DNA from: Lentimicrobium sp. L6
GTDB taxonomy: Bacteria > Bacteroidota > Bacteroidia > Bacteroidales > UBA12170
Assembly (NCBI RefSeq): GCF_013166655.1
Contig: NZ_JABKCA010000004.1
Coordinates: 1-64,000, forward strand
Direction of reading: 5' to 3'
Length of the DNA: 64,000 nt
The position numbers and the translations under genes are program-made. Below are positions 1-64,000 of the stretch, in pieces. Each line of letters opens with the position of its first letter. The stretch's first letter is position 1. A model generated the notes under the pieces. That model did not search any database. It was given only the letters and a program-made list of their open reading frames with translations, and was not told the DNA's origin.

Positions 1-62
1 AAAAATATTACGATTAACAACTGAATTTCAGATAGTTAAAAACCGAACTCAGGTTCCTAGAA

Positions 63-99
63 AAAATAAAAAGCTAGAAAAATAGACTTTCCTAGCTTT
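63..99 (-). terminator. Rho-independent terminator after the PID-CTERM-like gene
   Basis: Arms AAAGCTAG (70-77) and CTAGCTTT (92-99) form an 8-bp perfect stem with a 14-nt loop. Read on the minus strand it is followed by a U-rich tract. It lies about 30 bp after the stop of the small surface-protein gene, so it probably ends the two-gene subtilase transcript. Confidence 0.6.
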
Positions 100-130
100 A
101 AAAATATGTTTTTTAAGAAGAAAAACTTTT

Positions 131-373
131 CTAAGATTCTTCTTCCACAGTATAGTCTGGTTTTTTTAAATAGTATTTTGCATAACCATAAGCTAAAGCT
201 ACAGAAACTAATATGACTATTCCACCACCAATAGGGGCTCCACCACCAACTGGTGTATTCCCACCACCGGGGGATCCATTATTATTATTTGGAGGAGGGG
301 GAGTTTGGGCGAAACCAGTATTTAAAGCCATAAAGAATAAAAAGATAGATAAGGTTTTCAATAGTTTTTTCAT
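131..373 (-). CDS. Small surface protein with PID-CTERM-like C-terminal sorting region
   Basis: About 80 residues when started at the internal Met at 373. An upstream Met at 421 would add 16 Lys/Ser-rich residues and overlap the subtilase gene, whereas the internal start gives a clean signal peptide (MKKLLKTLSIFLFF, cleavage near FAQ). The mature part is a low-complexity Pro/Asn/Gly linker, then APIGGG, one hydrophobic segment and a basic tail (YAKYYLKK). This layout resembles the PID-CTERM protein-sorting tripartite region of Bacteroidota, which has a PI(D/G)GG motif, a helix and a positive tail. The gene starts 4 bp after the subtilase stop, so the two are probably co-transcribed. Function is unknown; it may be a cell-surface anchored peptide. 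Confidence 0.6.
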   Translation of the reverse strand: MKKLLKTLSIFLFFMALNTGFAQTPPPPNNNNGSPGGGNTPVGGGAPIGGGIVILVSVALAYGYAKYYLKKPDYTVEEES

Positions 374-377
374 AGCT

Positions 378-3300
378 TTATTTTTTGATGATGATTTTTT
401 CTGTTTGTTGTTGGTTTTCACCTATTAATTGAACCAAATATACAGCATTTTCAACATTTAAAGCAAATCTATGGAGATTTTTCTCTGAAAGAGAGCTTTC
501 AAATACCAGCTGACCATTTAAATTATACACTTTTATAGAGGAATATGCTGTTGGTTGTTCTTGAGAAACATATATCTGATTGCCTATAGAATAGATGTTG
601 GTTTGGGAGTTGATGAACGATTGAGTATTGGTAGCATTCAAATGTAATACAAAACGTTCTTCATCATCACTTGTAGACCATTCAAACTCATAAGAACTTA
701 ATTTAAGATTGTGTAAGATTCCTGTCTTGGTGTCCTCTAATTCAACAGCTGCGATACCATTTATTTGAACTATATCGATAGAGTATTTACCATTGTTTTG
801 GCATTGGAATCCCAATTGAATGGTATTGGTTTCTGGTCTTCTATCGATACTTAATTGAGTATCTTCATATTTTGTATAAATCTGGGGTAAATCCATTCTG
901 GGTGAAAAGAATTTATGCGCATCGTATTTACGCTCATAGCCAGGGCTTGCATCACTAATAAAACCAATCCAAACTTCATCAGAAATAGCATCAATACCTG
1001 TTTTTAATACCACTCCATTCGCAATTGTGTTTTCTTCTTTAACAAAGGTATTTGTCCCGCTATGAACTCGATCTGCATTACCTACATTAAAAGTTCCTGT
1101 ATAATCGGCCACTATAAAGAATCCTTGACCAGGAGGAATGTATTGGGAGCCATCTCCAGCTTCATCATTATATGTTCTGTAGATTTCGTTTACGCCATCA
1201 TAAGTATGTTTTGCACCATATCCTATACCATCTAATAAATCCCAATCTATCGATGAAGGAAAAGGATTTCCGATAAGATTAGCTCCTATATATCCACTGG
1301 CGTTTGCTGTTTTTGTAATAGGAATATTACTGTTGCCAGTATATGGAGCTCCTGTGAAGGTAAACAAGTTAGTTTTGGAATCAGACCAAAGTGAATATCC
1401 TATTCCTTTTTCCAAATCATCAGTTAAGGAAGTGATTTCTATCCAATCAGCTATTGTTTCATCCCATTTTTGCAGATACGATCCTGCAAAAACATCTGCT
1501 TTATTACCTGATAATGGAGCGCTAATATAATGCCATGCATCCTCAGCTACATATCGCTCCATATTAAATGTCCCATTATTAAAAATATCTCCTAAAGTTA
1601 TTAGTGAGCCAATACCTGTAGCATCTGATTTGATATTAAATATACCATTGTTGGTGAAATCTCCATTTACTGTTACTCCATTATTTACACTTAAATTAAA
1701 GGTTTTGCCAGAGGTAATGGTCAGATTATTACAGTCCAATGAACCTGAACTGGTGTAGTTTCCATCAATTATTGCATGAATGGAAGCAGTAGGTGCGCCT
1801 CCATCCCAAGTGGAGCCTTCCCATGTTGTAGTTGATGTTGTGATAAAATCTTTATCATCTCCATAGCCCGTTCCCGAAGTGTTTGTGGCGTATGCTCTAA
1901 CGTGATAGGTGGTATTTGGATTTAAACCGGTAACGGTTTCCGAGAAACTTCCTAATCCGCTTCCATCAGGTACTACAACATCGTTAACATCATCAATGTC
2001 AGGGTTTTCATCTGTACTATAAACAAAACCTCTGGCAGTAACACCAGAACCATTCTCAAGAGTAACTTCACCACTAAATGTAACGGATGTGGCTGTAGCA
2101 TCTGTAGGTTCAGACGTAACTACAACAGGGTTGTCAATCACAATTCCGGTAACAATAAGTGAAAATGCCTGATTCCCTCCTGATATACTACCATCATGGG
2201 TGATGCTAATGGTATAGCTTGAATTGGTTGGAGAGGCTATATGAATTTGCTCCACATTGTCCACATCATTATCTCCTGTTGTGGCTGCATTGGCTGGATT
2301 GTCTTTATCTAATTTATAAGGACTATAGGTGGTTTTTGCTCCTGTAATGCTCATATCCAAATCGTTGACCAGCATGGCAGCAGGATTGTCTAATGTATAA
2401 GAAGGAGGATTTCCTTCAGGGTCAGTCCAAACCAAAGTGGCTCTTAATGGATCTGTTCCATTAGCTGTAACAGTAACTGAATAGGTGGTTCCACTATAGT
2501 TTTCTTCTTTTATTAAAGAGCTCACATTTCTATTTGTTATCACATTGGCAGTAGTTTCTGCATTGAGCAATCCCCATCCAAACATGTAGTCTGGGCCTTG
2601 ATTTGGTCCACATTCATCAGCTGTTTGTATAGTCAATGCTTTCAAAGTAGCGGATTTCATATAGGCTGAATTTAAATCATAATAATGTTCTTGAACTAAC
2701 AGCAATGATCCTGTCACATTTGGAGCACTCATAGAAGTGCCATTTAATCCAGCAAAATATCCTGTTGTGTTTGGGTCATCTTCATCCCAGTAGGCGGACC
2801 AAACTCCAACCCCATTTCCACAAATATCAGGTTTAATTCTTCCATCATCAGCTGGTCCCCAACTACTAAAGCTTGACATAACAATATTGTTTGGATCAGA
2901 CTGATCACCTGCTGCTACATCTTCTACGGCGCCAACTGTTAAAATATTTTTCGCATTTCCAGTACCAGAAATACAATCATAGGGACCATCGTTATAGGGC
3001 TCAAAAGCATTTCCTGGTCCATCACCTCGATCGTTTCCTGCAGATTTTACTATCAAGTAATAGGGTGCATCTACAGCAATACCATCAAGAGAAGCGGCAC
3101 CACTATCATAATAACCAAAAATATTATGCTCACTTGCACCACCTAACCAAACCCATGAAGATCCATTCCAATACCACCCAGCTACATAACCATAGGAATG
3201 ATTAGAAATAAGCAAATTTGTTGGAGCAGCTGCAGCTGTTGCCATTTCGGCATAATCATCAGTCCAGTCGTAAGAATCGACTGAAGCACTTGATGCCATT

Positions 3301-3845
3301 CCTTTTGAATTTGCTCCAGTACCAGAATCTGTATAATATCCATGTCCAATCATTGTTCCGGCTACATGAGTGGCATGATAATGATAACCAGATGGCGTAT
3401 CTTTAATCGTAATTCTAGAGGACCCGGTGTTATTGAACTCAATATGTTCAACTTGAGTACCACCGCCATCCCATTCTCCGATGAGCATGCCAGTTCCACT
3501 CAAATCTAAGCCTAAACCACCACCACTATAGAGTTTATTAGTTGATGTAGTAATTGCAGCATCAGAATTTGTTGTAGTATAATAAATAGGATTACCATTT
3601 TCATCCAGTCTTTGTATTTCAGCAAAATTATTTTCTGTTGAAATGGTGATGGGCCAACCATTTTCCAAAGCAGCCTGAACGGCAATAGCTTTTTGCTCTT
3701 CGGATTGTTGCCTGTATATATTGGCATCTGCCTGTAGCTTGGCGCTATTGGTTTCTTTTTTTACCCGAAACAATTGCTCCGGAGTTTGTGCCAATAATGA
3801 CAGGCTGAATAGTACTGCCAATGCGGATAGTATAAGATATTTCAT
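378..3845 (-). CDS. Secreted subtilisin-like S8 serine peptidase with T9SS C-terminal domain
   Basis: 1155 residues. A signal peptide (residues 1-19, ending LLAQ) precedes a peptidase S8 domain. The visible catalytic residues are Asp126 (GEWDGG), His157 (HATHVAG), oxyanion Asn271 (SAGN) and Ser371 (GTSMSAP). A beta-rich P-domain-like stretch follows, with LVWTDPEG and LVNDLDM. Next is a fibronectin-III/Ig-like module near residues 570-650 (VTARGFVYST, TYHVRAYATN) and a head-like region with repeated Asn/Thr motifs. The last 75 residues (IKVYNLNGQLVFE to EKIIIKK) fit a type A type IX secretion sorting domain. It is therefore expected to be exported by T9SS and to degrade extracellular protein. 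Substrate is not predictable from sequence. Confidence 0.9.
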   Translation of the reverse strand: MKYLILSALAVLFSLSLLAQTPEQLFRVKKETNSAKLQADANIYRQQSEEQKAIAVQAALENGWPITISTENNFAEIQRLDENGNPIYYTTTNSDAAITTSTNKLYSGGGLGLDLSGTGMLIGEWDGGGTQVEHIEFNNTGSSRITIKDTPSGYHYHATHVAGTMIGHGYYTDSGTGANSKGMASSASVDSYDWTDDYAEMATAAAAPTNLLISNHSYGYVAGWYWNGSSWVWLGGASEHNIFGYYDSGAASLDGIAVDAPYYLIVKSAGNDRGDGPGNAFEPYNDGPYDCISGTGNAKNILTVGAVEDVAAGDQSDPNNIVMSSFSSWGPADDGRIKPDICGNGVGVWSAYWDEDDPNTTGYFAGLNGTSMSAPNVTGSLLLVQEHYYDLNSAYMKSATLKALTIQTADECGPNQGPDYMFGWGLLNAETTANVITNRNVSSLIKEENYSGTTYSVTVTANGTDPLRATLVWTDPEGNPPSYTLDNPAAMLVNDLDMSITGAKTTYSPYKLDKDNPANAATTGDNDVDNVEQIHIASPTNSSYTISITHDGSISGGNQAFSLIVTGIVIDNPVVVTSEPTDATATSVTFSGEVTLENGSGVTARGFVYSTDENPDIDDVNDVVVPDGSGLGSFSETVTGLNPNTTYHVRAYATNTSGTGYGDDKDFITTSTTTWEGSTWDGGAPTASIHAIIDGNYTSSGSLDCNNLTITSGKTFNLSVNNGVTVNGDFTNNGIFNIKSDATGIGSLITLGDIFNNGTFNMERYVAEDAWHYISAPLSGNKADVFAGSYLQKWDETIADWIEITSLTDDLEKGIGYSLWSDSKTNLFTFTGAPYTGNSNIPITKTANASGYIGANLIGNPFPSSIDWDLLDGIGYGAKHTYDGVNEIYRTYNDEAGDGSQYIPPGQGFFIVADYTGTFNVGNADRVHSGTNTFVKEENTIANGVVLKTGIDAISDEVWIGFISDASPGYERKYDAHKFFSPRMDLPQIYTKYEDTQLSIDRRPETNTIQLGFQCQNNGKYSIDIVQINGIAAVELEDTKTGILHNLKLSSYEFEWSTSDDEERFVLHLNATNTQSFINSQTNIYSIGNQIYVSQEQPTAYSSIKVYNLNGQLVFESSLSEKNLHRFALNVENAVYLVQLIGENQQQTEKIIIKK

Positions 3846-4331
3846 AGTAAAAAATTGATTTTGAATCTATAAATATAGCAGGATAATCCTAAATAGTGTT
3901 TGTGTATTAGAAATTTAGCAAAAAAATAAGGTTTGGAACATGTGATTCCAAGTCTACATTTGGTCTGAAATCCGTGTTAATTTGTGATAATCCGTGGACA
4001 AAATAAAAGTATGGTTTGCCCTGTCATTATACGCGATAGTATCTGAGGATTTTTTTTAAGTAGAAATCGTTTATTATTTAAAAAGTTAATGGGTTTTTAA
4101 TAAATGAAACCTGTTGTCCTTAAACTTATAAATATTAATGATAGGCTATTATTTGGTGTAGATTCTTCATTTATTAGAGTTCGGGGCCATTATTAATATA
4201 TAAAAATCTAGATATTTTGATGTGTTAAAATTGTATAAATTCTTCATTCATTACCATTCCAACTTAGGCATTTCATAATCAATACGTTTCATAATGAATT
4301 TAATTTAGAAAATTTCTAAATTAGAAAATAT

Positions 4332-4347
4332 TGTTATTTTTTTAACA
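4332..4347. promoter_or_regulatory. TGTTA-N6-TAACA dyad upstream of the porin-nrf promoter
   Basis: Perfect 5-bp inverted repeat with a 6-bp spacer, 16 bp in all, the geometry used by CRP/FNR-superfamily regulators. It sits just upstream of the proposed -33 element at 4355, a position suited to an activator. The arms lie in AT-rich DNA, so a chance match is possible. Confidence 0.3.
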
Positions 4348-4354
4348 TGAATTC

Positions 4355-4384
4355 TTGCGAATATCTATTTCATAATTACCTTTG
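4355..4384 (+). promoter_or_regulatory. Bacteroidota-type promoter of the porin-nrf operon
   Basis: A -7 box TACCTTTG (4377-4384) matches the Bacteroidota primary-sigma consensus TAnnTTTG. A TTG at 4355-4357 lies 19 bp upstream, the usual -33 spacing. Transcription would start near 4390, leaving a leader of roughly 115 nt before the porin start. Confidence 0.5.
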
Positions 4385-4505
4385 TCATATAAATGGTATT
4401 TAAATACCACAATATGGAAAAAACTTGTTGTTTCCGCCTTTTTGAAAATCAAGTTGCCTGAAATTAAATTGAAATAGATAATAAATCAAATCAAAAATCA
4501 AAGTT

Positions 4506-5852
4506 ATGAGATTAAAATCTTTACTATTAACACTTGTTCTTACCATTTTAGCCACTTGGGTTATTGGTCAAACAATCAAAGTAGATGGTGAAATTCGCCC
4601 TAGAGCAGAACTAAGAAATGGTTATAAAACATTACCTCCAACTGATGCAAAAGCTGCTTTTGCAATTTCTCAACGTACTCGCTTTAATGCTTTTTATGGT
4701 TCTGAAGTTTTTAAGGCATATGTAAGTATGCAAGACATTAGAGTTTGGGGAGATGTTAGCCAATTAGACAATGGAGCCTCAAATAGATTTGGAATACATC
4801 AAGCTTGGGGAGAGTATTTCTTTAATGAGAAGTTTTCTTTAAAAGCTGGACGTCAGGAATTAGTTTATGATGATTCTCGTATTTTTGGTAATGTAGGTTG
4901 GGCGCAGCAAGCCAGAGCCCATGACCTAGGTTTGTTAAAATATGAAGGTGCAAATTTTAAAGCGCATTTAGGTTTTGCTTATAATCAAGAAAAAGAATCA
5001 TTGTTTGGAAATGACTATACTAACTTATCTAATTATAAAGCCATGCAGTTTTTGTGGCTTCATGCAAAAATTGGAGAATCAGGACTAAGCTTGCTAGTTT
5101 TAAATAATGGAATGGAGAAGCTTGAAAAGGCTGCTGATGTTGAAGAAGGAACTGAAGATACTTATAAAGTTGCTTATTCACAAACTATTGGAGCTCGTTT
5201 TACTCCTACTTTAGGCCCTGTAGGTCTTGCTGCCGCCGTTTATTATCAAATGGGAAATCTTGATAATTTTGATACTAAGCTTTCTGCTATGTATTTCGCT
5301 TTAGCTGGAACTATTAAATCTTCTGAAAACTCAAAAGTAACTTTAGGTTTTGAATACCTTTCTGGAACAAGCTTAAAAGATAAAATGGGAGATGCTAAGA
5401 AAATGAAATCTTTTACTCCTTTATATGGAACAAATCATAAGTTTAATGGTCATATGGATTATTTTTATGTGGGTAATCATGCTAATAATGTAGGTCTTAT
5501 CGATATTTATGCTACCTTTAATCTCAAAGTTAAGAAATGGTCATTTTTCTTAACTCCTCATTATTTTATGGCTGCAGCAGATGTATATAAAGCTAAGCCA
5601 GGTGAATTAAGTCCTGATTTTGTAGAATCTGAATATGAAAATATGAGTAAAGGTTTAGGTTTAGAAATTGATTTTGGTGTTACCTATGCTGCAGATAAGA
5701 ATATGCTATTTACAGCAGGTGTCTCTGAAATGATTGGAACTGAAACGTTAGGACATATTAAAGGATATTCAACTACTGATGCTTACAGTAAAAATGGTAC
5801 TTGGGCTTATTTAATGGTTGTATTTAAACCTAATTTTTATACCAGCAAATAA
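4506..5852 (+). CDS. Alginate-export-like outer membrane porin
   Basis: 448 residues with a signal peptide (ends near VIGQ) and alternating amphipathic beta strands. IRPRAELRNGY, QRTRFNAFYG and KLKAGRQE-like strand signatures (here SLKAGRQELVYDD) match the alginate_export family of outer-membrane barrels. It starts the nrf transcription unit: a stem-loop at 5862-5895 and only 69 bp separate it from nrfH. In this setting it may admit nitrate/nitrite or another small anion rather than alginate, but specificity is inferred from position only. The C-terminus ends in an aromatic-rich strand (YLMVVFKPNFY), as expected for a barrel. Confidence 0.75.
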   Translation: MRLKSLLLTLVLTILATWVIGQTIKVDGEIRPRAELRNGYKTLPPTDAKAAFAISQRTRFNAFYGSEVFKAYVSMQDIRVWGDVSQLDNGASNRFGIHQAWGEYFFNEKFSLKAGRQELVYDDSRIFGNVGWAQQARAHDLGLLKYEGANFKAHLGFAYNQEKESLFGNDYTNLSNYKAMQFLWLHAKIGESGLSLLVLNNGMEKLEKAADVEEGTEDTYKVAYSQTIGARFTPTLGPVGLAAAVYYQMGNLDNFDTKLSAMYFALAGTIKSSENSKVTLGFEYLSGTSLKDKMGDAKKMKSFTPLYGTNHKFNGHMDYFYVGNHANNVGLIDIYATFNLKVKKWSFFLTPHYFMAAADVYKAKPGELSPDFVESEYENMSKGLGLEIDFGVTYAADKNMLFTAGVSEMIGTETLGHIKGYSTTDAYSKNGTWAYLMVVFKPNFYTSK

Positions 5853-5861
5853 CAAAACTAG

Positions 5862-5895
5862 TACAAAGCCTTTAGTTTTTTTTTAAGGCTTTGTA
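5862..5895 (+). promoter_or_regulatory. Stem-loop between the porin gene and nrfH
   Basis: Perfect 11-bp stem TACAAAGCCTT / AAGGCTTTGTA with a T-rich 12-nt loop. No T-run follows, so it looks more like an mRNA processing or stability element, or a partial attenuator, than a full terminator. It could set porin and nrfH at different expression levels. Confidence 0.45.
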
Positions 5896-5921
5896 TTATC
5901 ATAAATAACAAATATATAGTT

Positions 5922-6452
5922 ATGGAAAAAAAGAACATTATTAAGAGGCTGGCCATTTTGGCATTTATTGTGGCTCTTGTCTTTTTCGGCTATATGGTAC
6001 ATATTTCACAGGCTATTTCATATATGTCTACCGATCCTAAGGCATGTATAAATTGTCATGTTATGAATACCCAATATGCAACATGGCAGCACAGTTCGCA
6101 TGCTAGAGTAGCTACTTGTGTAGATTGTCACTTACCTACTGATAATGCTTTTAATAAGTATAAAGCGAAGACCATTGATGGTTGGAATCACAGTGTTGCA
6201 TTTACAATGAACACCTATGATCACGCCATGCAAATAAGTGACTATGGAGCCGAAAGAGTGCAAGCCAATTGCATTGCCTGCCATAGCAGTCTTACATCTC
6301 AGATTATGGTGAATGCTGACAAGTATCATAATTATGATACACCATATGTTGAAGGTGGCAGAAAATGTTGGGACTGTCATAAAAGCGTACCTCATGGTAA
6401 AGTGAGAGGTGTGACCACCACACCATATAATTTAGGAGTAAAAGAAAAATAG
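5922..6452 (+). CDS. nrfH: Cytochrome c nitrite reductase small subunit, tetrahaem quinol dehydrogenase
   Basis: 176 residues of the NapC/NirT/NrfH family. One N-terminal membrane helix (residues about 8-30) is followed by a periplasmic domain with four CxxCH haem motifs: C42-H46 (CINCH), C66-H70 (CVDCH), C117-H121 (CIACH) and C149-H153 (CWDCH). The protein oxidises menaquinol and passes electrons to NrfA, with which it forms a membrane complex. The nrfA start is 20 bp downstream. Since no napC gene is present in the window, NrfH is also a candidate electron donor elsewhere, though NapGH is more likely to serve Nap. Confidence 0.93.
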   Translation: MEKKNIIKRLAILAFIVALVFFGYMVHISQAISYMSTDPKACINCHVMNTQYATWQHSSHARVATCVDCHLPTDNAFNKYKAKTIDGWNHSVAFTMNTYDHAMQISDYGAERVQANCIACHSSLTSQIMVNADKYHNYDTPYVEGGRKCWDCHKSVPHGKVRGVTTTPYNLGVKEK

Positions 6453-6472
6453 AATATTTAAAACTAGAAAAG

Positions 6473-8011
6473 ATGAAATCTAAATTCACAATTTTATTAA
6501 TCGTTTCAGTTGTTGCTATCATTACAATGTCTTCATTATCAGGTAGCATTAACGAGAAAAAAGAGCAAAAAGTGGCTTTGAGCGAAACACCTGCTATCGA
6601 TGGTGAAAAGCAATATAAGAACGATGAATGGGAAAGATATTATCCACGTCAATATAGTTCTTGGTTAAAGACCAAAGAAAGTGGAGAAATTTTAGACTTA
6701 TTAGAAGCTTATCCTCAGCTTCCTATTTTATGGGCTGGTTATGGATTTGCAAAAGACTATAATGCACCACGTGGTCATTATTATGCTATTCAGAGTAATA
6801 CAAATACTTTAAGAACAGGTGCTCCAGTTGATGATAAAACAGGTCCTATGCCAACTGCTTGTTGGACTTGTAAATCTCCAGATGTAGGTAGATTGATTGA
6901 GCGTGATGGTGAAAATGAGTTTTTCACTGGAAAATGGGCAAGATATGGTTCTGAAATAAAGAACAGTATTGGTTGTGCCAATTGTCACAATAATGTAACC
7001 GCTGAACTTAGAGTAAATGTTCCTCATTTAAATAGAGGTTTATCTGCTGCTGGTCTTAAGACTTTTGAAGAATCTACTCACCAAGAAAAAAGAAGCTTAG
7101 TTTGTGCTACTTGTCACTCTGAATACTATTTTAAGAAAACTAAATATACTGATGCAAATGGAAAAGAACAATTAGCTGCAGTAGTTACATTCCCTTGGGC
7201 CAATGGTTTGAATGCAGAAGGTATGGAATTATACTATGACGAAGTTGGACACACTGATTTCACAAATAAAATCTCTAAAACACCAATTTTAAAAACTCAG
7301 CATCCTGGTTTCGAAATGCACATGACTGGTATTCACGGTCAAAAAGGTATTGCTTGTGCCGATTGTCACATGCCATATACACAAGAAGGTTCTGTTAAGT
7401 ATTCTGATCACCAATTACAAAATCCTTTGAATACAATGGATAGATCATGTATGCCTTGTCACCGCGAAAGTGAAGATAAATTAAGAGGTATCGTACATCA
7501 GAAGTATATGAGAAAAACTCAACTTCATATTATTGCAATGGATAATTTAGCAAAAGCTCACCTTGAAACTGCTAAAGCAATGGAAGTAGGAGCAACTGAT
7601 GAAGAACTTAAAGCGGTTCGTCAAGAAATCAGAACTGGTCAGTGGAAATGGGATTATGCTGTTGCTTCTCATGGTGCATTCTTCCATGCACCTGAGGAAG
7701 TATTAAGAAACCTTTCTCTAGCTAACGAACATGCTATGCAAGCAAGAATTCAATTGATTGGTATTTTAGCTAAGCATGGTGTAATGAATTATGCCGCTCC
7801 TGATTTTAGTGATAAAGCATTATCTCAAGAATTAGCTGGCTTAGACTTTGATAAAATGGTTGATGCTAAGTTAGAATTCAAAAGGACTTTAGAGAAAGAA
7901 TGGATTAAAATGGCCGATGCTAATGGTACGTATAATTCTAAAGCATTCCCTGGTAATGATATTGAAACAGCTTATTCTAAAGAAGTAAATGGAGAACAGG
8001 TTAAAAAATAA
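6473..8011 (+). CDS. nrfA: Cytochrome c552 ammonia-forming nitrite reductase
   Basis: 512 residues with a signal peptide. Five haem motifs are visible: the catalytic CWTCK (C130-K134, lysine ligand) and four CxxCH (CANCH, CATCH, CADCH, CMPCH). Active-site Arg (TLRTGAP), Tyr (CHSEYYF) and His (MTGIHG) contexts are present. The ILKTQHP segment supplies the Lys and Gln expected for the calcium-binding subclass. It reduces nitrite to ammonium with six electrons in the periplasm. It is directly downstream of nrfH and upstream of a CcsBA-type synthase, as in nrfHAIJ operons. A terminator follows at 8042, so the synthase may be read partly from its own promoter. Confidence 0.97.
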   Translation: MKSKFTILLIVSVVAIITMSSLSGSINEKKEQKVALSETPAIDGEKQYKNDEWERYYPRQYSSWLKTKESGEILDLLEAYPQLPILWAGYGFAKDYNAPRGHYYAIQSNTNTLRTGAPVDDKTGPMPTACWTCKSPDVGRLIERDGENEFFTGKWARYGSEIKNSIGCANCHNNVTAELRVNVPHLNRGLSAAGLKTFEESTHQEKRSLVCATCHSEYYFKKTKYTDANGKEQLAAVVTFPWANGLNAEGMELYYDEVGHTDFTNKISKTPILKTQHPGFEMHMTGIHGQKGIACADCHMPYTQEGSVKYSDHQLQNPLNTMDRSCMPCHRESEDKLRGIVHQKYMRKTQLHIIAMDNLAKAHLETAKAMEVGATDEELKAVRQEIRTGQWKWDYAVASHGAFFHAPEEVLRNLSLANEHAMQARIQLIGILAKHGVMNYAAPDFSDKALSQELAGLDFDKMVDAKLEFKRTLEKEWIKMADANGTYNSKAFPGNDIETAYSKEVNGEQVKK

Positions 8012-8041
8012 TCTTTCATCATTTGAGAATCTATAAATATA

Positions 8042-8075
8042 GTATCCAGGACTTTTGTTCTGGATACTTTTTTTT
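8042..8075 (+). terminator. Rho-independent terminator after nrfA
   Basis: GTATCCAGGAC and GTTCTGGATAC pair with one wobble around a 4-nt TTTT loop and are followed by eight T. It lies 30 bp after the nrfA stop and probably gives a strong nrfHA transcript with partial read-through into the ccsBA gene. Confidence 0.75.
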
Positions 8076-8134
8076 AAAGAGATAATTAACAATTTGAAAA
8101 GCTGAAATAAGCTATTTTTACAAAAAAAAGCACC

Positions 8135-10525
8135 TTGATAAAAAAGATACTGAGTTCATATATTACTATGGTCGTTTTACTCGTCATCCTTGCGACAGGA
8201 GCGGCAATAGGTACATTTATAGAAAATGATTTTGGTAGTTCTGCAGCTAAGGGCTTCATCTACCATAGCTTTTGGTATAGCCTTGTTTTTGTTTTGGCTT
8301 GTATCAATATGGTATTGATTTTAATAAAGGCAAAATCAAAAATATGGAGTGCCAGAACCATTTTTCATCTGGCTTTTATTCTCATTCTTATTGGAGCTGC
8401 CATTACTCATTATTGGGGTATTGAAGGAACAATGAATATCAGGAAAGGCGCCCAGTCAAATATTGTTCAAGTGGGAGATGAAGAAATTGAAATCCCTTTT
8501 TATCTAGCGCTCGAAGATTTTCAATTAACTCGATATCCAGGAAGTCAAGCTCCCTCAGAATACCATTCAAATGTAGTGGTTATTGATAAAGCCAATGATA
8601 CAGAATTTAAAGCCGAAATCTATATGAATAATACATTGACTTACGCTGGCTATAAATTCTTCCAAACCTCATACGATATCGATGAATTAGGAACTCAACT
8701 CACTGTGAATAAAGACCCAGGCGTCGAAATTACTTATATAGCTTATGTTTTATTGTTTTTGGGTTTGATTTTGAATTTATTCGATAAACAATCACGATTC
8801 CAATATCTGATTCGGAAAATAGGAGAGGCCCCCATCGCTTCATTTCTAATTCCTCTATTATTATTGAATACTCCAATGATGCTTCCAGCCCAAGAATATT
8901 CTCCTTATGTGGAAGAGTATTTAAATGATTATGGATCGCAATCTAAAGGTTTGGCAGCAGCTTTCGGTTCATTGGTAGTGCAAGATCCAGATGGGCGAAT
9001 GAAACCTTTGGATTCCCAAAATCGCGAAATCCTCTATAAATTAACGGGAAGAGGAAGCTGGAATGGGATGGATGCCAATCAGGTGCTTATGGGGATTTTC
9101 TCTCGCCCTAAGATTTGGGAAAAGGTATATTTGATTAAAGTTAAAACGCCTAAACTAAGAATCAAGTTAGGATTAAAGGAAGATCAGAAATTAGCGTGTT
9201 TCAATGATTTCTTTGATGAAAATGGACACTATAAAATTGCGGAGGAGGTGGAGAAAGCAAATCAGCTGGTACCTTCAAAAAGAGGCACCTTCGAAAGAGA
9301 TTTGATAAAAGTTGACGAGCGACTCAATGTGGCATTTATGTCGATTAGAGGTGTATTATTAAATGTTTTTCCAGTTCCAGAGGATGATAATAATACTTGG
9401 GTAGACTTTAAAACCATGTTCGAGACTTCTCATAATGGAGAGTTGAAACAATCTGCCGGTCGATTCTTAGATGCAGTATATAACCGTAACTTTGAGCAAG
9501 GCTTTGAGCATATAGAGTATATCAAAGAGTATCAAAAAGAGTTTGGCGCCAAAGTAATTCCTGATCAAAACAGATTGGACATGGAAATCTGGTATAATGA
9601 ATCTGCCTTATTTATTAAAATCTCTATTGCCTATTTATTATTTGGCTTCGTTTTGTTGATTTATAGTATCAGTTCTATTTTCTTCAATAGAATAATTAAT
9701 CCAAAGATAAGTTGGTTTATTTTTAGCCTTGGGATTATTCTTTTGGCTTTTCATACTTTTGGAATAGGGGTTCGATGGTATATTGGTGGGTATGCACCCC
9801 TTTCAAATACCTACGAAACCATGATTTATATTGCCTATTCAGCGGTGATTGCAGGGGTATTCTTCTTTAGGAAATCCATCATTGCCATGTCGGCTTCTAT
9901 GATGGTGGCAGGCATCTTTATTTTCTCAGCCTATTTGGGAGAAATTGATCCTAAAATTACGAGTTTGGTTCCTGTTCTCAAATCATTCTGGTTGAGTTTG
10001 CATGTTTCGGTTATTACCGCTAGTTATGGTTTCTTTGGAGTGGGGATGTTATTGGGGATTATTTCTCTAATCCTCTATATCTTAAGATCTAATAATAAGC
10101 TTCACATAGATAATCATATTAGAAGTATTGTTCATATTAATGAGGTGACCTTAATCTTAGGACTAACTTTATTGGTCATAGGAAATTTCCTTGGAGGAAT
10201 TTGGGCCAATGAATCATGGGGAAGATATTGGGGTTGGGATCCAAAAGAAACTTGGGCCTATGTTTCTATTTTGGTTTATACTTTGGTATTGCATATGAGG
10301 TTATTGAAAAAAATATATAGTCCCTATCTATTTACAGTTCTTTCGGTATTGGCTTTTTTCTCCATTTTAATGACTTATTATGGGGTGAATTTTTATTTGG
10401 CAGGGCTTCATTCTTATGCTACAGGAGATCCGGTTCCAATTCCAACATGGGTATATTATTCAGTAGGGACGCTTAGCTTATTAATCCTTATTAGTTTTTC
10501 GAAACGAAAATTAAGTAATCAATAA
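8135..10525 (+). CDS. CcsBA/NrfI-type fused cytochrome c haem lyase (System II)
   Basis: 796 residues from a TTG start (reading MIKKILSSY). No in-frame ATG nearby gives the complete first helix. The N-terminal third is ResB/CcsB-like, with membrane helices near residues 10-30, 45-65 and 70-90 and a large periplasmic loop. The C-terminal part from about residue 485 is a CcsA-type multi-helix domain with the haem-handling WWD motif (WGRYWGWDPKETWA) and conserved His residues on flanking helices. Such fusions export haem and attach it to CxxCH. Wolinella NrfI, in the same operon position, is the version needed for the CxxCK haem of NrfA. Whether this copy is dedicated to NrfA or serves all c-type cytochromes cannot be told here. 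Confidence 0.9.
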   Translation: MIKKILSSYITMVVLLVILATGAAIGTFIENDFGSSAAKGFIYHSFWYSLVFVLACINMVLILIKAKSKIWSARTIFHLAFILILIGAAITHYWGIEGTMNIRKGAQSNIVQVGDEEIEIPFYLALEDFQLTRYPGSQAPSEYHSNVVVIDKANDTEFKAEIYMNNTLTYAGYKFFQTSYDIDELGTQLTVNKDPGVEITYIAYVLLFLGLILNLFDKQSRFQYLIRKIGEAPIASFLIPLLLLNTPMMLPAQEYSPYVEEYLNDYGSQSKGLAAAFGSLVVQDPDGRMKPLDSQNREILYKLTGRGSWNGMDANQVLMGIFSRPKIWEKVYLIKVKTPKLRIKLGLKEDQKLACFNDFFDENGHYKIAEEVEKANQLVPSKRGTFERDLIKVDERLNVAFMSIRGVLLNVFPVPEDDNNTWVDFKTMFETSHNGELKQSAGRFLDAVYNRNFEQGFEHIEYIKEYQKEFGAKVIPDQNRLDMEIWYNESALFIKISIAYLLFGFVLLIYSISSIFFNRIINPKISWFIFSLGIILLAFHTFGIGVRWYIGGYAPLSNTYETMIYIAYSAVIAGVFFFRKSIIAMSASMMVAGIFIFSAYLGEIDPKITSLVPVLKSFWLSLHVSVITASYGFFGVGMLLGIISLILYILRSNNKLHIDNHIRSIVHINEVTLILGLTLLVIGNFLGGIWANESWGRYWGWDPKETWAYVSILVYTLVLHMRLLKKIYSPYLFTVLSVLAFFSILMTYYGVNFYLAGLHSYATGDPVPIPTWVYYSVGTLSLLILISFSKRKLSNQ

Positions 10526-10566
10526 ACTTCTGTTTGCAAGAATAGAAAACAACAAAAAATATAAAA

Positions 10567-11022
10567 ATGAGATTTGTAAAAGTATTAGGAGTAATCGCTT
10601 TAGTAGCTGTTTTAGTATATGTTTTTAAGTTTAGAAATATGGGACAAGAATCTGCAGGTGAGTCCATAGAACAAGTTGAAAATATAGATGAGCATGACCA
10701 CGATCACGATCATGACCATAGCCACGAACAAGTATCAGAAGAGTATAATCATGAGCAAGTACAAAAAGAGCATGAGAATAAACCCTATTATCAAGGTGAA
10801 ATCATCAATTTGGCGCATGGAGGAGGCTATACTTTCTTAGAAATACTAGAAAGTACTGATTTGTCATTCTGGATTGTAGTAGATAAAGTGGATGCTAAGA
10901 AAGGGGATTTTGTGATGTTTAAAGAAGATTTAGTAGCACAAAATTTTCACAGTAAAGCATTGGACAGAACTTTTGAGGAAATCATGTTTGCTACTGATTT
11001 GCAGTATCGGGTTTCTGAGTAG
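10567..11022 (+). CDS. NrfJ-like membrane-anchored His-rich protein
   Basis: 151 residues. One N-terminal helix (3-20) is followed by a His/Asp stretch (residues 41-53, HDHDHDHDHSH) typical of metal binding, then a compact beta-rich domain (YYQGEIINLAHGGGYTFLEI to RTFEEIMFATD). The latter resembles short periplasmic OB-like domains found next to cytochrome genes. Its place after nrfH-A-ccsBA matches NrfJ of the nrfHAIJ operon, so the name is by position and general resemblance. It is 41 bp from the synthase gene. A role in haem, copper or calcium delivery to NrfA is speculative. Confidence 0.55.
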   Translation: MRFVKVLGVIALVAVLVYVFKFRNMGQESAGESIEQVENIDEHDHDHDHDHSHEQVSEEYNHEQVQKEHENKPYYQGEIINLAHGGGYTFLEILESTDLSFWIVVDKVDAKKGDFVMFKEDLVAQNFHSKALDRTFEEIMFATDLQYRVSE

Positions 11023-11041
11023 CTTGAATTTGGGGTTTTTC

Positions 11042-11369
11042 TTAAAACATCTTCCTACCCAAATCACCTTTATACCTAATATTCTCTAGTTTTGCTTCTG
11101 GGTCCTTGAGCTATTCTGGAATCCTTCCACCTTGCTCTAGTTTCTCTCTTTCCTTGTTTAGCTCATCTCCTGAATAAGCAAAAATGATCTCTGTTGACTT
11201 GATCTGTGGTATCTTTTGTAGAAGGATTAATTTATAGCCATTCAGTGAAACAATGGAAGAAAATGGTTTTATCAGAAGGATTTCTCTCAGTAGGGCTGAG
11301 AGTTTTAGAGAGACTTCATTTATTTCGTAAAATGGTTTCACTTTCCTCAAGTATATTTAAACTACTCAT
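11042..11369 (-). pseudogene. Decayed copy of napD
   Basis: The C-terminal half is plainly homologous to intact napD at 18207-18557. LLQKIPQ, AYSGDELNKEREKLEQGG and RIPE match LQKIPH, AYSEDELDKEREKLEKGG and KIPD. An in-frame TAG at 11111-11113 replaces the NapD Trp codon, and the reading frame then continues LKDPEAKLENIRYKGDL to a TAA at 11042-11044, again matching NapD. The 5' half is degenerate, with deletions and a frame shift. A plausible ancestral ATG at 11367-11369 overlaps the stop of the preceding gene. It is co-oriented with intact napD and lies about 6.8 kb from it. Confidence 0.8.
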
Positions 11370-12117
11370 CAAAACCAGCCCGAAGAAAATCCCAAGCTTT
11401 TGGGAACTTGGCCTCTAACTGATTTTTTATTTGGGAGAGGAGGATTAAGAAGTGTAAAATCTCGTCTTCCTTTTCAGGAATTTGCTCCAGAAGAACTCCG
11501 AATGCTTCTATGGATCTATCAATAGCTATCAAGGCTATCTTAGCGGAACCATTATTATCGTTTTGAATGGGATCATCGAAGTCGAAATCCTGGTTGTGGA
11601 AGGCTCGGTGGGTTTTGGCTCCAATAAATATGGAATACCAATTAATGATTTCAAGGGCCTCAGTGAGTGGGATGAGTTTGTCTTCTCCAATAATGAGGAG
11701 TTCTTTTCCTTTCTCCTCAAAAAGACTCCTGTTCTCATCTAACCATTTATAAACCTTGGTGCCATAATCATGAGCTATTTTTTCAGTTATAGTTTTTTCT
11801 TTTTCCTGTAATGGATTTTCCTCTATCTCGATTTCATTTAAGTCGATACCTAATTCCTCGGCGCCTTCTTTTACCATTTCCAAGGTGGCGGCAAAGATTA
11901 GAGAAAGCTTATTCCAGAATTTTTTGTTGTTTAAATCATGGTCACCTTTTTCTTTTTCTTCTTGCTCCATTAAAAATACAGTACAATGTTTAGTATGCGT
12001 ACATCTTTCACACCAACGATCGCAGTAATTATGTATGCCGGAAATGATGTCTTTACTGTTGACCATTTCCTTAAGTCGTTTTTTATGTCCTTCTATATCT
12101 TCTCTTTTGTGTTCCAT
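11362..12117 (-). CDS. Hypothetical protein with N-terminal four-cysteine cluster
   Basis: 251 residues, family not recognised. The N-terminus carries C32, C36, C39 and C45 (CDRWCERCTHTKHC), a spacing that could bind zinc or an iron-sulfur cluster. The rest is acidic and probably alpha-helical, with no signal peptide or membrane helix, so it is likely cytoplasmic. It is the last gene of a tight minus-strand operon, 15 bp after the UPF0158 gene and downstream of an Rnl2-type RNA ligase. Its stop codon overlaps the ATG of the napD relic. Confidence 0.7.
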   Translation of the reverse strand: MEHKREDIEGHKKRLKEMVNSKDIISGIHNYCDRWCERCTHTKHCTVFLMEQEEKEKGDHDLNNKKFWNKLSLIFAATLEMVKEGAEELGIDLNEIEIEENPLQEKEKTITEKIAHDYGTKVYKWLDENRSLFEEKGKELLIIGEDKLIPLTEALEIINWYSIFIGAKTHRAFHNQDFDFDDPIQNDNNGSAKIALIAIDRSIEAFGVLLEQIPEKEDEILHFLILLSQIKNQLEAKFPKAWDFLRAGFDE

Positions 12118-12132
12118 AATTATTGCTTTTTA

Positions 12133-13017
12133 TTACAGTATTGTAAAACCAACGAAAATCTTCTTTTTTACATGGTGTTCCACTTGCTTTATCTTAAAGT
12201 CGAACCATTGTTCTCGATAAGCAGAGTGCTCGATTAAATGTTTAAAATGCTTAAAAGGTTTCCTATTATTTAGTGCTGTAAACAATTTATCTCGTAGTTC
12301 CTCATCGTCTAATTCAAAAGCAAAATTTTCCATTATTTCAAAAGATTCAGAGGGCTCGAGCGGTGCAATCTCAATTAATCCTCTCCAGTTTTTGTATTTG
12401 AAATCCATATCCTCTTCTGTTTCCCCAGTGATAAGTTTATATTCTTCAGGGTCTTGGAGCATCATAACTGGAATGTATTCAAATTCCAGAGTATCAGAAT
12501 TTAACATGCAATACATGCCTAGGTCTATCCATTCTGCTATTGGAGTAATCACCGAGTTAAATTTCTCTGGAAACTCTTCCTCATCAAACTCCTCGTTACA
12601 CGAACAGAACTCTCCGTATGGACAATCTATTTGGTCACCAGTACAGAGCTCTAAATCCATTCCGGCATTTGGTAAATATTGCACTTCCTGATCCCAACAT
12701 GAGATAATGGCTTCATAAAGTAGCTCTGGTGGAATATCTTCAGGCTGATCTATTAATTCAATGTTCAATGCTTCGAATACTTGTAAAACAGCATGAATTA
12801 CATCAATGCATTGTTGGGAACTCAGCTTAAAACCGGGAGGAAAGGCACTTTCTTCGATACCTACAATTTTAGAGATTGGCATAAAAGGAGTGAGGGCTAG
12901 TTCAGCTATCACTGGTTCAGATTCTATATGAGGAGGTGCTTCAATATAACTCGGGGGCGGAGGGTTTTTGGCTACCTGTATTAAGTCTTCAATTAATTGA
13001 TTGATATATTTTTGCAT
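12133..13017 (-). CDS. UPF0158-domain protein with cysteine cluster
   Basis: 294 residues. The C-terminal region (about residues 185-285; GLIEIAPLEPSESFEIME, HFKHLIEHSAYREQWFDFK) matches the UPF0158 family of unknown function. The N-terminal part has a Pro-rich linker and a middle segment with C125, C132, C138 and C140, which could hold a metal. It is cytoplasmic by appearance. It sits 24 bp downstream of the RNA ligase and 15 bp upstream of the other Cys-cluster gene, so a shared process is likely. A UPF0158 domain alone does not say which. Confidence 0.72.
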   Translation of the reverse strand: MQKYINQLIEDLIQVAKNPPPPSYIEAPPHIESEPVIAELALTPFMPISKIVGIEESAFPPGFKLSSQQCIDVIHAVLQVFEALNIELIDQPEDIPPELLYEAIISCWDQEVQYLPNAGMDLELCTGDQIDCPYGEFCSCNEEFDEEEFPEKFNSVITPIAEWIDLGMYCMLNSDTLEFEYIPVMMLQDPEEYKLITGETEEDMDFKYKNWRGLIEIAPLEPSESFEIMENFAFELDDEELRDKLFTALNNRKPFKHFKHLIEHSAYREQWFDFKIKQVEHHVKKKIFVGFTIL

Positions 13018-13041
13018 GATGATTTATTATGTTAAATCTAA

Positions 13042-14043
13042 TTATTGATTTTTTATTGCATGTAGAATAATATTTTTGGCAGAATTCGAAATTGACTTTT
13101 TGACTAGCTTTTGCTCATTCTTGTCCAGCTCGTTCATCTCTTTTTCAAAATCTTTTTCAAAGTCCTCCACTATATCTTTTGAGAACATACCCAGTACTTT
13201 GCCAATGCCTTTATGGCTAAAGCTCCCCAATTTTGAGAGGAGGTTATTGAATCGGTTTTCGGTGATATAATGAAGAATTTCCTCTTGTAAATATTTCACT
13301 TTATCGGAGATTTCTTGTGGTGGTTTTACTCTCTTTTTTCGTTTGGCCACTTCGGCCCATTTTTCATTTTTATTTTTTAGAATTACTCTTTGTCCGCCAT
13401 CGAAAAAACAGGTTTTATTGGGTTTAATCACTATTCCTTCAGCAATATTAGGTAGTATTGGAGGTAATTGGAGTTGACGAGCTATGGTAGATTCAAATTC
13501 GTTGGGGTAGGAGAGACATTCTATTATATTTCCTTCGAATAGATTTTCAGCATAAAGCATTCCGGCTTTTTTGAATAAAGAATTGGCAATGTCTATATCT
13601 AAGTAGTTTTTGTAATTGATCATCATATCGAAAGCATAAAACTCATTGGAAGGGGAGTAATAAATACCTTTTTGTGTCAAAACAGCTTGTTTGTCTTTTG
13701 CTACATCAGCATGATTGTAATTTCCTCCTATAAGCTCACCAAAGATATGAAGGATTTCAACATTCTCAAACTCTTGATTTACTTCTGTCCAGAGCATTTG
13801 GAGCTGGATTTTTACCTTTTCAAAAACATATTGAAAATTGTAGAATTTCTCTTCCCACATTAATTCACCAGTTCTTTTACCATAAGAAAAGTTAATACCG
13901 TTCTCTGTCCAAAAGCTGAAATTAGCTCCATGTGCTTTTTCCTGAACCACAAAAGTTTGTTGATCGTAGCCTTCTCGCTTTATTCTGTCAACGAATTCTT
14001 TTTGATAGGAGTTTTCAATAGAATTATATTTTCTAAACATCAA
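13042..14043 (-). CDS. T4 Rnl2-type RNA ligase
   Basis: 333 residues, close to the 334 of T4 RNA ligase 2. The opening RKYNSIENSY matches the Rnl2 signature. The nucleotidyl-lysine motif I is K36-A-H-G (QEKAHGANFSF). GKRTGEL is a later part of the adenylyltransferase core, EGIVIKP is motif IV and VILKNKNEKWAEV motif V. A helical C-terminal domain follows, as in Rnl2. The enzyme would use ATP to seal 3'-OH/5'-phosphate RNA nicks in duplexes. It is the first gene of an operon with two Cys-cluster proteins. No kinase/phosphatase or RtcB is adjacent, so the RNA substrate is unknown. Origin from a phage-like source is possible. Confidence 0.9.
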   Translation of the reverse strand: MMFRKYNSIENSYQKEFVDRIKREGYDQQTFVVQEKAHGANFSFWTENGINFSYGKRTGELMWEEKFYNFQYVFEKVKIQLQMLWTEVNQEFENVEILHIFGELIGGNYNHADVAKDKQAVLTQKGIYYSPSNEFYAFDMMINYKNYLDIDIANSLFKKAGMLYAENLFEGNIIECLSYPNEFESTIARQLQLPPILPNIAEGIVIKPNKTCFFDGGQRVILKNKNEKWAEVAKRKKRVKPPQEISDKVKYLQEEILHYITENRFNNLLSKLGSFSHKGIGKVLGMFSKDIVEDFEKDFEKEMNELDKNEQKLVKKSISNSAKNIILHAIKNQ

Positions 14044-14426
14044 TGTTGAATTTAAACCACTAATTTACACAAATTCTACAATGAATGTTTAGAGGCCGGT
14101 ACTTTATTACATACCACATAAATCTTGTTGCCAATTAGTGTTAGTCTTTAATGTGTTGTTATTTGATTCAATAGTAAGGTTCGTTTATCGCAATAGATTT
14201 CTCCATACAGCTCTTAACTCTGTTACGAGATTTCTGTCGAAATGACATTACCTTGTTTTCTGGGGCAAAGGCAGCGAGGACTACTTATGGAAATTAAATG
14301 TGTCCTCGATGCCTTTGCCTAATCCCCTATGTATCGATGTCATTTCGACGACTACTGGGAGGAGAAATCTAAAAAAAAATTCCCGATTTTTTTAATGAGT
14401 TTACCTACTGACCTCTATGAATGTTT
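14044..14426. other. 383-bp intergenic region holding a MITE-like palindrome
   Basis: No ORF. Most of it is taken up by the inverted-repeat element at 14195-14370. The remaining flanks are AT-rich and would contain the promoter of the RNA-ligase operon, which I could not pin down. Confidence 0.6.
14195..14370. repeat. MITE-like palindromic element
   Basis: About 176 bp with perfect 10-bp terminal inverted repeats AGATTTCTCC (14195-14204) and GGAGAAATCT (14361-14370). A nested perfect 13-bp repeat lies inside: GTCGAAATGACAT (14236-14248) / ATGTCATTTCGAC (14337-14349). A central near-palindrome GGCAAAGGCAGCGAGGAC / GTCCTCGATGCCTTTGCC completes it. The whole could fold into one long hairpin. 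It has no coding capacity and no obvious target-site duplication. Confidence 0.7.
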
Positions 14427-15842
14427 TTAATCATCTAGCGTTTTTAAAGTTTCTTGTAAAGCCAATAAAACGCTAAGTTTATGATAGAATAACTTTTCTA
14501 ATAATTTTGTCTCAAATTGTTCTGCTAATCCATATTCTAAAATACTACTTTCAAAATAGGGGAGGCTTGCAACAAGGTTTTGCTTTTTAGTGATGTTAAA
14601 AAAGCAATTCATTAATTCTAGAGCTTCTATTTCATGAATTTGATGATTGTTTCCATAGAATTTTTGGTGTAATTCATGAATATCTATGATTTTGGGCTTG
14701 TTGGAATTGTTAAGAGTAAATTTCAGTATTTTAAACAGAGTGATATCGGGAAATAGTTTATTAGCCTTTTTTATAATATCTATCTGCTGCTTGGGATTAT
14801 CAGTTACAGTTAAAAAGAAATAATAATGTAAAATAGGAATATTGGGGTTTTGGTCTAGTAGAATCCTGACTTTGTCTTCTTCGAAATCATGTTGATTGCT
14901 CAGCTTTTTTAAATCATCATCTATTGAGGAGGTTTGTGAAAAAACGGATTGTTGATTATTGTACTCTGTATATAATTCTTTAGGCCCCTCTTTTAAGATT
15001 TCATTTTGGTCAAAATAATCATCTAATTGAAAATACCAATCTTCATCTATATAGCTGTGTTCTTCTAATTTACCTAAAATGTAGTTAGTGAGTAAGGTGG
15101 CATTGCTTTGTTCTTCAAGGTCTTTTGATTGGAATAACTGAAGGGTATTGTCTACTAAACTTTCTAAGTCTGATTTTCTAACTGTATTTTGCAAAGTTGG
15201 TGGGAGGTGATAAAAGAATTCATTTTCTTCAGTGTATTCATCATCTTCATCAATATCATTATTGAAATAACCAGTACCATCTATAAATTCAAAATTACCT
15301 GGCCCCACAGCCTTCTCTAATTGCTTTAAGGTTTGTTGAATCAATTGCTCGCTATCGCTGTCGCTACTCATAAAAGTAGGTTTCCCGTTGAGTCCGCATT
15401 CAATGTCAATCAGTTCAATATTTTCATCATCCTCTTCAAGGAAATGTTCGGTTACAGCTTCAAAATCTTTATGAGGTTTGAAGCCTAATTCCTCGGCATA
15501 TTCCAAAGCTGCATATATTATATTGTGAGCAGTAGGATAATCAATTTCAATAAGGAAATCTTCATCGCTTTGTGATTTAACAAAATTCAGAAACTCTTCT
15601 TCATAAATATTAAATTGATAGTGCGTATCTTTTATCCCAAGGCTATATAAATCTACCAAATAATGACAGATGGTAATATTTTGATTGCTATGTTTCCTAG
15701 AGATCATAAGGTTAGCTTTGCCGCCACTTTTCCAACTCTTATTAATCCAACACTTATGGAGTGGAAGGTTTTTAGATTTTTTTACTATATAGTTTCCAGG
15801 TTTTAGTAAAGGGATAACCTTAGTCTTTTTCTTCTTTGCCAT
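14427..15842 (-). CDS. Conserved hypothetical protein, N-terminal domain of unknown function
   Basis: 471 residues, very acidic in the middle and probably helical in the C-terminal half (repeat-like helices near 300-470). The first 150 residues (LPLHKCWINKSW, RKHSNQNITICHYLVDLYSLGIKD, NIIYAALEYAEELGFKPHKDF) resemble an uncharacterised domain I have seen in several phyla, with the pattern of a short basic start, LVD-LGVKD and YA-LGF-PH-DF. No enzyme motif is evident. No signal peptide. It has its own intergenic regions on both sides and is probably monocistronic. Confidence 0.65.
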   Translation of the reverse strand: MAKKKKTKVIPLLKPGNYIVKKSKNLPLHKCWINKSWKSGGKANLMISRKHSNQNITICHYLVDLYSLGIKDTHYQFNIYEEEFLNFVKSQSDEDFLIEIDYPTAHNIIYAALEYAEELGFKPHKDFEAVTEHFLEEDDENIELIDIECGLNGKPTFMSSDSDSEQLIQQTLKQLEKAVGPGNFEFIDGTGYFNNDIDEDDEYTEENEFFYHLPPTLQNTVRKSDLESLVDNTLQLFQSKDLEEQSNATLLTNYILGKLEEHSYIDEDWYFQLDDYFDQNEILKEGPKELYTEYNNQQSVFSQTSSIDDDLKKLSNQHDFEEDKVRILLDQNPNIPILHYYFFLTVTDNPKQQIDIIKKANKLFPDITLFKILKFTLNNSNKPKIIDIHELHQKFYGNNHQIHEIEALELMNCFFNITKKQNLVASLPYFESSILEYGLAEQFETKLLEKLFYHKLSVLLALQETLKTLDD

Positions 15843-15901
15843 GATTTTTTATTATGAAGCTAAAGTATTTAATTTTTATATTGAAAAATCATTAAGCACA
15901 A

Positions 15902-15935
15902 AAAAGCCAATACCTATTTCAAAGTATTGGCTTCA
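15902..15935 (-). terminator. Rho-independent terminator, probably of the LruC gene
   Basis: AAGCCAATAC and GTATTGGCTT form a 10-bp stem. Read on the minus strand it is followed by six T. It is displaced about 330 bp from the LruC stop codon, with the dispersed repeat lying between, as if the repeat had inserted between gene and terminator. Confidence 0.6.
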
Positions 15936-15960
15936 TTTTATTTATAATGGTTTTAATTAT

Positions 15961-16195
15961 TGTTAATCAATAGCATCCTAATAATCACAAAAGACTCCTC
16001 GCCTCTGCAAATCTATCTGGCTACACAGCTAGACAGAGTCAGACGGGCTACGAATCGGAGTGACAAGTGTTGTGGTGAGGAAACTGGAAGAATGGGTTTG
16101 ATTTTGCCATTGAAAAAATCAAATCTATTCTTCCTGAATGTCATATGCTAATATATTGTCATTCAGAACGAAATGCAATGAAGTGAAGAATCTTT
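15961..16195. repeat. Dispersed repeat, copy 1
   Basis: About 235 bp. In inverted orientation it aligns along its length with 54872-55056. Shared blocks include AAGATTCTTCACTTCATTGC at one end, CCTATTCTTCC/CCCATTCTTCCAGTTTCC inside, CTTGTCACTCCGAT, GAGGAGTCT and ATTATTAGGAYGCTATTGATTA at the other end. This copy has about 45 extra bases beside the CTCCGATTCGTAGC block. The GAAGAAT..ATTCTTCC core is an imperfect palindrome. No ORF of note. Confidence 0.75.
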
Positions 16196-16265
16196 TTATT
16201 CTATGAAACTAATTGGGGACGCAATTAATTGTTGTTATAAAATCTGATATTATTAAAACCTGAAA

Positions 16266-18002
16266 TTATTGATTAATATCAAATACTTTAGAATCAACTG
16301 GTGATTCATACCAATTAGTATTTTGAGTTCCACCGGATTGTGCCCAAGGTAAAAATTGTGGGTATGCTTCAGAAATCTCTATGTATTCTATAGGGCTACT
16401 ATAATCACCTTCCATAATAATTTCAATGCCCCAAGGGATACCATTTGCAGTTTGGTAATTTCCATTATCATCAGAAGTATTAAATAGAGTAGGGTCAGCT
16501 ACAGCAGTTCCAGGAAATATACTTCTATGAATTTCGTGAGAACGATCGTTAGATCGGAAGATATATAGTTCAGGGGTGAAATCAGCTACTCCATTATTAA
16601 AAGTCACAGTAAAGGAAAGGGTGTCTGGATTTTGGTTTGTTGGGCCCACACCATTATTCTGATAATATTCTTCAATGGAACTATATACATCATTGCTTAA
16701 AATTAGACCATTAGTATTGTCTGGGTCAAGGCTAACATCACCCGAAACAGAAGCAATAATTTCATTTGGGAAAGTATTTCCTTCTTCATCATAGAGCATC
16801 ATTCCAATTCCATTATGAATACCAGCTCCTATGGCATCAATGCTTACTTTGAAGTCAGCAAAAAGAATGTCAAAGGTTTCCCCTTTGCTAATGGTGATTT
16901 GGTTAGACAAGGTTAAATCGTTAAAATCAAAATCCCCAAGGCTAGGCCATAAATCTTCGAAAGCTATTATTTGTTTTCCTGAAGTAGGGAAATAGGATAC
17001 ATAAGCTACATCAGGGTTACCTGGATCATCATCTTCACTATCAGGAATACCGTCGCCATCAAAATCACATTCTATTTCAAAATTATCGAGGAAATTACCA
17101 ACGGAATTAGAACCAGCAGAAGATACCGAACTAAATACAAAGAAAGTAGTTTCTTGTCCTTCAGGAACAGTATAGGTTCCCATGTAGTGTCCCCAAGCAT
17201 CAGTTCCGTCGGTCATTACTTCTAAAGTTACAGCAGACTCTACAGAACCACCAATTTTGACCTCAGCTACATCAACACCTGCACGGCCCCTATGCCAAAC
17301 AGACCAAACTATAGATGAACCTGGGTTAAGGCAAAGCTCTTGGTATAAATCTGCAACACGATTGGCATTAAGCTCGAAAAACTGATTGCCTTCTTGTGCT
17401 GGAACACCCTGAAAACCATTTGTCCAAATTTCTATTCTATGATCCACAGCATTGGTTTCCCAGCCAGGAACATCATCTTGATGTTTTATAGAATATCCAC
17501 CATTTAAAGCTGGGGCTTCTGCTCCAGCATTTTCCATTGGGTTGTCGCAAGTAGTACAATTCTCTATATCCTCATTTATTGCTGTTGAAGATTTAAAAGA
17601 ATTAGTTGGGCCTAAGTCCAAAACCATGTCTTTAATTTCTGTTATCTCGAATTGTTCACCAGTTACTGGGAATTGAACATAGTATGTTGAATTTTGAGGA
17701 AGTTCAATATTAAAACTGACTTCTCCATTAAGAATTCTATTTCTTTTAATGATTTGTCCCTGTTCATCAATAATATTAATAATCTCAAATTCAGTGGAAA
17801 CATTATGAGGATTGTTGAAGCTAAGATTGAGTTGGCCTGTTAATCCAGATTGCCAAGTGAAATTATCAGCCACTACTAATTGAGTAAGAGAGGTGATTGG
17901 AGTTTCTTCGTTTGCAGTTTTATCTAATTCCTTTGTACAAGAAAAAAGAGATGCAAATACCAAAAGACTCAGCGCTATTTTATATATTTTCATAATCTTC
18001 AA
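16266..18002 (-). CDS. LruC-domain lipoprotein
   Basis: 578 residues. A lipoprotein signal with lipobox Cys22 (ASLFSC) is followed by a beta-rich region and a jelly-roll-like stretch with EGNQFFELNAN and TWH-type motifs (about residues 150-310). Then comes a calcium-binding DFDGDGIPDSEDDDP repeat. The C-terminal LruC domain begins at YFPTSGKQIIAFEDLWPSLG and contains DFDFNDL. LruC proteins are surface or outer-membrane proteins of unclear role. Two starts are possible 9 bp apart (MKIMKIYK or MKIYK) with no functional difference. It is monocistronic. Confidence 0.85.
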   Translation of the reverse strand: MKIMKIYKIALSLLVFASLFSCTKELDKTANEETPITSLTQLVVADNFTWQSGLTGQLNLSFNNPHNVSTEFEIINIIDEQGQIIKRNRILNGEVSFNIELPQNSTYYVQFPVTGEQFEITEIKDMVLDLGPTNSFKSSTAINEDIENCTTCDNPMENAGAEAPALNGGYSIKHQDDVPGWETNAVDHRIEIWTNGFQGVPAQEGNQFFELNANRVADLYQELCLNPGSSIVWSVWHRGRAGVDVAEVKIGGSVESAVTLEVMTDGTDAWGHYMGTYTVPEGQETTFFVFSSVSSAGSNSVGNFLDNFEIECDFDGDGIPDSEDDDPGNPDVAYVSYFPTSGKQIIAFEDLWPSLGDFDFNDLTLSNQITISKGETFDILFADFKVSIDAIGAGIHNGIGMMLYDEEGNTFPNEIIASVSGDVSLDPDNTNGLILSNDVYSSIEEYYQNNGVGPTNQNPDTLSFTVTFNNGVADFTPELYIFRSNDRSHEIHRSIFPGTAVADPTLFNTSDDNGNYQTANGIPWGIEIIMEGDYSSPIEYIEISEAYPQFLPWAQSGGTQNTNWYESPVDSKVFDINQ

Positions 18003-18206
18003 TATTTAATTCAATATACAAAAATAAGTAAATTACTGAGTGTAAAAATCTCTAATAAGTAAATGCTTTCCCTGAATTCGTAAACGTTAAATAAATATCT
18101 GAGAGTTTACTATTCTAAGTTTCTATTTGCGGAATCTCTATTCGTTTCCCACTTATTCATTAATCAGGTTTGGATTTCAGTCATTAAATATCCCCATCTA
18201 ATATTC

Positions 18207-18557
18207 CTAAAATCTCTTACCACGTAAATCTCCATTATACTTAATGTCTTCAGGTTGCGCATCTGGATCGTTAAGCCAATCTGGAATTTTTCCACCTTTC
18301 TCCAATTTCTCTCTTTCCTTGTCCAGCTCATCTTCTGAATAGGCATACATCATATCTGCTGAGATGACATGTGGTATTTTTTGGAGTTGATTTAGTTTAG
18401 CAATCTCCTCTGAAACGTCTTCGCCTTCTATGGTTACCACAATTTTTCCCTTTTCGTCATGCATATGATAATCGCCAAATTCAGATTCTTTAATGGCATT
18501 GATGACTTCTTCGGTATATTCCGGTCTTACTTGTACTAATATTCCACTTATATTCAT
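18207..18557 (-). CDS. napD: Periplasmic nitrate reductase maturation chaperone NapD
   Basis: 116 residues from the ATG at 18557 (MNISGILVQVRPEY). The longer frame from 18614 adds 19 residues with no NapD character. A ferredoxin-like fold is expected: ISGILVQVRPE, GKIVVTIEGED and KIPHVISADMMYAYS fit the NapD family. NapD binds the NapA twin-arginine signal peptide and holds NapA back until its cofactors are inserted. The C-terminal extension (DELDKEREKLEKGGKIPDWL onward, about 40 residues) goes beyond the core and is shared with the relic at 11042-11369. It is the last gene of the nap cluster. Confidence 0.88.
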   Translation of the reverse strand: MNISGILVQVRPEYTEEVINAIKESEFGDYHMHDEKGKIVVTIEGEDVSEEIAKLNQLQKIPHVISADMMYAYSEDELDKEREKLEKGGKIPDWLNDPDAQPEDIKYNGDLRGKRF

Positions 18558-18633
18558 TTTATTTCTAGTTAAAAGTTTATAGTTTGTTTGTAAGGAGCAT
18601 TGAACATCATACATAAAACATTCTTTTATATTT

Positions 18634-19587
18634 TTATCTCCACTTCCAAACCATTATTTCAGGGTCTTCGCTTGAGGAGATAATGTAATTTTCTTCTACG
18701 AATTTAATTTGTGTGAGTGTGCTTTTTTGCCCTTTGAGTATAATTTTTTCTGATTTTGTGGAGATGCTAAAAACTTTAATATCGTTTTCTTCTCCATCGG
18801 CAAAGGCGCCCCATTTCCCATCTCGGCTCATTCCTACACTATAAACTAGGAAAGATGATTCTAAATAATAGGAGGAAAGATTGCTATATACACAAATTCG
18901 TCTGTCTTGGCCCGCTCCAATTACTTTTCCTGCAAAGAAGGCCAATTGATAGATGTTGTCTACATTTTGACCAGAATATTCTTTGATAGATTCCCCTGTT
19001 TGGGTATTTAGAATATGAATGATTCCGCTTTCATCGGTTGCTGCTAATTTGCTTTTGTCTTCATTGATGCAGAAATCGGAAAACACAGAAGTACCGATAT
19101 GCTTTTTATATTCCCACGTTTTATTTTCAATATTATAAACCATAATTTCATTTCCTAAAGTGGCTATAATAATCTGATTTTCATTCAAAAAATAAGCCTT
19201 CTTTATCATCATCTTATCTTTTTCAGCATCTAATAGTTTTTCTAATTTATTATTGATGATGAGGTGAAGATTTCTAAAGCCATGTACTCCTTGACTTACT
19301 CCAATGAGTTTACTTTTACCTTCAATTTTGTCAATGGAATATACTTTTGGGGGCATCTCATCACCCATAAAATCTTTTATGTTTTCAAATTCAATAGAGA
19401 AATCTAGTTTTTTAGATTTCCAATTAAAACATTCAATACTTCCTTTATCATTAGCGGCGTATAGCTTATCGCCTTCAAGAATAATGGAGGTAACCGCACC
19501 TTTTGCTTTAATACTATATAATGGGCTTTGTGCAAAGCTGGACAAGTTAGAGATAAGTAAGAAGATTAGATATAGGAATGTTTTCAT
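18634..19587 (-). CDS. Secreted WD40-like protein, NapL-like
   Basis: 317 residues with a signal peptide (ends FAQ) and repeated four-stranded beta motifs: KLYAANDKGSIECFNW, KLAATDESGIIHILN, KVIGAGQDRRICVYS and YIISSSEDPEIMVWKW. Together these fit a WD40-type propeller. It lies between napB and napD, where the Wolinella and Campylobacter nap clusters carry napL, which also encodes a periplasmic propeller-like protein of poorly known role. The NapL assignment rests on this match of fold and position. It is 105 bp downstream of napB and 77 bp upstream of the napD ATG. Confidence 0.75.
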   Translation of the reverse strand: MKTFLYLIFLLISNLSSFAQSPLYSIKAKGAVTSIILEGDKLYAANDKGSIECFNWKSKKLDFSIEFENIKDFMGDEMPPKVYSIDKIEGKSKLIGVSQGVHGFRNLHLIINNKLEKLLDAEKDKMMIKKAYFLNENQIIIATLGNEIMVYNIENKTWEYKKHIGTSVFSDFCINEDKSKLAATDESGIIHILNTQTGESIKEYSGQNVDNIYQLAFFAGKVIGAGQDRRICVYSNLSSYYLESSFLVYSVGMSRDGKWGAFADGEENDIKVFSISTKSEKIILKGQKSTLTQIKFVEENYIISSSEDPEIMVWKWR

Positions 19588-19692
19588 CTATTTATCAATT
19601 TATACTAAGGTAGCATATTCCTTAAAAAGTTTGAGAGTTTTCTGGTATTTATAATCAGAAACTCCCAAACCTTAAATTCAAAATCAAATAGT

Positions 19693-20346
19693 TTATTTAA
19701 CTCCTTCGCCAATGTTTTCAGAAAGATTTGTTTTCTTGGAATCTCCTTCAGCACGGAAAATTGGATTAAAATTATTGTCGATAAAAACAGTAGGTTTTAC
19801 CTGTGGAACATGACATTGGGTACAATTATAACGAGCGAGGTTATAATTGGCACCCATATCTTTACTAACTACTTCACCTTCTTTGGCATCTACTTTATAT
19901 AAGCCAGCTTCTTCAATAAGCTCTGGTCTATAGTCCGTAAAATGTGATTGAGGCATTGCTGTTGCTTTTAAAGCAGCTGCTACCGCAGGTAAGTGACAAG
20001 CCAAACAAGTATTTGCTCCCGCTTTAATGGGCACAAAGCCCACCATGGTATGAGGAATCAAAGGTGGAGCATTCTCAAAAGAACGTTCCCAGTTCCCTAC
20101 CGTTCCTGCAGCCCCAGCTGAATAGTCAAACTTAGGGATTTCTACTGTGCTTTCATCAAACAAATCAGTATGGCCATAGCCAAGTTCAGCATCGTTAATT
20201 AGTTCAGCATTTTCTAATTTTACAACAGCAACTTCAGTCTTTGGAGCTACTTTCGCGGCTTCAGTTTCCACTGTTGCTTTTTTGCTGGAACACGACCAAA
20301 GGAAAGTGCCCATCAAAATTGTTAATATGATAATTTTAGTTTTCAT
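19693..20346 (-). CDS. napB: Periplasmic nitrate reductase dihaem electron-transfer subunit
   Basis: 217 residues. Two CxxCH motifs (C114-H118, CLACH; C175-H179, CTQCH) and the NapB-typical PPLIPHTM segment around residues 94-101 identify it. It passes electrons from the NapGH module to NapA. The N-terminus ends in a lipobox (LWSC, Cys19) followed by a Lys/Ala/Glu-rich linker, so this NapB looks membrane-tethered, whereas the well-studied proteins are soluble. Its ATG overlaps the napH stop, so the two are translationally coupled. Confidence 0.92.
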   Translation of the reverse strand: MKTKIIILTILMGTFLWSCSSKKATVETEAAKVAPKTEVAVVKLENAELINDAELGYGHTDLFDESTVEIPKFDYSAGAAGTVGNWERSFENAPPLIPHTMVGFVPIKAGANTCLACHLPAVAAALKATAMPQSHFTDYRPELIEEAGLYKVDAKEGEVVSKDMGANYNLARYNCTQCHVPQVKPTVFIDNNFNPIFRAEGDSKKTNLSENIGEGVK

Positions 20347-21164
20347 TATTTTTCCTCCTGTATCTTTTCTTTTTTAATAAATTTCAAAGCATAATCATTA
20401 CAAACTTCAATACATCTTCCGCAGTTGGTACATTCAGAATTAGAAATAGCTCCGCTTTCTTTACCAATAATTCTTAGTACTTGAGGTTCAGGACAGGCTT
20501 TTATACAATCCAAACAATCGGTACAATTCTCAACCGTATGTTGCACTTTAATCCAGTGAAACTTTCCAGTGAAAGAATAGAATGCACCTATTGGACAAAC
20601 ATGCCCGCACCATCCATTTTTCAATACTAATAAATCGAATAAGAAAATGACAGCAATAGCTGCCCAGCCAAATCCCATTCCAAAAATAATTCCTCTATGT
20701 AACATGGCAACAGGGCTAACGAATTCAAATGCCGCTACTCCAGAAATAAGTGATAAAACAAGTCCTAAAATAAGAACCCAATATCTGATATTTCTTTTGA
20801 TAGGTGTATTAAATTGAATTTCGTTTAAACGCCATTTTTTACGTAACCATAATGCGGTATCCGTAACCATATTCATAGGACAAATCCAACTACAAAATGC
20901 TCTTCCGGCAAATAGTGCATAGAAAAGGAGTATGATAAGTCCACCAATCAATGCATCGGTTCCCACAATAAATCCTGCAAATAGCATCTGAATGATGGCA
21001 TGTGGATCTGTTAAATGGAATACATCGAAAACACGAGCTGAACTTAAATCTCCAACCAATACATTCCAGGCAAAAAGGTTCGCTCCAACAAAAAGGAAGA
21101 GAATTCCCACCTGACTGATTCGCCTTAGGATTAAAAAACGGTTATTAAATATTACATTAGTCAT
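20346..21164 (-). CDS. napH: Quinol dehydrogenase membrane component NapH
   Basis: 272 residues. Four membrane helices (near 15-35, 60-85, 125-150, 165-185) carry two cytoplasmic CxxxCP motifs (CSWICP, CGHVCP). Two 4Fe-4S ferredoxin motifs follow at the C-terminus (CTDCLDCIKACP, CTNCGRCIEVC). NapH oxidises menaquinol and partners NapG; in Wolinella NapGH replaces NapC. It overlaps napG by 8 bp and napB by 1 bp, so the three are coupled. Confidence 0.93.
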   Translation of the reverse strand: MTNVIFNNRFLILRRISQVGILFLFVGANLFAWNVLVGDLSSARVFDVFHLTDPHAIIQMLFAGFIVGTDALIGGLIILLFYALFAGRAFCSWICPMNMVTDTALWLRKKWRLNEIQFNTPIKRNIRYWVLILGLVLSLISGVAAFEFVSPVAMLHRGIIFGMGFGWAAIAVIFLFDLLVLKNGWCGHVCPIGAFYSFTGKFHWIKVQHTVENCTDCLDCIKACPEPQVLRIIGKESGAISNSECTNCGRCIEVCNDYALKFIKKEKIQEEK

Positions 21165-21966
21165 CTATCAAATCCTCCCAATCATTTAAATAATCTTCAT
21201 CATTGGTTCTACCTTTGATAGTAGATTCATCTTTATCTGTTCTTAAACGGACTTCGTCGTTTTTCTCCCAACCTTTAATATAAAAATTCCCAGCTTTTCC
21301 TTCAGCCACCTCACGAGGTAACACAAAGATTGCTGCCTTTTCGGTAACACATGCATGTTCGCATTTGCCACATCCGGTGCATATATCTGGGTTTATTCTA
21401 GGTTTTAGGAAGGCATGTTTTCCTGTTCTTTCATTTCTTTCAAAATCTAAACTAATGGCCTCATTAATGAGAGGACAAGCACGATAGCAAGCATCGCATT
21501 GTATTCCCCAAAAGGCAATACACGATTTTTCATCTATCATAGCTACTCCCACATCCATTTTATTCACATCCATATTTTGCGGAATTGTTGTTTCTCCTTC
21601 AGGAATGAGTTTTTGAATATCAAGAGCATTAGTTGGGCAAACAGGAACGCAAGGGACATCAACGCACATGTGACATGGTACCAAACGAGGATCGAAATAT
21701 GGAGTTCCCACGGGAATTTCTTCCTGAGGTTGTGCCAATCTCAATGTCTCATAAGGGCAAGCCTGAACGCAAGCACCACATTTGATGCATGCTCTTAGAA
21801 AGTCGTCTTCTTTCATAGCAGCAGGTGGTCTGAGAACTAATTTGGAGGCTTTGGCCTTATTCAGGTAGGCTCCCCAAACCAATCCACCGAGACTCAAAAT
21901 TCCCGCGCCTTGAAAAACTTTCAAGATGGCTTCTCGTCGACTTGTATTTTTAGTTTGCTTTTGCAT
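21157..21966 (-). CDS. napG: Periplasmic ferredoxin-type protein NapG
   Basis: 269 residues. A twin-arginine-type N-terminus (TSRREAILKVF followed by a hydrophobic stretch) indicates Tat export. Four 4Fe-4S motif sets are visible: CIKCGACVQACP, CHMCVDVPCVPVCP, a longer-spaced set ending CDACYRACP, and CTGCGKCEHAC. It relays electrons from NapH towards NapB. The start is 10 bp after the napA stop and the end overlaps napH. Confidence 0.93.
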   Translation of the reverse strand: MQKQTKNTSRREAILKVFQGAGILSLGGLVWGAYLNKAKASKLVLRPPAAMKEDDFLRACIKCGACVQACPYETLRLAQPQEEIPVGTPYFDPRLVPCHMCVDVPCVPVCPTNALDIQKLIPEGETTIPQNMDVNKMDVGVAMIDEKSCIAFWGIQCDACYRACPLINEAISLDFERNERTGKHAFLKPRINPDICTGCGKCEHACVTEKAAIFVLPREVAEGKAGNFYIKGWEKNDEVRLRTDKDESTIKGRTNDEDYLNDWEDLIDD

Positions 21967-21976
21967 GATATGCTAA

Positions 21977-24766
21977 TTATGCCTTATAAATTTTGACAGC
22001 TGCCTTTTTAAAGTCAGTTTGCTTAGAAATAGGGCAGGTTGCATCTAAACATACCTTATTAATAAACACTTTCTCGTCAAACCAAGGCACATAAATTAAA
22101 CCAACAGGAGGTCTGTTTCTACCTCTAGTGTCGATATGAGCTTTTACTTTTCCCCTTCTGGATTCTACCCAAACCAAATCGCCTTGTTGTAGGCCTTTTT
22201 TCTCAGCATCCTCTGGATGTAAATAACATAAGGCTTCGGGAACAGCACGGTATAATTCAGGAACTCTCATGGTCATGGTTCCACTATGCCAATGTTCTAA
22301 TACACGGCCAGTGCATAACCATAATGGATATTCTTTATCAGGCATTTCTGGAGGATCCATATAAGGTCTAAAGAAGATTTTTGCTTTATTCGTCAGGTCA
22401 TAATTATCTTTGTCAGCTTGAACACCAGTTAAATCACCTTGAGGAAGATTTTTGAAAGCAGCACCGTAGAATGCAAATTCTCCAGTATCGGCTTTACGAG
22501 CATAAGGATCGTATTTAGCATTAAAACGCCATTGAGTTTCTTTACCATCCACCACTGGCCATTTTAGTCCACGTACTTTATGATAGGTGTCGAAATCAGC
22601 ATAATCGTGAGCTTTTCCTTCACCAAATTTACGATACTCTTCCCAAAGATATTTCTGAATAAAGAAACCATAACCTTCCCAAGGCTTGTCGTCACTACCA
22701 ATAATTTCTCTTTTGTCTCCTTCTACTTCAGTATTTGAGAAACCATCACCAATTGGATCTGGCCAGCTATAGGACTTTGCTTCTTCGTTGGCATAAAGCA
22801 ATTCGTATAGGGTTGTTTTTTTATTATAACCCATGGCTTCTGCTTCGGCCATAACATCAGGTAGACCAGCTTCTAAACCGGGAATAGGTTGTGTGCCCCA
22901 AAGTTCGCCTATGGTAAAACGCTTTGAAAGTTCAACAATTTGCCAAGTATCTGACATGGCACCACCAACTGGAGTTACTTGTTGTTTCCAATGCTGTGTT
23001 CTACGTTCTGCATTTCCATAAGCTCCCCACTTTTCGTAGATCATGGCAGTTGGAAGAATTAAATCAGATACTTTTGCAGAAATACCTGGATAACCATCAC
23101 TACAAACAATGAAATTGTCCATTTGGCGAGCGGCTTTAATCCAGTGATTGGCATTAGCAGTATTTTGCCAAGGATTATTAACTTGTACCCAAGCAAATTT
23201 TACATTACCATCCTCTAAATCTCTCATGAGTTTCATGAAGTGTGTTCCTACTTTTGGATTTAATGTATCTTTTGGCAGTTTCCAGATTTTCTCAGAAACA
23301 GCTCTGTGTTTTGGGTTGGCGACTACCATATCAGAGGGTAAGCGGTGAGCAAATGTTCCTACTTCACGTGCTGTACCACAGGCCGATGGTTGGCCAGTTA
23401 AGCTGAAAGCACCATTCCCAGGTTTGGCTTGTTTTCCCAATAGGAAATGGACCATATAAGCTTGCTCATTCACCCATGTACCACGAGTGTGCTGATTCAT
23501 TCCCATCGTCCAGAAAGAAACTACTTTTCTTTGTTGATCTACATATAAATCTTTAAGAGCTACTAATTTCTCTTTATAAGCTTCAATATCTTCATTGCTA
23601 TCACCTTTTGATAATTCAGCAACAAATTCTAAGGTATAAGGGGCAAGAGCTTTTTTAAACTCTTCGAACTCAATCTTCCAATGTTTACCAGCACTTGCGG
23701 TATTTTTCATTTCTAAAGTATCGCCCGCTTTATGGCCTAAATATCCAAGCGTAACCCCTTCAGCTTCTGATACTATTTTAGAAGATTCTTTGGCATTGAT
23801 AACAGATTCTTTTGCATCATATTTAGGATGACCAGCTTTACGCATGCCATATCCTGTATCAACAGGACCAGTAGCAAAAATAATATGTTTATCTATGAAT
23901 TCTTGATCTACAGATTTCGGGTGATTATATACAATTTCACGAGCCAAGTAGTTCCATAAAGCTAAATCGGTTTGTGGTTTAAACACAATTTCAATATCAG
24001 CTAAATCAGAAGTTCTGTTGGTAAAAGTGGTTAGATTAACTACTTTAACTTTGTCTGGTGCACTCAATTTTCTATCGCTCACTCGAGCCCAAAGAATAGG
24101 GTGCATTTCTGACATATTAGCTCCCCAGGTTACCACTGTATCGGTAAGTTCGATATCATCATAACATCCTGCAGGCTCATCGATACCAAAAGTTTGGATA
24201 AAACCAGCAACGGCAGAAGCCATACAGTGACGAGCATTAGGATCGATATTATTAGATCTGAATCCAGCTTTCATTAATTTAACAGCAGCATATCCTTCTT
24301 GTACTGTGTATTGTCCCGAGCCAAAAATTCCTATGCCAGTAGGGCCTTTCTCTTGTAGACTACTTTTGATGTGTTTTTCCATTTCATCAAAGGCTCTCTT
24401 CCAACTTACGGGCTTAAATTTACCGTTTTTGTTGAAATTTCCAGTTTCATCTACACGTAATAAAGGTTGTTGTAGGCGGTCTTCACCATACATGATTTTT
24501 GCATTAAAGTATCCTTTAATACAATTTAAGCCCCTGTTAACAGGAGCGGCTGGATCTCCTTTTACAGCTACGATTTTATCGTCCTTGGTTGCTACCATAA
24601 TACCACATCCGGTACCACAGAACCGGCAAACTGATTTGTCCCAGCGCCATCCGCTTTCAGCATCGTTCATAGCAGCTTGAACACCCATTGGGAGTGACAT
24701 ACCTACCGCCGTGGCCACAGATGCTGCAGCAGAGTTTTTTAAAAATTCTCTTCTTGTTGTACTCAT
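21977..24766 (-). CDS. napA: Periplasmic nitrate reductase catalytic subunit
   Basis: 929 residues. A Tat signal ([15 protein letters not shown]) is followed by a 4Fe-4S site beginning C47-x2-C50-x3-C54 (CRFCGTGC) and completed by a later Cys (LNCIKG). The molybdenum-ligating Cys is in [12 protein letters not shown]. The end ([35 protein letters not shown]) is the usual NapA C-terminus. The protein is about 100 residues longer than the E. coli enzyme (828). Extra sequence near residues 295-390 is a feature of the Campylobacterota-type NapA. It reduces nitrate to nitrite. It is first in the operon, with the promoter presumably in 24767-24945. Confidence 0.97.
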
Positions 24767-24807
24767 ATCATTTCTATTGATAAATATTTACATTTCTTAG
24801 AGTTGAG

Positions 24808-24877
24808 GTAATTAGGTACTAAAAGTACTAAAATACCTTATATGACATATCTAGTTAATTATATGTAATCAGGTACC
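24808..24877. promoter_or_regulatory. Pair of direct repeats in the nap promoter region
   Basis: GTAATTAGGTACT (24808-24820) and GTAATCAGGTACC (24865-24877) are 13-bp near-identical direct repeats 57 bp apart between napA and the cyd terminator. A GTACTAAAAGTAC inverted repeat overlaps the first, next to a possible minus-strand -7 box (TACTTTTA). They could be sites for a nitrate- or oxygen-responsive regulator. Confidence 0.3.
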
Positions 24878-24948
24878 AGAAGTCTTTAAAGTTTTTAAAA
24901 GTCAGTATATCAATAGTATATGTTGTTTAAAAAAAGTTAAAAATTTCC

Positions 24949-24981
24949 TAAAAAAAATGCAGCATCCGATAAGAATGCTGC
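24949..24981 (-). terminator. Rho-independent terminator of the cytochrome bd operon
   Basis: GCAGCAT (24959-24965) and ATGCTGC (24975-24981) pair perfectly; on the minus strand a run of T follows. A second compact hairpin with GAAA loop (24988-25003, ATCAGC/GCTGAT) lies just before it. It insulates cyd from nap. Confidence 0.7.
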
Positions 24982-25054
24982 AAAAACATCAGCTTTCGCT
25001 GATTATCAAAATGAAATGAATGAGTATTATGAAATAGCTATAAGCTAAATTTCC

Positions 25055-25162
25055 TTATTTTAATAGATGATCGAACTTTTTGAGTGCCCACTTGATGAAT
25101 AAGTATGTTAAATAGATACTTATTGGCCACGTGATAAGCATGATAATTTCTTTAGTATACAT
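25055..25162 (-). CDS. CydX-like membrane microprotein
   Basis: A 35-codon ORF: begins MYTKEIIMLITWPISIYL, then continues TYLFIKWALKKFDHLLK. It has one hydrophobic helix (about residues 5-23) followed by a basic tail. The start lies 11 bp after the cydB stop and has a rare clear ribosome-binding site (AAGGAA, 5 bp before the ATG), unusual in this genome. Small single-helix subunits such as CydX in E. coli and CydS in Geobacillus accompany cytochrome bd and are encoded next to cydB. No sequence identity to CydX is claimed; the case rests on position, size, topology and the RBS. The operon terminator is about 75 bp further on. Confidence 0.65.
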   Translation of the reverse strand: MYTKEIIMLITWPISIYLTYLFIKWALKKFDHLLK

Positions 25163-25173
25163 TTTCCTTGTTT

Positions 25174-26325
25174 TTAATAAATGTGATGTTCATTTTCCAT
25201 TTCTTCTGCATCTATTTTCTTCTTGTTCATCGATTTCCATGCATACCAAATATAAGCAAGAACGAATGGAACTAAAAGTGAAACATAGGACATAGCTACT
25301 AAGGTATAGTGACTACTTGAGCTATTATATATGGTTAGTGAACTTTGTATGTCGGTATATGAAGGATAATAGGCCGTGTGATTAAAGCCAGCCATTAAAA
25401 ATAAAGCAAACACAGTAAGAATAGTTCCTATACCTGCTGGCCATATTCCTTTTGAAGAACATTTGTGTACCAGAAAAGCTCGGGCGATTCCAGCTAAAAC
25501 CATTAATACTCCAATGATTAATAAGATGAATACCACAGGTATTTGAATCAGGTTATTGAAATATTTATAAGGTTCTAAACTGATCATTCCATTTTCACTA
25601 ACTGCAAAACCATCTTTCACCAAAATATTGATCAAGAAGAAGAGAAAAAGCACCACGAATGGAATGGCATTTTTTAGTATGTTTTCTCTAGAGCGTCTTA
25701 AAATGGAGTCGTCCTCAATGCTATTCATAAAATAGAGGAGGGCTAGCGTTCGGCTGAGGAAGAAGACAGCCAATCCTAGGCTTAAATTAATATAAGTATT
25801 ATAGTCAGTCAGGGTAAGAGCCAATTCGAGTCCTCTAAAAGGAGAATCCCAGAAACTTTGGTTGAGGTCGTTAATATGGAATGGTGAGCCAGTGAAAAAG
25901 GTAGCCACTGCAGTTCCTAAGAAGATAGGCGCTATAAGTCCATTGGCAAATAGAAAACCATTAAATACTTTTTTACCCAAGAAATTATTGGGTTTTGAGC
26001 GGTATTCATAGGAAACGGCTTGCACAATGAATGCAAATAAAATAATCATCCAAACCCAATAGGCACCACCAAAACTAGTGGAATAGAATAGGGGGAAGGA
26101 TGCGAAAAAAGCGCCACCAAAGGTCACTAAAGTGGTAAAAGTAAATTCCCACTTTCTGCCGAGTGTATTAATGAGCATACTTTTTTCTAGTTCCGTTTTC
26201 CCGATGCAATTAATAAGTGTTTGTCCGCCTTGTACAAATAGTAAGAATACCAATAAGGCCCCAAGTAATGCGTTGATAGCATACCAATAATGCTGTAATG
26301 TGATTAAGTCTAAATTTTCAAACAT
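25174..26325 (-). CDS. cydB: Cytochrome bd oxidase subunit II
   Basis: 383 residues with about nine hydrophobic helices. The N-terminal YWYAINALLGALLVFLLF and the GTAVATFFTGSPF region fit CydB. It pairs with CydA as the structural, haem-poor subunit of a quinol oxidase that reduces oxygen to water without proton pumping and functions at low oxygen. The C-terminal tail is charged (MNKKKIDAEEMENEHH). It starts 1 bp after the cydA stop. Confidence 0.92.
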   Translation of the reverse strand: MFENLDLITLQHYWYAINALLGALLVFLLFVQGGQTLINCIGKTELEKSMLINTLGRKWEFTFTTLVTFGGAFFASFPLFYSTSFGGAYWVWMIILFAFIVQAVSYEYRSKPNNFLGKKVFNGFLFANGLIAPIFLGTAVATFFTGSPFHINDLNQSFWDSPFRGLELALTLTDYNTYINLSLGLAVFFLSRTLALLYFMNSIEDDSILRRSRENILKNAIPFVVLFLFFLINILVKDGFAVSENGMISLEPYKYFNNLIQIPVVFILLIIGVLMVLAGIARAFLVHKCSSKGIWPAGIGTILTVFALFLMAGFNHTAYYPSYTDIQSSLTIYNSSSSHYTLVAMSYVSLLVPFVLAYIWYAWKSMNKKKIDAEEMENEHHIY

Positions 26326-26326
26326 C

Positions 26327-27886
26327 CTAATGTCCTCCTTCGTTTGGTCCGATATGAATTTGCTTTAGCATAATTTTTATCTCAGCAATAAGCAGTGCTG
26401 TAAATGTGATAAAGAAAAGTGCAAAGGTGATGATGACACTATTGCTGTCAATATTTGAAACAGCAGTCATGGTAGGCATTAAATCTTGTATCACCCAGGG
26501 TTGTCTTCCCATTTCTGCAATAATCCATCCGCTTTCTGAAGCCACATAGGCTAATGGCATGGTCCAAACCGCTAGCCATAAAAGCCAGCGCATTTGATGT
26601 AATTTTTCTTTGTATAAAAAGAATAGAACTACCATAAAAAGAACTAGAAAATGTCCTCCAAGTACCACCATAATATGGAAACTATAAAAGCTAAAAGGAA
26701 CACTTGGGATAATATCGTGTGGGTTATCAAAATAGCTATATCCAAAATAAGCAAAGTAATTATTGAGGAAGTCTTCGTCTTCAAATTGTGCTGTTAATTT
26801 GCTTATTTGAGCTTCGTTATTGTCTTTTTTGGCTAGTTTAAAGTCGGTGAGTGCTTGACGAGCAATTTTACCTCGTTCCATCTTTTCATAATAAGACATG
26901 ATGCCTTGTTCCTCATTGCCATGTACCAAATCGTGTATGCCAGCAACAAACGCATCTCCATCTAAGAAAGCCATATAACTTAAGGCACTAGGTATTTCTA
27001 TTTCGAAGAAGAAATCTTTCTTTTTGGCATTTTCTGGAATGGGATCGTCTTTTAGGATTCCAGCTGCAACCAAAGGAGCATGGTCTGTACCATAATATAG
27101 ACCTTCCATGGCTGCAAATTTCATGGGTTGTGATTTTGCTATTTCTCTGGCACTTTCATCTCCAGTTCCGATAGTTAACACACTGAAAATAAATCCAAAA
27201 ATAGCTGCCACAAGAATGCTTTTTTTGGCCAAAGCAGCTTCTCTATTTTTGAGTAGGTACCAAGCTGAAATTCCAAGAACGAATACTGCTGCTAAAATAT
27301 AGGAAGAGTATATGGTGTGTAAAAATTTATTGATGGCATTAGGATTAAATAATACTTCCCAGAAATTATTCATCTCCATGCGGGCTGTATCTGGGTTAAA
27401 GTTCATGCCTATTGGATTTTGCATCCATCCATTAGCGACTAAAATCCAGAGCGCAGATAAGTTGCTTCCTATGGCTGTTAACCAAGTTGCGGTAAGGTGG
27501 AATCCTTTACTCACTTTATTCCAACCAAAAAACATAATGGCGATAAAAGTAGATTCCATAAAGAAAGCCATAATTCCTTCAATGGCTAGTGGGGCTCCAA
27601 AAATATCTCCAACAAACCAAGAGTAGTTAGACCAATTGGTGCCAAATTCAAATTCTAATATGATACCAGTAGCTACTCCAATGGCAAAGTTAATTCCAAA
27701 AAGAGTCATCCAAAATTTGGTGATTTTTTTCCACTCTACGTTCCCCGTTTTTACATAGATGGTCTCCATGATGGCAATGATGAAAGTAATTCCGAGGGTG
27801 AGAGGTACAAAAAGCCAGTGATATAGGGCCGTGAGCGCAAACTGAGCTCTGGACCAATCAATTAATGTAAAATCAAATTGTTCCAT
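26327..27886 (-). CDS. cydA: Cytochrome bd oxidase subunit I
   Basis: 519 residues with nine predicted helices. The first helix His (ALYHWLFVPLTLG) is a haem ligand and the family signature GRQPWVIQDLMPT is present in the last third. The Q-loop between helices 6 and 7 is present and of moderate length. It oxidises menaquinol and binds haems b558, b595 and d. It is the second gene of DUF4492-cydA-cydB-microprotein, and the tight spacing indicates a single operon. Confidence 0.96.
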   Translation of the reverse strand: MEQFDFTLIDWSRAQFALTALYHWLFVPLTLGITFIIAIMETIYVKTGNVEWKKITKFWMTLFGINFAIGVATGIILEFEFGTNWSNYSWFVGDIFGAPLAIEGIMAFFMESTFIAIMFFGWNKVSKGFHLTATWLTAIGSNLSALWILVANGWMQNPIGMNFNPDTARMEMNNFWEVLFNPNAINKFLHTIYSSYILAAVFVLGISAWYLLKNREAALAKKSILVAAIFGFIFSVLTIGTGDESAREIAKSQPMKFAAMEGLYYGTDHAPLVAAGILKDDPIPENAKKKDFFFEIEIPSALSYMAFLDGDAFVAGIHDLVHGNEEQGIMSYYEKMERGKIARQALTDFKLAKKDNNEAQISKLTAQFEDEDFLNNYFAYFGYSYFDNPHDIIPSVPFSFYSFHIMVVLGGHFLVLFMVVLFFLYKEKLHQMRWLLWLAVWTMPLAYVASESGWIIAEMGRQPWVIQDLMPTMTAVSNIDSNSVIITFALFFITFTALLIAEIKIMLKQIHIGPNEGGH

Positions 27887-27889
27887 AAA

Positions 27890-28105
27890 TTATTTATTAG
27901 GCGTAGTTAATTGTTCCAAAACATAATCGCTTTTTTGCCGATTGTTTTCAAAGTGTGATCCCAAAAAATCACTAAAGAAAAAAAGTCTGAAGATGGCAAA
28001 CATGATGAATAGCTTGATGAATATAATGAGCCACAGATTTTTGCCCCAAGTCATGTCTCTATAGCCATCGATATAAAAACTAAAGATATTTTTAATTGTT
28101 TTCAT
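27890..28105 (-). CDS. DUF4492 small membrane protein preceding cydA
   Basis: 71 residues. A short amphipathic N-terminus (MKTIKNIFSFYIDGYRDM) leads into one hydrophobic helix (LWLIIFIKLFIMFAIFRLFFF) and a polar tail. It fits the DUF4492 family, which is repeatedly found directly upstream of cydAB in Bacteroidota. It is 3 bp from cydA, so it may be an assembly factor or accessory subunit of the oxidase. No experimental role is known to me. Confidence 0.85.
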   Translation of the reverse strand: MKTIKNIFSFYIDGYRDMTWGKNLWLIIFIKLFIMFAIFRLFFFSDFLGSHFENNRQKSDYVLEQLTTPNK

Positions 28106-28159
28106 AGTGCTTTTTTCTTTGTTGAATGATTAAATATCATTTTGGTATTCTGACACCTT

Positions 28160-28181
28160 AATATGAGAATTATCTCATATT
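28160..28181. promoter_or_regulatory. Palindromic operator at the cytochrome bd promoter
   Basis: AATATGAGA-ATTA-TCTCATATT: perfect 9-bp arms with a 4-bp spacer. A matching half-site TCTCATAT lies at 28207-28214. On the minus strand it falls 55 bp upstream of the DUF4492 start, just downstream of a TTTG -33 candidate, so it would cover the -7 region and suit a repressor. It could also affect the divergent kinase gene. Confidence 0.55.
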
Positions 28182-28338
28182 GAATTTACAAATATAATGA
28201 ACATAATCTCATATGGAAGATATCACTTCATTTTTTTTCAATTATTTATCGGTTTAATTGATAAGGGAAAATCTATAGTATTTGCTATACGCAAGAAAAA
28301 CAAAGTCTCAAATTCCATGAAATTTCTATATTTGAACA

Positions 28339-29358
28339 ATGATTCGCATAAATACAGAAATACTTATTTCAAAAGAATACCAAAATTGGCAATCGAAGGT
28401 GCCAGAACGGATTGAAGTATTAAACTCTGGTTCAGCTTCTAGTCGTCATTATTTTCGTTTATATTCTGGTGACAAAACAATAATAGCCACCTACAGCACA
28501 GATATAAGAGAGAATGAAGCTTTTTTTTATTTGGCTGATTATTTCCGACAAAAAGGAATTCGTATTCCTGAAGTATATTATATTTCGGAGGATCGCTATG
28601 TTTATTTACAGCAAGATATTGGGGATTTAAATTTACTCAATTACTTGAAATCTGAAGGGTTAACCACTGGAACTAAGCAATATTATAAGGAGAGCTTGGA
28701 AATGCTCATGAAAATGCAATTAGGTGCTCGTGAACTCGACTACTCAAAATGCTATCCTCGCGCTTCTTTTGATGAGCAGTCGATAATTTGGGATCTCAAC
28801 TATTTTAAGTATTACTTCCTTAAAGTTTCAGGAGTTGAATTTGATGAACAATTATTGGAGGATAATTTTCAGTTTTTGGCTCAAGATTTGGCGATAAATG
28901 AATTGGAACCTTATTTTATGTTTAGAGATTTTCAAGCTCGAAATATTCATATACATAAAGGGGAAGTTTGGTTTATCGATTTTCAAGGAGGTAGGAGAGG
29001 CCCCATGCTTTATGATCTGGCTAGTCTATTATATCAGGCCTCCGCTAACTTGCCCAATGCCTTTAGAAAGCAATGTTTAGATGACTACTTTATGCTCTGT
29101 ACACCAGAAATAAGTCAGAATAGGATGGATTTCGATAATAATTTCAAAAAAATCCTTTTAATACGCATTGTTCAAACACTTGGAGCCTATGGATTTAGAG
29201 GATTGATAGAAGGAAAGCCCTATTTTAAAAACAGCATTCCCAATGCTCTGGATAACCTGCAAAGACTACTGGTACAGATGGGCGGTGATGATAAAATATC
29301 CTATTTTTTAAAGATATTAGCTGATGTTGTGCAAATAAAAAATAATTTTGAAAATTAA
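28339..29358 (+). CDS. Aminoglycoside-phosphotransferase-fold sugar kinase (AmgK-like)
   Basis: 339 residues with the APH kinase fold. SASSRHYFRLYSGDKTIIATYS is the glycine/Ser-rich nucleotide region and lysine-like strand (shown here only to mark its start), FRDFQARNIHIHKG is a variant Brenner motif with FRDFQARN, and WFIDFQGGRRGPMLYDLASLL carries the metal-binding IDFQ. It resembles the anomeric MurNAc/GlcNAc kinase AmgK more than antibiotic-modifying enzymes. A Bacteroidota -7 box TATATTTG (28327-28334) ends 4 bp before the ATG, so the mRNA may be nearly leaderless. It is 9 bp from a RapZ-C gene, a pairing I recall as common in this phylum. Confidence 0.75.
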   Translation: MIRINTEILISKEYQNWQSKVPERIEVLNSGSASSRHYFRLYSGDKTIIATYSTDIRENEAFFYLADYFRQKGIRIPEVYYISEDRYVYLQQDIGDLNLLNYLKSEGLTTGTKQYYKESLEMLMKMQLGARELDYSKCYPRASFDEQSIIWDLNYFKYYFLKVSGVEFDEQLLEDNFQFLAQDLAINELEPYFMFRDFQARNIHIHKGEVWFIDFQGGRRGPMLYDLASLLYQASANLPNAFRKQCLDDYFMLCTPEISQNRMDFDNNFKKILLIRIVQTLGAYGFRGLIEGKPYFKNSIPNALDNLQRLLVQMGGDDKISYFLKILADVVQIKNNFEN

Positions 29359-29367
29359 TTCTAGAAG

Positions 29368-29781
29368 ATGTTAAAGATAAAAGTCAATAGTTTTTCATTT
29401 ATATATGGAAGTATTCCTACCGACCCCAATAATGGAGGAGGTTTTGTTTTTGATTGTCGTGCTTTACCAAATCCTGGCAGGTACGACGAGTACAAAAGTT
29501 TAACAGGAATGGACGAGCCAGTGGTGGATTATCTCCTTAAAGAAAAAGAAGTGCATAGCTTTTTAGAGCAAGTCTATACCCTGGTTGAGCAATCTGTTGA
29601 CAAGTACCTAGAACGTGGCTTTACTGATTTAATGGTAAACTTTGGTTGTACTGGAGGTCAGCATCGTTCTGTTTTTGGAGCAGAGCAATTGAGCCAACAT
29701 TTAGCCGATAAATACGATGATGTATTGATTGTAGTTCGTCATTTGGCAAGAGAAGCAGCCGAAAATCAAAAGACGAGCTAG
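29368..29781 (+). CDS. Stand-alone RapZ C-terminal domain protein
   Basis: 137 residues covering only the C-terminal domain of the RNase adaptor RapZ: FVFDCRALPNPGR, DEPVVDYLL, and the signature NFGCTGGQHRSV followed by VVRHLARE. The N-terminal P-loop kinase domain of RapZ is absent. In E. coli this half binds glucosamine-6-phosphate and contacts RNA and RNase E. Coupled to a sugar kinase, it may act as an amino-sugar sensor. The stop overlaps the GTG of the next gene. Confidence 0.88.
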   Translation: MLKIKVNSFSFIYGSIPTDPNNGGGFVFDCRALPNPGRYDEYKSLTGMDEPVVDYLLKEKEVHSFLEQVYTLVEQSVDKYLERGFTDLMVNFGCTGGQHRSVFGAEQLSQHLADKYDDVLIVVRHLAREAAENQKTS

Positions 29782-30425
29782 TGGAGGTTACAAGCGATTT
29801 ATTACAAAAGAAAAAGCGAACGCTTTGGATTAACTTTTTAGTGATATTCGCTACTTGGGTGCCCTTTGTTTTCATTAGTATATTGTCTAACTCGATTACT
29901 CTAATAGCCCAAATGCTGATGGGAGGAGCTCAATCCCTATCTGTCTTCCTCAGTTTACGTACCGCTCAAAAATCGGTTAAAAAGCAAGAGGTTTTGATAA
30001 AAAAGGAAGTTTTTAATGCCAGAATTATGGTATTTGTATTTTTTGTTTCTTTTATTGTAGTTTCCTTTATTGCCATTAAAAGATTTTTTCACCCTAAAGA
30101 ATTGGAGTTTTATGCTTCCATGGCTGGAGTCTTTGGAAATACAATTGCTGTTTTTGTAAATTTTTACCAATGGCGCAAAAATTTAAAAATAAGTAAAGAA
30201 GCTTTTTCTCCCGTTATGGAAAGTCAATGGACCTTATTCCGTATAAAAACCTTTACTGCTTTAACTGCAGTGATAAGCATTTTGGTTTATTATTTTGTAC
30301 CTAGTGTTATTATTCATGATTATGTGGATCCAGCCTTCTCTATTGCACTCGCAAGTTTGATACTTTATTCCGCTATTTCTTTGCTTCGTAAAGCTCGATT
30401 TGGTGGTGGAAAAGTTAATAATTAG
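29781..30425 (+). CDS. Membrane protein resembling the cation diffusion facilitator fold
   Basis: 214 residues from a GTG start that overlaps the RapZ-C stop (TAGTG). Roughly six hydrophobic segments are present. ILSNSITLIAQMLMGGAQSLSVFLSLR resembles in layout the first CDF helices (start of that string given for orientation), but I do not see the paired Asp/His metal ligands, so it may be an inactive or different transporter. There is no C-terminal cytoplasmic CDF domain. Translational coupling to the kinase/RapZ-C pair suggests a common function. Confidence 0.5.
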   Translation: MEVTSDLLQKKKRTLWINFLVIFATWVPFVFISILSNSITLIAQMLMGGAQSLSVFLSLRTAQKSVKKQEVLIKKEVFNARIMVFVFFVSFIVVSFIAIKRFFHPKELEFYASMAGVFGNTIAVFVNFYQWRKNLKISKEAFSPVMESQWTLFRIKTFTALTAVISILVYYFVPSVIIHDYVDPAFSIALASLILYSAISLLRKARFGGGKVNN

Positions 30426-30862
30426 ATTTCTTGAAGGTTCACGTTTCTAAAATTAGAATAGCGATAATGTACTGTATATTAGGCTTTTAATGTGTTAAAG
30501 GTAATTGATACTGGTGCTTATTGAGAATGGTAGCAATAGGTTCTGATGTTAATTATAGTTGGGAATTGTTAGGTACTGAAAAGAACTTATTTAGCTATTT
30601 CTTTTACTTCAAATGATCCTATAAACTTTCTTTTATTAGAAAATTGTTTTTCTTTGATACTAAAAATCTATTGTATTTCGATTTAAAGCATGATATGTAA
30701 TAAAGGTCCAATTTGGTTAGTCAGTATTAATGGAAAAAGGTTTCATAGCTAAATAATTAACAGGTATAAAGAAAGCCTTTCAAACAAATTAATATTTAAA
30801 AGGCTAAGATTATAATAAATTTCTCAAGATCAGTGTTGCAAATTTTTGAGAAAAATGATTGC
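30426..30862. other. Intergenic region before the SRP RNA gene
   Basis: About 440 bp, AT-rich, stops in all frames. No gene, repeat or clear hairpin noticed before the SRP RNA terminator at 30865. Confidence 0.5.
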
Positions 30863-30864
30863 AC

Positions 30865-30887
30865 AAAAAAAAGGGCAAGCTACTTGC
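30865..30887 (-). terminator. Terminator at the 3' end of the SRP RNA
   Basis: On the minus strand GCAAG-TAG-CTTGC followed by CC and a T-run forms a short hairpin terminator at the end of the RNA. Confidence 0.6.
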
Positions 30888-30971
30888 ATCGCACTGCTAC
30901 AACTTCATACCCTTGCTACGTTCCCGTCCTGGGGGAGTTCTGAAGGAGCTAGTCGTACAAGACTTACCCAG
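30873..30971 (-). ncRNA. ffs: Signal recognition particle RNA (4.5S type)
   Basis: Read on the minus strand the apical part CCCCCAGGACGGGAACGTAG followed by CAAGGGTA matches the bacterial SRP RNA core, where the symmetric and asymmetric loops that bind Ffh lie. Flanking segments pair into a long rod. Length is about 100 nt, the compact type lacking an Alu domain. A Bacteroidota promoter lies immediately upstream and a terminator downstream, so it is an independent transcript. The RNA targets nascent membrane proteins with Ffh. Confidence 0.85.
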
Positions 30972-30974
30972 CTG

Positions 30975-31007
30975 CAAAAGTACAAATGTTTTTATATTTT
31001 TCGCAAA
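30975..31007 (-). promoter_or_regulatory. Bacteroidota-type promoter of the SRP RNA
   Basis: On the minus strand TTTG (31004-31007) and TACTTTTG (30975-30982) are separated by 21 bp and match -33 TTTG / -7 TAnnTTTG. Transcription would begin within a few bases of 30970. Confidence 0.7.
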
Positions 31008-31094
31008 TAAAAACTAACATTTTTTTAATTGTAATCTGATCAGATAGTTGTAGCTAATTTTTCTTAAAATAGAGTCCTCTCTTCAGCTTTTTTA

Positions 31095-31102
31095 TACCTT
31101 TG
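31095..31102 (+). promoter_or_regulatory. -7 box upstream of the RseC gene
   Basis: TACCTTTG matches TAnnTTTG 23 bp before the ATG. I see no good -33 element. Confidence 0.4.
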
Positions 31103-31125
31103 CCAGCACCAAAAAAAACATTTAA

Positions 31126-31551
31126 ATGTCAGAAAAAATCGGTGATCAAATACAGCATGATGGTATTATCACTCTAGTAGAGCCTGATAAACTCTCTGTG
31201 AGTATTATTTCAATGGCAACTTGTGCTTCTTGTCAGGTGAAAGGAGCTTGTTCTGCTTCCGATATGAAGGAGAAAATAGTTGAGGTGAAGCCACATACCA
31301 ACCAAGACTATAAGGTTGGTGATAAAGTGATTATTGCTATTGATCAGAAAGTTGGAACCTGGGCGGTCCTATTTGGATATGTGTTTCCGCTAATTATAGT
31401 AGTGGTGGCTTTAATTATTTTTACTAACCTCATTGAAGATGAAGGTCTGGCTGGATTGATTTCTATTGCACTATTAGCTCCCTATTATGCTATTTTGTAT
31501 TTTACTAGAAAGCGAATGGCGAATAATTTTGAATTTAAACTTTTGAAATAA
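31126..31551 (+). CDS. SoxR-reducing system RseC-family membrane protein
   Basis: 141 residues. The N-terminal cytoplasmic domain has the RseC/MucC cysteines (MATCASCQVKGACSAS) and two membrane helices follow (about 80-100 and 107-125). In Bacteroidota such genes normally stand in front of rnfBCDGEA, where the protein is thought to tune redox control. Here it is followed at zero spacing by an acyl-CoA reductase instead, and no rnf gene is in the window. Confidence 0.85.
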   Translation: MSEKIGDQIQHDGIITLVEPDKLSVSIISMATCASCQVKGACSASDMKEKIVEVKPHTNQDYKVGDKVIIAIDQKVGTWAVLFGYVFPLIIVVVALIIFTNLIEDEGLAGLISIALLAPYYAILYFTRKRMANNFEFKLLK

Positions 31552-32637
31552 ATGATAGCATTAGAAACACGAATCGCTGCTTTTTCTAAGGTGGGCGCTT
31601 TTTTAAGATTATTATTAGATAATAACATGAAGCCACTGAAACTGGAGGAGCTTAAAAAATGGAACGATCAAGTGGGTACCGTCATACAGCTTCAGGATGA
31701 GTTATTAGACTATTTTGAGCATGCTCATCATTATAATGGTTGGTTTACTCAAGAGTTTGTGAGGATGGCCTTGCAAGACTGGTCAGAGGCATTAAGAAGA
31801 GATAGAATGCAGCGTTGGTTGAAACCCTATCCTTTTAAAAAGGATTACGAGCAAAAAAAAGTAGGGGTAGTCATGGCTGGTAATCTCCCTTTAGTTGGGT
31901 TCCATGATTATTTAAGTGTTCTCTTGTCAGGACATCAATTGATAGCCAAATTAAGCTCCGATGATGCCCATTTGCTTCCATTATTAAATCAGATACTTGG
32001 AGTGGTTGATCCCGAATTGGCTAGTCAAGCCTACTTTACTAAAGGACAACTTGAAAACTTTGATGCTGTTATTGCGACTGGCTCTAATAATACTGCTCGA
32101 TATTTTGAATACTATTTTAGTAAGTATCCTCATATCATCAGAAAAAACAGGAATGGAATTGCAGTCCTTGATGGTATGGAAACTGAGCAAGAGCTTTTTG
32201 CTTTGTCCAAGGATATTATGAGTTATTTTGGTTTGGGTTGTAGAAGTGTTTCCAAGTTATATGTCCCAATAGGATATGAGCTGCGCTCATTATTTGAGGC
32301 TATGGAGTCTTATAAACATTTCGAACATCATAATAAATATTATAATAATTACGAATATAATAAAGCCATATATTTGGTAAATAAGGTTATGCATCGTGAT
32401 AATGGGTTTCTATTAGTAAAGAAAGACCTTTCACTTGCCTCTCCAATTTCTGTTCTTCATTATGAGGAATATAATTCCTTGTCTGAATTAAAAGAATATC
32501 TGGAGCTTAAAAAAGATGAAATTCAATGCATCATTGGACATCAAAATGAGTTTTTTGACTTTGGCCAAGGACAGCATCCAGCGCTTAATGATTATGCAGA
32601 TGGGGTAGATACTATGGCTTTTTTAGTTGCTTTATAG
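31552..32637 (+). CDS. LuxC-type acyl-CoA reductase family protein
   Basis: 361 residues with the aldehyde-dehydrogenase-like fold of the LuxC family. GVVMAGNLPLVGFHDYLSVL, LIAKLSSDDAHLLP and IATGSNNTARYFEYYFS are characteristic, and GLGCRSVSKLYVP contains the expected catalytic cysteine. It reduces fatty acyl-CoA or acyl-ACP to aldehyde. The ATG directly follows the RseC stop, so the genes are co-transcribed. Its physiological product in non-luminous Bacteroidota is unclear. Confidence 0.85.
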   Translation: MIALETRIAAFSKVGAFLRLLLDNNMKPLKLEELKKWNDQVGTVIQLQDELLDYFEHAHHYNGWFTQEFVRMALQDWSEALRRDRMQRWLKPYPFKKDYEQKKVGVVMAGNLPLVGFHDYLSVLLSGHQLIAKLSSDDAHLLPLLNQILGVVDPELASQAYFTKGQLENFDAVIATGSNNTARYFEYYFSKYPHIIRKNRNGIAVLDGMETEQELFALSKDIMSYFGLGCRSVSKLYVPIGYELRSLFEAMESYKHFEHHNKYYNNYEYNKAIYLVNKVMHRDNGFLLVKKDLSLASPISVLHYEEYNSLSELKEYLELKKDEIQCIIGHQNEFFDFGQGQHPALNDYADGVDTMAFLVAL

Positions 32638-32730
32638 TTGAAAATACCAATGTTTTCAATAAAAAGAAAAGACTTTGAAATTAATACGTAAAAAAACTTG
32701 AAAAATATTTTTATTTTAACTGAAATTATA

Positions 32731-32738
32731 TACTTTTG
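32731..32738 (+). promoter_or_regulatory. -7 box of the rpmE2 promoter
   Basis: TACTTTTG fits TAnnTTTG, 30 bp before the L31 ATG. The -33 element is not obvious. Confidence 0.5.
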
Positions 32739-32768
32739 CACACCGAAAATATTAAGGAGAAAAAAGAA

Positions 32769-33023
32769 ATGAGAAAAGATATCCATCCAAAGGAATACAG
32801 ATTTGTAGTATTTAAAGATATGTCAAACGGTTATGCATTTTTAACTAAATCTGCTGCCAAAACTAAAGAAACTATTGAGTTCGAAGATGGAAAAGAATAT
32901 CCATTGATTAAGCTTGATATTTCAAACCAGTCTCACCCATTTTACACTGGTAAGATGAAGTTAGTGGATTCAGCTGGTCGTATCGATAAGTTCAAAAATA
33001 AATACAAGAAACACCTTAAGTAA
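32769..33023 (+). CDS. rpmE2: 50S ribosomal protein L31 type B
   Basis: 84 residues from the ATG at 32769; an AAGGAG ribosome-binding site at 32755-32760 decides this start over one 33 bp upstream. It opens MRKDIHPKEYRFVVFKDMSN and contains SHPFYTGKMKLVDSAGRIDK, as in L31. The zinc-binding CxxC pairs of type A L31 are absent, so this is the zinc-independent form. Monocistronic, followed by a terminator. Confidence 0.95.
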   Translation: MRKDIHPKEYRFVVFKDMSNGYAFLTKSAAKTKETIEFEDGKEYPLIKLDISNQSHPFYTGKMKLVDSAGRIDKFKNKYKKHLK

Positions 33024-33045
33024 TTCTTGTTTTAAGATATTTGAT

Positions 33046-33075
33046 AAAGCCCATTTCTTCGGAGATTGGGCTTTT
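33046..33075 (+). terminator. Terminator after rpmE2
   Basis: AAAGCCCA and TGGGCTTT pair around a 13-nt loop and end in TTTT. Confidence 0.7.
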
Positions 33076-33176
33076 CATATTTAATGTTTTTTCACAAAAT
33101 ATTCTTTGAAATGCCATAAATAATGCTTATTATTGTATAAACAGAAGTAGAGTTATAAATATTTAATAATCAATAT

Positions 33177-34355
33177 ATGAATTATATCCTATTTGACGAT
33201 TCGTCCAGAAACAATCTTTTGCCTCTAACACTCGTTAGGCCGATTGCTGATATTCGAATAGGTATTTTAACCATCAGAGAGAAATGGGAGAAATATTTGG
33301 GAGAAAAAACATCAACCATAACAGAATCTTATTTGGCAAAGAAATTTCCTATTAAAGAAGGAAAACAAAATATACTTATCAATGGTTCAGTATGTCCAAC
33401 TCCTGAAATGGTAAAGGCAGTTAAAAACCTGAAGATAAATGAGACCTTAAATACTGAAGATTATATTATTGCCATGAATGTAGGCGAAGATATTAGTGGT
33501 GAGCCTAATTTTGATGCTGAATACAGTCATGATTTTAATGAAGAGCATATCAAGTTAATGTATACTTATGATGTCTTTTCTAATAATGACAAGGCTATTC
33601 GTGATGATTTCATTCTTCTTACAAAAGGGAGGAAATCTGCGAAACTAAGCGATAGTAATAATGTAATTGGGCTGGAGAATATATTTGTAGAAGAAGGTGC
33701 CACTGTTGAATTTGCGACTCTAAATGCAAATACAGGGCCAATATATATCGGTAAGGATTCTGAGATCATGGAAAATAGCGTTATTCGTGGTCCTTTTGCA
33801 TTATGTGAAAATGCAGTTGTGAAAATGGCAGCCAAAATATATGGAGCTACTACTGTTGGTCCCTATTCTAAAGTTGGGGGTGAATTAAATAATACTGTGA
33901 TTTTTGCTCATAGTAATAAAGCGCATGATGGTTTTCTTGGAAACAGTGTAATCGCAGAATGGTGTAATTTGGGTAGTGATACTAATACCTCTAATCTTAA
34001 AAATACATACGAACCTGTAAGATTGTGGAATTACCCTCAGTCAAGCTTTGTGAGTACAGGATTAACTTTCTGTGGTTTAATAATGGGTGACCATTCTAAA
34101 TGTGGTATCAATACCATGTTTAATACAGGAACTGTGGTTGGAGTGAATTGCAATATTTTTGGCTCTGGATTCCAAAGAAATTATATTCCTTCTTTTAGAT
34201 GGGGTGGAACAGGAAGACAAAGCAATTATCAAATAGATAAAGCATTTGAAGTTGCGAAAATTGTTTATGGCCGAAGAGGTAAAGAATTTGACCAAATGGA
34301 GCAAGATTTATTACAATCGGTATTTGATTTAACTATTGGAAATAAGTCCTATTAA
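33177..34355 (+). CDS. GlmU-family sugar nucleotidyltransferase-like protein
   Basis: 392 residues. The N-terminal domain begins NYILFDDSSRNNLLPLTLVR, with the LRPIADIR-type signature of the Bacteroidota GlmU-like family. The C-terminal half is a left-handed beta-helix with hexapeptide periodicity (IYIGKDSEIMENSVIRGP, AAKIYGATTVGPYSKVGGEL). The G-x-G-x-R nucleotide loop of classical GlmU is not clear, so the activity (UDP- or GDP-sugar synthesis) is inferred from family only. It has its own terminator. Confidence 0.75.
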   Translation: MNYILFDDSSRNNLLPLTLVRPIADIRIGILTIREKWEKYLGEKTSTITESYLAKKFPIKEGKQNILINGSVCPTPEMVKAVKNLKINETLNTEDYIIAMNVGEDISGEPNFDAEYSHDFNEEHIKLMYTYDVFSNNDKAIRDDFILLTKGRKSAKLSDSNNVIGLENIFVEEGATVEFATLNANTGPIYIGKDSEIMENSVIRGPFALCENAVVKMAAKIYGATTVGPYSKVGGELNNTVIFAHSNKAHDGFLGNSVIAEWCNLGSDTNTSNLKNTYEPVRLWNYPQSSFVSTGLTFCGLIMGDHSKCGINTMFNTGTVVGVNCNIFGSGFQRNYIPSFRWGGTGRQSNYQIDKAFEVAKIVYGRRGKEFDQMEQDLLQSVFDLTIGNKSY

Positions 34356-34377
34356 AATTTTGGATCATATAATATTG

Positions 34378-34407
34378 AAGCCCTTTTTTACAAAAGGGCT
34401 TTTTTTT
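34378..34407 (+). terminator. Terminator after the GlmU-like gene
   Basis: AAGCCCTTTT / AAAAGGGCTT form a perfect 10-bp stem with TTAC loop, followed by a T-run. Confidence 0.8.
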
Positions 34408-34537
34408 GGTATGTTATTTGAAACACTTATGAATTCAATTAGTGATATTAAATAAATAATTGATATACAATGTTTTACGATGGGGCTGTTTGTGTTTTTT
34501 CCATGGTTTAATCAAATGTCTGTCAAATTGTCAATAT

Positions 34538-36991
34538 ATGAAAGAAAAAATGACAAATCTATTATACTTGTCCGACTTAATGGACCACGATGCAGAATAT
34601 ATTCCTCTTTTATCTAGCGAAGATGAGGATCTTATGAATAATGAAGATTTACCTGATGCCTTACCCGTTTTGTCTTTAAGAAATACGGTGCTATTTCCAG
34701 GTGTGGTCATTCCTATTACAGTAGGCAGAGATAAATCTATAAAGTTGATAAAAGAAGCCTATAATAATGGAAATAAAACCATAGCTGTAGCTTCTCAGAG
34801 AGATGTAGCGATAGAGGATCCTGAAATTGGAGATCTTTATAACGTTGGGACTACCGCTCTAATTCTTAAACTGTTGAATATGCCTGATGGTACTACCACA
34901 GCAATTATTCAGGGTAAGAGAAGGGTTGAGTTGAAAGAAGTGGTTCAAACAGAACCATACTTGGTTGCTCGAATAAAGAATAGAGCCGAAGTTTTGGCTG
35001 AGAAGAATGATAATTTTACAGCATTGCTCGACTCTTTAAAAGAGCTTTCTGTTCAAATTATTAAGCAATCACCCAATTTACCTTCTGATGCAGCCTTCGC
35101 TTTGAAGAATATTGAAAGTCCGAACTTCTTAGTGAACTTTATCTGTAGTAATTTGAATGCTGATGTTAACGACAAACAAAAATTGTTAGAGGTAGATTCT
35201 ATTACTGAAAGAGCACAAGGCGTATTGAAAAATTTGCATAAGGAGTTGCAAATGTTGGAGCTTAAAAATCAAATTCAAAGCAAAGTAAAAAAGGATCTCG
35301 ATAAACAGCAGCGTGATTATATGCTTAATCAACAATTGAGAACCATTCAAGAAGAATTAGGAGACGTTCCAAGTGAAACTGAAATAGAGGAGCTTAAAAA
35401 GAAAGCGAAGAGTAAAAAGTGGAATAAAGAAGTTAAGAAGACATTTGACGAGGAGTTGAAGAAATTAAGAAGGATGAATCCTCAAGCTGCTGAGTTTTCT
35501 ATACAACTCAATTATCTCGATACACTTGTAAGTCTTCCTTGGGGAGAATATACCGAGGATAATCTAGATCTTAAAAATGCTCAAAAGGTTTTAGATGATG
35601 ACCATTATGGCTTGGAGAAAGTAAAAGAGAGAATTATTGAGTATCTAGCAGTTATAAAGCTGAAAAAGGATTTGAAATCTCCTATTATATGTCTTTTAGG
35701 CCCTCCCGGTGTTGGGAAAACCTCACTAGGTAAGTCAGTTGCTAGAGCTTTAGGTAGAAAGTATATAAGAATGTCCCTGGGTGGTTTACGTGATGAATCT
35801 GAATTGCGTGGACATAGAAAAACCTATATCGGAGCTTTGCCAGGTAGAATTATTAAAAATTTAAAGAAAGCTAATTCCTCTAACCCCGTATTTGTTTTAG
35901 ACGAAATAGATAAGGTGAGTGGGAATAATTATAGTGGCGATCCTCAAGCTGCTTTATTGGAAATATTAGACCCAGAGCAAAATACAGCCTTTCACGATAA
36001 TTATTTAGAAGTAGATTATGATTTATCTAGAATCATGTTTATTGCAACAGCTAATAATATAAGTACCATTCATCCTGCCTTAAGAGATAGGATGGAAATT
36101 ATCGATTTAAGCGGTTACTTGAAAGAAGAAAAAATAGAGATTGCCAAGCGTCATTTATTACCTAAACAATTAAGAGAACATGGTGTTAAGAAATCCCAAC
36201 TTACTTTCTCTAAAGCCATATTGGAGCAGATAGTAGAGGATTATACTCGCGAAGCTGGTGTAAGAACTTTAGATAAAAATCTGGCTAAGATTATTCGTAA
36301 TAGGGTAAAAGCTATTGTGATGGAGGAGGCCTATAATATAAAGGTGGATAAAGAGGATGTTGTAAATATTATGGGAACACCACGATTTCGTCGAGATAGA
36401 GATCTAAATAATGATATTGCTGGCGTAGTGACTGGATTAGCTTGGACAAGCGTTGGGGGAGAAATTCTGTTTATTGAAACCAGCCTCAGTAAAGGAAAAG
36501 GAAGTTTTAGCTTAACCGGAAACTTAGGTGATGTGATGAAGGAGTCAGCTACTATAGCTTTCCAATATATTAAATCACATGCAGCTGATTTTGGTATTGA
36601 TGAGGATGTGTTTACTAAATATAATGTGCATATTCATATTCCGGAAGGAGCTACTCCTAAAGATGGCCCTTCAGCTGGTGTTACTATGTTAACTGCTTTA
36701 GTGAGCTTATTTACTCAAAGGAAAGTAAAATCTAAGATTGCTATGACTGGTGAGATTACACTTAGAGGTAAGGTTCTTCCAGTTGGAGGTATAAAAGAGA
36801 AAATTCTAGCGGCCAAAAATGCTAAGGTTACTGAGATTTTGCTTTCTAGCGAAAACAAGAAAGATATTGATGAAATCAATGAGAAATATATCAAAGGTTT
36901 AAGTTTTAAGTTCTTCGATAGTTTAGTAGATTTGGTTCAATATGCTTTAACAGAAACTAAAGTAGTAAACGCTATTAAGTTTGAAAAATAA
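34538..36991 (+). CDS. lon: ATP-dependent protease Lon
   Basis: 817 residues from the ATG at 34538 (MKEKMTNLLYLSDL). An earlier ATG at 34460 adds 26 Cys/Phe-rich residues foreign to Lon, and one at 34550 is another option. The N-terminal substrate domain starts at LPVLSLRNTVLFPGVVIP. The AAA+ module has Walker A GPPGVGKTS and Walker B VFVLDEIDKV. The protease domain has the Ser-Lys dyad in GPSAGVTM and GGIKEKILAAK. It degrades damaged and regulatory proteins in the cytoplasm. Confidence 0.97.
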   Translation: MKEKMTNLLYLSDLMDHDAEYIPLLSSEDEDLMNNEDLPDALPVLSLRNTVLFPGVVIPITVGRDKSIKLIKEAYNNGNKTIAVASQRDVAIEDPEIGDLYNVGTTALILKLLNMPDGTTTAIIQGKRRVELKEVVQTEPYLVARIKNRAEVLAEKNDNFTALLDSLKELSVQIIKQSPNLPSDAAFALKNIESPNFLVNFICSNLNADVNDKQKLLEVDSITERAQGVLKNLHKELQMLELKNQIQSKVKKDLDKQQRDYMLNQQLRTIQEELGDVPSETEIEELKKKAKSKKWNKEVKKTFDEELKKLRRMNPQAAEFSIQLNYLDTLVSLPWGEYTEDNLDLKNAQKVLDDDHYGLEKVKERIIEYLAVIKLKKDLKSPIICLLGPPGVGKTSLGKSVARALGRKYIRMSLGGLRDESELRGHRKTYIGALPGRIIKNLKKANSSNPVFVLDEIDKVSGNNYSGDPQAALLEILDPEQNTAFHDNYLEVDYDLSRIMFIATANNISTIHPALRDRMEIIDLSGYLKEEKIEIAKRHLLPKQLREHGVKKSQLTFSKAILEQIVEDYTREAGVRTLDKNLAKIIRNRVKAIVMEEAYNIKVDKEDVVNIMGTPRFRRDRDLNNDIAGVVTGLAWTSVGGEILFIETSLSKGKGSFSLTGNLGDVMKESATIAFQYIKSHAADFGIDEDVFTKYNVHIHIPEGATPKDGPSAGVTMLTALVSLFTQRKVKSKIAMTGEITLRGKVLPVGGIKEKILAAKNAKVTEILLSSENKKDIDEINEKYIKGLSFKFFDSLVDLVQYALTETKVVNAIKFEK

Positions 36992-37010
36992 TCGTTTGAA
37001 AAAATGAATT

Positions 37011-39101
37011 TTAAAAGGAGTTTTCAATCATGAAAGCTCCTTTTTCTTTTGTATCAAAATAGGGGATTCTTAAACTATCACATTCCATTTTCCACTTGTG
37101 TACATTCCAATATTTATTGCTCCCATCCATAATAATGGTGTCAAAACTTAATTTATTGCTCAATTGGTGTAGGCTGATTTTAGGATTGTTTCTTAGATAT
37201 AGATAATTCAAGTGTATTGCATTTTCTGGAATTTGAAGACTTTTATCCAGAATAAAAATAAGCCTCCCATCAAAATTAATACAAGAAGAAGAATAAATGC
37301 TATCAAAAGTTAGATATTCGGTATGATCTATTCTTCTATAGAGTTGACTCTCGTATAAATATCTCTCATAATTCTGGCTATTGAATAAAGAAGTATCCAT
37401 AATCACTTGGCTCTTATTGCTTGTTGACCATTCTACTAAAGACGCCTTTGGAACGTGATAGATAATAAAAAATTCTTTTTCATAATCTTCCATCCTTAAA
37501 TAGGCATTAGAAACCATTAAAATAATGGCAATAGAAAGGAATACAATCAAAATTTTAGCTTTTTTATACATGAGAGCTAGAATAAGAAAGAGGATAAGAA
37601 AATAGACTAATAAGGTATCCCAGAAAGTAAAATATAAGTTCCTACTCACTGCATAAGGCATCTGATTAATAAAACCAATAGAGCTGTTTAGAATAAATAA
37701 TAGCCAATACAGGATTTTTTGTGAGAGAAGTCCCAGAATAGACTTTAAAAAGGGTAGGGCGTGAATGAAAATGGTTGCGAAACCACTTAGAAGTATGGCG
37801 AAACTAAGAGGAATAACAATGAGGTTGGTGAGTATGAAATAGTTTGGGAATTGGTGGAAATAGTAAATGGCGAGTGGAAAAGTTCCTATCTGAGCTGCTA
37901 TGGATACAGCGATCAAGTCTTTTGTTTTGGTCAGAAATCCATTTTTAAAATAGTATAGTTTGGAAAGAGGGGGCTGAATAAACAATATGGCCAATACTGC
38001 TAAATAAGACAATTGAAATCCAATTTGGAAGATTAGAAATGGATCATTAATCAATAGAACCACTGCTGAGGCTGCTAAACTATTATAAGTGCTAGTTTTT
38101 CTATTTATTAAACTACCGATTATAATAAATGAAAACATGGTGGTTGATCTGAATACTGAAGGAGAAAGTCCGGTAATTAATGCATAAAGCCAAATGAGAG
38201 TAATGATGAGGAGTGAGTTGAGATAGGAACCATATTTTGTTTTTCTTAATGGAGCAAATAATACGTTAAAAATCATAAAAATAATTCCGACATGTAAGCC
38301 ACTAACACAAAGTATGTGCATAGCGCCTGAACCTGCATACTTTTGTCTTAAATCGGGATCTAAATATTCGTCATAGCCTAATAATAGAGCAGAAGCTACT
38401 CCGAATTCAGAATCTCCCAGTTCCATATTTTCAAGAAGCTTTAATAAATGATTTCTAGTATTTAAACTCCATAGTTTAATCAAGTTTGGAGACTGATGAT
38501 TAGTCGTAATCCAATCTGTTTTAGTTAAAAATACATGATGGTGAATGTTTTGCTTTTTGAGGTAAGAAGTAAAGTCAAACTCATTAGGGTTTCCAAGATT
38601 TCTAATGGCTTGTAATTTATCTGCTGCGATGAGTATTTCATCTCCATAATCCATTTTGATAAAATTGACTTTCTCAAAATAAATCAAGATTTTGCCCTGT
38701 AACTTAATAGCATTGGTATCATTTTCTTGAAATCCACCAATTACTAGTCCGGTGGCTTTAAATGATTTTCTTTTTTCGGTGAGCGGACTATTTATCCTAA
38801 TGATTAAATGACTAACACTGTCATGATTGGAATAATGTAGATGATTGTATTTTTCTGTTTTTACTTCTGTGAGCTGATTTCCAATCAATAGAAAAAGTAA
38901 GCTTATAACGATTCCTCCAATAATTCTTATGGAGAATTTCCTTAAAGATAATGGTCGGAATGCCCAGAATAGGAGGATGGTAGTTAGAATAAAAAGGCTC
39001 CAAAATGGCAATATAATATTGGGATAATAAAAAGCCAAAAGGATGCCAATTATTAAAGGTAGGAGTATTCTTAGAAGAGGATAATCATTCCAAAATTTCA
39101 T
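37011..39101 (-). CDS. ComEC/Rec2-type DNA uptake channel protein
   Basis: 696 residues. Hydrophobic N-terminal helices and a DUF4131-like OB region (FKATGLVIGG, GKILIYFEK) precede the competence domain (SGLHVGIIFMIFNVLF, LITGLSPSVFRSTTMFSFI). The C-terminal soluble part (about residues 520-696) takes the place of the metallo-beta-lactamase domain but lacks its HxHxDH signature. It should form the inner-membrane channel for transforming DNA. It is convergent with lon, sharing a terminator region. Confidence 0.88.
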   Translation of the reverse strand: MKFWNDYPLLRILLPLIIGILLAFYYPNIILPFWSLFILTTILLFWAFRPLSLRKFSIRIIGGIVISLLFLLIGNQLTEVKTEKYNHLHYSNHDSVSHLIIRINSPLTEKRKSFKATGLVIGGFQENDTNAIKLQGKILIYFEKVNFIKMDYGDEILIAADKLQAIRNLGNPNEFDFTSYLKKQNIHHHVFLTKTDWITTNHQSPNLIKLWSLNTRNHLLKLLENMELGDSEFGVASALLLGYDEYLDPDLRQKYAGSGAMHILCVSGLHVGIIFMIFNVLFAPLRKTKYGSYLNSLLIITLIWLYALITGLSPSVFRSTTMFSFIIIGSLINRKTSTYNSLAASAVVLLINDPFLIFQIGFQLSYLAVLAILFIQPPLSKLYYFKNGFLTKTKDLIAVSIAAQIGTFPLAIYYFHQFPNYFILTNLIVIPLSFAILLSGFATIFIHALPFLKSILGLLSQKILYWLLFILNSSIGFINQMPYAVSRNLYFTFWDTLLVYFLILFLILALMYKKAKILIVFLSIAIILMVSNAYLRMEDYEKEFFIIYHVPKASLVEWSTSNKSQVIMDTSLFNSQNYERYLYESQLYRRIDHTEYLTFDSIYSSSCINFDGRLIFILDKSLQIPENAIHLNYLYLRNNPKISLHQLSNKLSFDTIIMDGSNKYWNVHKWKMECDSLRIPYFDTKEKGAFMIENSF
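37013..37045. terminator. Possible bidirectional terminator between lon and comEC
   Basis: AAAAGGAG (37013-37020) pairs with CTCCTTTT (37037-37044). T-tracts lie on either side, although the hairpin overlaps the 3' end of the comEC-like gene. Confidence 0.45.
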
Positions 39102-39145
39102 GATGCGCTTAAAATTTTTGGATTATCCGGTGGGTAGATAATCCG

Positions 39146-39943
39146 TTATTTATAAGTATGGTACTGCTCGGCCTGAAATAGCATCTCTCTTATAATAGGT
39201 AATGATAGTTCTGGGTTTACAGTATCAAGTCTTTCTGGATGCCATTGCACAGCTATCATAAATCCTTTGTCTTTTGGATTCCTCCACTCTACAGATTCTA
39301 TAATACCGTCTCTTGCAATAGAGCTGATTTTTAAGTCATCAGCTAGTTGGTCTATGGCTTGGTGGTGGTTGCTATTTACTTTGCCCTCGCTCTGTGAGCT
39401 TAATTTACTCAATAAGCTTCCTTTTGTCAGTTGAATTTGGTGAAAACAGTTTTCCCAGTCAACTAGTCTGTGTTTTATAACAGTATCGTGGTCGGTGGGA
39501 ATATCTATAATCAGACTTCCTCCGAGGCTTACATTTAGAATTTGTTGACCTCTGCAAATTCCCACTAAAGGCATTTTTAATGCCATAGCTTTTCTAATCA
39601 ATTCAATTTCTAAGGTGTCTCTATATCTATCAAACGCGCCACAGTTTGCTGTATCGGCTAACTTACCATACCAACCAGGATATACATCTGCTCCACCAGA
39701 AATAATTAAACCATCACAATAATCTAATACTTGAAGTGCTGAATCCAGACCCAGCTCATACATATTGATGATTTTAACCTTGGAATCGGCTTTATGCACC
39801 CATTGTGGATAATTACCATACCATTTGTCAGGTTTTGCTTTTGATATAGCAATAGTAAGTTCTCGTTCATTATTTTGACAAGCATTTAATACAAATGCAA
39901 TAAATAATAATAAAGACAGCTGAAATACTGATTTTCTAGTCAT
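39146..39943 (-). CDS. Class I glutamine-amidotransferase-like lipoprotein (peptidase C26)
   Basis: 265 residues from the Met at 39943 (MTRKSVFQLSLLL); a start 13 codons earlier would spoil the signal. A lipobox ends at VLNAC. The triad is visible: nucleophile Cys in GICRGQQ, His in AVQWHPE, and Glu of the same motif. This places it with gamma-glutamyl-GABA hydrolase (PuuD)-like enzymes. A lipoprotein location is uncommon for the family and points to hydrolysis of gamma-glutamyl compounds outside the cytoplasm. It lies 44 bp after the comEC-like stop in gene order reversed, and is probably its upstream operon partner. Confidence 0.8.
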   Translation of the reverse strand: MTRKSVFQLSLLLFIAFVLNACQNNERELTIAISKAKPDKWYGNYPQWVHKADSKVKIINMYELGLDSALQVLDYCDGLIISGGADVYPGWYGKLADTANCGAFDRYRDTLEIELIRKAMALKMPLVGICRGQQILNVSLGGSLIIDIPTDHDTVIKHRLVDWENCFHQIQLTKGSLLSKLSSQSEGKVNSNHHQAIDQLADDLKISSIARDGIIESVEWRNPKDKGFMIAVQWHPERLDTVNPELSLPIIREMLFQAEQYHTYK

Positions 39944-40022
39944 TTCTTTAATTTGTTCCTGTAAAGATAGAAAGAAAAACAATGAGGAAACTACAAACTC
40001 AATAAATCCCTATGAATTAGTT

Positions 40023-40436
40023 TTATGAGCTAAGGGAGTTTGTTAAAAGTGCAATGAACCATTCTGGCGCTCGCATCGGTCTTCCTTTTTCTTTGCTCAA
40101 GAAAATCAATTCATTATAACCTTCGTTAATGAGTTCGTTTTCCTCGTTATATATGGAGTATTCAAACCGGATTCTAGCTTTAGGGATTTCGGGTATGCGA
40201 GTTATAATAGTTAATACGTTGTCGTAGAAAGCGGGCTTATAGAAACGACTATATTGGTTAATGAGCGGCATGACAATCCCATCATCTTCCATTTGTTTAT
40301 AGGTATGACCCAATTGACGAAAAGATTCTGCACGACCCACTTCGTAAAATGTGGCATAATTTCCATTATAAACAAATCCTGATTGATCGCAATCTACATA
40401 TCTTACCCTTACTTGAGTTGAAAATTCTAATTTCAT
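40023..40436 (-). CDS. YbgC/FadM-type acyl-CoA thioesterase
   Basis: 137 residues of the 4-hydroxybenzoyl-CoA thioesterase hotdog family. VRYVDCDQSGFVYNGNYATF contains the catalytic Asp and the helix signature, although the usual HxxY is altered to YNGNY. The FEYSIYNEENELINEGYNEL strand follows. It cleaves short or medium acyl-CoA in the cytoplasm. Minus strand, 40 bp upstream of the amidotransferase-like gene in transcription order, so they may be co-transcribed. Confidence 0.85.
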   Translation of the reverse strand: MKLEFSTQVRVRYVDCDQSGFVYNGNYATFYEVGRAESFRQLGHTYKQMEDDGIVMPLINQYSRFYKPAFYDNVLTIITRIPEIPKARIRFEYSIYNEENELINEGYNELIFLSKEKGRPMRAPEWFIALLTNSLSS

Positions 40437-40681
40437 ATTTTGTGTTTTTGCGTTTACTGATGTTTTATGCTCTTCATTTCGGGGGCAAAATTAATCAGAA
40501 AATTTAATCTTAAAGGATAGCTTGATATAAATAGTATATAAATAAGGAAGAAAACAGATTTGGAGAATCAGTGAAGACAATAGCTAAGTATAGTTGAAAG
40601 AATTCTATTTTATTATAAGAAAACAATAAAGAGAAGGGAAATATGTTTTAATTTTGAGCAGATTTTATAATTGAATAATAA

Positions 40682-41812
40682 ATGCAAAATTCAGATCTCC
40701 ATCTTCATATCATTTCTTTTGATATTCCTTATCCTGCAGATTATGGTGGAGTGATTGATGTTTTCTATAAGATTAAGTCTTTGCACGAATTGGGACTTAA
40801 AATCCATTTACATGCCTATGAATATGGTAGGAAACATAGTGAAGAATTGAATAAGTTTTGTGAAACGGTTTCTTATTATCAGAGGCAAAATGTATTGATT
40901 CAATTGTTTAAGAGTAAGCCATATATTGTTGCTTCTAGAGAGTCTGAAGATTTGATAAAGGCATTACAACAAGATGATTATCCTATTTTATTTGAAGGTT
41001 TACATACCTGCGGAATTTTGTCTGATATTAGACTAAGTTCCCGATTGAAATTGGTTAGAACTCATAATGTAGAGCATCAATATTACCATCACCTTTCATT
41101 GGCCTCCAAGCAATTTCTACAAAAGTTTTATTATCAGCAAGAAGCAAAGAAGCTCGAGAAATTTGAATCTCAATTAACCCATGCAGATGTAATTTTGCCT
41201 ATTTCCCAGAGTGATGAACAATATTTCTCAAGTAGGTTCTCCAATGTGAGTTTTGTGCCTGCTTTTCATCCTGGTTTTGGAATTACAAGTTTAGTTGGTA
41301 AAGGGAGTTATTTGGTTTATCATGGGAATTTATCAGTAGAAGAAAATGAGAAAGCTGCTACTTTTTTAATTGATGAGGTTTTTTCAAAAGTAAAATACCC
41401 TTGTGTAATAACAGGTAAAAATCCTAGTTTAGAGCTTGAGAATAAAGCGGCCCATTATAAAAATATAAAAATTATAGCGAACCCCGCTACTGAGGAAATG
41501 GATAGATTGATAAAGGAAGCACAAATCAATATTTTACCTACTTTTCAAGATACAGGAATCAAATTAAAGCTATTGAAATCAATATCTGAAGGGCGATTTT
41601 GTATTGCTAACACTTTGATGGTAAAGAATACTGGTTTGGAAGATTTATGTTTTGTAGAAGATGAACCTTTATCAATGGTTTCATTAGTAAAATCATTAAT
41701 GCGTACTGATTTTAAGCCCAGTCATGTGGATGAACGTAAGTTAGTATGGGATAAATTGTTCTCTAATGGTGGAAGTGCACAATTGATTATTGACACAATT
41801 AACAAAAAATAG
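40682..41812 (+). CDS. Glycosyltransferase, GT-B fold
   Basis: 376 residues. The N-terminal LHIISFDIPYPADYGGVIDV and the RTHNVEHQYYHHL region, with the C-terminal INILPTFQDTGIKLKLLKSI replacing the usual E-x7-E, fit family GT4-like glycosyltransferases of Bacteroidota. No membrane helix. Donor and acceptor unknown; a cell-surface polysaccharide role is likely. A free-standing gene with an AT-rich 245-bp upstream region. Confidence 0.75.
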   Translation: MQNSDLHLHIISFDIPYPADYGGVIDVFYKIKSLHELGLKIHLHAYEYGRKHSEELNKFCETVSYYQRQNVLIQLFKSKPYIVASRESEDLIKALQQDDYPILFEGLHTCGILSDIRLSSRLKLVRTHNVEHQYYHHLSLASKQFLQKFYYQQEAKKLEKFESQLTHADVILPISQSDEQYFSSRFSNVSFVPAFHPGFGITSLVGKGSYLVYHGNLSVEENEKAATFLIDEVFSKVKYPCVITGKNPSLELENKAAHYKNIKIIANPATEEMDRLIKEAQINILPTFQDTGIKLKLLKSISEGRFCIANTLMVKNTGLEDLCFVEDEPLSMVSLVKSLMRTDFKPSHVDERKLVWDKLFSNGGSAQLIIDTINKK

Positions 41813-41887
41813 TCAATATTTCCTTGTACATTGAAATTGGTTTGCTTATATTTGTTTTGAGCAATTTATTAAAAAAAACCAATCATT

Positions 41888-42601
41888 ATGTACCTCATCT
41901 CTACATTCGTCGTATTCTCATGTATCCTTGTTTTTCTTTTTAGAAATTATTTAAAAGTATTCCTCTATGGAATCATTTATGGTCAATATCATATTAATTA
42001 TTTGAGTCTATTCGATAAGGATAATAGTTATTATGAAGGGAATTATTATTCAAAATCTGATTTATATAATCAAGTATCTTTAATCAGAAATTCTTTAAAT
42101 AAACGTGAAAAGGAATTAACAGATAAGCCTTTGTTTTTTCAAAATATCGAATTTGGAATTGGAACGAAAAAGTTAATTTCAATACTAGGCAAACCCGTTT
42201 CCCATGAAGTGTTGGATATTAATAATGAAAAAGTGGTCAGCCTTGAATTTTATATTCAACCTAATAATGTAGTGGATAGATATGTATTTTACTTTATGAA
42301 TGATTCCTATTATTTCGGAGAATTTATTTTTAATAAAGTTACAGAATCATTTTCTAATCAAGTTTTGGATAAAATTAAGGCCCTTTATGAGTGTGGCACA
42401 TTAATCGATAACGAAATGATGATTTATAATTCCAATGGAAATAACTTACTGTATAAGGACTTTGGGTTTAGAATAACGGTCAGTTATTTTAACCAAGACC
42501 ATCTTGCCATTAGAGAATTATTAGAAGCACAACAGGAATTCAGAACCAAAATGAAATCCTCTTATGTATATAATTTAGATATACAGCAATTAAGCTTCTA
42601 A
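41888..42601 (+). CDS. Hypothetical membrane-anchored protein
   Basis: 237 residues, not recognised. One N-terminal helix (YLISTFVVFSCILVFLF) is followed by a Tyr/Asn-rich soluble part with a beta-sheet-like pattern (FGIGTKKLISILGKPVSHEV, YVFYFMNDSYYFGEFIF). The FGIGTKKLISILGKP stretch is reminiscent of small outer-membrane lipoprotein assembly folds, but the resemblance is weak. It lies 75 bp after the glycosyltransferase in the same direction. Confidence 0.55.
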   Translation: MYLISTFVVFSCILVFLFRNYLKVFLYGIIYGQYHINYLSLFDKDNSYYEGNYYSKSDLYNQVSLIRNSLNKREKELTDKPLFFQNIEFGIGTKKLISILGKPVSHEVLDINNEKVVSLEFYIQPNNVVDRYVFYFMNDSYYFGEFIFNKVTESFSNQVLDKIKALYECGTLIDNEMMIYNSNGNNLLYKDFGFRITVSYFNQDHLAIRELLEAQQEFRTKMKSSYVYNLDIQQLSF

Positions 42602-42965
42602 TAATTAAGATGGATTTTGTGTTCGGTTTTTTTTATTTCACTAATGTTCAATCCAACTAGGGCTAAGGTTAGATTAATCTGTTCTTCCCTTTTGGAAAAA
42701 CTCTTCTCCAATAGCATCGTTTAGGTGTAATTACCAATTTTTTATGAAAACAATCTAAAATATATTATGCATGCATAGTAAAATTTGCTATTTTTGAGTT
42801 CTTAAAAAAAGTTTCTTAGTACTCATTTGTTTTTACTAACTTAGAGGCTGTATTTTAAAGCGCAATATATCAAGTGATTATAAATTGAGTTGCTGGTTAT
42901 GTATTTTGCTATTAGCGCTAGTATTCAAAGGACTTTTCATAGAAACAAAATAAAAACCAAGATAA
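42602..42965. other. 364-bp intergenic region carrying the leucine-operon promoter
   Basis: No ORF. It contains the palindrome at 42766-42777 and a -7 box at 42789-42796. About 160 nt of leader separates the predicted start site from the first gene; no riboswitch-like fold was recognised. Confidence 0.5.
42766..42796 (+). promoter_or_regulatory. Operator-like palindrome and promoter of the leucine catabolic operon
   Basis: TATGCATGCATA (42766-42777) is a perfect 12-bp palindrome lying where the -33 element should be, upstream of a -7 box TATTTTTG (42789-42796). A repressor bound there would block the operon. Leucine/isovalerate operons elsewhere are controlled by LiuR (MerR) or LiuQ (TetR) proteins, but no regulator gene is present here. 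Confidence 0.4.
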
Positions 42966-44573
42966 GTGTATCGAATAAAATCCAAAATAAACACCCAGTC
43001 TGATTCTTTTCAGAACAATAAAAAGCAATTCGAAGGATTACTAAACGAATATCGTGATAAGTTAAAAATGGTTCAAGATGGATCTAGTGCTAAAGCGATT
43101 GAGAAGCACAAGTCGAGGGGGAAACTTCTGGCTCGTGAACGCATTAATTTACTTGTGGATACCAATACACCTTTTCTAGAGCTTTCTACATTAGCAGCTT
43201 ATGGTAGTTATGATAACCAGTTTCCTTCTGCAGGAATCATCACTGGGATCGGAGTAATTCAAGGCAAAGATTGTATCATTATAGCCAACGATGCCACAGT
43301 AAAGGGAGGAACCTACATTAAAGAGACTATCAGAAAGCATATTAGAGCACAAGAAATAGCCATGGAAAACCATTTGGCCTGCATTTATATGGTAGATAGC
43401 GGTGGTGTTTTTTTACCTGAGCAAGCCAAAGTATTTCCCGATCGCTTTGATTTCGGAAGGTTCTTTTATAATCAAGCTCGAATGTCGGCTGCTGGGATTC
43501 CTCAAATATCTATCGTCATGGGTTCATGTACCGCTGGAGGAGCTTATGTTCCTGCTATGAGCGATGAAACCATCATTGTTAAGGAGCAAGGTACCATATT
43601 TATTGGTGGACCACCATTAGTAAAAGCAGCAACTGGAGAAGAAGTGAGTGCAGAAGAACTGGGAGGAGCGGATGTTCATACCAGCATTTCAGGTACTGCA
43701 GATCATTTTGCGGAAGATGATCGACATGCCATTTCCATTTGTAGAAATATATTTGAGAGTATTGAATATCACGACAAACAAAACCTAGAAACCAAAGAAA
43801 TAGAGGAACCTTTTTACGATCCTCAAGAGTTATACGGATTAGCTCCCGTTGATTTAAAGAAACCCATAGATGTACGAGAAATTATAGCAAGAATAGTTGA
43901 TGGGAGTCGTTTTCAGGAATTTAAAGAGCGTTATGCTCCTACTATTGTAACTGGTTTTGCGAAAATCATGGGCTATCCCGTTGGAATTATTGGTAATAAT
44001 GGAGTTCTATTTTCAGAAACGGCTTTAAAAGGAGCCCATTTTGTAGAGCTATGTACAGCCAGAAAGATTCCTATTATTTTCCTTCAAAATATTACAGGTT
44101 TTATAGTGGGCAAAGAATACGAGAGAAAAGGGATTGCAAGAGATGGAGCTAAATTTGTTCATGCTGTAGCCAATGCCAATGTGCCTAAATTTACGGTAGT
44201 ATTCGGTGGCTCATTTGGTGCTGGAAATTATGCTATGGCTGGCAGAGCTTATGACCCAAGACTATTATTGATGTGGCCCAATAGCAAGATTTCTGTTATG
44301 GGAGGAGAGCAAGCTTCTGATGTATTGATTCAAGTAAAAATGGATCAACTAAAAGCTCGAGGACAAGAAATGGCCCAAGAAGATATTGATCAACTAAAGA
44401 AATCTATTCTGGAAAAATACGAATATGAAGGTTCTGCTTATTATTCCACATCACGCCTTTGGGATGATGGAATTATAGATCCAGTAGATACTCGAAAAGT
44501 TTTAGCATTGGGGATAGCTATGACTTTAAATAAGAAATGGGAAGATACCAAAAATGGAATTTTCAGAATGTAG
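42966..44573 (+). CDS. Methylcrotonyl-CoA carboxylase beta (carboxyltransferase) subunit
   Basis: 535 residues from a GTG start; a TAA lies immediately upstream in frame and the next Met is inside the conserved domain. KHKSRGKLLARERINLL is the usual acyl-CoA carboxylase N-terminus. MGSCTAGGAYVPAMSDETII and VVFGGSFGAGNYAMAGRAYD form the oxyanion holes of the two crotonase halves. With the biotin subunit at 47477 it would carboxylate 3-methylcrotonyl-CoA. First gene of the eight-gene operon. Confidence 0.9.
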   Translation: MYRIKSKINTQSDSFQNNKKQFEGLLNEYRDKLKMVQDGSSAKAIEKHKSRGKLLARERINLLVDTNTPFLELSTLAAYGSYDNQFPSAGIITGIGVIQGKDCIIIANDATVKGGTYIKETIRKHIRAQEIAMENHLACIYMVDSGGVFLPEQAKVFPDRFDFGRFFYNQARMSAAGIPQISIVMGSCTAGGAYVPAMSDETIIVKEQGTIFIGGPPLVKAATGEEVSAEELGGADVHTSISGTADHFAEDDRHAISICRNIFESIEYHDKQNLETKEIEEPFYDPQELYGLAPVDLKKPIDVREIIARIVDGSRFQEFKERYAPTIVTGFAKIMGYPVGIIGNNGVLFSETALKGAHFVELCTARKIPIIFLQNITGFIVGKEYERKGIARDGAKFVHAVANANVPKFTVVFGGSFGAGNYAMAGRAYDPRLLLMWPNSKISVMGGEQASDVLIQVKMDQLKARGQEMAQEDIDQLKKSILEKYEYEGSAYYSTSRLWDDGIIDPVDTRKVLALGIAMTLNKKWEDTKNGIFRM

Positions 44574-44629
44574 AGATTTATATTTTTTATTAAAAACAAT
44601 CTAAATACCTAAAATAAAAACCTTTAACT

Positions 44630-46534
44630 ATGGCAATTAAAATTAAAACATTAAGTGGCTATTTTCATGAATACCAAAAGAGCGCAGTAAATCCAGAAGA
44701 TTTCTGGGGACAACAGGCAGAAGCTTTTTATTGGCGGAAGAAATATGAATGTGTTTTAGATTGGAACTTCACAGAACCAAGAATTGATTGGTTTAAAGGA
44801 GGAAGATTGAATCTTACTGAAAATATTTTTGAGCGTCAGATGTTTTTTAAGAAAGATCAGGCTGCCATTATCTGGGAGCCAAATGACCCTTCTGAGGAGG
44901 GTATTACTATAACTTATTCTGAACTTTTTGATAAAGTGAAACAATTTGCCAATGTGCTCCTTGAAAAGGGAGTAACAAAAGGTGACCGGGTGGCTTTGTA
45001 TATGCCCATGATTCCCGAATTGGCCATTGCCATGTTGGCTTGTGCTAGAATTGGAGCCGTACATTCTATTGTATTTGCAGGATTTTCAAGTAATGCATTA
45101 GCTGATAGAATAATTGATGCTCAAGCAAAAGTGGTTATTGCTTCTGATGGAGGATTCCGTGGCACCAAAACCATTCCAATAAAGAAAATTGTAGATGAGG
45201 CAGTAGAAAGATGTGATTCAGTAGAAACGGTCATCATTAAAAAGAGAACTGGTGAAGAGGTAAATATGTTAGCAGGTCGCGATTATTGGTGGGATGAACT
45301 TACTGAAGGTGTGTCTTGTGATAATGATGCTGAAATATTAGATGCTGAGGATCCTCTTTTCATCCTCTATACATCTGGTTCTACCGGCCAACCAAAAGGC
45401 TTAGTTCATACCACTGGTGGCTATATGGTTTATACTTCCTATACCTTCCGCAATGTATTTCAATATGGGGAAGGTGATGTATATTTCTGCTCTGCTGATA
45501 TTGGCTGGATTACTGGCCATTCTTATATTGTTTATGGCCCATTATTAAGTGGAGCCACAACATTAATGTTCGAAGGAATTCCTACTTTTCCTGATGCAGG
45601 AAGATATTGGGATATTGTAGAAAAGTATCAAGTGAATCAGTTCTATACAGCACCAACTGCTATTCGTGCTTTAATGGCAGAAGGAAATGAGTTTGTCGAG
45701 AATAAAGAAATGAAAAGCCTAAAGGTTCTAGGTACAGTAGGAGAACCCATTAATGAAGAAGCTTGGCACTGGTATCATGATCATGTGGGTAAAGATCGTT
45801 GTCCCATTGTGGATACTTGGTGGCAAACGGAAACGGGTGGGATTTTAATCAGCCCTATAGCTGGCGTTACGCCCACTAAACCTTCTTATGCCACATTACC
45901 ACTTCCTGGTGTTCAACCTGTCATAGTGGATCCCGATGGAAAAGAGTTAAAAGGAAACAGTGTTCAAGGTAATCTTTGTATCAAATTTCCATGGCCGGGA
46001 ATGGCAAGAACTATTTATGGTGATCATGAACGTTTCCAACAAACTTACTTTTCAACCTATCCTGGCTACTATTTCACTGGAGATGGTGTAAAACGAGATG
46101 AGGATGGTTATTATAGGATACTAGGTAGAGTTGATGATGTCATCAATGTTTCAGGTCATAGAATGGGAACAGCCGAAGTAGAAAATGCGATTAACGAGCA
46201 TCCTCGAGTAGTGGAATCTGCTGTTGTTGGTTTTCCTCACGATATCAAAGGACAAGGGATTTATGCCTTTGTAGTTTGTACCGATATGGATGAAACCACC
46301 AGCGAGGAGGGGATTATAAAGAGTATTAAAATTGGAGTTAATAATATTATTGGTCCAATTGCTCGTCCTGATAAAATTTTAATAGTAAGTGGATTGCCAA
46401 AAACACGCTCTGGTAAAATTATGAGAAGAATCCTCAGGAAAATAGCTTCCAACGATACTTCAAGCTTTGGAGATACTAGTACTTTATTGGATCCTGGTGT
46501 TGTCGAGGAGATTATGGAAAAAGCTAAGAAATAA
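44630..46534 (+). CDS. acsA: Acetyl-CoA synthetase
   Basis: 634 residues of the ANL adenylating superfamily. The P-loop-like TSGSTGQPKGLVHTTGG, WWQTETGG with the Trp that restricts the acyl pocket to acetate, hinge region GRVDDVINVSGHRMGTAEVE, and KTRSGKIMRRILRK with the catalytic (acetylatable) Lys are all present. It activates acetate to acetyl-CoA with ATP. It interrupts the otherwise leucine-specific genes; an acetoacetate or propionate role cannot be excluded. Confidence 0.9.
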   Translation: MAIKIKTLSGYFHEYQKSAVNPEDFWGQQAEAFYWRKKYECVLDWNFTEPRIDWFKGGRLNLTENIFERQMFFKKDQAAIIWEPNDPSEEGITITYSELFDKVKQFANVLLEKGVTKGDRVALYMPMIPELAIAMLACARIGAVHSIVFAGFSSNALADRIIDAQAKVVIASDGGFRGTKTIPIKKIVDEAVERCDSVETVIIKKRTGEEVNMLAGRDYWWDELTEGVSCDNDAEILDAEDPLFILYTSGSTGQPKGLVHTTGGYMVYTSYTFRNVFQYGEGDVYFCSADIGWITGHSYIVYGPLLSGATTLMFEGIPTFPDAGRYWDIVEKYQVNQFYTAPTAIRALMAEGNEFVENKEMKSLKVLGTVGEPINEEAWHWYHDHVGKDRCPIVDTWWQTETGGILISPIAGVTPTKPSYATLPLPGVQPVIVDPDGKELKGNSVQGNLCIKFPWPGMARTIYGDHERFQQTYFSTYPGYYFTGDGVKRDEDGYYRILGRVDDVINVSGHRMGTAEVENAINEHPRVVESAVVGFPHDIKGQGIYAFVVCTDMDETTSEEGIIKSIKIGVNNIIGPIARPDKILIVSGLPKTRSGKIMRRILRKIASNDTSSFGDTSTLLDPGVVEEIMEKAKK

Positions 46535-46539
46535 TATAT

Positions 46540-46607
46540 CACGCAAAGATACAAAGACGCAAAGGAGAATATTTATTTTCTTAGTGCCTTTGAGTCTTGG
46601 TGGCAAA
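46540..46607. repeat. Inverted intergenic repeat inside the leucine operon, copy 1
   Basis: CACGCAAAGATACAAAGACG at the left and TTAGTGCCTTTGAGTCTTGG plus TGGC at the right can pair into an imperfect hairpin. The same sequence family is at 51388-51507. Confidence 0.6.
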
Positions 46608-46618
46608 TCAAATAAAAA

Positions 46619-47422
46619 ATGAAAGTATATAAAACCATAGAATTAGAAATAAACAACGAAGTAGGCACCGTTTGGCTTAATCGTCCAGAAATACACAATG
46701 CTTTCAATGAAGTCATGATAGCGGAGTTGATAGAGATGTTCGAAGAAATCAATGATAATGAAGGAATCAGAGTAGTGGTTTTAAGAGGTAGAGGAAAGTC
46801 ATTCTGTGCTGGAGCAGATTTGAACTGGATGCGTGATGTGGCAAAATATTCCTATGAAGATAATTATAAAGAAAGTCTCAATCTTTCACTCTGTTTTTAT
46901 AATATCTATACCTGTGCTAAGCCTACCATCGCTATTGTTCATGGAGCAGCTATTGGCGGTGCCAATGGATTATTAGCAGCTTGTGATTTTGCTTATGCAG
47001 AGGAGAATACCACTTTTTCTTTAAGTGAAGTAAAGATTGGCATTGTGCCGGCTTGTATTTCTCCATATGTGACCAAAAGAGTAGGAGAGTATGGTTCCAA
47101 AGAATTAATGCTAACAGGCAAAAGATTTAAAGGCGCCGAAGCAGCCCATCATCGTTTGGTGAATAAATCATTATCCTCAAGCAATTTAGACCTTCATCTA
47201 GAGGAACTCATAGGATTGTTAAAGACCAGTGGCCCTAAAGCCATGACCCAATGTAAGAACCTTCTCTACGATATTTCCAATAAGCTGAGTCTTCAAGAAG
47301 CCATTGATTATACCGCCAAGATGATAGCCGAAATCAGAGCCAGCTCAGAAGGTCAAGAAGGCATGGCAGCATTTCTGGAAAAGAGAAAGCCAAATTGGGT
47401 GGCCACCAGTCCTGAAAAATAA
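46619..47422 (+). CDS. Enoyl-CoA hydratase family, probable methylglutaconyl-CoA hydratase
   Basis: 267 residues with the crotonase fold: GRGKSFCAGADLNWMRDV (substrate pocket) and HGAAIGGANGLLAACDFAYA, SEVKIGIVPACISPYV (oxyanion hole and active-site region). It would hydrate 3-methylglutaconyl-CoA to HMG-CoA; that substrate is inferred from its place between carboxylase subunits. Confidence 0.85.
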   Translation: MKVYKTIELEINNEVGTVWLNRPEIHNAFNEVMIAELIEMFEEINDNEGIRVVVLRGRGKSFCAGADLNWMRDVAKYSYEDNYKESLNLSLCFYNIYTCAKPTIAIVHGAAIGGANGLLAACDFAYAEENTTFSLSEVKIGIVPACISPYVTKRVGEYGSKELMLTGKRFKGAEAAHHRLVNKSLSSSNLDLHLEELIGLLKTSGPKAMTQCKNLLYDISNKLSLQEAIDYTAKMIAEIRASSEGQEGMAAFLEKRKPNWVATSPEK

Positions 47423-47476
47423 TAAATTACTGCTTGCGTTGATTTGTAATCGACGCGTTCTAATAATAGAGGAATA

Positions 47477-49462
47477 ATGAAGAAATTCAATAAAATATTA
47501 ATTGCCAATAGAGGTGAAATTGCAGTAAGAATTATTAAGGCTGCTCAGAAAATGGGAATCACCAGTATGGCTGTCTATTCACAGGCTGATAAGGATAGCT
47601 TACATATTCGTAAAGCTGATGAAGCCTTTTGTATAGGTGAAGAATCACTGTCTGAAACCTATTTGAATGTTGGAAAAATAATGGAGATTGCTCTGAAACA
47701 TGGGGCTGATGCCATTCATCCAGGTTATGGTTTTTTGGCGGAAAATCCTGAATTGGTGGCAGCTTGTGAAAAGAACGATATTGTTTTTATTGGACCGTCG
47801 AGTCGAGCCATTCAGTTAATGGGAAATAAAATAGAGGCACGAGCTTTTGTGGATAGCCTTAAAATCCCCATGACCAAAGGTGTGACGGGTAGCCCTGAAG
47901 AACTTCTGAGTCTGGCAAAAAACATAGAACTGCCTATCCTTGTAAAAGCCGCAGCTGGTGGAGGAGGGAAAGGAATGAGAATTGTGCGTGATTGGAATGA
48001 TTTGGAATCCGTAATTGAGTCCACAAGCCGTGAAGCCTTAGCTTATTTTGGTGATGCTGAAGTTTATGTGGAGAAGTTCATTGAGAATCCTCGTCATATA
48101 GAGATTCAGCTTTTAGGTGACCAATTTGGAAATGTGATTCATTTATATGAACGTGAATGTAGCATTCAACGTCGTTACCAGAAAATAATTGAGGAATCTC
48201 CATCTCCCACTTTAGATCAAGCCACAAGAGAAAAGATGGGGAAAGCAGCAGTAGATATTGCCAAAGCCATTAATTATACCAGTGCTGGAACTATCGAGTT
48301 TTTAGTGGATTCCGATTTAAACTACTATTTCTTGGAGATGAATACTAGAATTCAAGTGGAACATCCTGTTACGGAAATGGTGACTGGCGTAGACTTGGTT
48401 CAAGAGCAAATTAGGATAGCACAAGGAGAAGAATTAAGCTGGAAGCAAGAAGATATTAAGCAAAATGGTCATGCCATTGAAGCACGAGTTTATGCGGAAG
48501 AACCTGAGAATGATTTTCGTCCAGCACCAGGTTTCGTAAGTTATTATAAAGAACCCAAAGGAGTTCATATTAGAGTGGATTCAGCTATTGATCAAGCCGT
48601 AGAGATAAAAAGCTTTTTCGACCCCATGATAAGCAAGTTGGTCGTGTGGGAAGAGAACAGGTCCAAAGCGATCACGAAAATGATGGCTAGTTTAGAGGAA
48701 TTCGTCATTTTGGGCTTGTCGACTAATATTCCTTTTATGCTGGCTTTAATGAAAGAAGAAGATTATATACTGAATTATATCTCTACTAAATATTGCGATA
48801 CTCATGCTTCTCAAATACTAAAAAGTGCTGAAGCTTATCATCTTAATATGGATAGGAATATCCTTGGAGCAGCTTATGCCTCTATAAAAATAGCCTCCTC
48901 TAATTCACCTCATAATATTTGGGAAAAAATAGCTTATTGGAGATTACAAATGGATTTTCAATGGAAATTAGGAGAAGAATTCCTTTCTTATCAATTGATG
49001 GAAGTAAAACCTTCAAGTTTCAGATTAAAAAATGGACAAGATATTCTTCCAGTTGAAATTTTAAGTGTAAAGAATAATTGTATTGATTTAAGTATTGATA
49101 ACAAAGAAGAACGAGTTTACTTCGTGAAGAAAGATGAAGCCCATATTCTTTTTAATTGGAAAGGACAAGTATTTAAATTAGAAGATTTAGAGGTCTTAGT
49201 TCAAGAAGATTTTTACGAATCTAGTCATGAGGCTGAAACTAGCGATATTTTAAAATCTCCAATGCCTGGTAAGGTGATCAAAGTATTGGTGGAAGAAGGG
49301 GGAGAGGTTAAAAAAGGTCAAACTTTATTGATAGTGGAAGCCATGAAAATGGAAAATAATATCTTAGCCAGTCGTGATGGAAAAATAGAAGAAATTCTAG
49401 TTCAAGAAGGAGAAATGGTGGATAATACTAAAATATTATTACGTTTGGAGGAGGCTGAATAA
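47477..49462 (+). CDS. Methylcrotonyl-CoA carboxylase alpha subunit (biotin carboxylase + BCCP)
   Basis: 661 residues. Biotin carboxylase core: [18 protein letters not shown]-grasp loop [25 protein letters not shown]-like linker follows and a C-terminal biotinyl domain with EAMKMENN (biotinylated Lys near residue 626). Transfers CO2 to biotin for the beta subunit encoded four genes upstream. The BC-BT-BCCP layout matches 3-methylcrotonyl-CoA carboxylase; the operon supports that substrate. Confidence 0.92.
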
Positions 49463-49513
49463 ATCATCAATTCTATCACAAAAATCAATTTTTAATCAAA
49501 TAAAACATCATAT

Positions 49514-50662
49514 ATGAATTTCGAATTAACAGAAGAACAAGAGTTGATTAGACAAACGGTAAGGGATTTTGCTGAAAGAGAAATCAAACCTATTGCTCAA
49601 GAGTTGGACGAGAAAGAAGAGTTTTCAGAGGATTTAACTCGAAAAATGGGTGAGCTTGGCCTTTTTGGTATGTATCTTCCAGAAAAATATGGCGGACAAG
49701 AATTGGATACCTTATCCTATATTATCGCAGTTGAGGAATTAGCCAGAGTTGATGGCTCTCAAGCAGCCACTTTAGCGGCTCATAATTCTTTGGGAATTGG
49801 ACCACTCTATTATTACGGAACAGAAGAGCAGAAATTAAAATACTTGCCCAAATTATGTACTGGTGAAGGGCTTTGGGCTTTTGGTCTTACTGAGCCCGAT
49901 GCCGGTTCTGATAGTCGAGGTTCTAAAACCACTGCAAAACTAGAGGAGGGAAAATGGAGAATAAATGGTTCTAAGATATTCATCACCAATGGTGCCTCCG
50001 ATTTGTCATTAGGAGCAACTGTACAGGCCGTAACAAAGGTTCTTCCTGATGGTAAAAAAGAATTCACCACCGTAATTGTAGAAAAAGATACTCCTGGTTT
50101 TAAAAGAGTAGCCATGCATGGAAAAATGATGTGGCGTTCTTCAGATACTTCAGAATTATATTTCGATGATTGTATAGTACCAGAAGAAAATCTACTAGGA
50201 GATATTGGACAAGGAAGTAAGATTATGCTTTCGACTCTAGATAATGGAAGACTTTCCATTGCTGCTATGGGTTTAGGGTTGGCACAAGGAGCTTATGAAA
50301 TGGCTTTGCAGTATTCTAAAGAACGTAATCAGTTTGGAAAACCAATTTCTAAATTTCAGGCCATTGCTTTTAAGTTGGCCGATATGGCCATGCAAATTGA
50401 ATTAGCCAGAAATCTCCTATACAAAGCATGCTGGTTAAAAGACAATAAAAAACCATTTGCCAAAGAAGCAGCCATGTCGAAATTATACTGTAGTGAGATT
50501 GCAAAATCAGTAGCTGATGAAGCAGTGCAAATTCATGGTGGTTATGGCTTAATGAAAGATTATCCAATAGAAAGATTTTATCGTGACCAACGATTATTAC
50601 AGATAGGAGAGGGCACTTCTGAGATTCAAAGAATGGTAATATCAAGATATATTGGTTGTTAA
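49514..50662 (+). CDS. Acyl-CoA dehydrogenase, probably acting on isovaleryl-CoA
   Basis: 382 residues of the FAD acyl-CoA dehydrogenase family: AFGLTEPDAGSDSRG, FITNGASD and a C-terminal QIHGGYGLMKDYPIERFYRD. The catalytic Glu appears in LQIGEGTSEIQR, the place used by short- and medium-chain enzymes; isovaleryl-CoA dehydrogenases use a Glu on an earlier helix. The operon argues for isovaleryl-CoA, the sequence itself for a short-chain or branched acyl-CoA. Electrons would go to ETF. Confidence 0.85.
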   Translation: MNFELTEEQELIRQTVRDFAEREIKPIAQELDEKEEFSEDLTRKMGELGLFGMYLPEKYGGQELDTLSYIIAVEELARVDGSQAATLAAHNSLGIGPLYYYGTEEQKLKYLPKLCTGEGLWAFGLTEPDAGSDSRGSKTTAKLEEGKWRINGSKIFITNGASDLSLGATVQAVTKVLPDGKKEFTTVIVEKDTPGFKRVAMHGKMMWRSSDTSELYFDDCIVPEENLLGDIGQGSKIMLSTLDNGRLSIAAMGLGLAQGAYEMALQYSKERNQFGKPISKFQAIAFKLADMAMQIELARNLLYKACWLKDNKKPFAKEAAMSKLYCSEIAKSVADEAVQIHGGYGLMKDYPIERFYRDQRLLQIGEGTSEIQRMVISRYIGC

Positions 50663-50685
50663 AACGAAAAACAAAAACCTAAAAT

Positions 50686-51378
50686 ATGAATAAAGTAGTA
50701 AAAGATGCTAAGGAGGCTTTGCAAGGAATGCAAGACGGACAAACCCTAATGTTGGGTGGTTTTGGTCTTTGTGGGATTCCGGAAAATACCATCAAGGCCT
50801 TAGTGGAATCTGAGTTCAAAGATTTAACCTGTATTTCTAATAATGCTGGTGTCGATAATTTTGGCTTAGGTGCATTATTAAGAAAACACCAAATTAAAAA
50901 GATGATATCTTCTTATGTAGGTGAAAATAAAGAGTTTGAACGTCAGATGCTTTCTGGTGAGCTAGAGGTGGACTTGGTTCCACAAGGGACTTTAGCAGAG
51001 CGTATTAGAGCAGGTGGAGCCGGTATTCCAGCTTTTTACGTTCCGGCAGGTTATGGAACTGAAGTTGGTGAAGGTAAAGAATCAAGAGAATTCAATGGAA
51101 AAATGCATCTTTTAGAACATGCATTAACTGCGGATTTTGCAGTAGTAAAGGCTTGGAAAGGGGATACCATGGGAAATCTTATTTACCGAGAAACAGCTAA
51201 TAACTTTAATCAGCCCATGGCCATGGCCGGTAAAATCACCATTGCAGAAGTGGAAGAACTGGTTTCTGCCGGTGAGTTGGACCCCAATCAGATTCACACA
51301 CCAGGTGTCTTTGTTCAAAGAATATTTCAAGGTGTAGATTATGAAAAGCGAATTGAATTTGAAACAGTTCGTGATTAG
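50686..51378 (+). CDS. 3-oxoacid CoA-transferase subunit A
   Basis: 230 residues. [15 protein letters not shown] and [14 protein letters not shown] are the family I CoA-transferase A signature. It transfers CoA from succinyl-CoA to acetoacetate, giving acetoacetyl-CoA for thiolysis. It starts 23 bp after the dehydrogenase stop and is separated from subunit B by an inverted repeat. Confidence 0.92.
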
Positions 51379-51387
51379 ATTAATTAA

Positions 51388-51507
51388 CCACTAAGACACA
51401 GAGACACAAAGGTACACGAAGAGCTCATTAATTATACTTTGGTTTTAAAGCGAGCGTATATAGAATTAAACTTTGTGTACCTTAGAGTCTTGGAGCCTTT
51501 GTGGCAG
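51388..51507. repeat. Inverted intergenic repeat inside the leucine operon, copy 2
   Basis: CCACTAAGACACAGAGACAC and AAAGGTACACGAAG at the left pair imperfectly with CTTTGTGTACCTTAGAGTC and TTGGAGCCTTTGTGG at the right, around an AT-rich spacer. It resembles copy 1 at 46540 and sits between the two CoA-transferase subunit genes. Confidence 0.65.
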
Positions 51508-51522
51508 ATAAAAATAAAAACA

Positions 51523-52179
51523 ATGAGTCTAGATAAAAACGGAATAGCAAAAAGAATAGCCCAAGAATTACAAGATGGGTATTATGTAAACCTAGGGATT
51601 GGAATACCAACATTAGTTGCAAATTATGTCCCAGATGGAATAGAAGTAGTGCTTCAGTCGGAGAATGGATTATTAGGAATTGGCCCCTTTCCTGAAAAGG
51701 GAAAAGCAGATGCCGACCTGATAAATGCGGGTAAGCAAACGGTGACTACATTGGCAGGTTCTTCTTTCTTTGATTCTTCGATGAGCTTTGCCATGATTAG
51801 AGGAGGTCATATTGATTTAACTGTCCTTGGTGCTTTTGAAGTTACTGATAAAGGAGACATCAGTTCCTGGAAAATTCCCGGAAAAATGGTAAAAGGGATG
51901 GGAGGAGCCATGGATTTAGTGGCGGCAGCAAAGAATATTATCGTAGCCACCACTCATACCGATAGAAATGGGAATCCAAAGCTGAAAACAGCTTGTAGTC
52001 TTCCTTTAACAGGAGTAAACTGCGTAAAGAAAATTGTTTCGGATTTAGCCGTCATCGAAGTAACAGACCAAGGCTTCAAATTAATAGAAAGAGCTCCTGG
52101 AGTTTCTGTTGAAGAAATTGTGGAGAAGACCGGTGCCCCTTTAATTATTGAAGGTGATATTCCAGAGATGAAGATTTAG
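51523..52179 (+). CDS. 3-oxoacid CoA-transferase subunit B
   Basis: 218 residues from the ATG at 51523 (MSLDKNGIAKRIAQEL). An earlier ATG at 51439 lies in the inverted repeat and adds 28 foreign residues. The catalytic Glu is in LQSENGLLGIGP. VNLGIGIPTLVANYVP is the family start. Works with subunit A. Followed at once by a heptamer tandem repeat. Confidence 0.92.
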   Translation: MSLDKNGIAKRIAQELQDGYYVNLGIGIPTLVANYVPDGIEVVLQSENGLLGIGPFPEKGKADADLINAGKQTVTTLAGSSFFDSSMSFAMIRGGHIDLTVLGAFEVTDKGDISSWKIPGKMVKGMGGAMDLVAAAKNIIVATTHTDRNGNPKLKTACSLPLTGVNCVKKIVSDLAVIEVTDQGFKLIERAPGVSVEEIVEKTGAPLIIEGDIPEMKI

Positions 52180-52249
52180 GGCAAAGGGCAAAGGGCAAAG
52201 AGCAAAGAGCAAAGGGCAAAGAGCAAAGAGCAAAGAGCAAAGAGCAAAT
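52180..52249. repeat. Heptanucleotide tandem repeat
   Basis: Ten units of (A/G)GCAAAG begin immediately after the subunit B stop codon. The units vary only at the first base, with the last unit slightly altered. A microsatellite of this length can change copy number by slippage. Confidence 0.85.
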
Positions 52250-52430
52250 ATCCTTAATAAACATTTCGTAAATAATAGAATTATTAAAAAATAATCTTTT
52301 GAAAAAAGTGTTCAAGAACGAGGCATGTGAGTCATTTTAATTTGAGAGCTTACTACGGTAAGTGACAAAATTAAAATGTGAACATAACGAAGTTATTGGA
52401 CAATGTTTTCAAAATCTAAATACCTGAATT

Positions 52431-53438
52431 ATGAATTATCCAAAGAGAGTGACTATTGGCGATATTACTGTCAGAGACGGTTACCAACACGAAGAAAATT
52501 TTATCCCAACCGAAGCCAAAATATGGATGTTAGAACAATTAGTTTTAGCAGGTTTTAAACATATTGAGGTATCTAACTTTGGTAATCCAAAAGGAATGCC
52601 TCAGTTTAAAGACTGCGATGATTTATTCAAAGGTATTCATCAATCAAAGAAAGTAAAGCATCTTTTAGAGGAGGTAAGTTTAACTGCTGTTACTATTAGA
52701 GAAAGAGCAGCTGAAAGAGCCATACAAGCAAAATTAGAAGGCTGGGGACCCGATAGAATCCTCTTTATGGTATCCACCAGTGAGAGTCATCACAAAAAGA
52801 ATAGTGGTCTTTCTTTAAAGGAATATTGGAAAATGGCTGAGGAATATATAAAGAAAGCTCATGATGTGGGTATCAAAGTAAATGGAACCGTGAGCACCAT
52901 TTGGGGCTGTCCGATTGAAGGTCCTACTGATATGAATAAAGCCATAGAATTTGCACAGCGTTGGATAGATATTGGAGCCGATGATGTGGAACATGCAGAC
53001 CATGACGGTAGTGCTTCACCAGATAGGGTTTATCGCTATTATTCTTCATTACTTGAGCATTTTGGAAATCCAGATAAGCATATTGTACATTTTCATACCA
53101 CTAGAGGATGGGGCTTGGCCAATGTGCTAGCTGCCTTGCAAGCTGGGATGACCAATTACGAATCTACTATGGGTGGAATTGGCGGACAGCCCGCTAATTT
53201 TGTAAGTGGAGTTCCTGTGTCAGGAACAGGAGCCTATTATTATAAAGACTCAAATTTGGTGGGTTTAGTCAGTACCGAAGATATGGTGGTTATGATGGAT
53301 GAAATGGGTATTGAAACCAATTTGGATATTGATAAAATTCTAGACATAGGAAATATGAATGAGCGGATAGTGGGTCGTAGATTACGCTCTGAAGCTATCA
53401 AAAGTGGCCGCATACCTAAGGATTTGACTGGGAGGTAG
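52431..53438 (+). CDS. HMG-CoA lyase-like DRE-TIM enzyme
   Basis: 335 residues with the DRE-TIM barrel. TVRDGYQHEENFIPTEAKIW gives the metal-binding Asp and substrate Arg. HFHTTRGWGLAN supplies the two metal His. STIWGCPIEGPTD matches the barrel cysteine segment. The HMG-CoA lyase catalytic-loop signature GGCPYA is replaced by GGIGGQPAN, lacking its Cys. From the operon it should split HMG-CoA into acetoacetate and acetyl-CoA, but the altered loop makes this less certain. Last gene of the operon. Confidence 0.75.
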   Translation: MNYPKRVTIGDITVRDGYQHEENFIPTEAKIWMLEQLVLAGFKHIEVSNFGNPKGMPQFKDCDDLFKGIHQSKKVKHLLEEVSLTAVTIRERAAERAIQAKLEGWGPDRILFMVSTSESHHKKNSGLSLKEYWKMAEEYIKKAHDVGIKVNGTVSTIWGCPIEGPTDMNKAIEFAQRWIDIGADDVEHADHDGSASPDRVYRYYSSLLEHFGNPDKHIVHFHTTRGWGLANVLAALQAGMTNYESTMGGIGGQPANFVSGVPVSGTGAYYYKDSNLVGLVSTEDMVVMMDEMGIETNLDIDKILDIGNMNERIVGRRLRSEAIKSGRIPKDLTGR

Positions 53439-53442
53439 TTTG

Positions 53443-54759
53443 TTATCGAGCCAAAGCAATTTTAGGCTTTTTGTTTTTCATCTTTTTATCTTTTGACACT
53501 TTAAGTAAATCTTGGTATTTATCTCTTTTAACTGCTATATAAGCAGCATAGTCTTTCATTTCAATGAGACCAATATCATCTTTTGCCATAAAATGAAATT
53601 GCAGAAAGAAACCAACAATATCTATTTTATTTACTTTGTCTTTTTTGCCTTTTCCAACATATAGCGTCACCCATTCGCTTTGGCTTAATTCTCTGCCTTC
53701 TTTCAGCTTTATATTTTCAGGTTCTTCTTGTAAATAGGACGGTAGTTTATCTAATTGACTCCTGATGATGACCGCAGTTCCTGTAGCTTTCATTCTGGCT
53801 GTTCTGCCATTACGATGGGTAAATACTGTTTCTTGAGGAGGGATTTGATAATGAATCACATAATCCAATTCAGGTATGTCGATACCACGAGAAGCTATAT
53901 CAGTGGCAATGAGTACACGAGAACTTCCATTTCGGAACTTGGTGAGCTCCAATTCTCGTTGATCTTGTTCCAACCCACCGTGAAAGATAGAGTAAGAAAT
54001 CTTGAAGATATTAAAATACTCTGCAATTCGATCGCAAGCATCTCTATGATTTACAAAAACCAGAGCGTTTTCACCATCTTCTAGATTATTGATGATCTTA
54101 ATCAGTCCTTCTGGCTTTTCTTCTTTAGAGACTAATAATTGCTTTAATTCTAAATCTATTTTCTCTTCCTGACTAAAATCTAAGGTATGTAAATCTTTTA
54201 ATTGCAAATATCCGGGTATTTCAATCCGTTGAGTAGCAGAAACCAATAATTGTCTTTTTACGTGTTTGAGCTCTGCTCTAATAAACTCCATTTGTTTAGA
54301 AAAGCCCAATTCCAATGATTTATCAAATTCATCAAAAACCACTTGCTCAATAGTTGATACATCGAATGTCTCTCTTTGCATGTGATCTTGCACTCGTCCG
54401 GGTGTTCCTATTAAAATTTCAGGAGGATGAGTGAAATTTTGACGCTCCACTGAAAAAGGATGGCCACCATAAGCCACATTTATTTTCCATCCGGTTTTCA
54501 TTTGTTTCAAAACACTTTCTACCTGCAAAACCAATTCGCGTGTAGGAACTAGGATTAAAGCTTGAACACCTGGTTTCTTCTGAATTCTAGACAGGATACT
54601 CAAGAGATAGGCCACCGTTTTTCCGCTACCTGTTGGTGCTAATAATAAAAGGTGAGGATGTTGTGTCGCTGCATCAATAGTAGCATTTTGCATTTCGTTG
54701 AGTTCAGAAAAACCTAAGTTTTTTATGATTTCAATCTTGTTGTGTTTTGATAAATTCAT
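53443..54759 (-). CDS. DEAD-box-type RNA helicase with DbpA-like C-terminal domain
   Basis: 438 residues. Motifs: Q motif region (FSELNEMQNATI), I APTGSGKT, II DEFD in place of DEAD, III SATQR, IV/V VLIATDIASRGIDIPELD, VI HRNGRTARM. The C-terminal 75 residues (VGKGKKDKVNKIDIVGFFLQ, then a Lys-rich tail) resemble the DbpA RNA-binding domain that targets 23S rRNA. Likely a ribosome-assembly helicase. Convergent with the leucine operon, ending 4 bp from its last gene. Confidence 0.88.
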   Translation of the reverse strand: MNLSKHNKIEIIKNLGFSELNEMQNATIDAATQHPHLLLLAPTGSGKTVAYLLSILSRIQKKPGVQALILVPTRELVLQVESVLKQMKTGWKINVAYGGHPFSVERQNFTHPPEILIGTPGRVQDHMQRETFDVSTIEQVVFDEFDKSLELGFSKQMEFIRAELKHVKRQLLVSATQRIEIPGYLQLKDLHTLDFSQEEKIDLELKQLLVSKEEKPEGLIKIINNLEDGENALVFVNHRDACDRIAEYFNIFKISYSIFHGGLEQDQRELELTKFRNGSSRVLIATDIASRGIDIPELDYVIHYQIPPQETVFTHRNGRTARMKATGTAVIIRSQLDKLPSYLQEEPENIKLKEGRELSQSEWVTLYVGKGKKDKVNKIDIVGFFLQFHFMAKDDIGLIEMKDYAAYIAVKRDKYQDLLKVSKDKKMKNKKPKIALAR

Positions 54760-55094
54760 TGGGCAAAGGTAGATGATCGTATCTGTTAAAAAAAATGCGA
54801 TTTTGAGCCTAGGAAAGGTTAAAATTATAATTAGAGAACAATATTGTCCAAAATAAGTTTCATATTATTAAAAGATTCTTCACTTCATTGCATTTCGTTC
54901 AGAAAGACAATGTATAGAATATGACACCATGGAAGAATGGATTTTATTTTTCTATAGCAAAATAAAACCTATTCTTCCAGTTTCCTTACCAAAACTCTTG
55001 TCACTCCGATGCGTAGCGAGGAGTCTATTGTAATTATTAGGACGCTATTGATTAGAGAATTATTAGTGTTGAATCTTCTAATCGAAAAAATAGG
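54760..55094. other. Intergenic region containing dispersed repeat copy 2
   Basis: About 335 bp between the helicase gene and the DUF2147 terminator. Holds the repeat at 54872-55056 and no gene. An open frame at 55009-55221 runs through the repeat and terminator and is not credible. Confidence 0.55.
54872..55056. repeat. Dispersed repeat, copy 2
   Basis: About 185 bp, inverted relative to copy 1 at 15961-16195. Same end sequences (AAGATTCTTCACTTCATTGC and AATTATTAGGACGCTATTGA). The internal GAAGAAT/ATTCTTCC palindrome is conserved with a different AT-rich loop. Lacks the about 45-base segment present in copy 1. Confidence 0.75.
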
Positions 55095-55130
55095 CATAAA
55101 AAAACAACCCACAAAAAAATATGAGTTGTT
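55095..55130 (-). terminator. Terminator of the DUF2147 gene
   Basis: AACAACCCA (55103-55111) pairs with TGAGTTGTT (55122-55130), one wobble, and a T-run follows on the minus strand. Confidence 0.65.
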
Positions 55131-55152
55131 CTATATTATCATAAAAAAGTAT

Positions 55153-55599
55153 CTATTCAGCTTTGGTCCAATAGGTAGTTTTTCCTACCCATTTAACACC
55201 AATATATCCCTTGATCATTAATGAACCATTGTCTTCGAATTCCATATAGCAGCTGTAGGTTTTGCCACTTTTAGGATCATAGATTTCTCCATCTTCCCAC
55301 TCATCATCATCAAAAACGAAATCTTTTAAAAGAACGATTCCTTGTAGCTCTCTTTTCTTCATTTCATCATCAGGATTTTCAACATCTAGTTTTGGAGTTC
55401 CATCTTCATTATTTGGAGTTTTTAACCAGACCAATTTGCCAAAGTATTTGTCTCCTTGTTTATAGATTTCTACTTTCCCATCTTTTTCTTCATTAAACCA
55501 TTTCCCAATAATTCTATCCGAATCGGTTTGTGCTATTAAAGGTAGGAAAAAGAAACTCAGCATAAATAATAATGCAATTTTCAGCTTACTGTTTTTCAT
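55153..55599 (-). CDS. DUF2147 exported protein
   Basis: 148 residues with a signal peptide (ending LIAQ). IIGKWFNEEKDGKVEIYKQG, YFGKLVWLKTP and DGEIYDPKSGKTYSCYMEF, with the final LMIKGYIG, match DUF2147, a small lipocalin-like beta barrel of unknown ligand. Periplasmic or outer-membrane associated. Confidence 0.88.
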   Translation of the reverse strand: MKNSKLKIALLFMLSFFFLPLIAQTDSDRIIGKWFNEEKDGKVEIYKQGDKYFGKLVWLKTPNNEDGTPKLDVENPDDEMKKRELQGIVLLKDFVFDDDEWEDGEIYDPKSGKTYSCYMEFEDNGSLMIKGYIGVKWVGKTTYWTKAE

Positions 55600-55675
55600 A
55601 AATTATTTTTTGTTTTAGGTTTTTCTAATTCTGTTTGTGAAAAGATATTCAATTCATTAGGAGCAAATATAGTAT

Positions 55676-56626
55676 TTATTCATTGGATTCAAATAAGTCA
55701 AGAGAAGGTTTTTTTCTCTCCACTTTTTTCACTTCCATATTCCTAGCATCTATATCTGCTTTCATTCTCCATTTCCCTTTTTCAAAATAAAAAGCATCTA
55801 CCGCATTACCCATAGGTACCATAAACTCTGGTAAATTTGCTAAATCTGGATACATTGGAATGAGATGATCAAACACTATTAAATCCTCGCTAAAAGTACT
55901 GGTCTCGTACTTCTTTTTCTTCTTGTTCCACTTTCGGGTCGAGAAACTATATTCTCCATAGTCCAATTGAAATTTACTTTGGAAATTATAACTAAATAGC
56001 ATCCTCTTATGATATTCTTTTTCAATCATAAAAAAATTGAGCTTGCCAAAACTAGGCTTCCCACTTTTACTTAATGTAATCACTTCAATCAATTTAAAAG
56101 CAGTTTGGTCTTGAGAAGGCAGCCAACCTAACAAAGTATAATAATCTTTATCATTATAGCTGTTTTCAACCATTTTCAAATAGAGGGCTGCAGGCCAATT
56201 GTCATTATTAAAAGATTCTTTGGAGTTGATACTTTGATGAAAATCACTTGGAATGAGCTCAAATACAGCATACTCTTTTTTGTTTTGATTATAGCTTTTA
56301 ACAAATCCATAATGCTCCCAATTGCCATCAAAAGATATGGCCCAAGTAATGATTTGGAGCTTTTTATCGCTGCTTACCAAAGAATATAATAATCCAGTGG
56401 AGTCAATTTCTTGAAGTTTTTTTGGTTCTGATCGGAGTAAGGAATCTAATTTTATTTTGAGCTCACTGTTTAAAATAAGCTTCTTATCCGCTTCATTTGA
56501 TGAAAGGATTTCAGTTGATATTTGTTTTATGGTATCAATTTGAGCCATTCCATCCACCATACTTCCAAAGCTAAAAAGTAGCAATAGGGTATGAAAACCG
56601 AAGATGTTATTTCTTTTTGTTACCAT
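55676..56626 (-). CDS. Hypothetical exported protein
   Basis: 316 residues from the ATG at 56626 (MVTKRNNIFGFHTLLLL), which gives a signal peptide; an in-frame start 35 codons earlier has no such feature. The mature part has strands such as LQIITWAISFDGNWEHYGFV and YYTLLGWLPSQDQTAFKLIE. No family recognised. Bacteroidota secreted protein of unknown function; separate from the DUF2147 gene by 76 bp, with which it may be co-transcribed. Confidence 0.65.
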   Translation of the reverse strand: MVTKRNNIFGFHTLLLLFSFGSMVDGMAQIDTIKQISTEILSSNEADKKLILNSELKIKLDSLLRSEPKKLQEIDSTGLLYSLVSSDKKLQIITWAISFDGNWEHYGFVKSYNQNKKEYAVFELIPSDFHQSINSKESFNNDNWPAALYLKMVENSYNDKDYYTLLGWLPSQDQTAFKLIEVITLSKSGKPSFGKLNFFMIEKEYHKRMLFSYNFQSKFQLDYGEYSFSTRKWNKKKKKYETSTFSEDLIVFDHLIPMYPDLANLPEFMVPMGNAVDAFYFEKGKWRMKADIDARNMEVKKVERKKPSLDLFESNE

Positions 56627-56853
56627 AATCAGTATCTGCAAGTATATTATGCATTTCTCTGTATCTCTCGCAAAAGAGCTTCGAGAACAAGGCTTGGTTT
56701 TTATGAAAATCAAGGAGTTGACTTTTGTCAATGACTGTTTTCGTAAAAAGTATAACGCAGTTATCGGAGTTTTCTTGCAGAGAATAATAAAACACCATTG
56801 GCAAATATATAACGCATATTTGATTAGTTTATGGTGTATTCTATATTTTTAAC

Positions 56854-56861
56854 TAAATTTG
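56854..56861 (+). promoter_or_regulatory. -7 box upstream of the Asp-box repeat protein gene
   Basis: TAAATTTG fits TAnnTTTG, about 60 bp before the ATG. No convincing -33 element. Confidence 0.35.
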
Positions 56862-56919
56862 AAGCATCTAATAGGATTTTTGTAAGCCCATCCTTGTATT
56901 ATAAATAAAACATAAAATC

Positions 56920-59900
56920 ATGATCAATCGTTTTACGACTTATGTGATGACGGGAGTCCTTGTATGTGGACTTTTGTTCTCAGGACCCGCATGGGCCAAA
57001 AAGAAAAAAGAAACAGCAGAGAAAGAAACCACTGCTCTTGAAAAGGCCAATATTGGTTTAACTTGGAGAGGAATTGGGCCTGCTTTTACTTCAGGAAGAA
57101 TTGCTGACTTTGCAGTTAACCCAGATAATCCAAGTGAATATTATGTGGCAGTTGCCTCTGGTCATATTTGGAAAACCTATAATAACGGTACCACTTGGGA
57201 GCCAATATTTGATAATAATGGAGCTTATTCTATTGGTTGTTTGAAAATGGATCCCAATAATCATCATGTGATTTGGGCTGGAACGGGTGAGAATAATCAC
57301 CAAAGAGCTTTGGGTTACGGAAATGGTGTTTATAAATCAGAAGATGGTGGAGCTAGTTGGACCAATATGGGACTAAAAGAAAGTCGTCAGATTGGTATGA
57401 TAGCCATTGATCCTAGAGATAGTGATGTGGTTTATGTGGCTGCTGAAGGATCTGCTTGGGGACCTGGAGGCGAAAGAGGATTGTATAAATCTATCGATGG
57501 TGGAGCCAACTGGGAATTGGTTTTAGAAATCAGCGAAAACACAGGTATCAATAATGTGGTTTTAGACCCCATTGATCCTGATCTAATTTATGCCACTGCT
57601 GAACAAAGAAGAAGAAGTGGATTCGGAAAAATTGGAGGAGGGCCAGAATCAGGTCTTCACATTTCAAAAGATGCTGGGAAAACTTGGAAAAAAGTTACCA
57701 ATGGTTTACCTGGTGGTCATGTGGGAGGTATGGGAATTGCCATTTCTTCTGTGGATAGGAATGTAGTCTATTTAATTATAGAAGCACAAGGGGAAACAGG
57801 TGGTTTCTTTCGTTCGGTAAATAGAGGAGCGAGTTTTGAGAAAATGGGTGATCATTCTGCCAGTGGACAATATTATAATGAGATTTATTGTGATCCAATC
57901 GATGTGAATACAGTATATTCTGTAGAAACCATTAGTAAAGTAAGCCGTAATGGTGGTAAAACATGGAATTCGATTGGTAATAATGGAAGACATGTTGATG
58001 ATCACGCTCTTTGGATTGACCCTACAGATACCAAGCACTTCATGATTGGTACTGATGGTGGTGTTTATGAATCTTATGATGGAGGTAATAATTATATTTT
58101 CAAATCTAATCTTCCCGTAACACAATTTTATAGAGTAGCTGTAGATAATACAGAGCCTTTCTATTGGGTATATGGTGGAACACAAGACAATAACAGTTTT
58201 GGTGGACCTAATATGAATACAACAAGAGGAGGAGTAACTCAAGGGGAATGGAAAACAACTCTTGGAGGTGATGGTTTCTGGCAAGCAATCGATCCAGATG
58301 ATCCAAATATCGTTTACTCAGAATACCAATATGGTAATGTTTCTCGCTACGATAAAAAATCAGGAGAAAGTATTTCAATCAAGCCTCAACCTAACAAAGA
58401 TGAATTAACACATCGTTGGAATTGGGATGCGCCTATGTTGATTAGTCCTCATCAAGGTCAGACTTTGTATATAGCTGCCAATAAGGTATTTAAAAGTACC
58501 GATAGAGGTCACAGTTGGAAAACAATAAGTGAAGACTTAACCCGCAACGAAGATAGAAATCAGTTTAAAATGATGGATAAATATTGGCCATCAGATGCTG
58601 TGGTAAAAGATATGTCTACTTCACAATGGGGAACTATTGTTGCGATGGCTGAATCTAAAGTAAAAAAAGGTTTACTTTATGTTGGTACAGATGATGGTTT
58701 GATTCAAATAACAGAGGATGATGGTGACAACTGGTTCAAAGTTAGTAGCTTCCCTGGCGTTCCAGAATATACTTATGTTAGTGATATTATGCCTTCTAAA
58801 TTTGATGAGAATGTGGTTTTCGCTACTTTTAATAATACCAAGGCTGATGATTTTAAACCTTATGTTCTAAAGTCAACAGATAAAGGTCGTACATGGACTT
58901 CTATAGCTGCTAACCTTCCTGAAAATGGTTCTGTTCATACTTTGGAGCAAGATTTTGTAAAAAAAGACCTCCTTTTTGTAGGAACTGAATTTGCTTTCTA
59001 TTTCTCCATTGATGGAGGACAAGAATGGAAGAAATTAAGTGCGGGAATGCCTGACGTTGCTGTGAGAGATATTGCTATTCAAGAAAGAGAAAACGACCTT
59101 GCTATTGCAACATTTGGTCGAGGATTTTACATTTTAGATGATTTTACTCCACTTAGAGAATTAAGCACAGATTTATTTGATCAGGAAGCTTTCTTGTTCC
59201 CAATTTCTGATGCTTTAATGTTTGTACAAACTGGAAATCGATATGGTCAAGGTTCTATGCCATATTTAGGTAAGAACCCTAAGTTTGGAGCTGTGTTTAC
59301 TTATTATATAAAGGAAATTCCAAAAACTATTAAGAGTGAGAGAAAGAAAAAAGAAAAAGAACAGTTTGAAGCTGGGGAGAAAATTCCCCAACCAAGTGTT
59401 GAAGAATTAAGAGCCGAAGAAAGACAACTTGACCCATACCTCGTTTTTACTATTAAAGATGCAGCTGGTTCTGTGGTTAAGGAAATATTTAAGAAGCCTT
59501 CGAAAGGTGTAAATCGTATGAATTGGAGTCTTCAGTATGCCGGTTTTAATCACATAGAAACTGAGGAGTTTAATCCTACAGATAATAAGAATAGTTGGGG
59601 ATATCCAGTACTTCCTGGTAAATATAGCGTGAGTATTGATATGGTTTTTGATGGGGAAAAGAAAGCGCTTGCTGGGCCTGTTGAATTCACTGCCAAAACT
59701 CTTAATAATACTACTTTACCTGCTGCTGACCGTGGCACTTTAGTGGCATTTCAACGTCAAATTACTGAAGTAATTAAGACCATGAATGGTGCTGGACAGT
59801 ATATGGAAGAGATGGAAAAGAGAATCGCTTCTGTTCGTCAAACTATCCATAATACGCCTGGTATGCCATTTGAATTAAGTTTAAAAACTAAAGCGATTGC

Positions 59901-60204
59901 CGAACAATTAGATGATCTTTTCTTCTTGATAGACGGAGTGGAAGCAAAAGCTAGTTGGGAAGAAATTCCACCAGCTGCTGTTCCTTTAAGCAATAGAATT
60001 CAAAATATAGTTTGGGGAATGTGGAGTTCTACTTCTGAACCAACTCAAACTATGGTTAATAATTATGCTATTGTTGTGGAGGAGGTTCCTCAAATATTAA
60101 AGACTTTAGAAAAGATGGATGCCGATATGAAAATGGTAGAGCAAGAGTTAGAAAAAGCTGGAGCACCATGGACACCTGGTCGAATCCCTACTTTTAGAAA
60201 ATAA
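56920..60204 (+). CDS. Large secreted Asp-box (BNR/VPS10-like) propeller protein
   Basis: 1094 residues. Signal peptide (ends PAWA) followed by a Lys-rich stretch. About ten Asp-box motifs of the form S-x-D-x-G-x-x-W: SEDGGASW, SIDGGANW, SKDAGKTW, SRNGGKTW, STDRGHSW, TEDDGDNW, STDKGRTW and SIDGGQEW among them. These build two beta-propellers as in sortilin/VPS10 and xyloglucanase folds. From about residue 820 a beta domain and helical bundle follow. No catalytic residues can be assigned; possibly a glycan-binding, hydrolase-like or peptidase-associated protein. No T9SS domain seen. Confidence 0.8.
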   Translation: MINRFTTYVMTGVLVCGLLFSGPAWAKKKKETAEKETTALEKANIGLTWRGIGPAFTSGRIADFAVNPDNPSEYYVAVASGHIWKTYNNGTTWEPIFDNNGAYSIGCLKMDPNNHHVIWAGTGENNHQRALGYGNGVYKSEDGGASWTNMGLKESRQIGMIAIDPRDSDVVYVAAEGSAWGPGGERGLYKSIDGGANWELVLEISENTGINNVVLDPIDPDLIYATAEQRRRSGFGKIGGGPESGLHISKDAGKTWKKVTNGLPGGHVGGMGIAISSVDRNVVYLIIEAQGETGGFFRSVNRGASFEKMGDHSASGQYYNEIYCDPIDVNTVYSVETISKVSRNGGKTWNSIGNNGRHVDDHALWIDPTDTKHFMIGTDGGVYESYDGGNNYIFKSNLPVTQFYRVAVDNTEPFYWVYGGTQDNNSFGGPNMNTTRGGVTQGEWKTTLGGDGFWQAIDPDDPNIVYSEYQYGNVSRYDKKSGESISIKPQPNKDELTHRWNWDAPMLISPHQGQTLYIAANKVFKSTDRGHSWKTISEDLTRNEDRNQFKMMDKYWPSDAVVKDMSTSQWGTIVAMAESKVKKGLLYVGTDDGLIQITEDDGDNWFKVSSFPGVPEYTYVSDIMPSKFDENVVFATFNNTKADDFKPYVLKSTDKGRTWTSIAANLPENGSVHTLEQDFVKKDLLFVGTEFAFYFSIDGGQEWKKLSAGMPDVAVRDIAIQERENDLAIATFGRGFYILDDFTPLRELSTDLFDQEAFLFPISDALMFVQTGNRYGQGSMPYLGKNPKFGAVFTYYIKEIPKTIKSERKKKEKEQFEAGEKIPQPSVEELRAEERQLDPYLVFTIKDAAGSVVKEIFKKPSKGVNRMNWSLQYAGFNHIETEEFNPTDNKNSWGYPVLPGKYSVSIDMVFDGEKKALAGPVEFTAKTLNNTTLPAADRGTLVAFQRQITEVIKTMNGAGQYMEEMEKRIASVRQTIHNTPGMPFELSLKTKAIAEQLDDLFFLIDGVEAKASWEEIPPAAVPLSNRIQNIVWGMWSSTSEPTQTMVNNYAIVVEEVPQILKTLEKMDADMKMVEQELEKAGAPWTPGRIPTFRK

Positions 60205-60225
60205 TAGAATAAGATTATAAATGAG

Positions 60226-60253
60226 AAAGCCTAGATGAGAATCTGGGCTTTTT
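60226..60253 (+). terminator. Terminator after the Asp-box protein gene
   Basis: AAAGCC(T)AGAT and ATCT(G)GGCTTT pair around GAGA, followed by TTT. Confidence 0.7.
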
Positions 60254-60280
60254 ATATTTATGGGGTTTCGTATTTTAACT

Positions 60281-60583
60281 CTAAAAAATAGCTCCAATAA
60301 TTAAATAAAAGAAAACTAGTGATACCATAGTAATAGGCACTCCACCAATAACTGAAGTTAATATACTAGCGGTTACATTTAAATGTTTTCTAATTCTTTT
60401 ATAAAGATAGGAAATAGCAATCATCATTGGAAGACCATAAAACAAATAACCTTGAGCAAGTCTCCAACCGAATATTTGATGAAAATAATCAGTGTCTTTA
60501 TCGATCCATATTAATAAAATAATTGATAATGATACAAGCAAAAAAATAAAAAAATAAGGCGCAATTTTATTTAAAATTTTCAT
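60281..60583 (-). CDS. Small hydrophobic membrane protein
   Basis: 100 residues with three hydrophobic helices (about 8-28, 45-62, 75-98). Not recognised. Divergent from tpiA, sharing a 227-bp region with a 17-bp tandem repeat. Confidence 0.6.
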   Translation of the reverse strand: MKILNKIAPYFFIFLLVSLSIILLIWIDKDTDYFHQIFGWRLAQGYLFYGLPMMIAISYLYKRIRKHLNVTASILTSVIGGVPITMVSLVFFYLIIGAIF

Positions 60584-60696
60584 AGAAATGTTTTAGTTCA
60601 AACGAAATAGGAAATATTTTATTGCAATGATATGCACGTAGTTGCGCATATACCTAGTTATGTGTTTTCACATTCACATATTTACGCAACCAATGC

Positions 60697-60747
60697 AACC
60701 ATCGTTGTATCGTAACCATCGTCACCACATAACCATCGTCACCTCGT
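60697..60747. repeat. 17-bp tandem repeat, three copies
   Basis: AACCATCGT recurs at 60697, 60714 and 60731, exactly 17 bp apart. The last two units share AACCATCGTCACC. It lies in the divergent region 30 bp upstream of the tpiA -7 box. Confidence 0.75.
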
Positions 60748-60777
60748 AATTTTCTATGTATATTTAAAATAATGCCC

Positions 60778-60785
60778 TATTTTTG
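60778..60785 (+). promoter_or_regulatory. -7 box of tpiA
   Basis: TATTTTTG fits TAnnTTTG, 25 bp before the tpiA ATG. The -33 element is not clear. Confidence 0.45.
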
Positions 60786-60810
60786 CCCAACATATTTAAA
60801 ATCAAAAACA

Positions 60811-61572
60811 ATGAGAAAAAGAATTGTCGCAGGAAACTGGAAAATGAATAATAATTTCGAAGAAGCTGATGAATTATTATTTCAATTAGCTGAAGGAATT
60901 AAAGATTTAGAACTAGAAAATGAGGAAGTTATCATTTGTCCTCCAGCATTATACCTTGAAATGTCAACAGATGTTGGATTAGAAAATGGTTTTTCAGTGG
61001 GTGCACAAAACTGTTCTACTCAAGATAAAGGAGCCTATACTGGTGAAATTTCAGCTTCTATGCTAAAATCATTAGATGTTAGCTGTTGTCTTGTAGGCCA
61101 TTCAGAAAGAAGAAAGTATTTCAATGAAACACACCAAGATTTAGCTCTTAAAGTAGATCAACTTTTAGAGAATGAAATATTTCCAATCTTCTGTTTTGGT
61201 GAATTATTAGAAGAAAGAGAAACCGAAAAGCATTTTGATATTGTAAAAGCTCAAATCGCTGATAGCTTATTCCATTTGAATGCTGAAGAAATGGAGAATG
61301 TAATTCTTGCCTATGAGCCAGTTTGGGCCATTGGTACAGGGGTAACCGCCACTACTGAACAAGCTCAAGAAATGCATGCTTTTATCAGGAGTATTCTAAC
61401 TGAGAAATGGGGTGCTGAGTTAGCTGAAGAAACAACTATCCTTTATGGTGGTTCTTGTAATGCTAAAAATGCCAAAGAACTATTCTCACAAAAAGATGTG
61501 GATGGTGGCTTAATAGGCGGTGCTTCTTTGAAAGCAGAAGATTTTATCACTATTGTTAAGAGCTTTAATTAA
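60811..61572 (+). CDS. tpiA: Triosephosphate isomerase
   Basis: 253 residues from the ATG at 60811 (MRKRIVAGNWKMNNN), the standard start; an ATG at 60772 overlaps the -7 box. Catalytic residues: Lys in GNWKMN, His in VGHSERRKYF, Glu in AYEPVWAIGTG; phosphate loop GGSCNAKNA. Glycolysis, cytoplasmic. It overlaps the prmA ATG by one base. Confidence 0.97.
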   Translation: MRKRIVAGNWKMNNNFEEADELLFQLAEGIKDLELENEEVIICPPALYLEMSTDVGLENGFSVGAQNCSTQDKGAYTGEISASMLKSLDVSCCLVGHSERRKYFNETHQDLALKVDQLLENEIFPIFCFGELLEERETEKHFDIVKAQIADSLFHLNAEEMENVILAYEPVWAIGTGVTATTEQAQEMHAFIRSILTEKWGAELAEETTILYGGSCNAKNAKELFSQKDVDGGLIGGASLKAEDFITIVKSFN

Positions 61573-62402
61573 TGGCATATATCGAAGTGAATTTTAGCAT
61601 TGAGCCTATGGTTCCTGCTGCCGAGATTTTGGTGGCAGAATTGAGTGAAATAGGTTTTGAAAGTTTCGTGGAGGAGGAGGCTAATCTAAAGGCTTATATC
61701 CAAGAAAATCAGTTTGACGAGAAATTAGTAGACGAGTTATTTAGTATGAATAATCCCGAATTTAAGGTTTCTTATCAAGTTCAAAAAATTGAAGACCAAA
61801 ATTGGAATGCAAAATGGGAAAGTGAGTATGAACCTGTACTCATCGATAACAGATGTTATATCCGAGCGCCATTTCACCCTTCTATGCCCAATGTGGAATT
61901 TGAAATAGAGATATTGCCTCAGATGTCATTTGGAACTGCCCACCACGAAACCACTCATCAAATGATTCAATTATTGATGGATGAAGATGTGGAAGGTAAA
62001 TCCGTTTTGGATATGGGATGTGGTACTGCAGTATTGGCCATTTTAGCAGCCATGAAAAATGCAGAAACCGTTCATGCCATTGATAATGACGAGTGGGCTT
62101 ATCGCAATGCCTACGATAATGTAAGGAAGAATAACTTTCCGAATATTATTGTGGAACAAGGCGATGCCACTATTTTAAAAAATCAAAACTACCAATTGAT
62201 AATTGCAAATATTAATAAAAACATCCTCCTCAACGATATGCATGCCTATGCTGCTGTTCTTGAAAAAGGAGGAAAGATTTTCTTTAGTGGATTCTATGAG
62301 AATGATTTGGAAGACATCACAAAAAAGGCCAATAGTTTGGGCTTAGAATATGTCAGACATATTTCGAAAAACAATTGGGTTGCTGCCGTTTTTATTAGGT
62401 AA
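61572..62402 (+). CDS. prmA: Ribosomal protein L11 methyltransferase
   Basis: 276 residues. The N-terminal substrate-binding domain precedes a Rossmann methyltransferase: motif I LDMGCGTAVLAI, acidic AIDNDEWA and the post-motif LIIANINKNIL. SFGTAHHETT is the PrmA-specific loop. It methylates L11 lysines with SAM. Coupled to tpiA by an ATG/TAA overlap. Confidence 0.92.
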   Translation: MAYIEVNFSIEPMVPAAEILVAELSEIGFESFVEEEANLKAYIQENQFDEKLVDELFSMNNPEFKVSYQVQKIEDQNWNAKWESEYEPVLIDNRCYIRAPFHPSMPNVEFEIEILPQMSFGTAHHETTHQMIQLLMDEDVEGKSVLDMGCGTAVLAILAAMKNAETVHAIDNDEWAYRNAYDNVRKNNFPNIIVEQGDATILKNQNYQLIIANINKNILLNDMHAYAAVLEKGGKIFFSGFYENDLEDITKKANSLGLEYVRHISKNNWVAAVFIR

Positions 62403-62424
62403 TAAAGTAACAATTAGATATTTA

Positions 62425-62462
62425 AAACCGTCAGATGATATATAATCACTGATGGTTTTTTT
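62425..62462 (+). terminator. Terminator after prmA
   Basis: AAACCGTCAG and CTGATGGTTT pair with minor mismatches over a long stem, followed by seven T. Confidence 0.7.
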
Positions 62463-62581
62463 GTGGATGGCTGTTTCTTTTATTAACAATATTCATTATT
62501 TCATATCTTTTTTTGTGAACAAAATAGCAGCTGTATAATGCCTGATTGTATTATCTTTGTTTAATTCCCAATAATGTACCT

Positions 62582-64000
62582 ATGACTATGGATATTAGAT
62601 ATTTTAGTAGATTTTATATTGCCTTTGTGTTGATATTGATTAGTTCTTTTGGATATGCCCAAAAAAATGCCAAAACAATGCCTTATTCTAGTGAAGAATA
62701 TTTTTCAGCATTAGATGAGCTTTTTTCTTCTAAGTCTATCCAAGATAAAGACAAAAAAGGCGTAAAAGTTTTGATGAAAGATTTGGAAGAAAAATGGGAA
62801 ATGGGCTATTTCTCTAATGATATAAAAGAAAAGATTTATATCACATCAAACTTGATGTTAGAGAATAAAATGAGAGCTGTTCCATTTTTTAGAGATTACT
62901 ATATCACATTAATCGCTCTAATCGATAATCAATTACCTGATACAAAAGTAAAGAAATGGATGTCTAGTGCAGACTTGGTTTTAAAGAAGAAGAAAAATAG
63001 GGATTTTACTACCTATTTGGTTAATTCTTTGGCTTTGTTTGAAGATAATTATATCTTCTCCAATAGAATTATAAAATGGAAAGTAGGAGATGATTGGGAT
63101 TTGAAAGTAGATTCTACGGTACGTTATGTTTTTTCTAATACTGATTTAGTCTGTTATACCAAAAAAGACAGTTCTAATGTTTATGGAACTTCTGGAGTGT
63201 ATCATGTATTTGAAAATCATTGGGATGGAGAAGGTGGAAGAATTGATTGGCAGAGAGCAGATTTAGATAAGAATGAAATTTATGCCAATTTGAAGCATTA
63301 CCAAATAGAAATGAAGATGTCTAAATTTGAGGCTGATTCGGTCGAGTTTTTTAATTATCGTTATTTTGACGTCCCTCTTTTAGGTGAACTGGAAGAACAA
63401 GTATTGGCTAGTAGTCGAGGAGAAAAAGCACTTTTCCCAGCTTTTACATCCTATACTAAACAATGGAAAATACCAGAGATATTTCAAGATATTGATTTCT
63501 CAGGTGGATTTAAAGTTGAAGGTGCACGATTAATTGGTATTGGAGATGCACAAGACCCTGTGATTCTTACATTTAAAAGAAATGGAAAGAAATTTGTTTC
63601 TCTGAGTTCCAATAGTTTCTCAATTAGTATCGACAAAATACGATCACAAAACTCTAGTGTGACTATCCATTATCGGCAGGATAGTATTTATCATAGTGGA
63701 TTAAGAATGAATTATTCTGATAAAACTCGTGAATTATCCCTAATTAGAGATGAACGAGGCGTAAGGGCAGATCCATTCTTTAATACCTTTCATCAATTGG
63801 ATATGTTTGTGGAAGCAGCTTATTGGAAACTGGATGAGGATATCATGGATTTTGATATGATTAAAGGAATGAATAAACGTCCCGCTTTTTTCACTTCTAA
63901 TAATAGATATTCTCTGCAGCATTTTGAAGAGTTGATGGGTATGGATGCTCAACACCCTCTAAGCCTATTAAATAAATACATAAAGGAAACTGGTACCAAT
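62582..64000 (+). CDS. Large exported protein, cut by the window end
   Basis: An open frame of 473 codons without a stop that runs off the window. It starts at the ATG at 62582 (MTMDIRYFSRFYIAFVLIL) with a signal peptide ending near FGYAQ. The mature part begins YSSEEYFSALDELFSSK, helical at first, followed by beta-rich segments with FENHWDGEGGRIDWQRADLD and SGGFKVEGARLIGIGDAQDP. No family recognised. The size suggests a protein of well over 500 residues. Confidence 0.75.
   Translation, partial: MTMDIRYFSRFYIAFVLILISSFGYAQKNAKTMPYSSEEYFSALDELFSSKSIQDKDKKGVKVLMKDLEEKWEMGYFSNDIKEKIYITSNLMLENKMRAVPFFRDYYITLIALIDNQLPDTKVKKWMSSADLVLKKKKNRDFTTYLVNSLALFEDNYIFSNRIIKWKVGDDWDLKVDSTVRYVFSNTDLVCYTKKDSSNVYGTSGVYHVFENHWDGEGGRIDWQRADLDKNEIYANLKHYQIEMKMSKFEADSVEFFNYRYFDVPLLGELEEQVLASSRGEKALFPAFTSYTKQWKIPEIFQDIDFSGGFKVEGARLIGIGDAQDPVILTFKRNGKKFVSLSSNSFSISIDKIRSQNSSVTIHYRQDSIYHSGLRMNYSDKTRELSLIRDERGVRADPFFNTFHQLDMFVEAAYWKLDEDIMDFDMIKGMNKRPAFFTSNNRYSLQHFEELMGMDAQHPLSLLNKYIKETGTN

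Follow-up and report, generated by a model that had tools for sequence, protein, structure and literature searches.

A small open reading frame closes a bd oxidase operon

The DNA analysed here (the window) is a stretch of 64,000 nucleotides from Lentimicrobium sp. L6. Its reverse strand carries an operon for a bd oxidase, an enzyme with which anaerobes, Bacteroidales among them, can use traces of oxygen or survive them. The features of this operon are as follows.

25055..25162, (-): cydY-type microprotein ORF, 35 aa, MYTKEIIMLITWPISIYLTYLFIKWALKKFDHLLK (ORF list, ATG start)
25164..25169, (-): AAGGAA, candidate ribosome-binding site (sequence just before the ATG)
25174..26325, (-): cydB, bd oxidase subunit II, 383 aa (PF02322, E 3.7e-67; TIGR00203, 124.6 bits, cut-off 117.3)
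26327..27886, (-): cydA, bd oxidase subunit I, long Q-loop type, 519 aa (PF01654, E 8.6e-167)
27890..28105, (-): DUF4492 (PF14899) peptide, 71 aa, in the position of CydW (99.5 bits, cut-off 27)
24982-24958, (-): terminator-like hairpin closing the cydWABY unit (10-bp stem, 5 G-C pairs, T tract)

The 35-aa ORF starts 11 nt past the cydB stop codon. The window CydA is identical to E. coli CydA at 220 of 488 aligned residues and gives a phmmer match to 6rko_A across residues 8-515; it aligns through the E. coli Q-loop without a large deletion, and its Q-loop region is at least as long. Because of the hairpin at 24982-24958, the unit appears to end with the 35-aa ORF. A hairpin sequence of like kind also lies 3' of the ORF in a near relative (L002), and the number of terminator-like hairpins in the stretch is not above chance (2 found, against a mean of 2.2 in shuffles). 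As read from the sequence, the gene order of the unit is cydW(DUF4492)-cydA-cydB-cydY, with the 35-aa ORF last.

The 35-residue ORF is a conserved gene

This cydB was found in 8 of the 11 genus genomes searched (its own genome included), the other three having no cydB match. In all eight, an ORF of 35-40 codons follows cydB at a distance of 11-15 nt, with start codon, start context and motif kept. Pooled over 28 pairs, of which 11 had saturated dS, pN/pS was 0.37 in frame, whereas the two shifted frames gave 1.18 and 2.31; dN/dS was 0.10 for the closest pair and 0.59 at its highest single value. By its substitution pattern the 35-aa ORF is under frame-specific purifying selection at the protein level, which is the conserved short ORF with synonymous bias that the preliminary description had proposed to look for.

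That description, made from the sequence alone, had placed a small ORF 11 bp after the cydB stop, read it as a single helix and named AAGGAA as a ribosome-binding site rare in this genome. The ORF was borne out (35 aa, ATG start, 25055-25162, reverse strand), and AlphaFold2 likewise predicts one helix, spanning residues 3-34, with a mean pLDDT of 92. The rarity of AAGGAA holds at the scope of the window, where none of the 40 ORFs of 150 aa or more has it upstream; 5 of the 40 are preceded by any of four SD-like tetramers, in a survey that took first-ATG starts from the window rather than the whole genome. Conservation in close relatives was named as a point at which the idea could fail. ORF and start were kept in 8/8 genomes, but an SD-like site precedes the peptide ORF in only six of the eight genus loci and was not found at the L002 and L003 loci, the window's two nearest relatives by CydB, so the ribosome-binding site is less conserved than the ORF.

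A wider set of 41 genomes contained 30 with a cydB match, two of which are distant (25-27% identity). Among the other 28, the ORF lies within 400 bases of cydB in 17, and L010 has it at +426. No Pfam or NCBIfam model matches the 35-aa ORF, a PDB profile search with the peptide gave no match, and only weak chance matches were obtained when 17 Bacteroidales members were searched against Pfam and NCBIfam and 13 Campylobacterota members against Pfam. Comparative evidence confirms the ORF at 25055-25162 (-) as a real conserved gene, far beyond chance.

The peptide resembles CydY/CioY of Campylobacterota

In the literature, the peptide at this place in Campylobacterota is CydY, named by Allen et al. 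in 2014, who recognised it as a small ORF directly after cydB in an operon with a long-Q-loop CydA and without cydX (PMC4325964). In C. jejuni, where it has been renamed CioY (CJsORF3), Ribo-seq detected it; it was co-immunoprecipitated with CioA, to which it binds, and was predicted by AlphaFold-multimer at the CydX site; published translation and CydA/CioA binding are reported for C. jejuni CioY only (PMC11955535). Some structure papers use the name CydY for another protein, the E. coli orphan subunit YnhF/CydH (PMC8951039, PMC6853902, PMC8585947).

CydB close to that of the window is present in 14 of 36 Campylobacterota genomes; 13 of these are intact and 48-57% identical. All 13 intact cydB genes are followed 8-31 nt downstream by an ORF, usually with the motif W-P-x-x-I-Y-x-S-Y-K-F, of which variants occur (Pro is absent in 2/13). 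To compare the two groups, profiles were built from Bacteroidales only (A1), from Campylobacterota (A2) and from both combined (A3). Alignment of A1 with A2 in hhalign gave a probability of 98.5% and an E of 3e-15. In a blind test, A1 was run over the 36 whole Campylobacterota genomes. It found matches in 12 genomes at E<1e-3, all directly after cydB, against 13 intact operons; the intact operon of G479 was missed, and two extra matches (E 0.03-0.04) fell in genomes without this cydB. With the match of A1 to A2, the blind test and the presence of DUF4492 in the same 13 genomes, the cydW-A-B-Y operon is common to both phyla, and this rules out the peptide as a Bacteroidota invention.

The remaining cydB, in G457 (L226, titled Campylobacter jejuni strain GP013), is broken by an in-frame stop; neither DUF4492 nor the peptide was found in that genome, and its cyd unit may be decaying or misassembled. 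Among the matches listed for a plasmid collection (60 of 234 records), none was a Campylobacterota cydB.

Several of the traits by which CydY was described are found in the window. The ORF follows cydB at 11 nt, the Q-loop of CydA is long, no CydX model matches, and A1 recovers 12 of the 13 Campylobacterota copies. CydY has a single TM helix that opens with a conserved tryptophan, and in the window peptide one helix is predicted over residues 3-34. For a strong ribosome-binding site, another trait of CydY, AAGGAA is a candidate in the window; SD-like sites occur in six of the eight genus loci and before 5/40 of the window ORFs. Across 75 distinct peptides with an ATG start, W12 is kept in 92%, P13 in 97%, I16 in 92% and Y20 in 86%. 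The W, P and Y among these are the residues reported as conserved in C. jejuni CioY (PMC11955535), which supports membership in CydY/CioY. The Bacteroidales and Campylobacterota peptides share the single helix, the W-P-x-x-I core followed by Y, the long-Q-loop CydA and DUF4492 upstream of cydA, and the 34-aa copy in the genome of C. jejuni isolate_W1 (L221) has the length reported for CioY (PMC11955535). They differ in that Bacteroidales copies often start MYxxEI or MYxSSI and end in K-K-F/L-D/E, whereas many Campylobacterota copies end in N-I-x-x-x-E-K, and in that a Bacteroides-Prevotella clade has no linked copy.

The preliminary description had proposed a Bacteroidota counterpart of CydX or CydS. 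These sequence comparisons strongly support a role of the peptide as an accessory to the bd oxidase, but the best match is CydY/CioY and not CydX (CydX/AppX: PF08173, TIGR02106, Proteobacteria). A true CydX that has diverged in Bacteroidota would occupy the same place, since CydX is also a one-helix peptide after the cydB of a long-Q-loop oxidase, with a tryptophan at the helix start and a charged C-terminal tail; the tryptophan registers align (E. coli W2/W6 with positions 8/12), and the profile-profile score of 16.7 exceeds the shuffled mean of 8.2 (sd 2.4). However, this similarity is at the edge of detection, with a probability of 26-27% and 2 of 200 column shuffles scoring as high, and a common origin of CydX and CydY was not established. 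PF08173 and TIGR02106 match none of 17 Bacteroidales members and PF08173 none of 13 Campylobacterota members (the latter searched with Pfam only; E up to 10 in both cases), whereas CydX of E. coli, Pseudoalteromonas and Tistrella, used as positive controls, scored far over both cut-offs. The peptide lacks the W-Y-F-A-W-I-L-G core, and where the 11 CydX sequences have Ile or Leu behind the second Trp, 97% of the 75 peptides have Pro. We consider a diverged CydX improbable. CydZ (PF10617, DUF2474), also a small one-helix peptide with a tryptophan after cydB, is described as pairing with a short-Q-loop CydA (PMC4325964); this identity was rejected, as the Q-loop of the window CydA is long and PF10617 matches neither the ORF nor the 17 members.

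Our reading is that the 35-aa peptide is very probably an accessory subunit of a long-Q-loop bd oxidase. It would be of the CydY/CioY type, as Allen et al. 2014 use the name CydY, would be encoded last in a cydWABY operon and would most likely clamp CydA as CydX does.

DUF4492 is the other small protein of the operon

DUF4492 precedes cydA in both Bacteroidales and Campylobacterota. At E<=1e-3 it was detected in 88 of 149 Bacteroidales genomes. Among the 36 Campylobacterota genomes it exceeded the cut-off in exactly those 13 whose cydB of this type is intact (the match of G464 contains stops). The gene upstream of cydA in Porphyromonas gingivalis was named cydW (PGN_1040) in 2015 (PMC4668044). 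Judged by position and size (71 aa here, 82 aa in P. gingivalis), cydW probably corresponds to DUF4492, which in both cases is a small membrane protein encoded directly upstream of cydA and separate from CydY. The earlier suggestion that DUF4492 is a second accessory peptide fits this position, although as a gene it is not new, since it is probably the cydW named in 2015 (PMC4668044). DUF4492 itself was not mentioned in the literature searched, which stops short of most subscription journals and bioRxiv.

A nap-like locus next to the operon

Just past the cyd terminator, window positions 21977-24766 (-) hold a 929-aa NapA-like nitrate reductase ORF, which we take to be NapA, together with ferredoxin-type ORFs. 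The NapA of Marinifilum is 72% identical to that of Sulfuricurvum, and NapA of Campylobacter and Helicobacter are about equally close. Given this likeness across phyla, nap, like cyd, may be shared between them, and both may be common to Bacteroidales and Campylobacterota.

Distribution of the peptide in Bacteroidota

In a phylum-wide sample of 296 genomes, only three of which are Bacteroidales, CydB more than 50% identical to that of the window occurred only in those three, and a strong A1 match only in the window's own genome. The weak A1 matches outside Bacteroidales (E 0.002-0.1) were checked visually against the cydB coordinates; none of them lay beside cydB.

We then searched 149 whole Bacteroidales genomes with the combined profile A3. 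A strong match (E<1e-5) was present in 56, and in 51 of them it is on the strand of DUF4492, 2.68-3.31 kb downstream of it. The profile had been built in part with sequences from 11 of the 56 genomes; of the 45 that contributed none, 41 have the peptide at this distance. The other four comprise G062 and G124, in which the copy follows a cydB fragment at a contig edge, G068, in which the copy is at a contig end and cydB is cut by another contig end, and G081, whose copy is unlinked. Of the 88 genomes with DUF4492, 54 had a strong peptide match, one had a weak match in the right place (G054) and 33 had none. Because cydB is cut at contig ends in G062, G124 and G068 (L351, L352 and L353, where cydY is near a contig edge and cydB is cut by the same or another contig end), the counts of linked copies are lower bounds.

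Weak A3 matches in G044 and G127 contained no such ORF when the sequence was read. In G140 (L384, contig 212, near 25974), a short cydY-like ORF, IDLSSVLSYLSWPAFVAVSYLVIRQKR..., scores weakly with A3 (E 0.003), and the 3 kb of sequence read there contain neither cydB nor cydA; G024, a member of the genus of G140, has a linked cydY.

Among 30 further genomes searched with the combined profile, eight matches at E<1e-7 were all directly after cydB, and one match at E 0.004 had no cydB near it. Two metagenome-assembled genomes titled Chlorobiota, G502 (L389) and G509 (L391), contain the operon end with the peptide and a cydB 60% and 66% identical, and a third, titled Bacteroidota (G515), has peptide and cydB with an identity within 60-66%. 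The range of the peptide may reach past Bacteroidales as GTDB draws it, or the naming of these assemblies may be to blame.

The linked peptide appears to have been lost more than once

A tree of CydA and CydB was built from 117 tips: E. coli, 13 Campylobacterota and 103 Bacteroidales tips from 102 genomes or records. Two tips, L006 and L291, are the same genome (G010), so that the 64 Bacteroidales tips with the peptide represent 63 genomes; L314 and L324 (cut cydB), L349 and L351-L354 were left out. The CydA proteins that accompany CydY are described as forming one clade beside that of CydX; the tree here has one CydX-type outgroup only. In it the Campylobacterota and Bacteroidales operons fall together with a weakly supported branching order (0.27 for the arrangement of the phyla at the base), and parsimony places the peptide at the base.

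In the uncorrected tree, a copy within 900 nt of cydB is absent from one 31-tip clade and from eight single tips. Two of these tips were scored differently on inspection. L372 is unscorable for loss, since only 52 nt of its contig remain beyond cydB. G081 (L344), which branches first within the 31-tip clade, carries an unlinked copy, MYWREILWLISWPLMIWILHLIITSAINKYEDK..., on another contig. This copy (L354, contig 112, about 2371-2469, reverse strand) lies directly after another small ORF, and G081 is possibly an intermediate between linkage and loss. The corrected count for the 102 genomes or records is 63 with a linked copy, 1 unlinked, 1 unscorable and 37 without, the last made up of 30 in one clade (support 0.98) and 7 single lineages. 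The 30-tip clade includes records named Bacteroides finegoldii, Parabacteroides distasonis, Phocaeicola massiliensis and Prevotella nigrescens; in these four only the cyd region was searched, so an unlinked copy elsewhere is possible, and for L335 and L277 "no linked copy" is judged on 238 nt and 513 nt after cydB, respectively. Of the 39 tips that have no linked downstream peptide, 35 still have DUF4492. The branch that includes the gut and oral relatives Bacteroides, Parabacteroides, Phocaeicola and Prevotella appears to have lost the peptide and, as 37 of the 102 genomes or records have no copy that was found, the peptide is not essential to this oxidase type.

Linked copies mostly lie 5-90 nt after cydB; in four they lie 156, 426, 476 and 605 nt away, and two have no ATG at the expected place. 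The copies at 426, 476 and 605 nt belong to G039 (L319), G100 (L313) and G108 (L329). Given gaps of 426-605 nt compared with the usual 5-90, these distant cydY genes may have their own promoters.

Changes in CydA suggest where the peptide docks

E. coli CydX or AppX touches CydA helices 1, 5 and 6 and has been described as a clamp (PMC6853902, PMC13189123, PMC8585947); a review gives the CydX contacts as TM1, 4, 5, 6 and 7 (PMC8951039). Conservation along the peptide rises and falls with the period of a helix (p 0.03), a pattern that a single packed face should produce. CydA was compared between the 78 tips with the peptide, among which G010 is counted twice and G081 is placed as having it, and those without. 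Position 225 is Lys or Arg in 0/78 tips with the peptide, 27/30 of the loss clade and 3/7 single losses (30/37 without it). Position 189 is Phe in 0/78, 20/30 and 3/7, Leu being kept in the other 4/7 single losses, and position 35 is aromatic in 76/78, 4/30 and 6/7. G081, with its unlinked copy, keeps L189 and L225 and has Ile at 35. In the predicted CydA (mean pLDDT 83.5), position 225 falls in TM6 (217-252), 189 in TM5 (182-212) and 35 in TM1 (6-47). Position 189 adjoins H190, which aligns with E. coli His186, a ligand of heme b558 (PMC6853902).

Seven of the ten most divergent CydA columns lie in TM1/5/6, helices that make up 21% of CydA; with gaps set aside, the loss clade has 5-6 of its top ten there, compared with 3 when the seven single losses are taken by themselves. 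As a control, 11 splits among clades that have the peptide put 0-5 of the top ten columns in these helices, with three splits nested around the window's genus at 4-5. In random lineage sets, which still counted G081 in the loss clade, four shared gains were reached in 11 of 300 draws, with a mean of 0.66 columns compared with the 4 observed; one of those four is in CydB and one in CydA TM4. The CydA changes point to docking of the peptide where CydX docks, an argument that is only suggestive because of these controls and is weakened by resting mainly on one 30-tip clade.

In the arrangement that we propose, the peptide would form a single helix with its N-terminus out and its basic C-terminus in, and its conserved face (W12/P13, I16, Y20 and their neighbours) would pack on CydA TM1, TM5 and TM6 beside heme b558. 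It would act as CydX does in E. coli, clamping CydA and stabilising the heme-bearing bundle. For Lentimicrobium sp. L6, translation, topology, binding and heme stabilisation are what we infer from the genes. The peptide might instead work like CydH/YnhF of E. coli, plugging the TM1/TM9 cleft of CydA and closing the lateral oxygen path rather than occupying the CydX site. CydH, too, is a small accessory subunit with one helix and belongs to a long-Q-loop bd oxidase, but it is encoded outside the cyd operon and docks elsewhere on CydA (PMC8951039), whereas the window gene is inside the operon. The published AlphaFold-multimer model has C. jejuni CioY at the CydX site (PMC11955535), and TM9 holds none of the ten most divergent CydA columns of the loss clade and one of ten for the single losses alone, which makes a CydH-like placement very unlikely. 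Another rival, that this reading frame is fortuitous or is an untranslated 3' spacer or terminator leader, can be practically dismissed: the ORF is short, matches no family model and lies in an AT-rich window where ORFs of 25-35 aa are common, but it is under frame-specific purifying selection, recurs as the same protein at the same place in two phyla and keeps its start codon in 8/8 genus genomes with this cydB.

Returning to a CydY/CioY-type subunit at the CydX site, we tentatively suggest a history to which we give slightly less than an even chance. The cydW-A-B-Y operon would be a distinct four-gene class of bd oxidase with two accessory peptides, shared by transfer between Bacteroidales and Campylobacterota; in the Bacteroides-Prevotella branch of gut and mouth CydY would have become unlinked, as in G081, and then lost; and CydA would have changed its docking face, with a bulky Phe by the heme b558 ligand and Lys or Arg on TM6, to become independent of CydY.

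Significance of CydY in Bacteroidota

The only report found on bd small subunits in Bacteroidota, in a search that stops short of most subscription journals and bioRxiv, is one of absence. For P. gingivalis it states that neither a homologue of cydX nor a cydY or cydZ directly following cydAB was found (PMC4668044). The peptide found in 56 of 149 sampled Bacteroidales genomes stands in contrast to that reported absence. As far as our searches reach, CydY is a known kind of subunit newly recognised in Bacteroidota, and it represents a peptide family that has no model in Pfam or NCBIfam. Its repeated absence, together with the matching CydA changes, amounts to a natural experiment on the role of one-helix subunits. 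The comparison names CydA positions 35, 189 and 225 as test sites and suggests which species should depend on the peptide and which should not.
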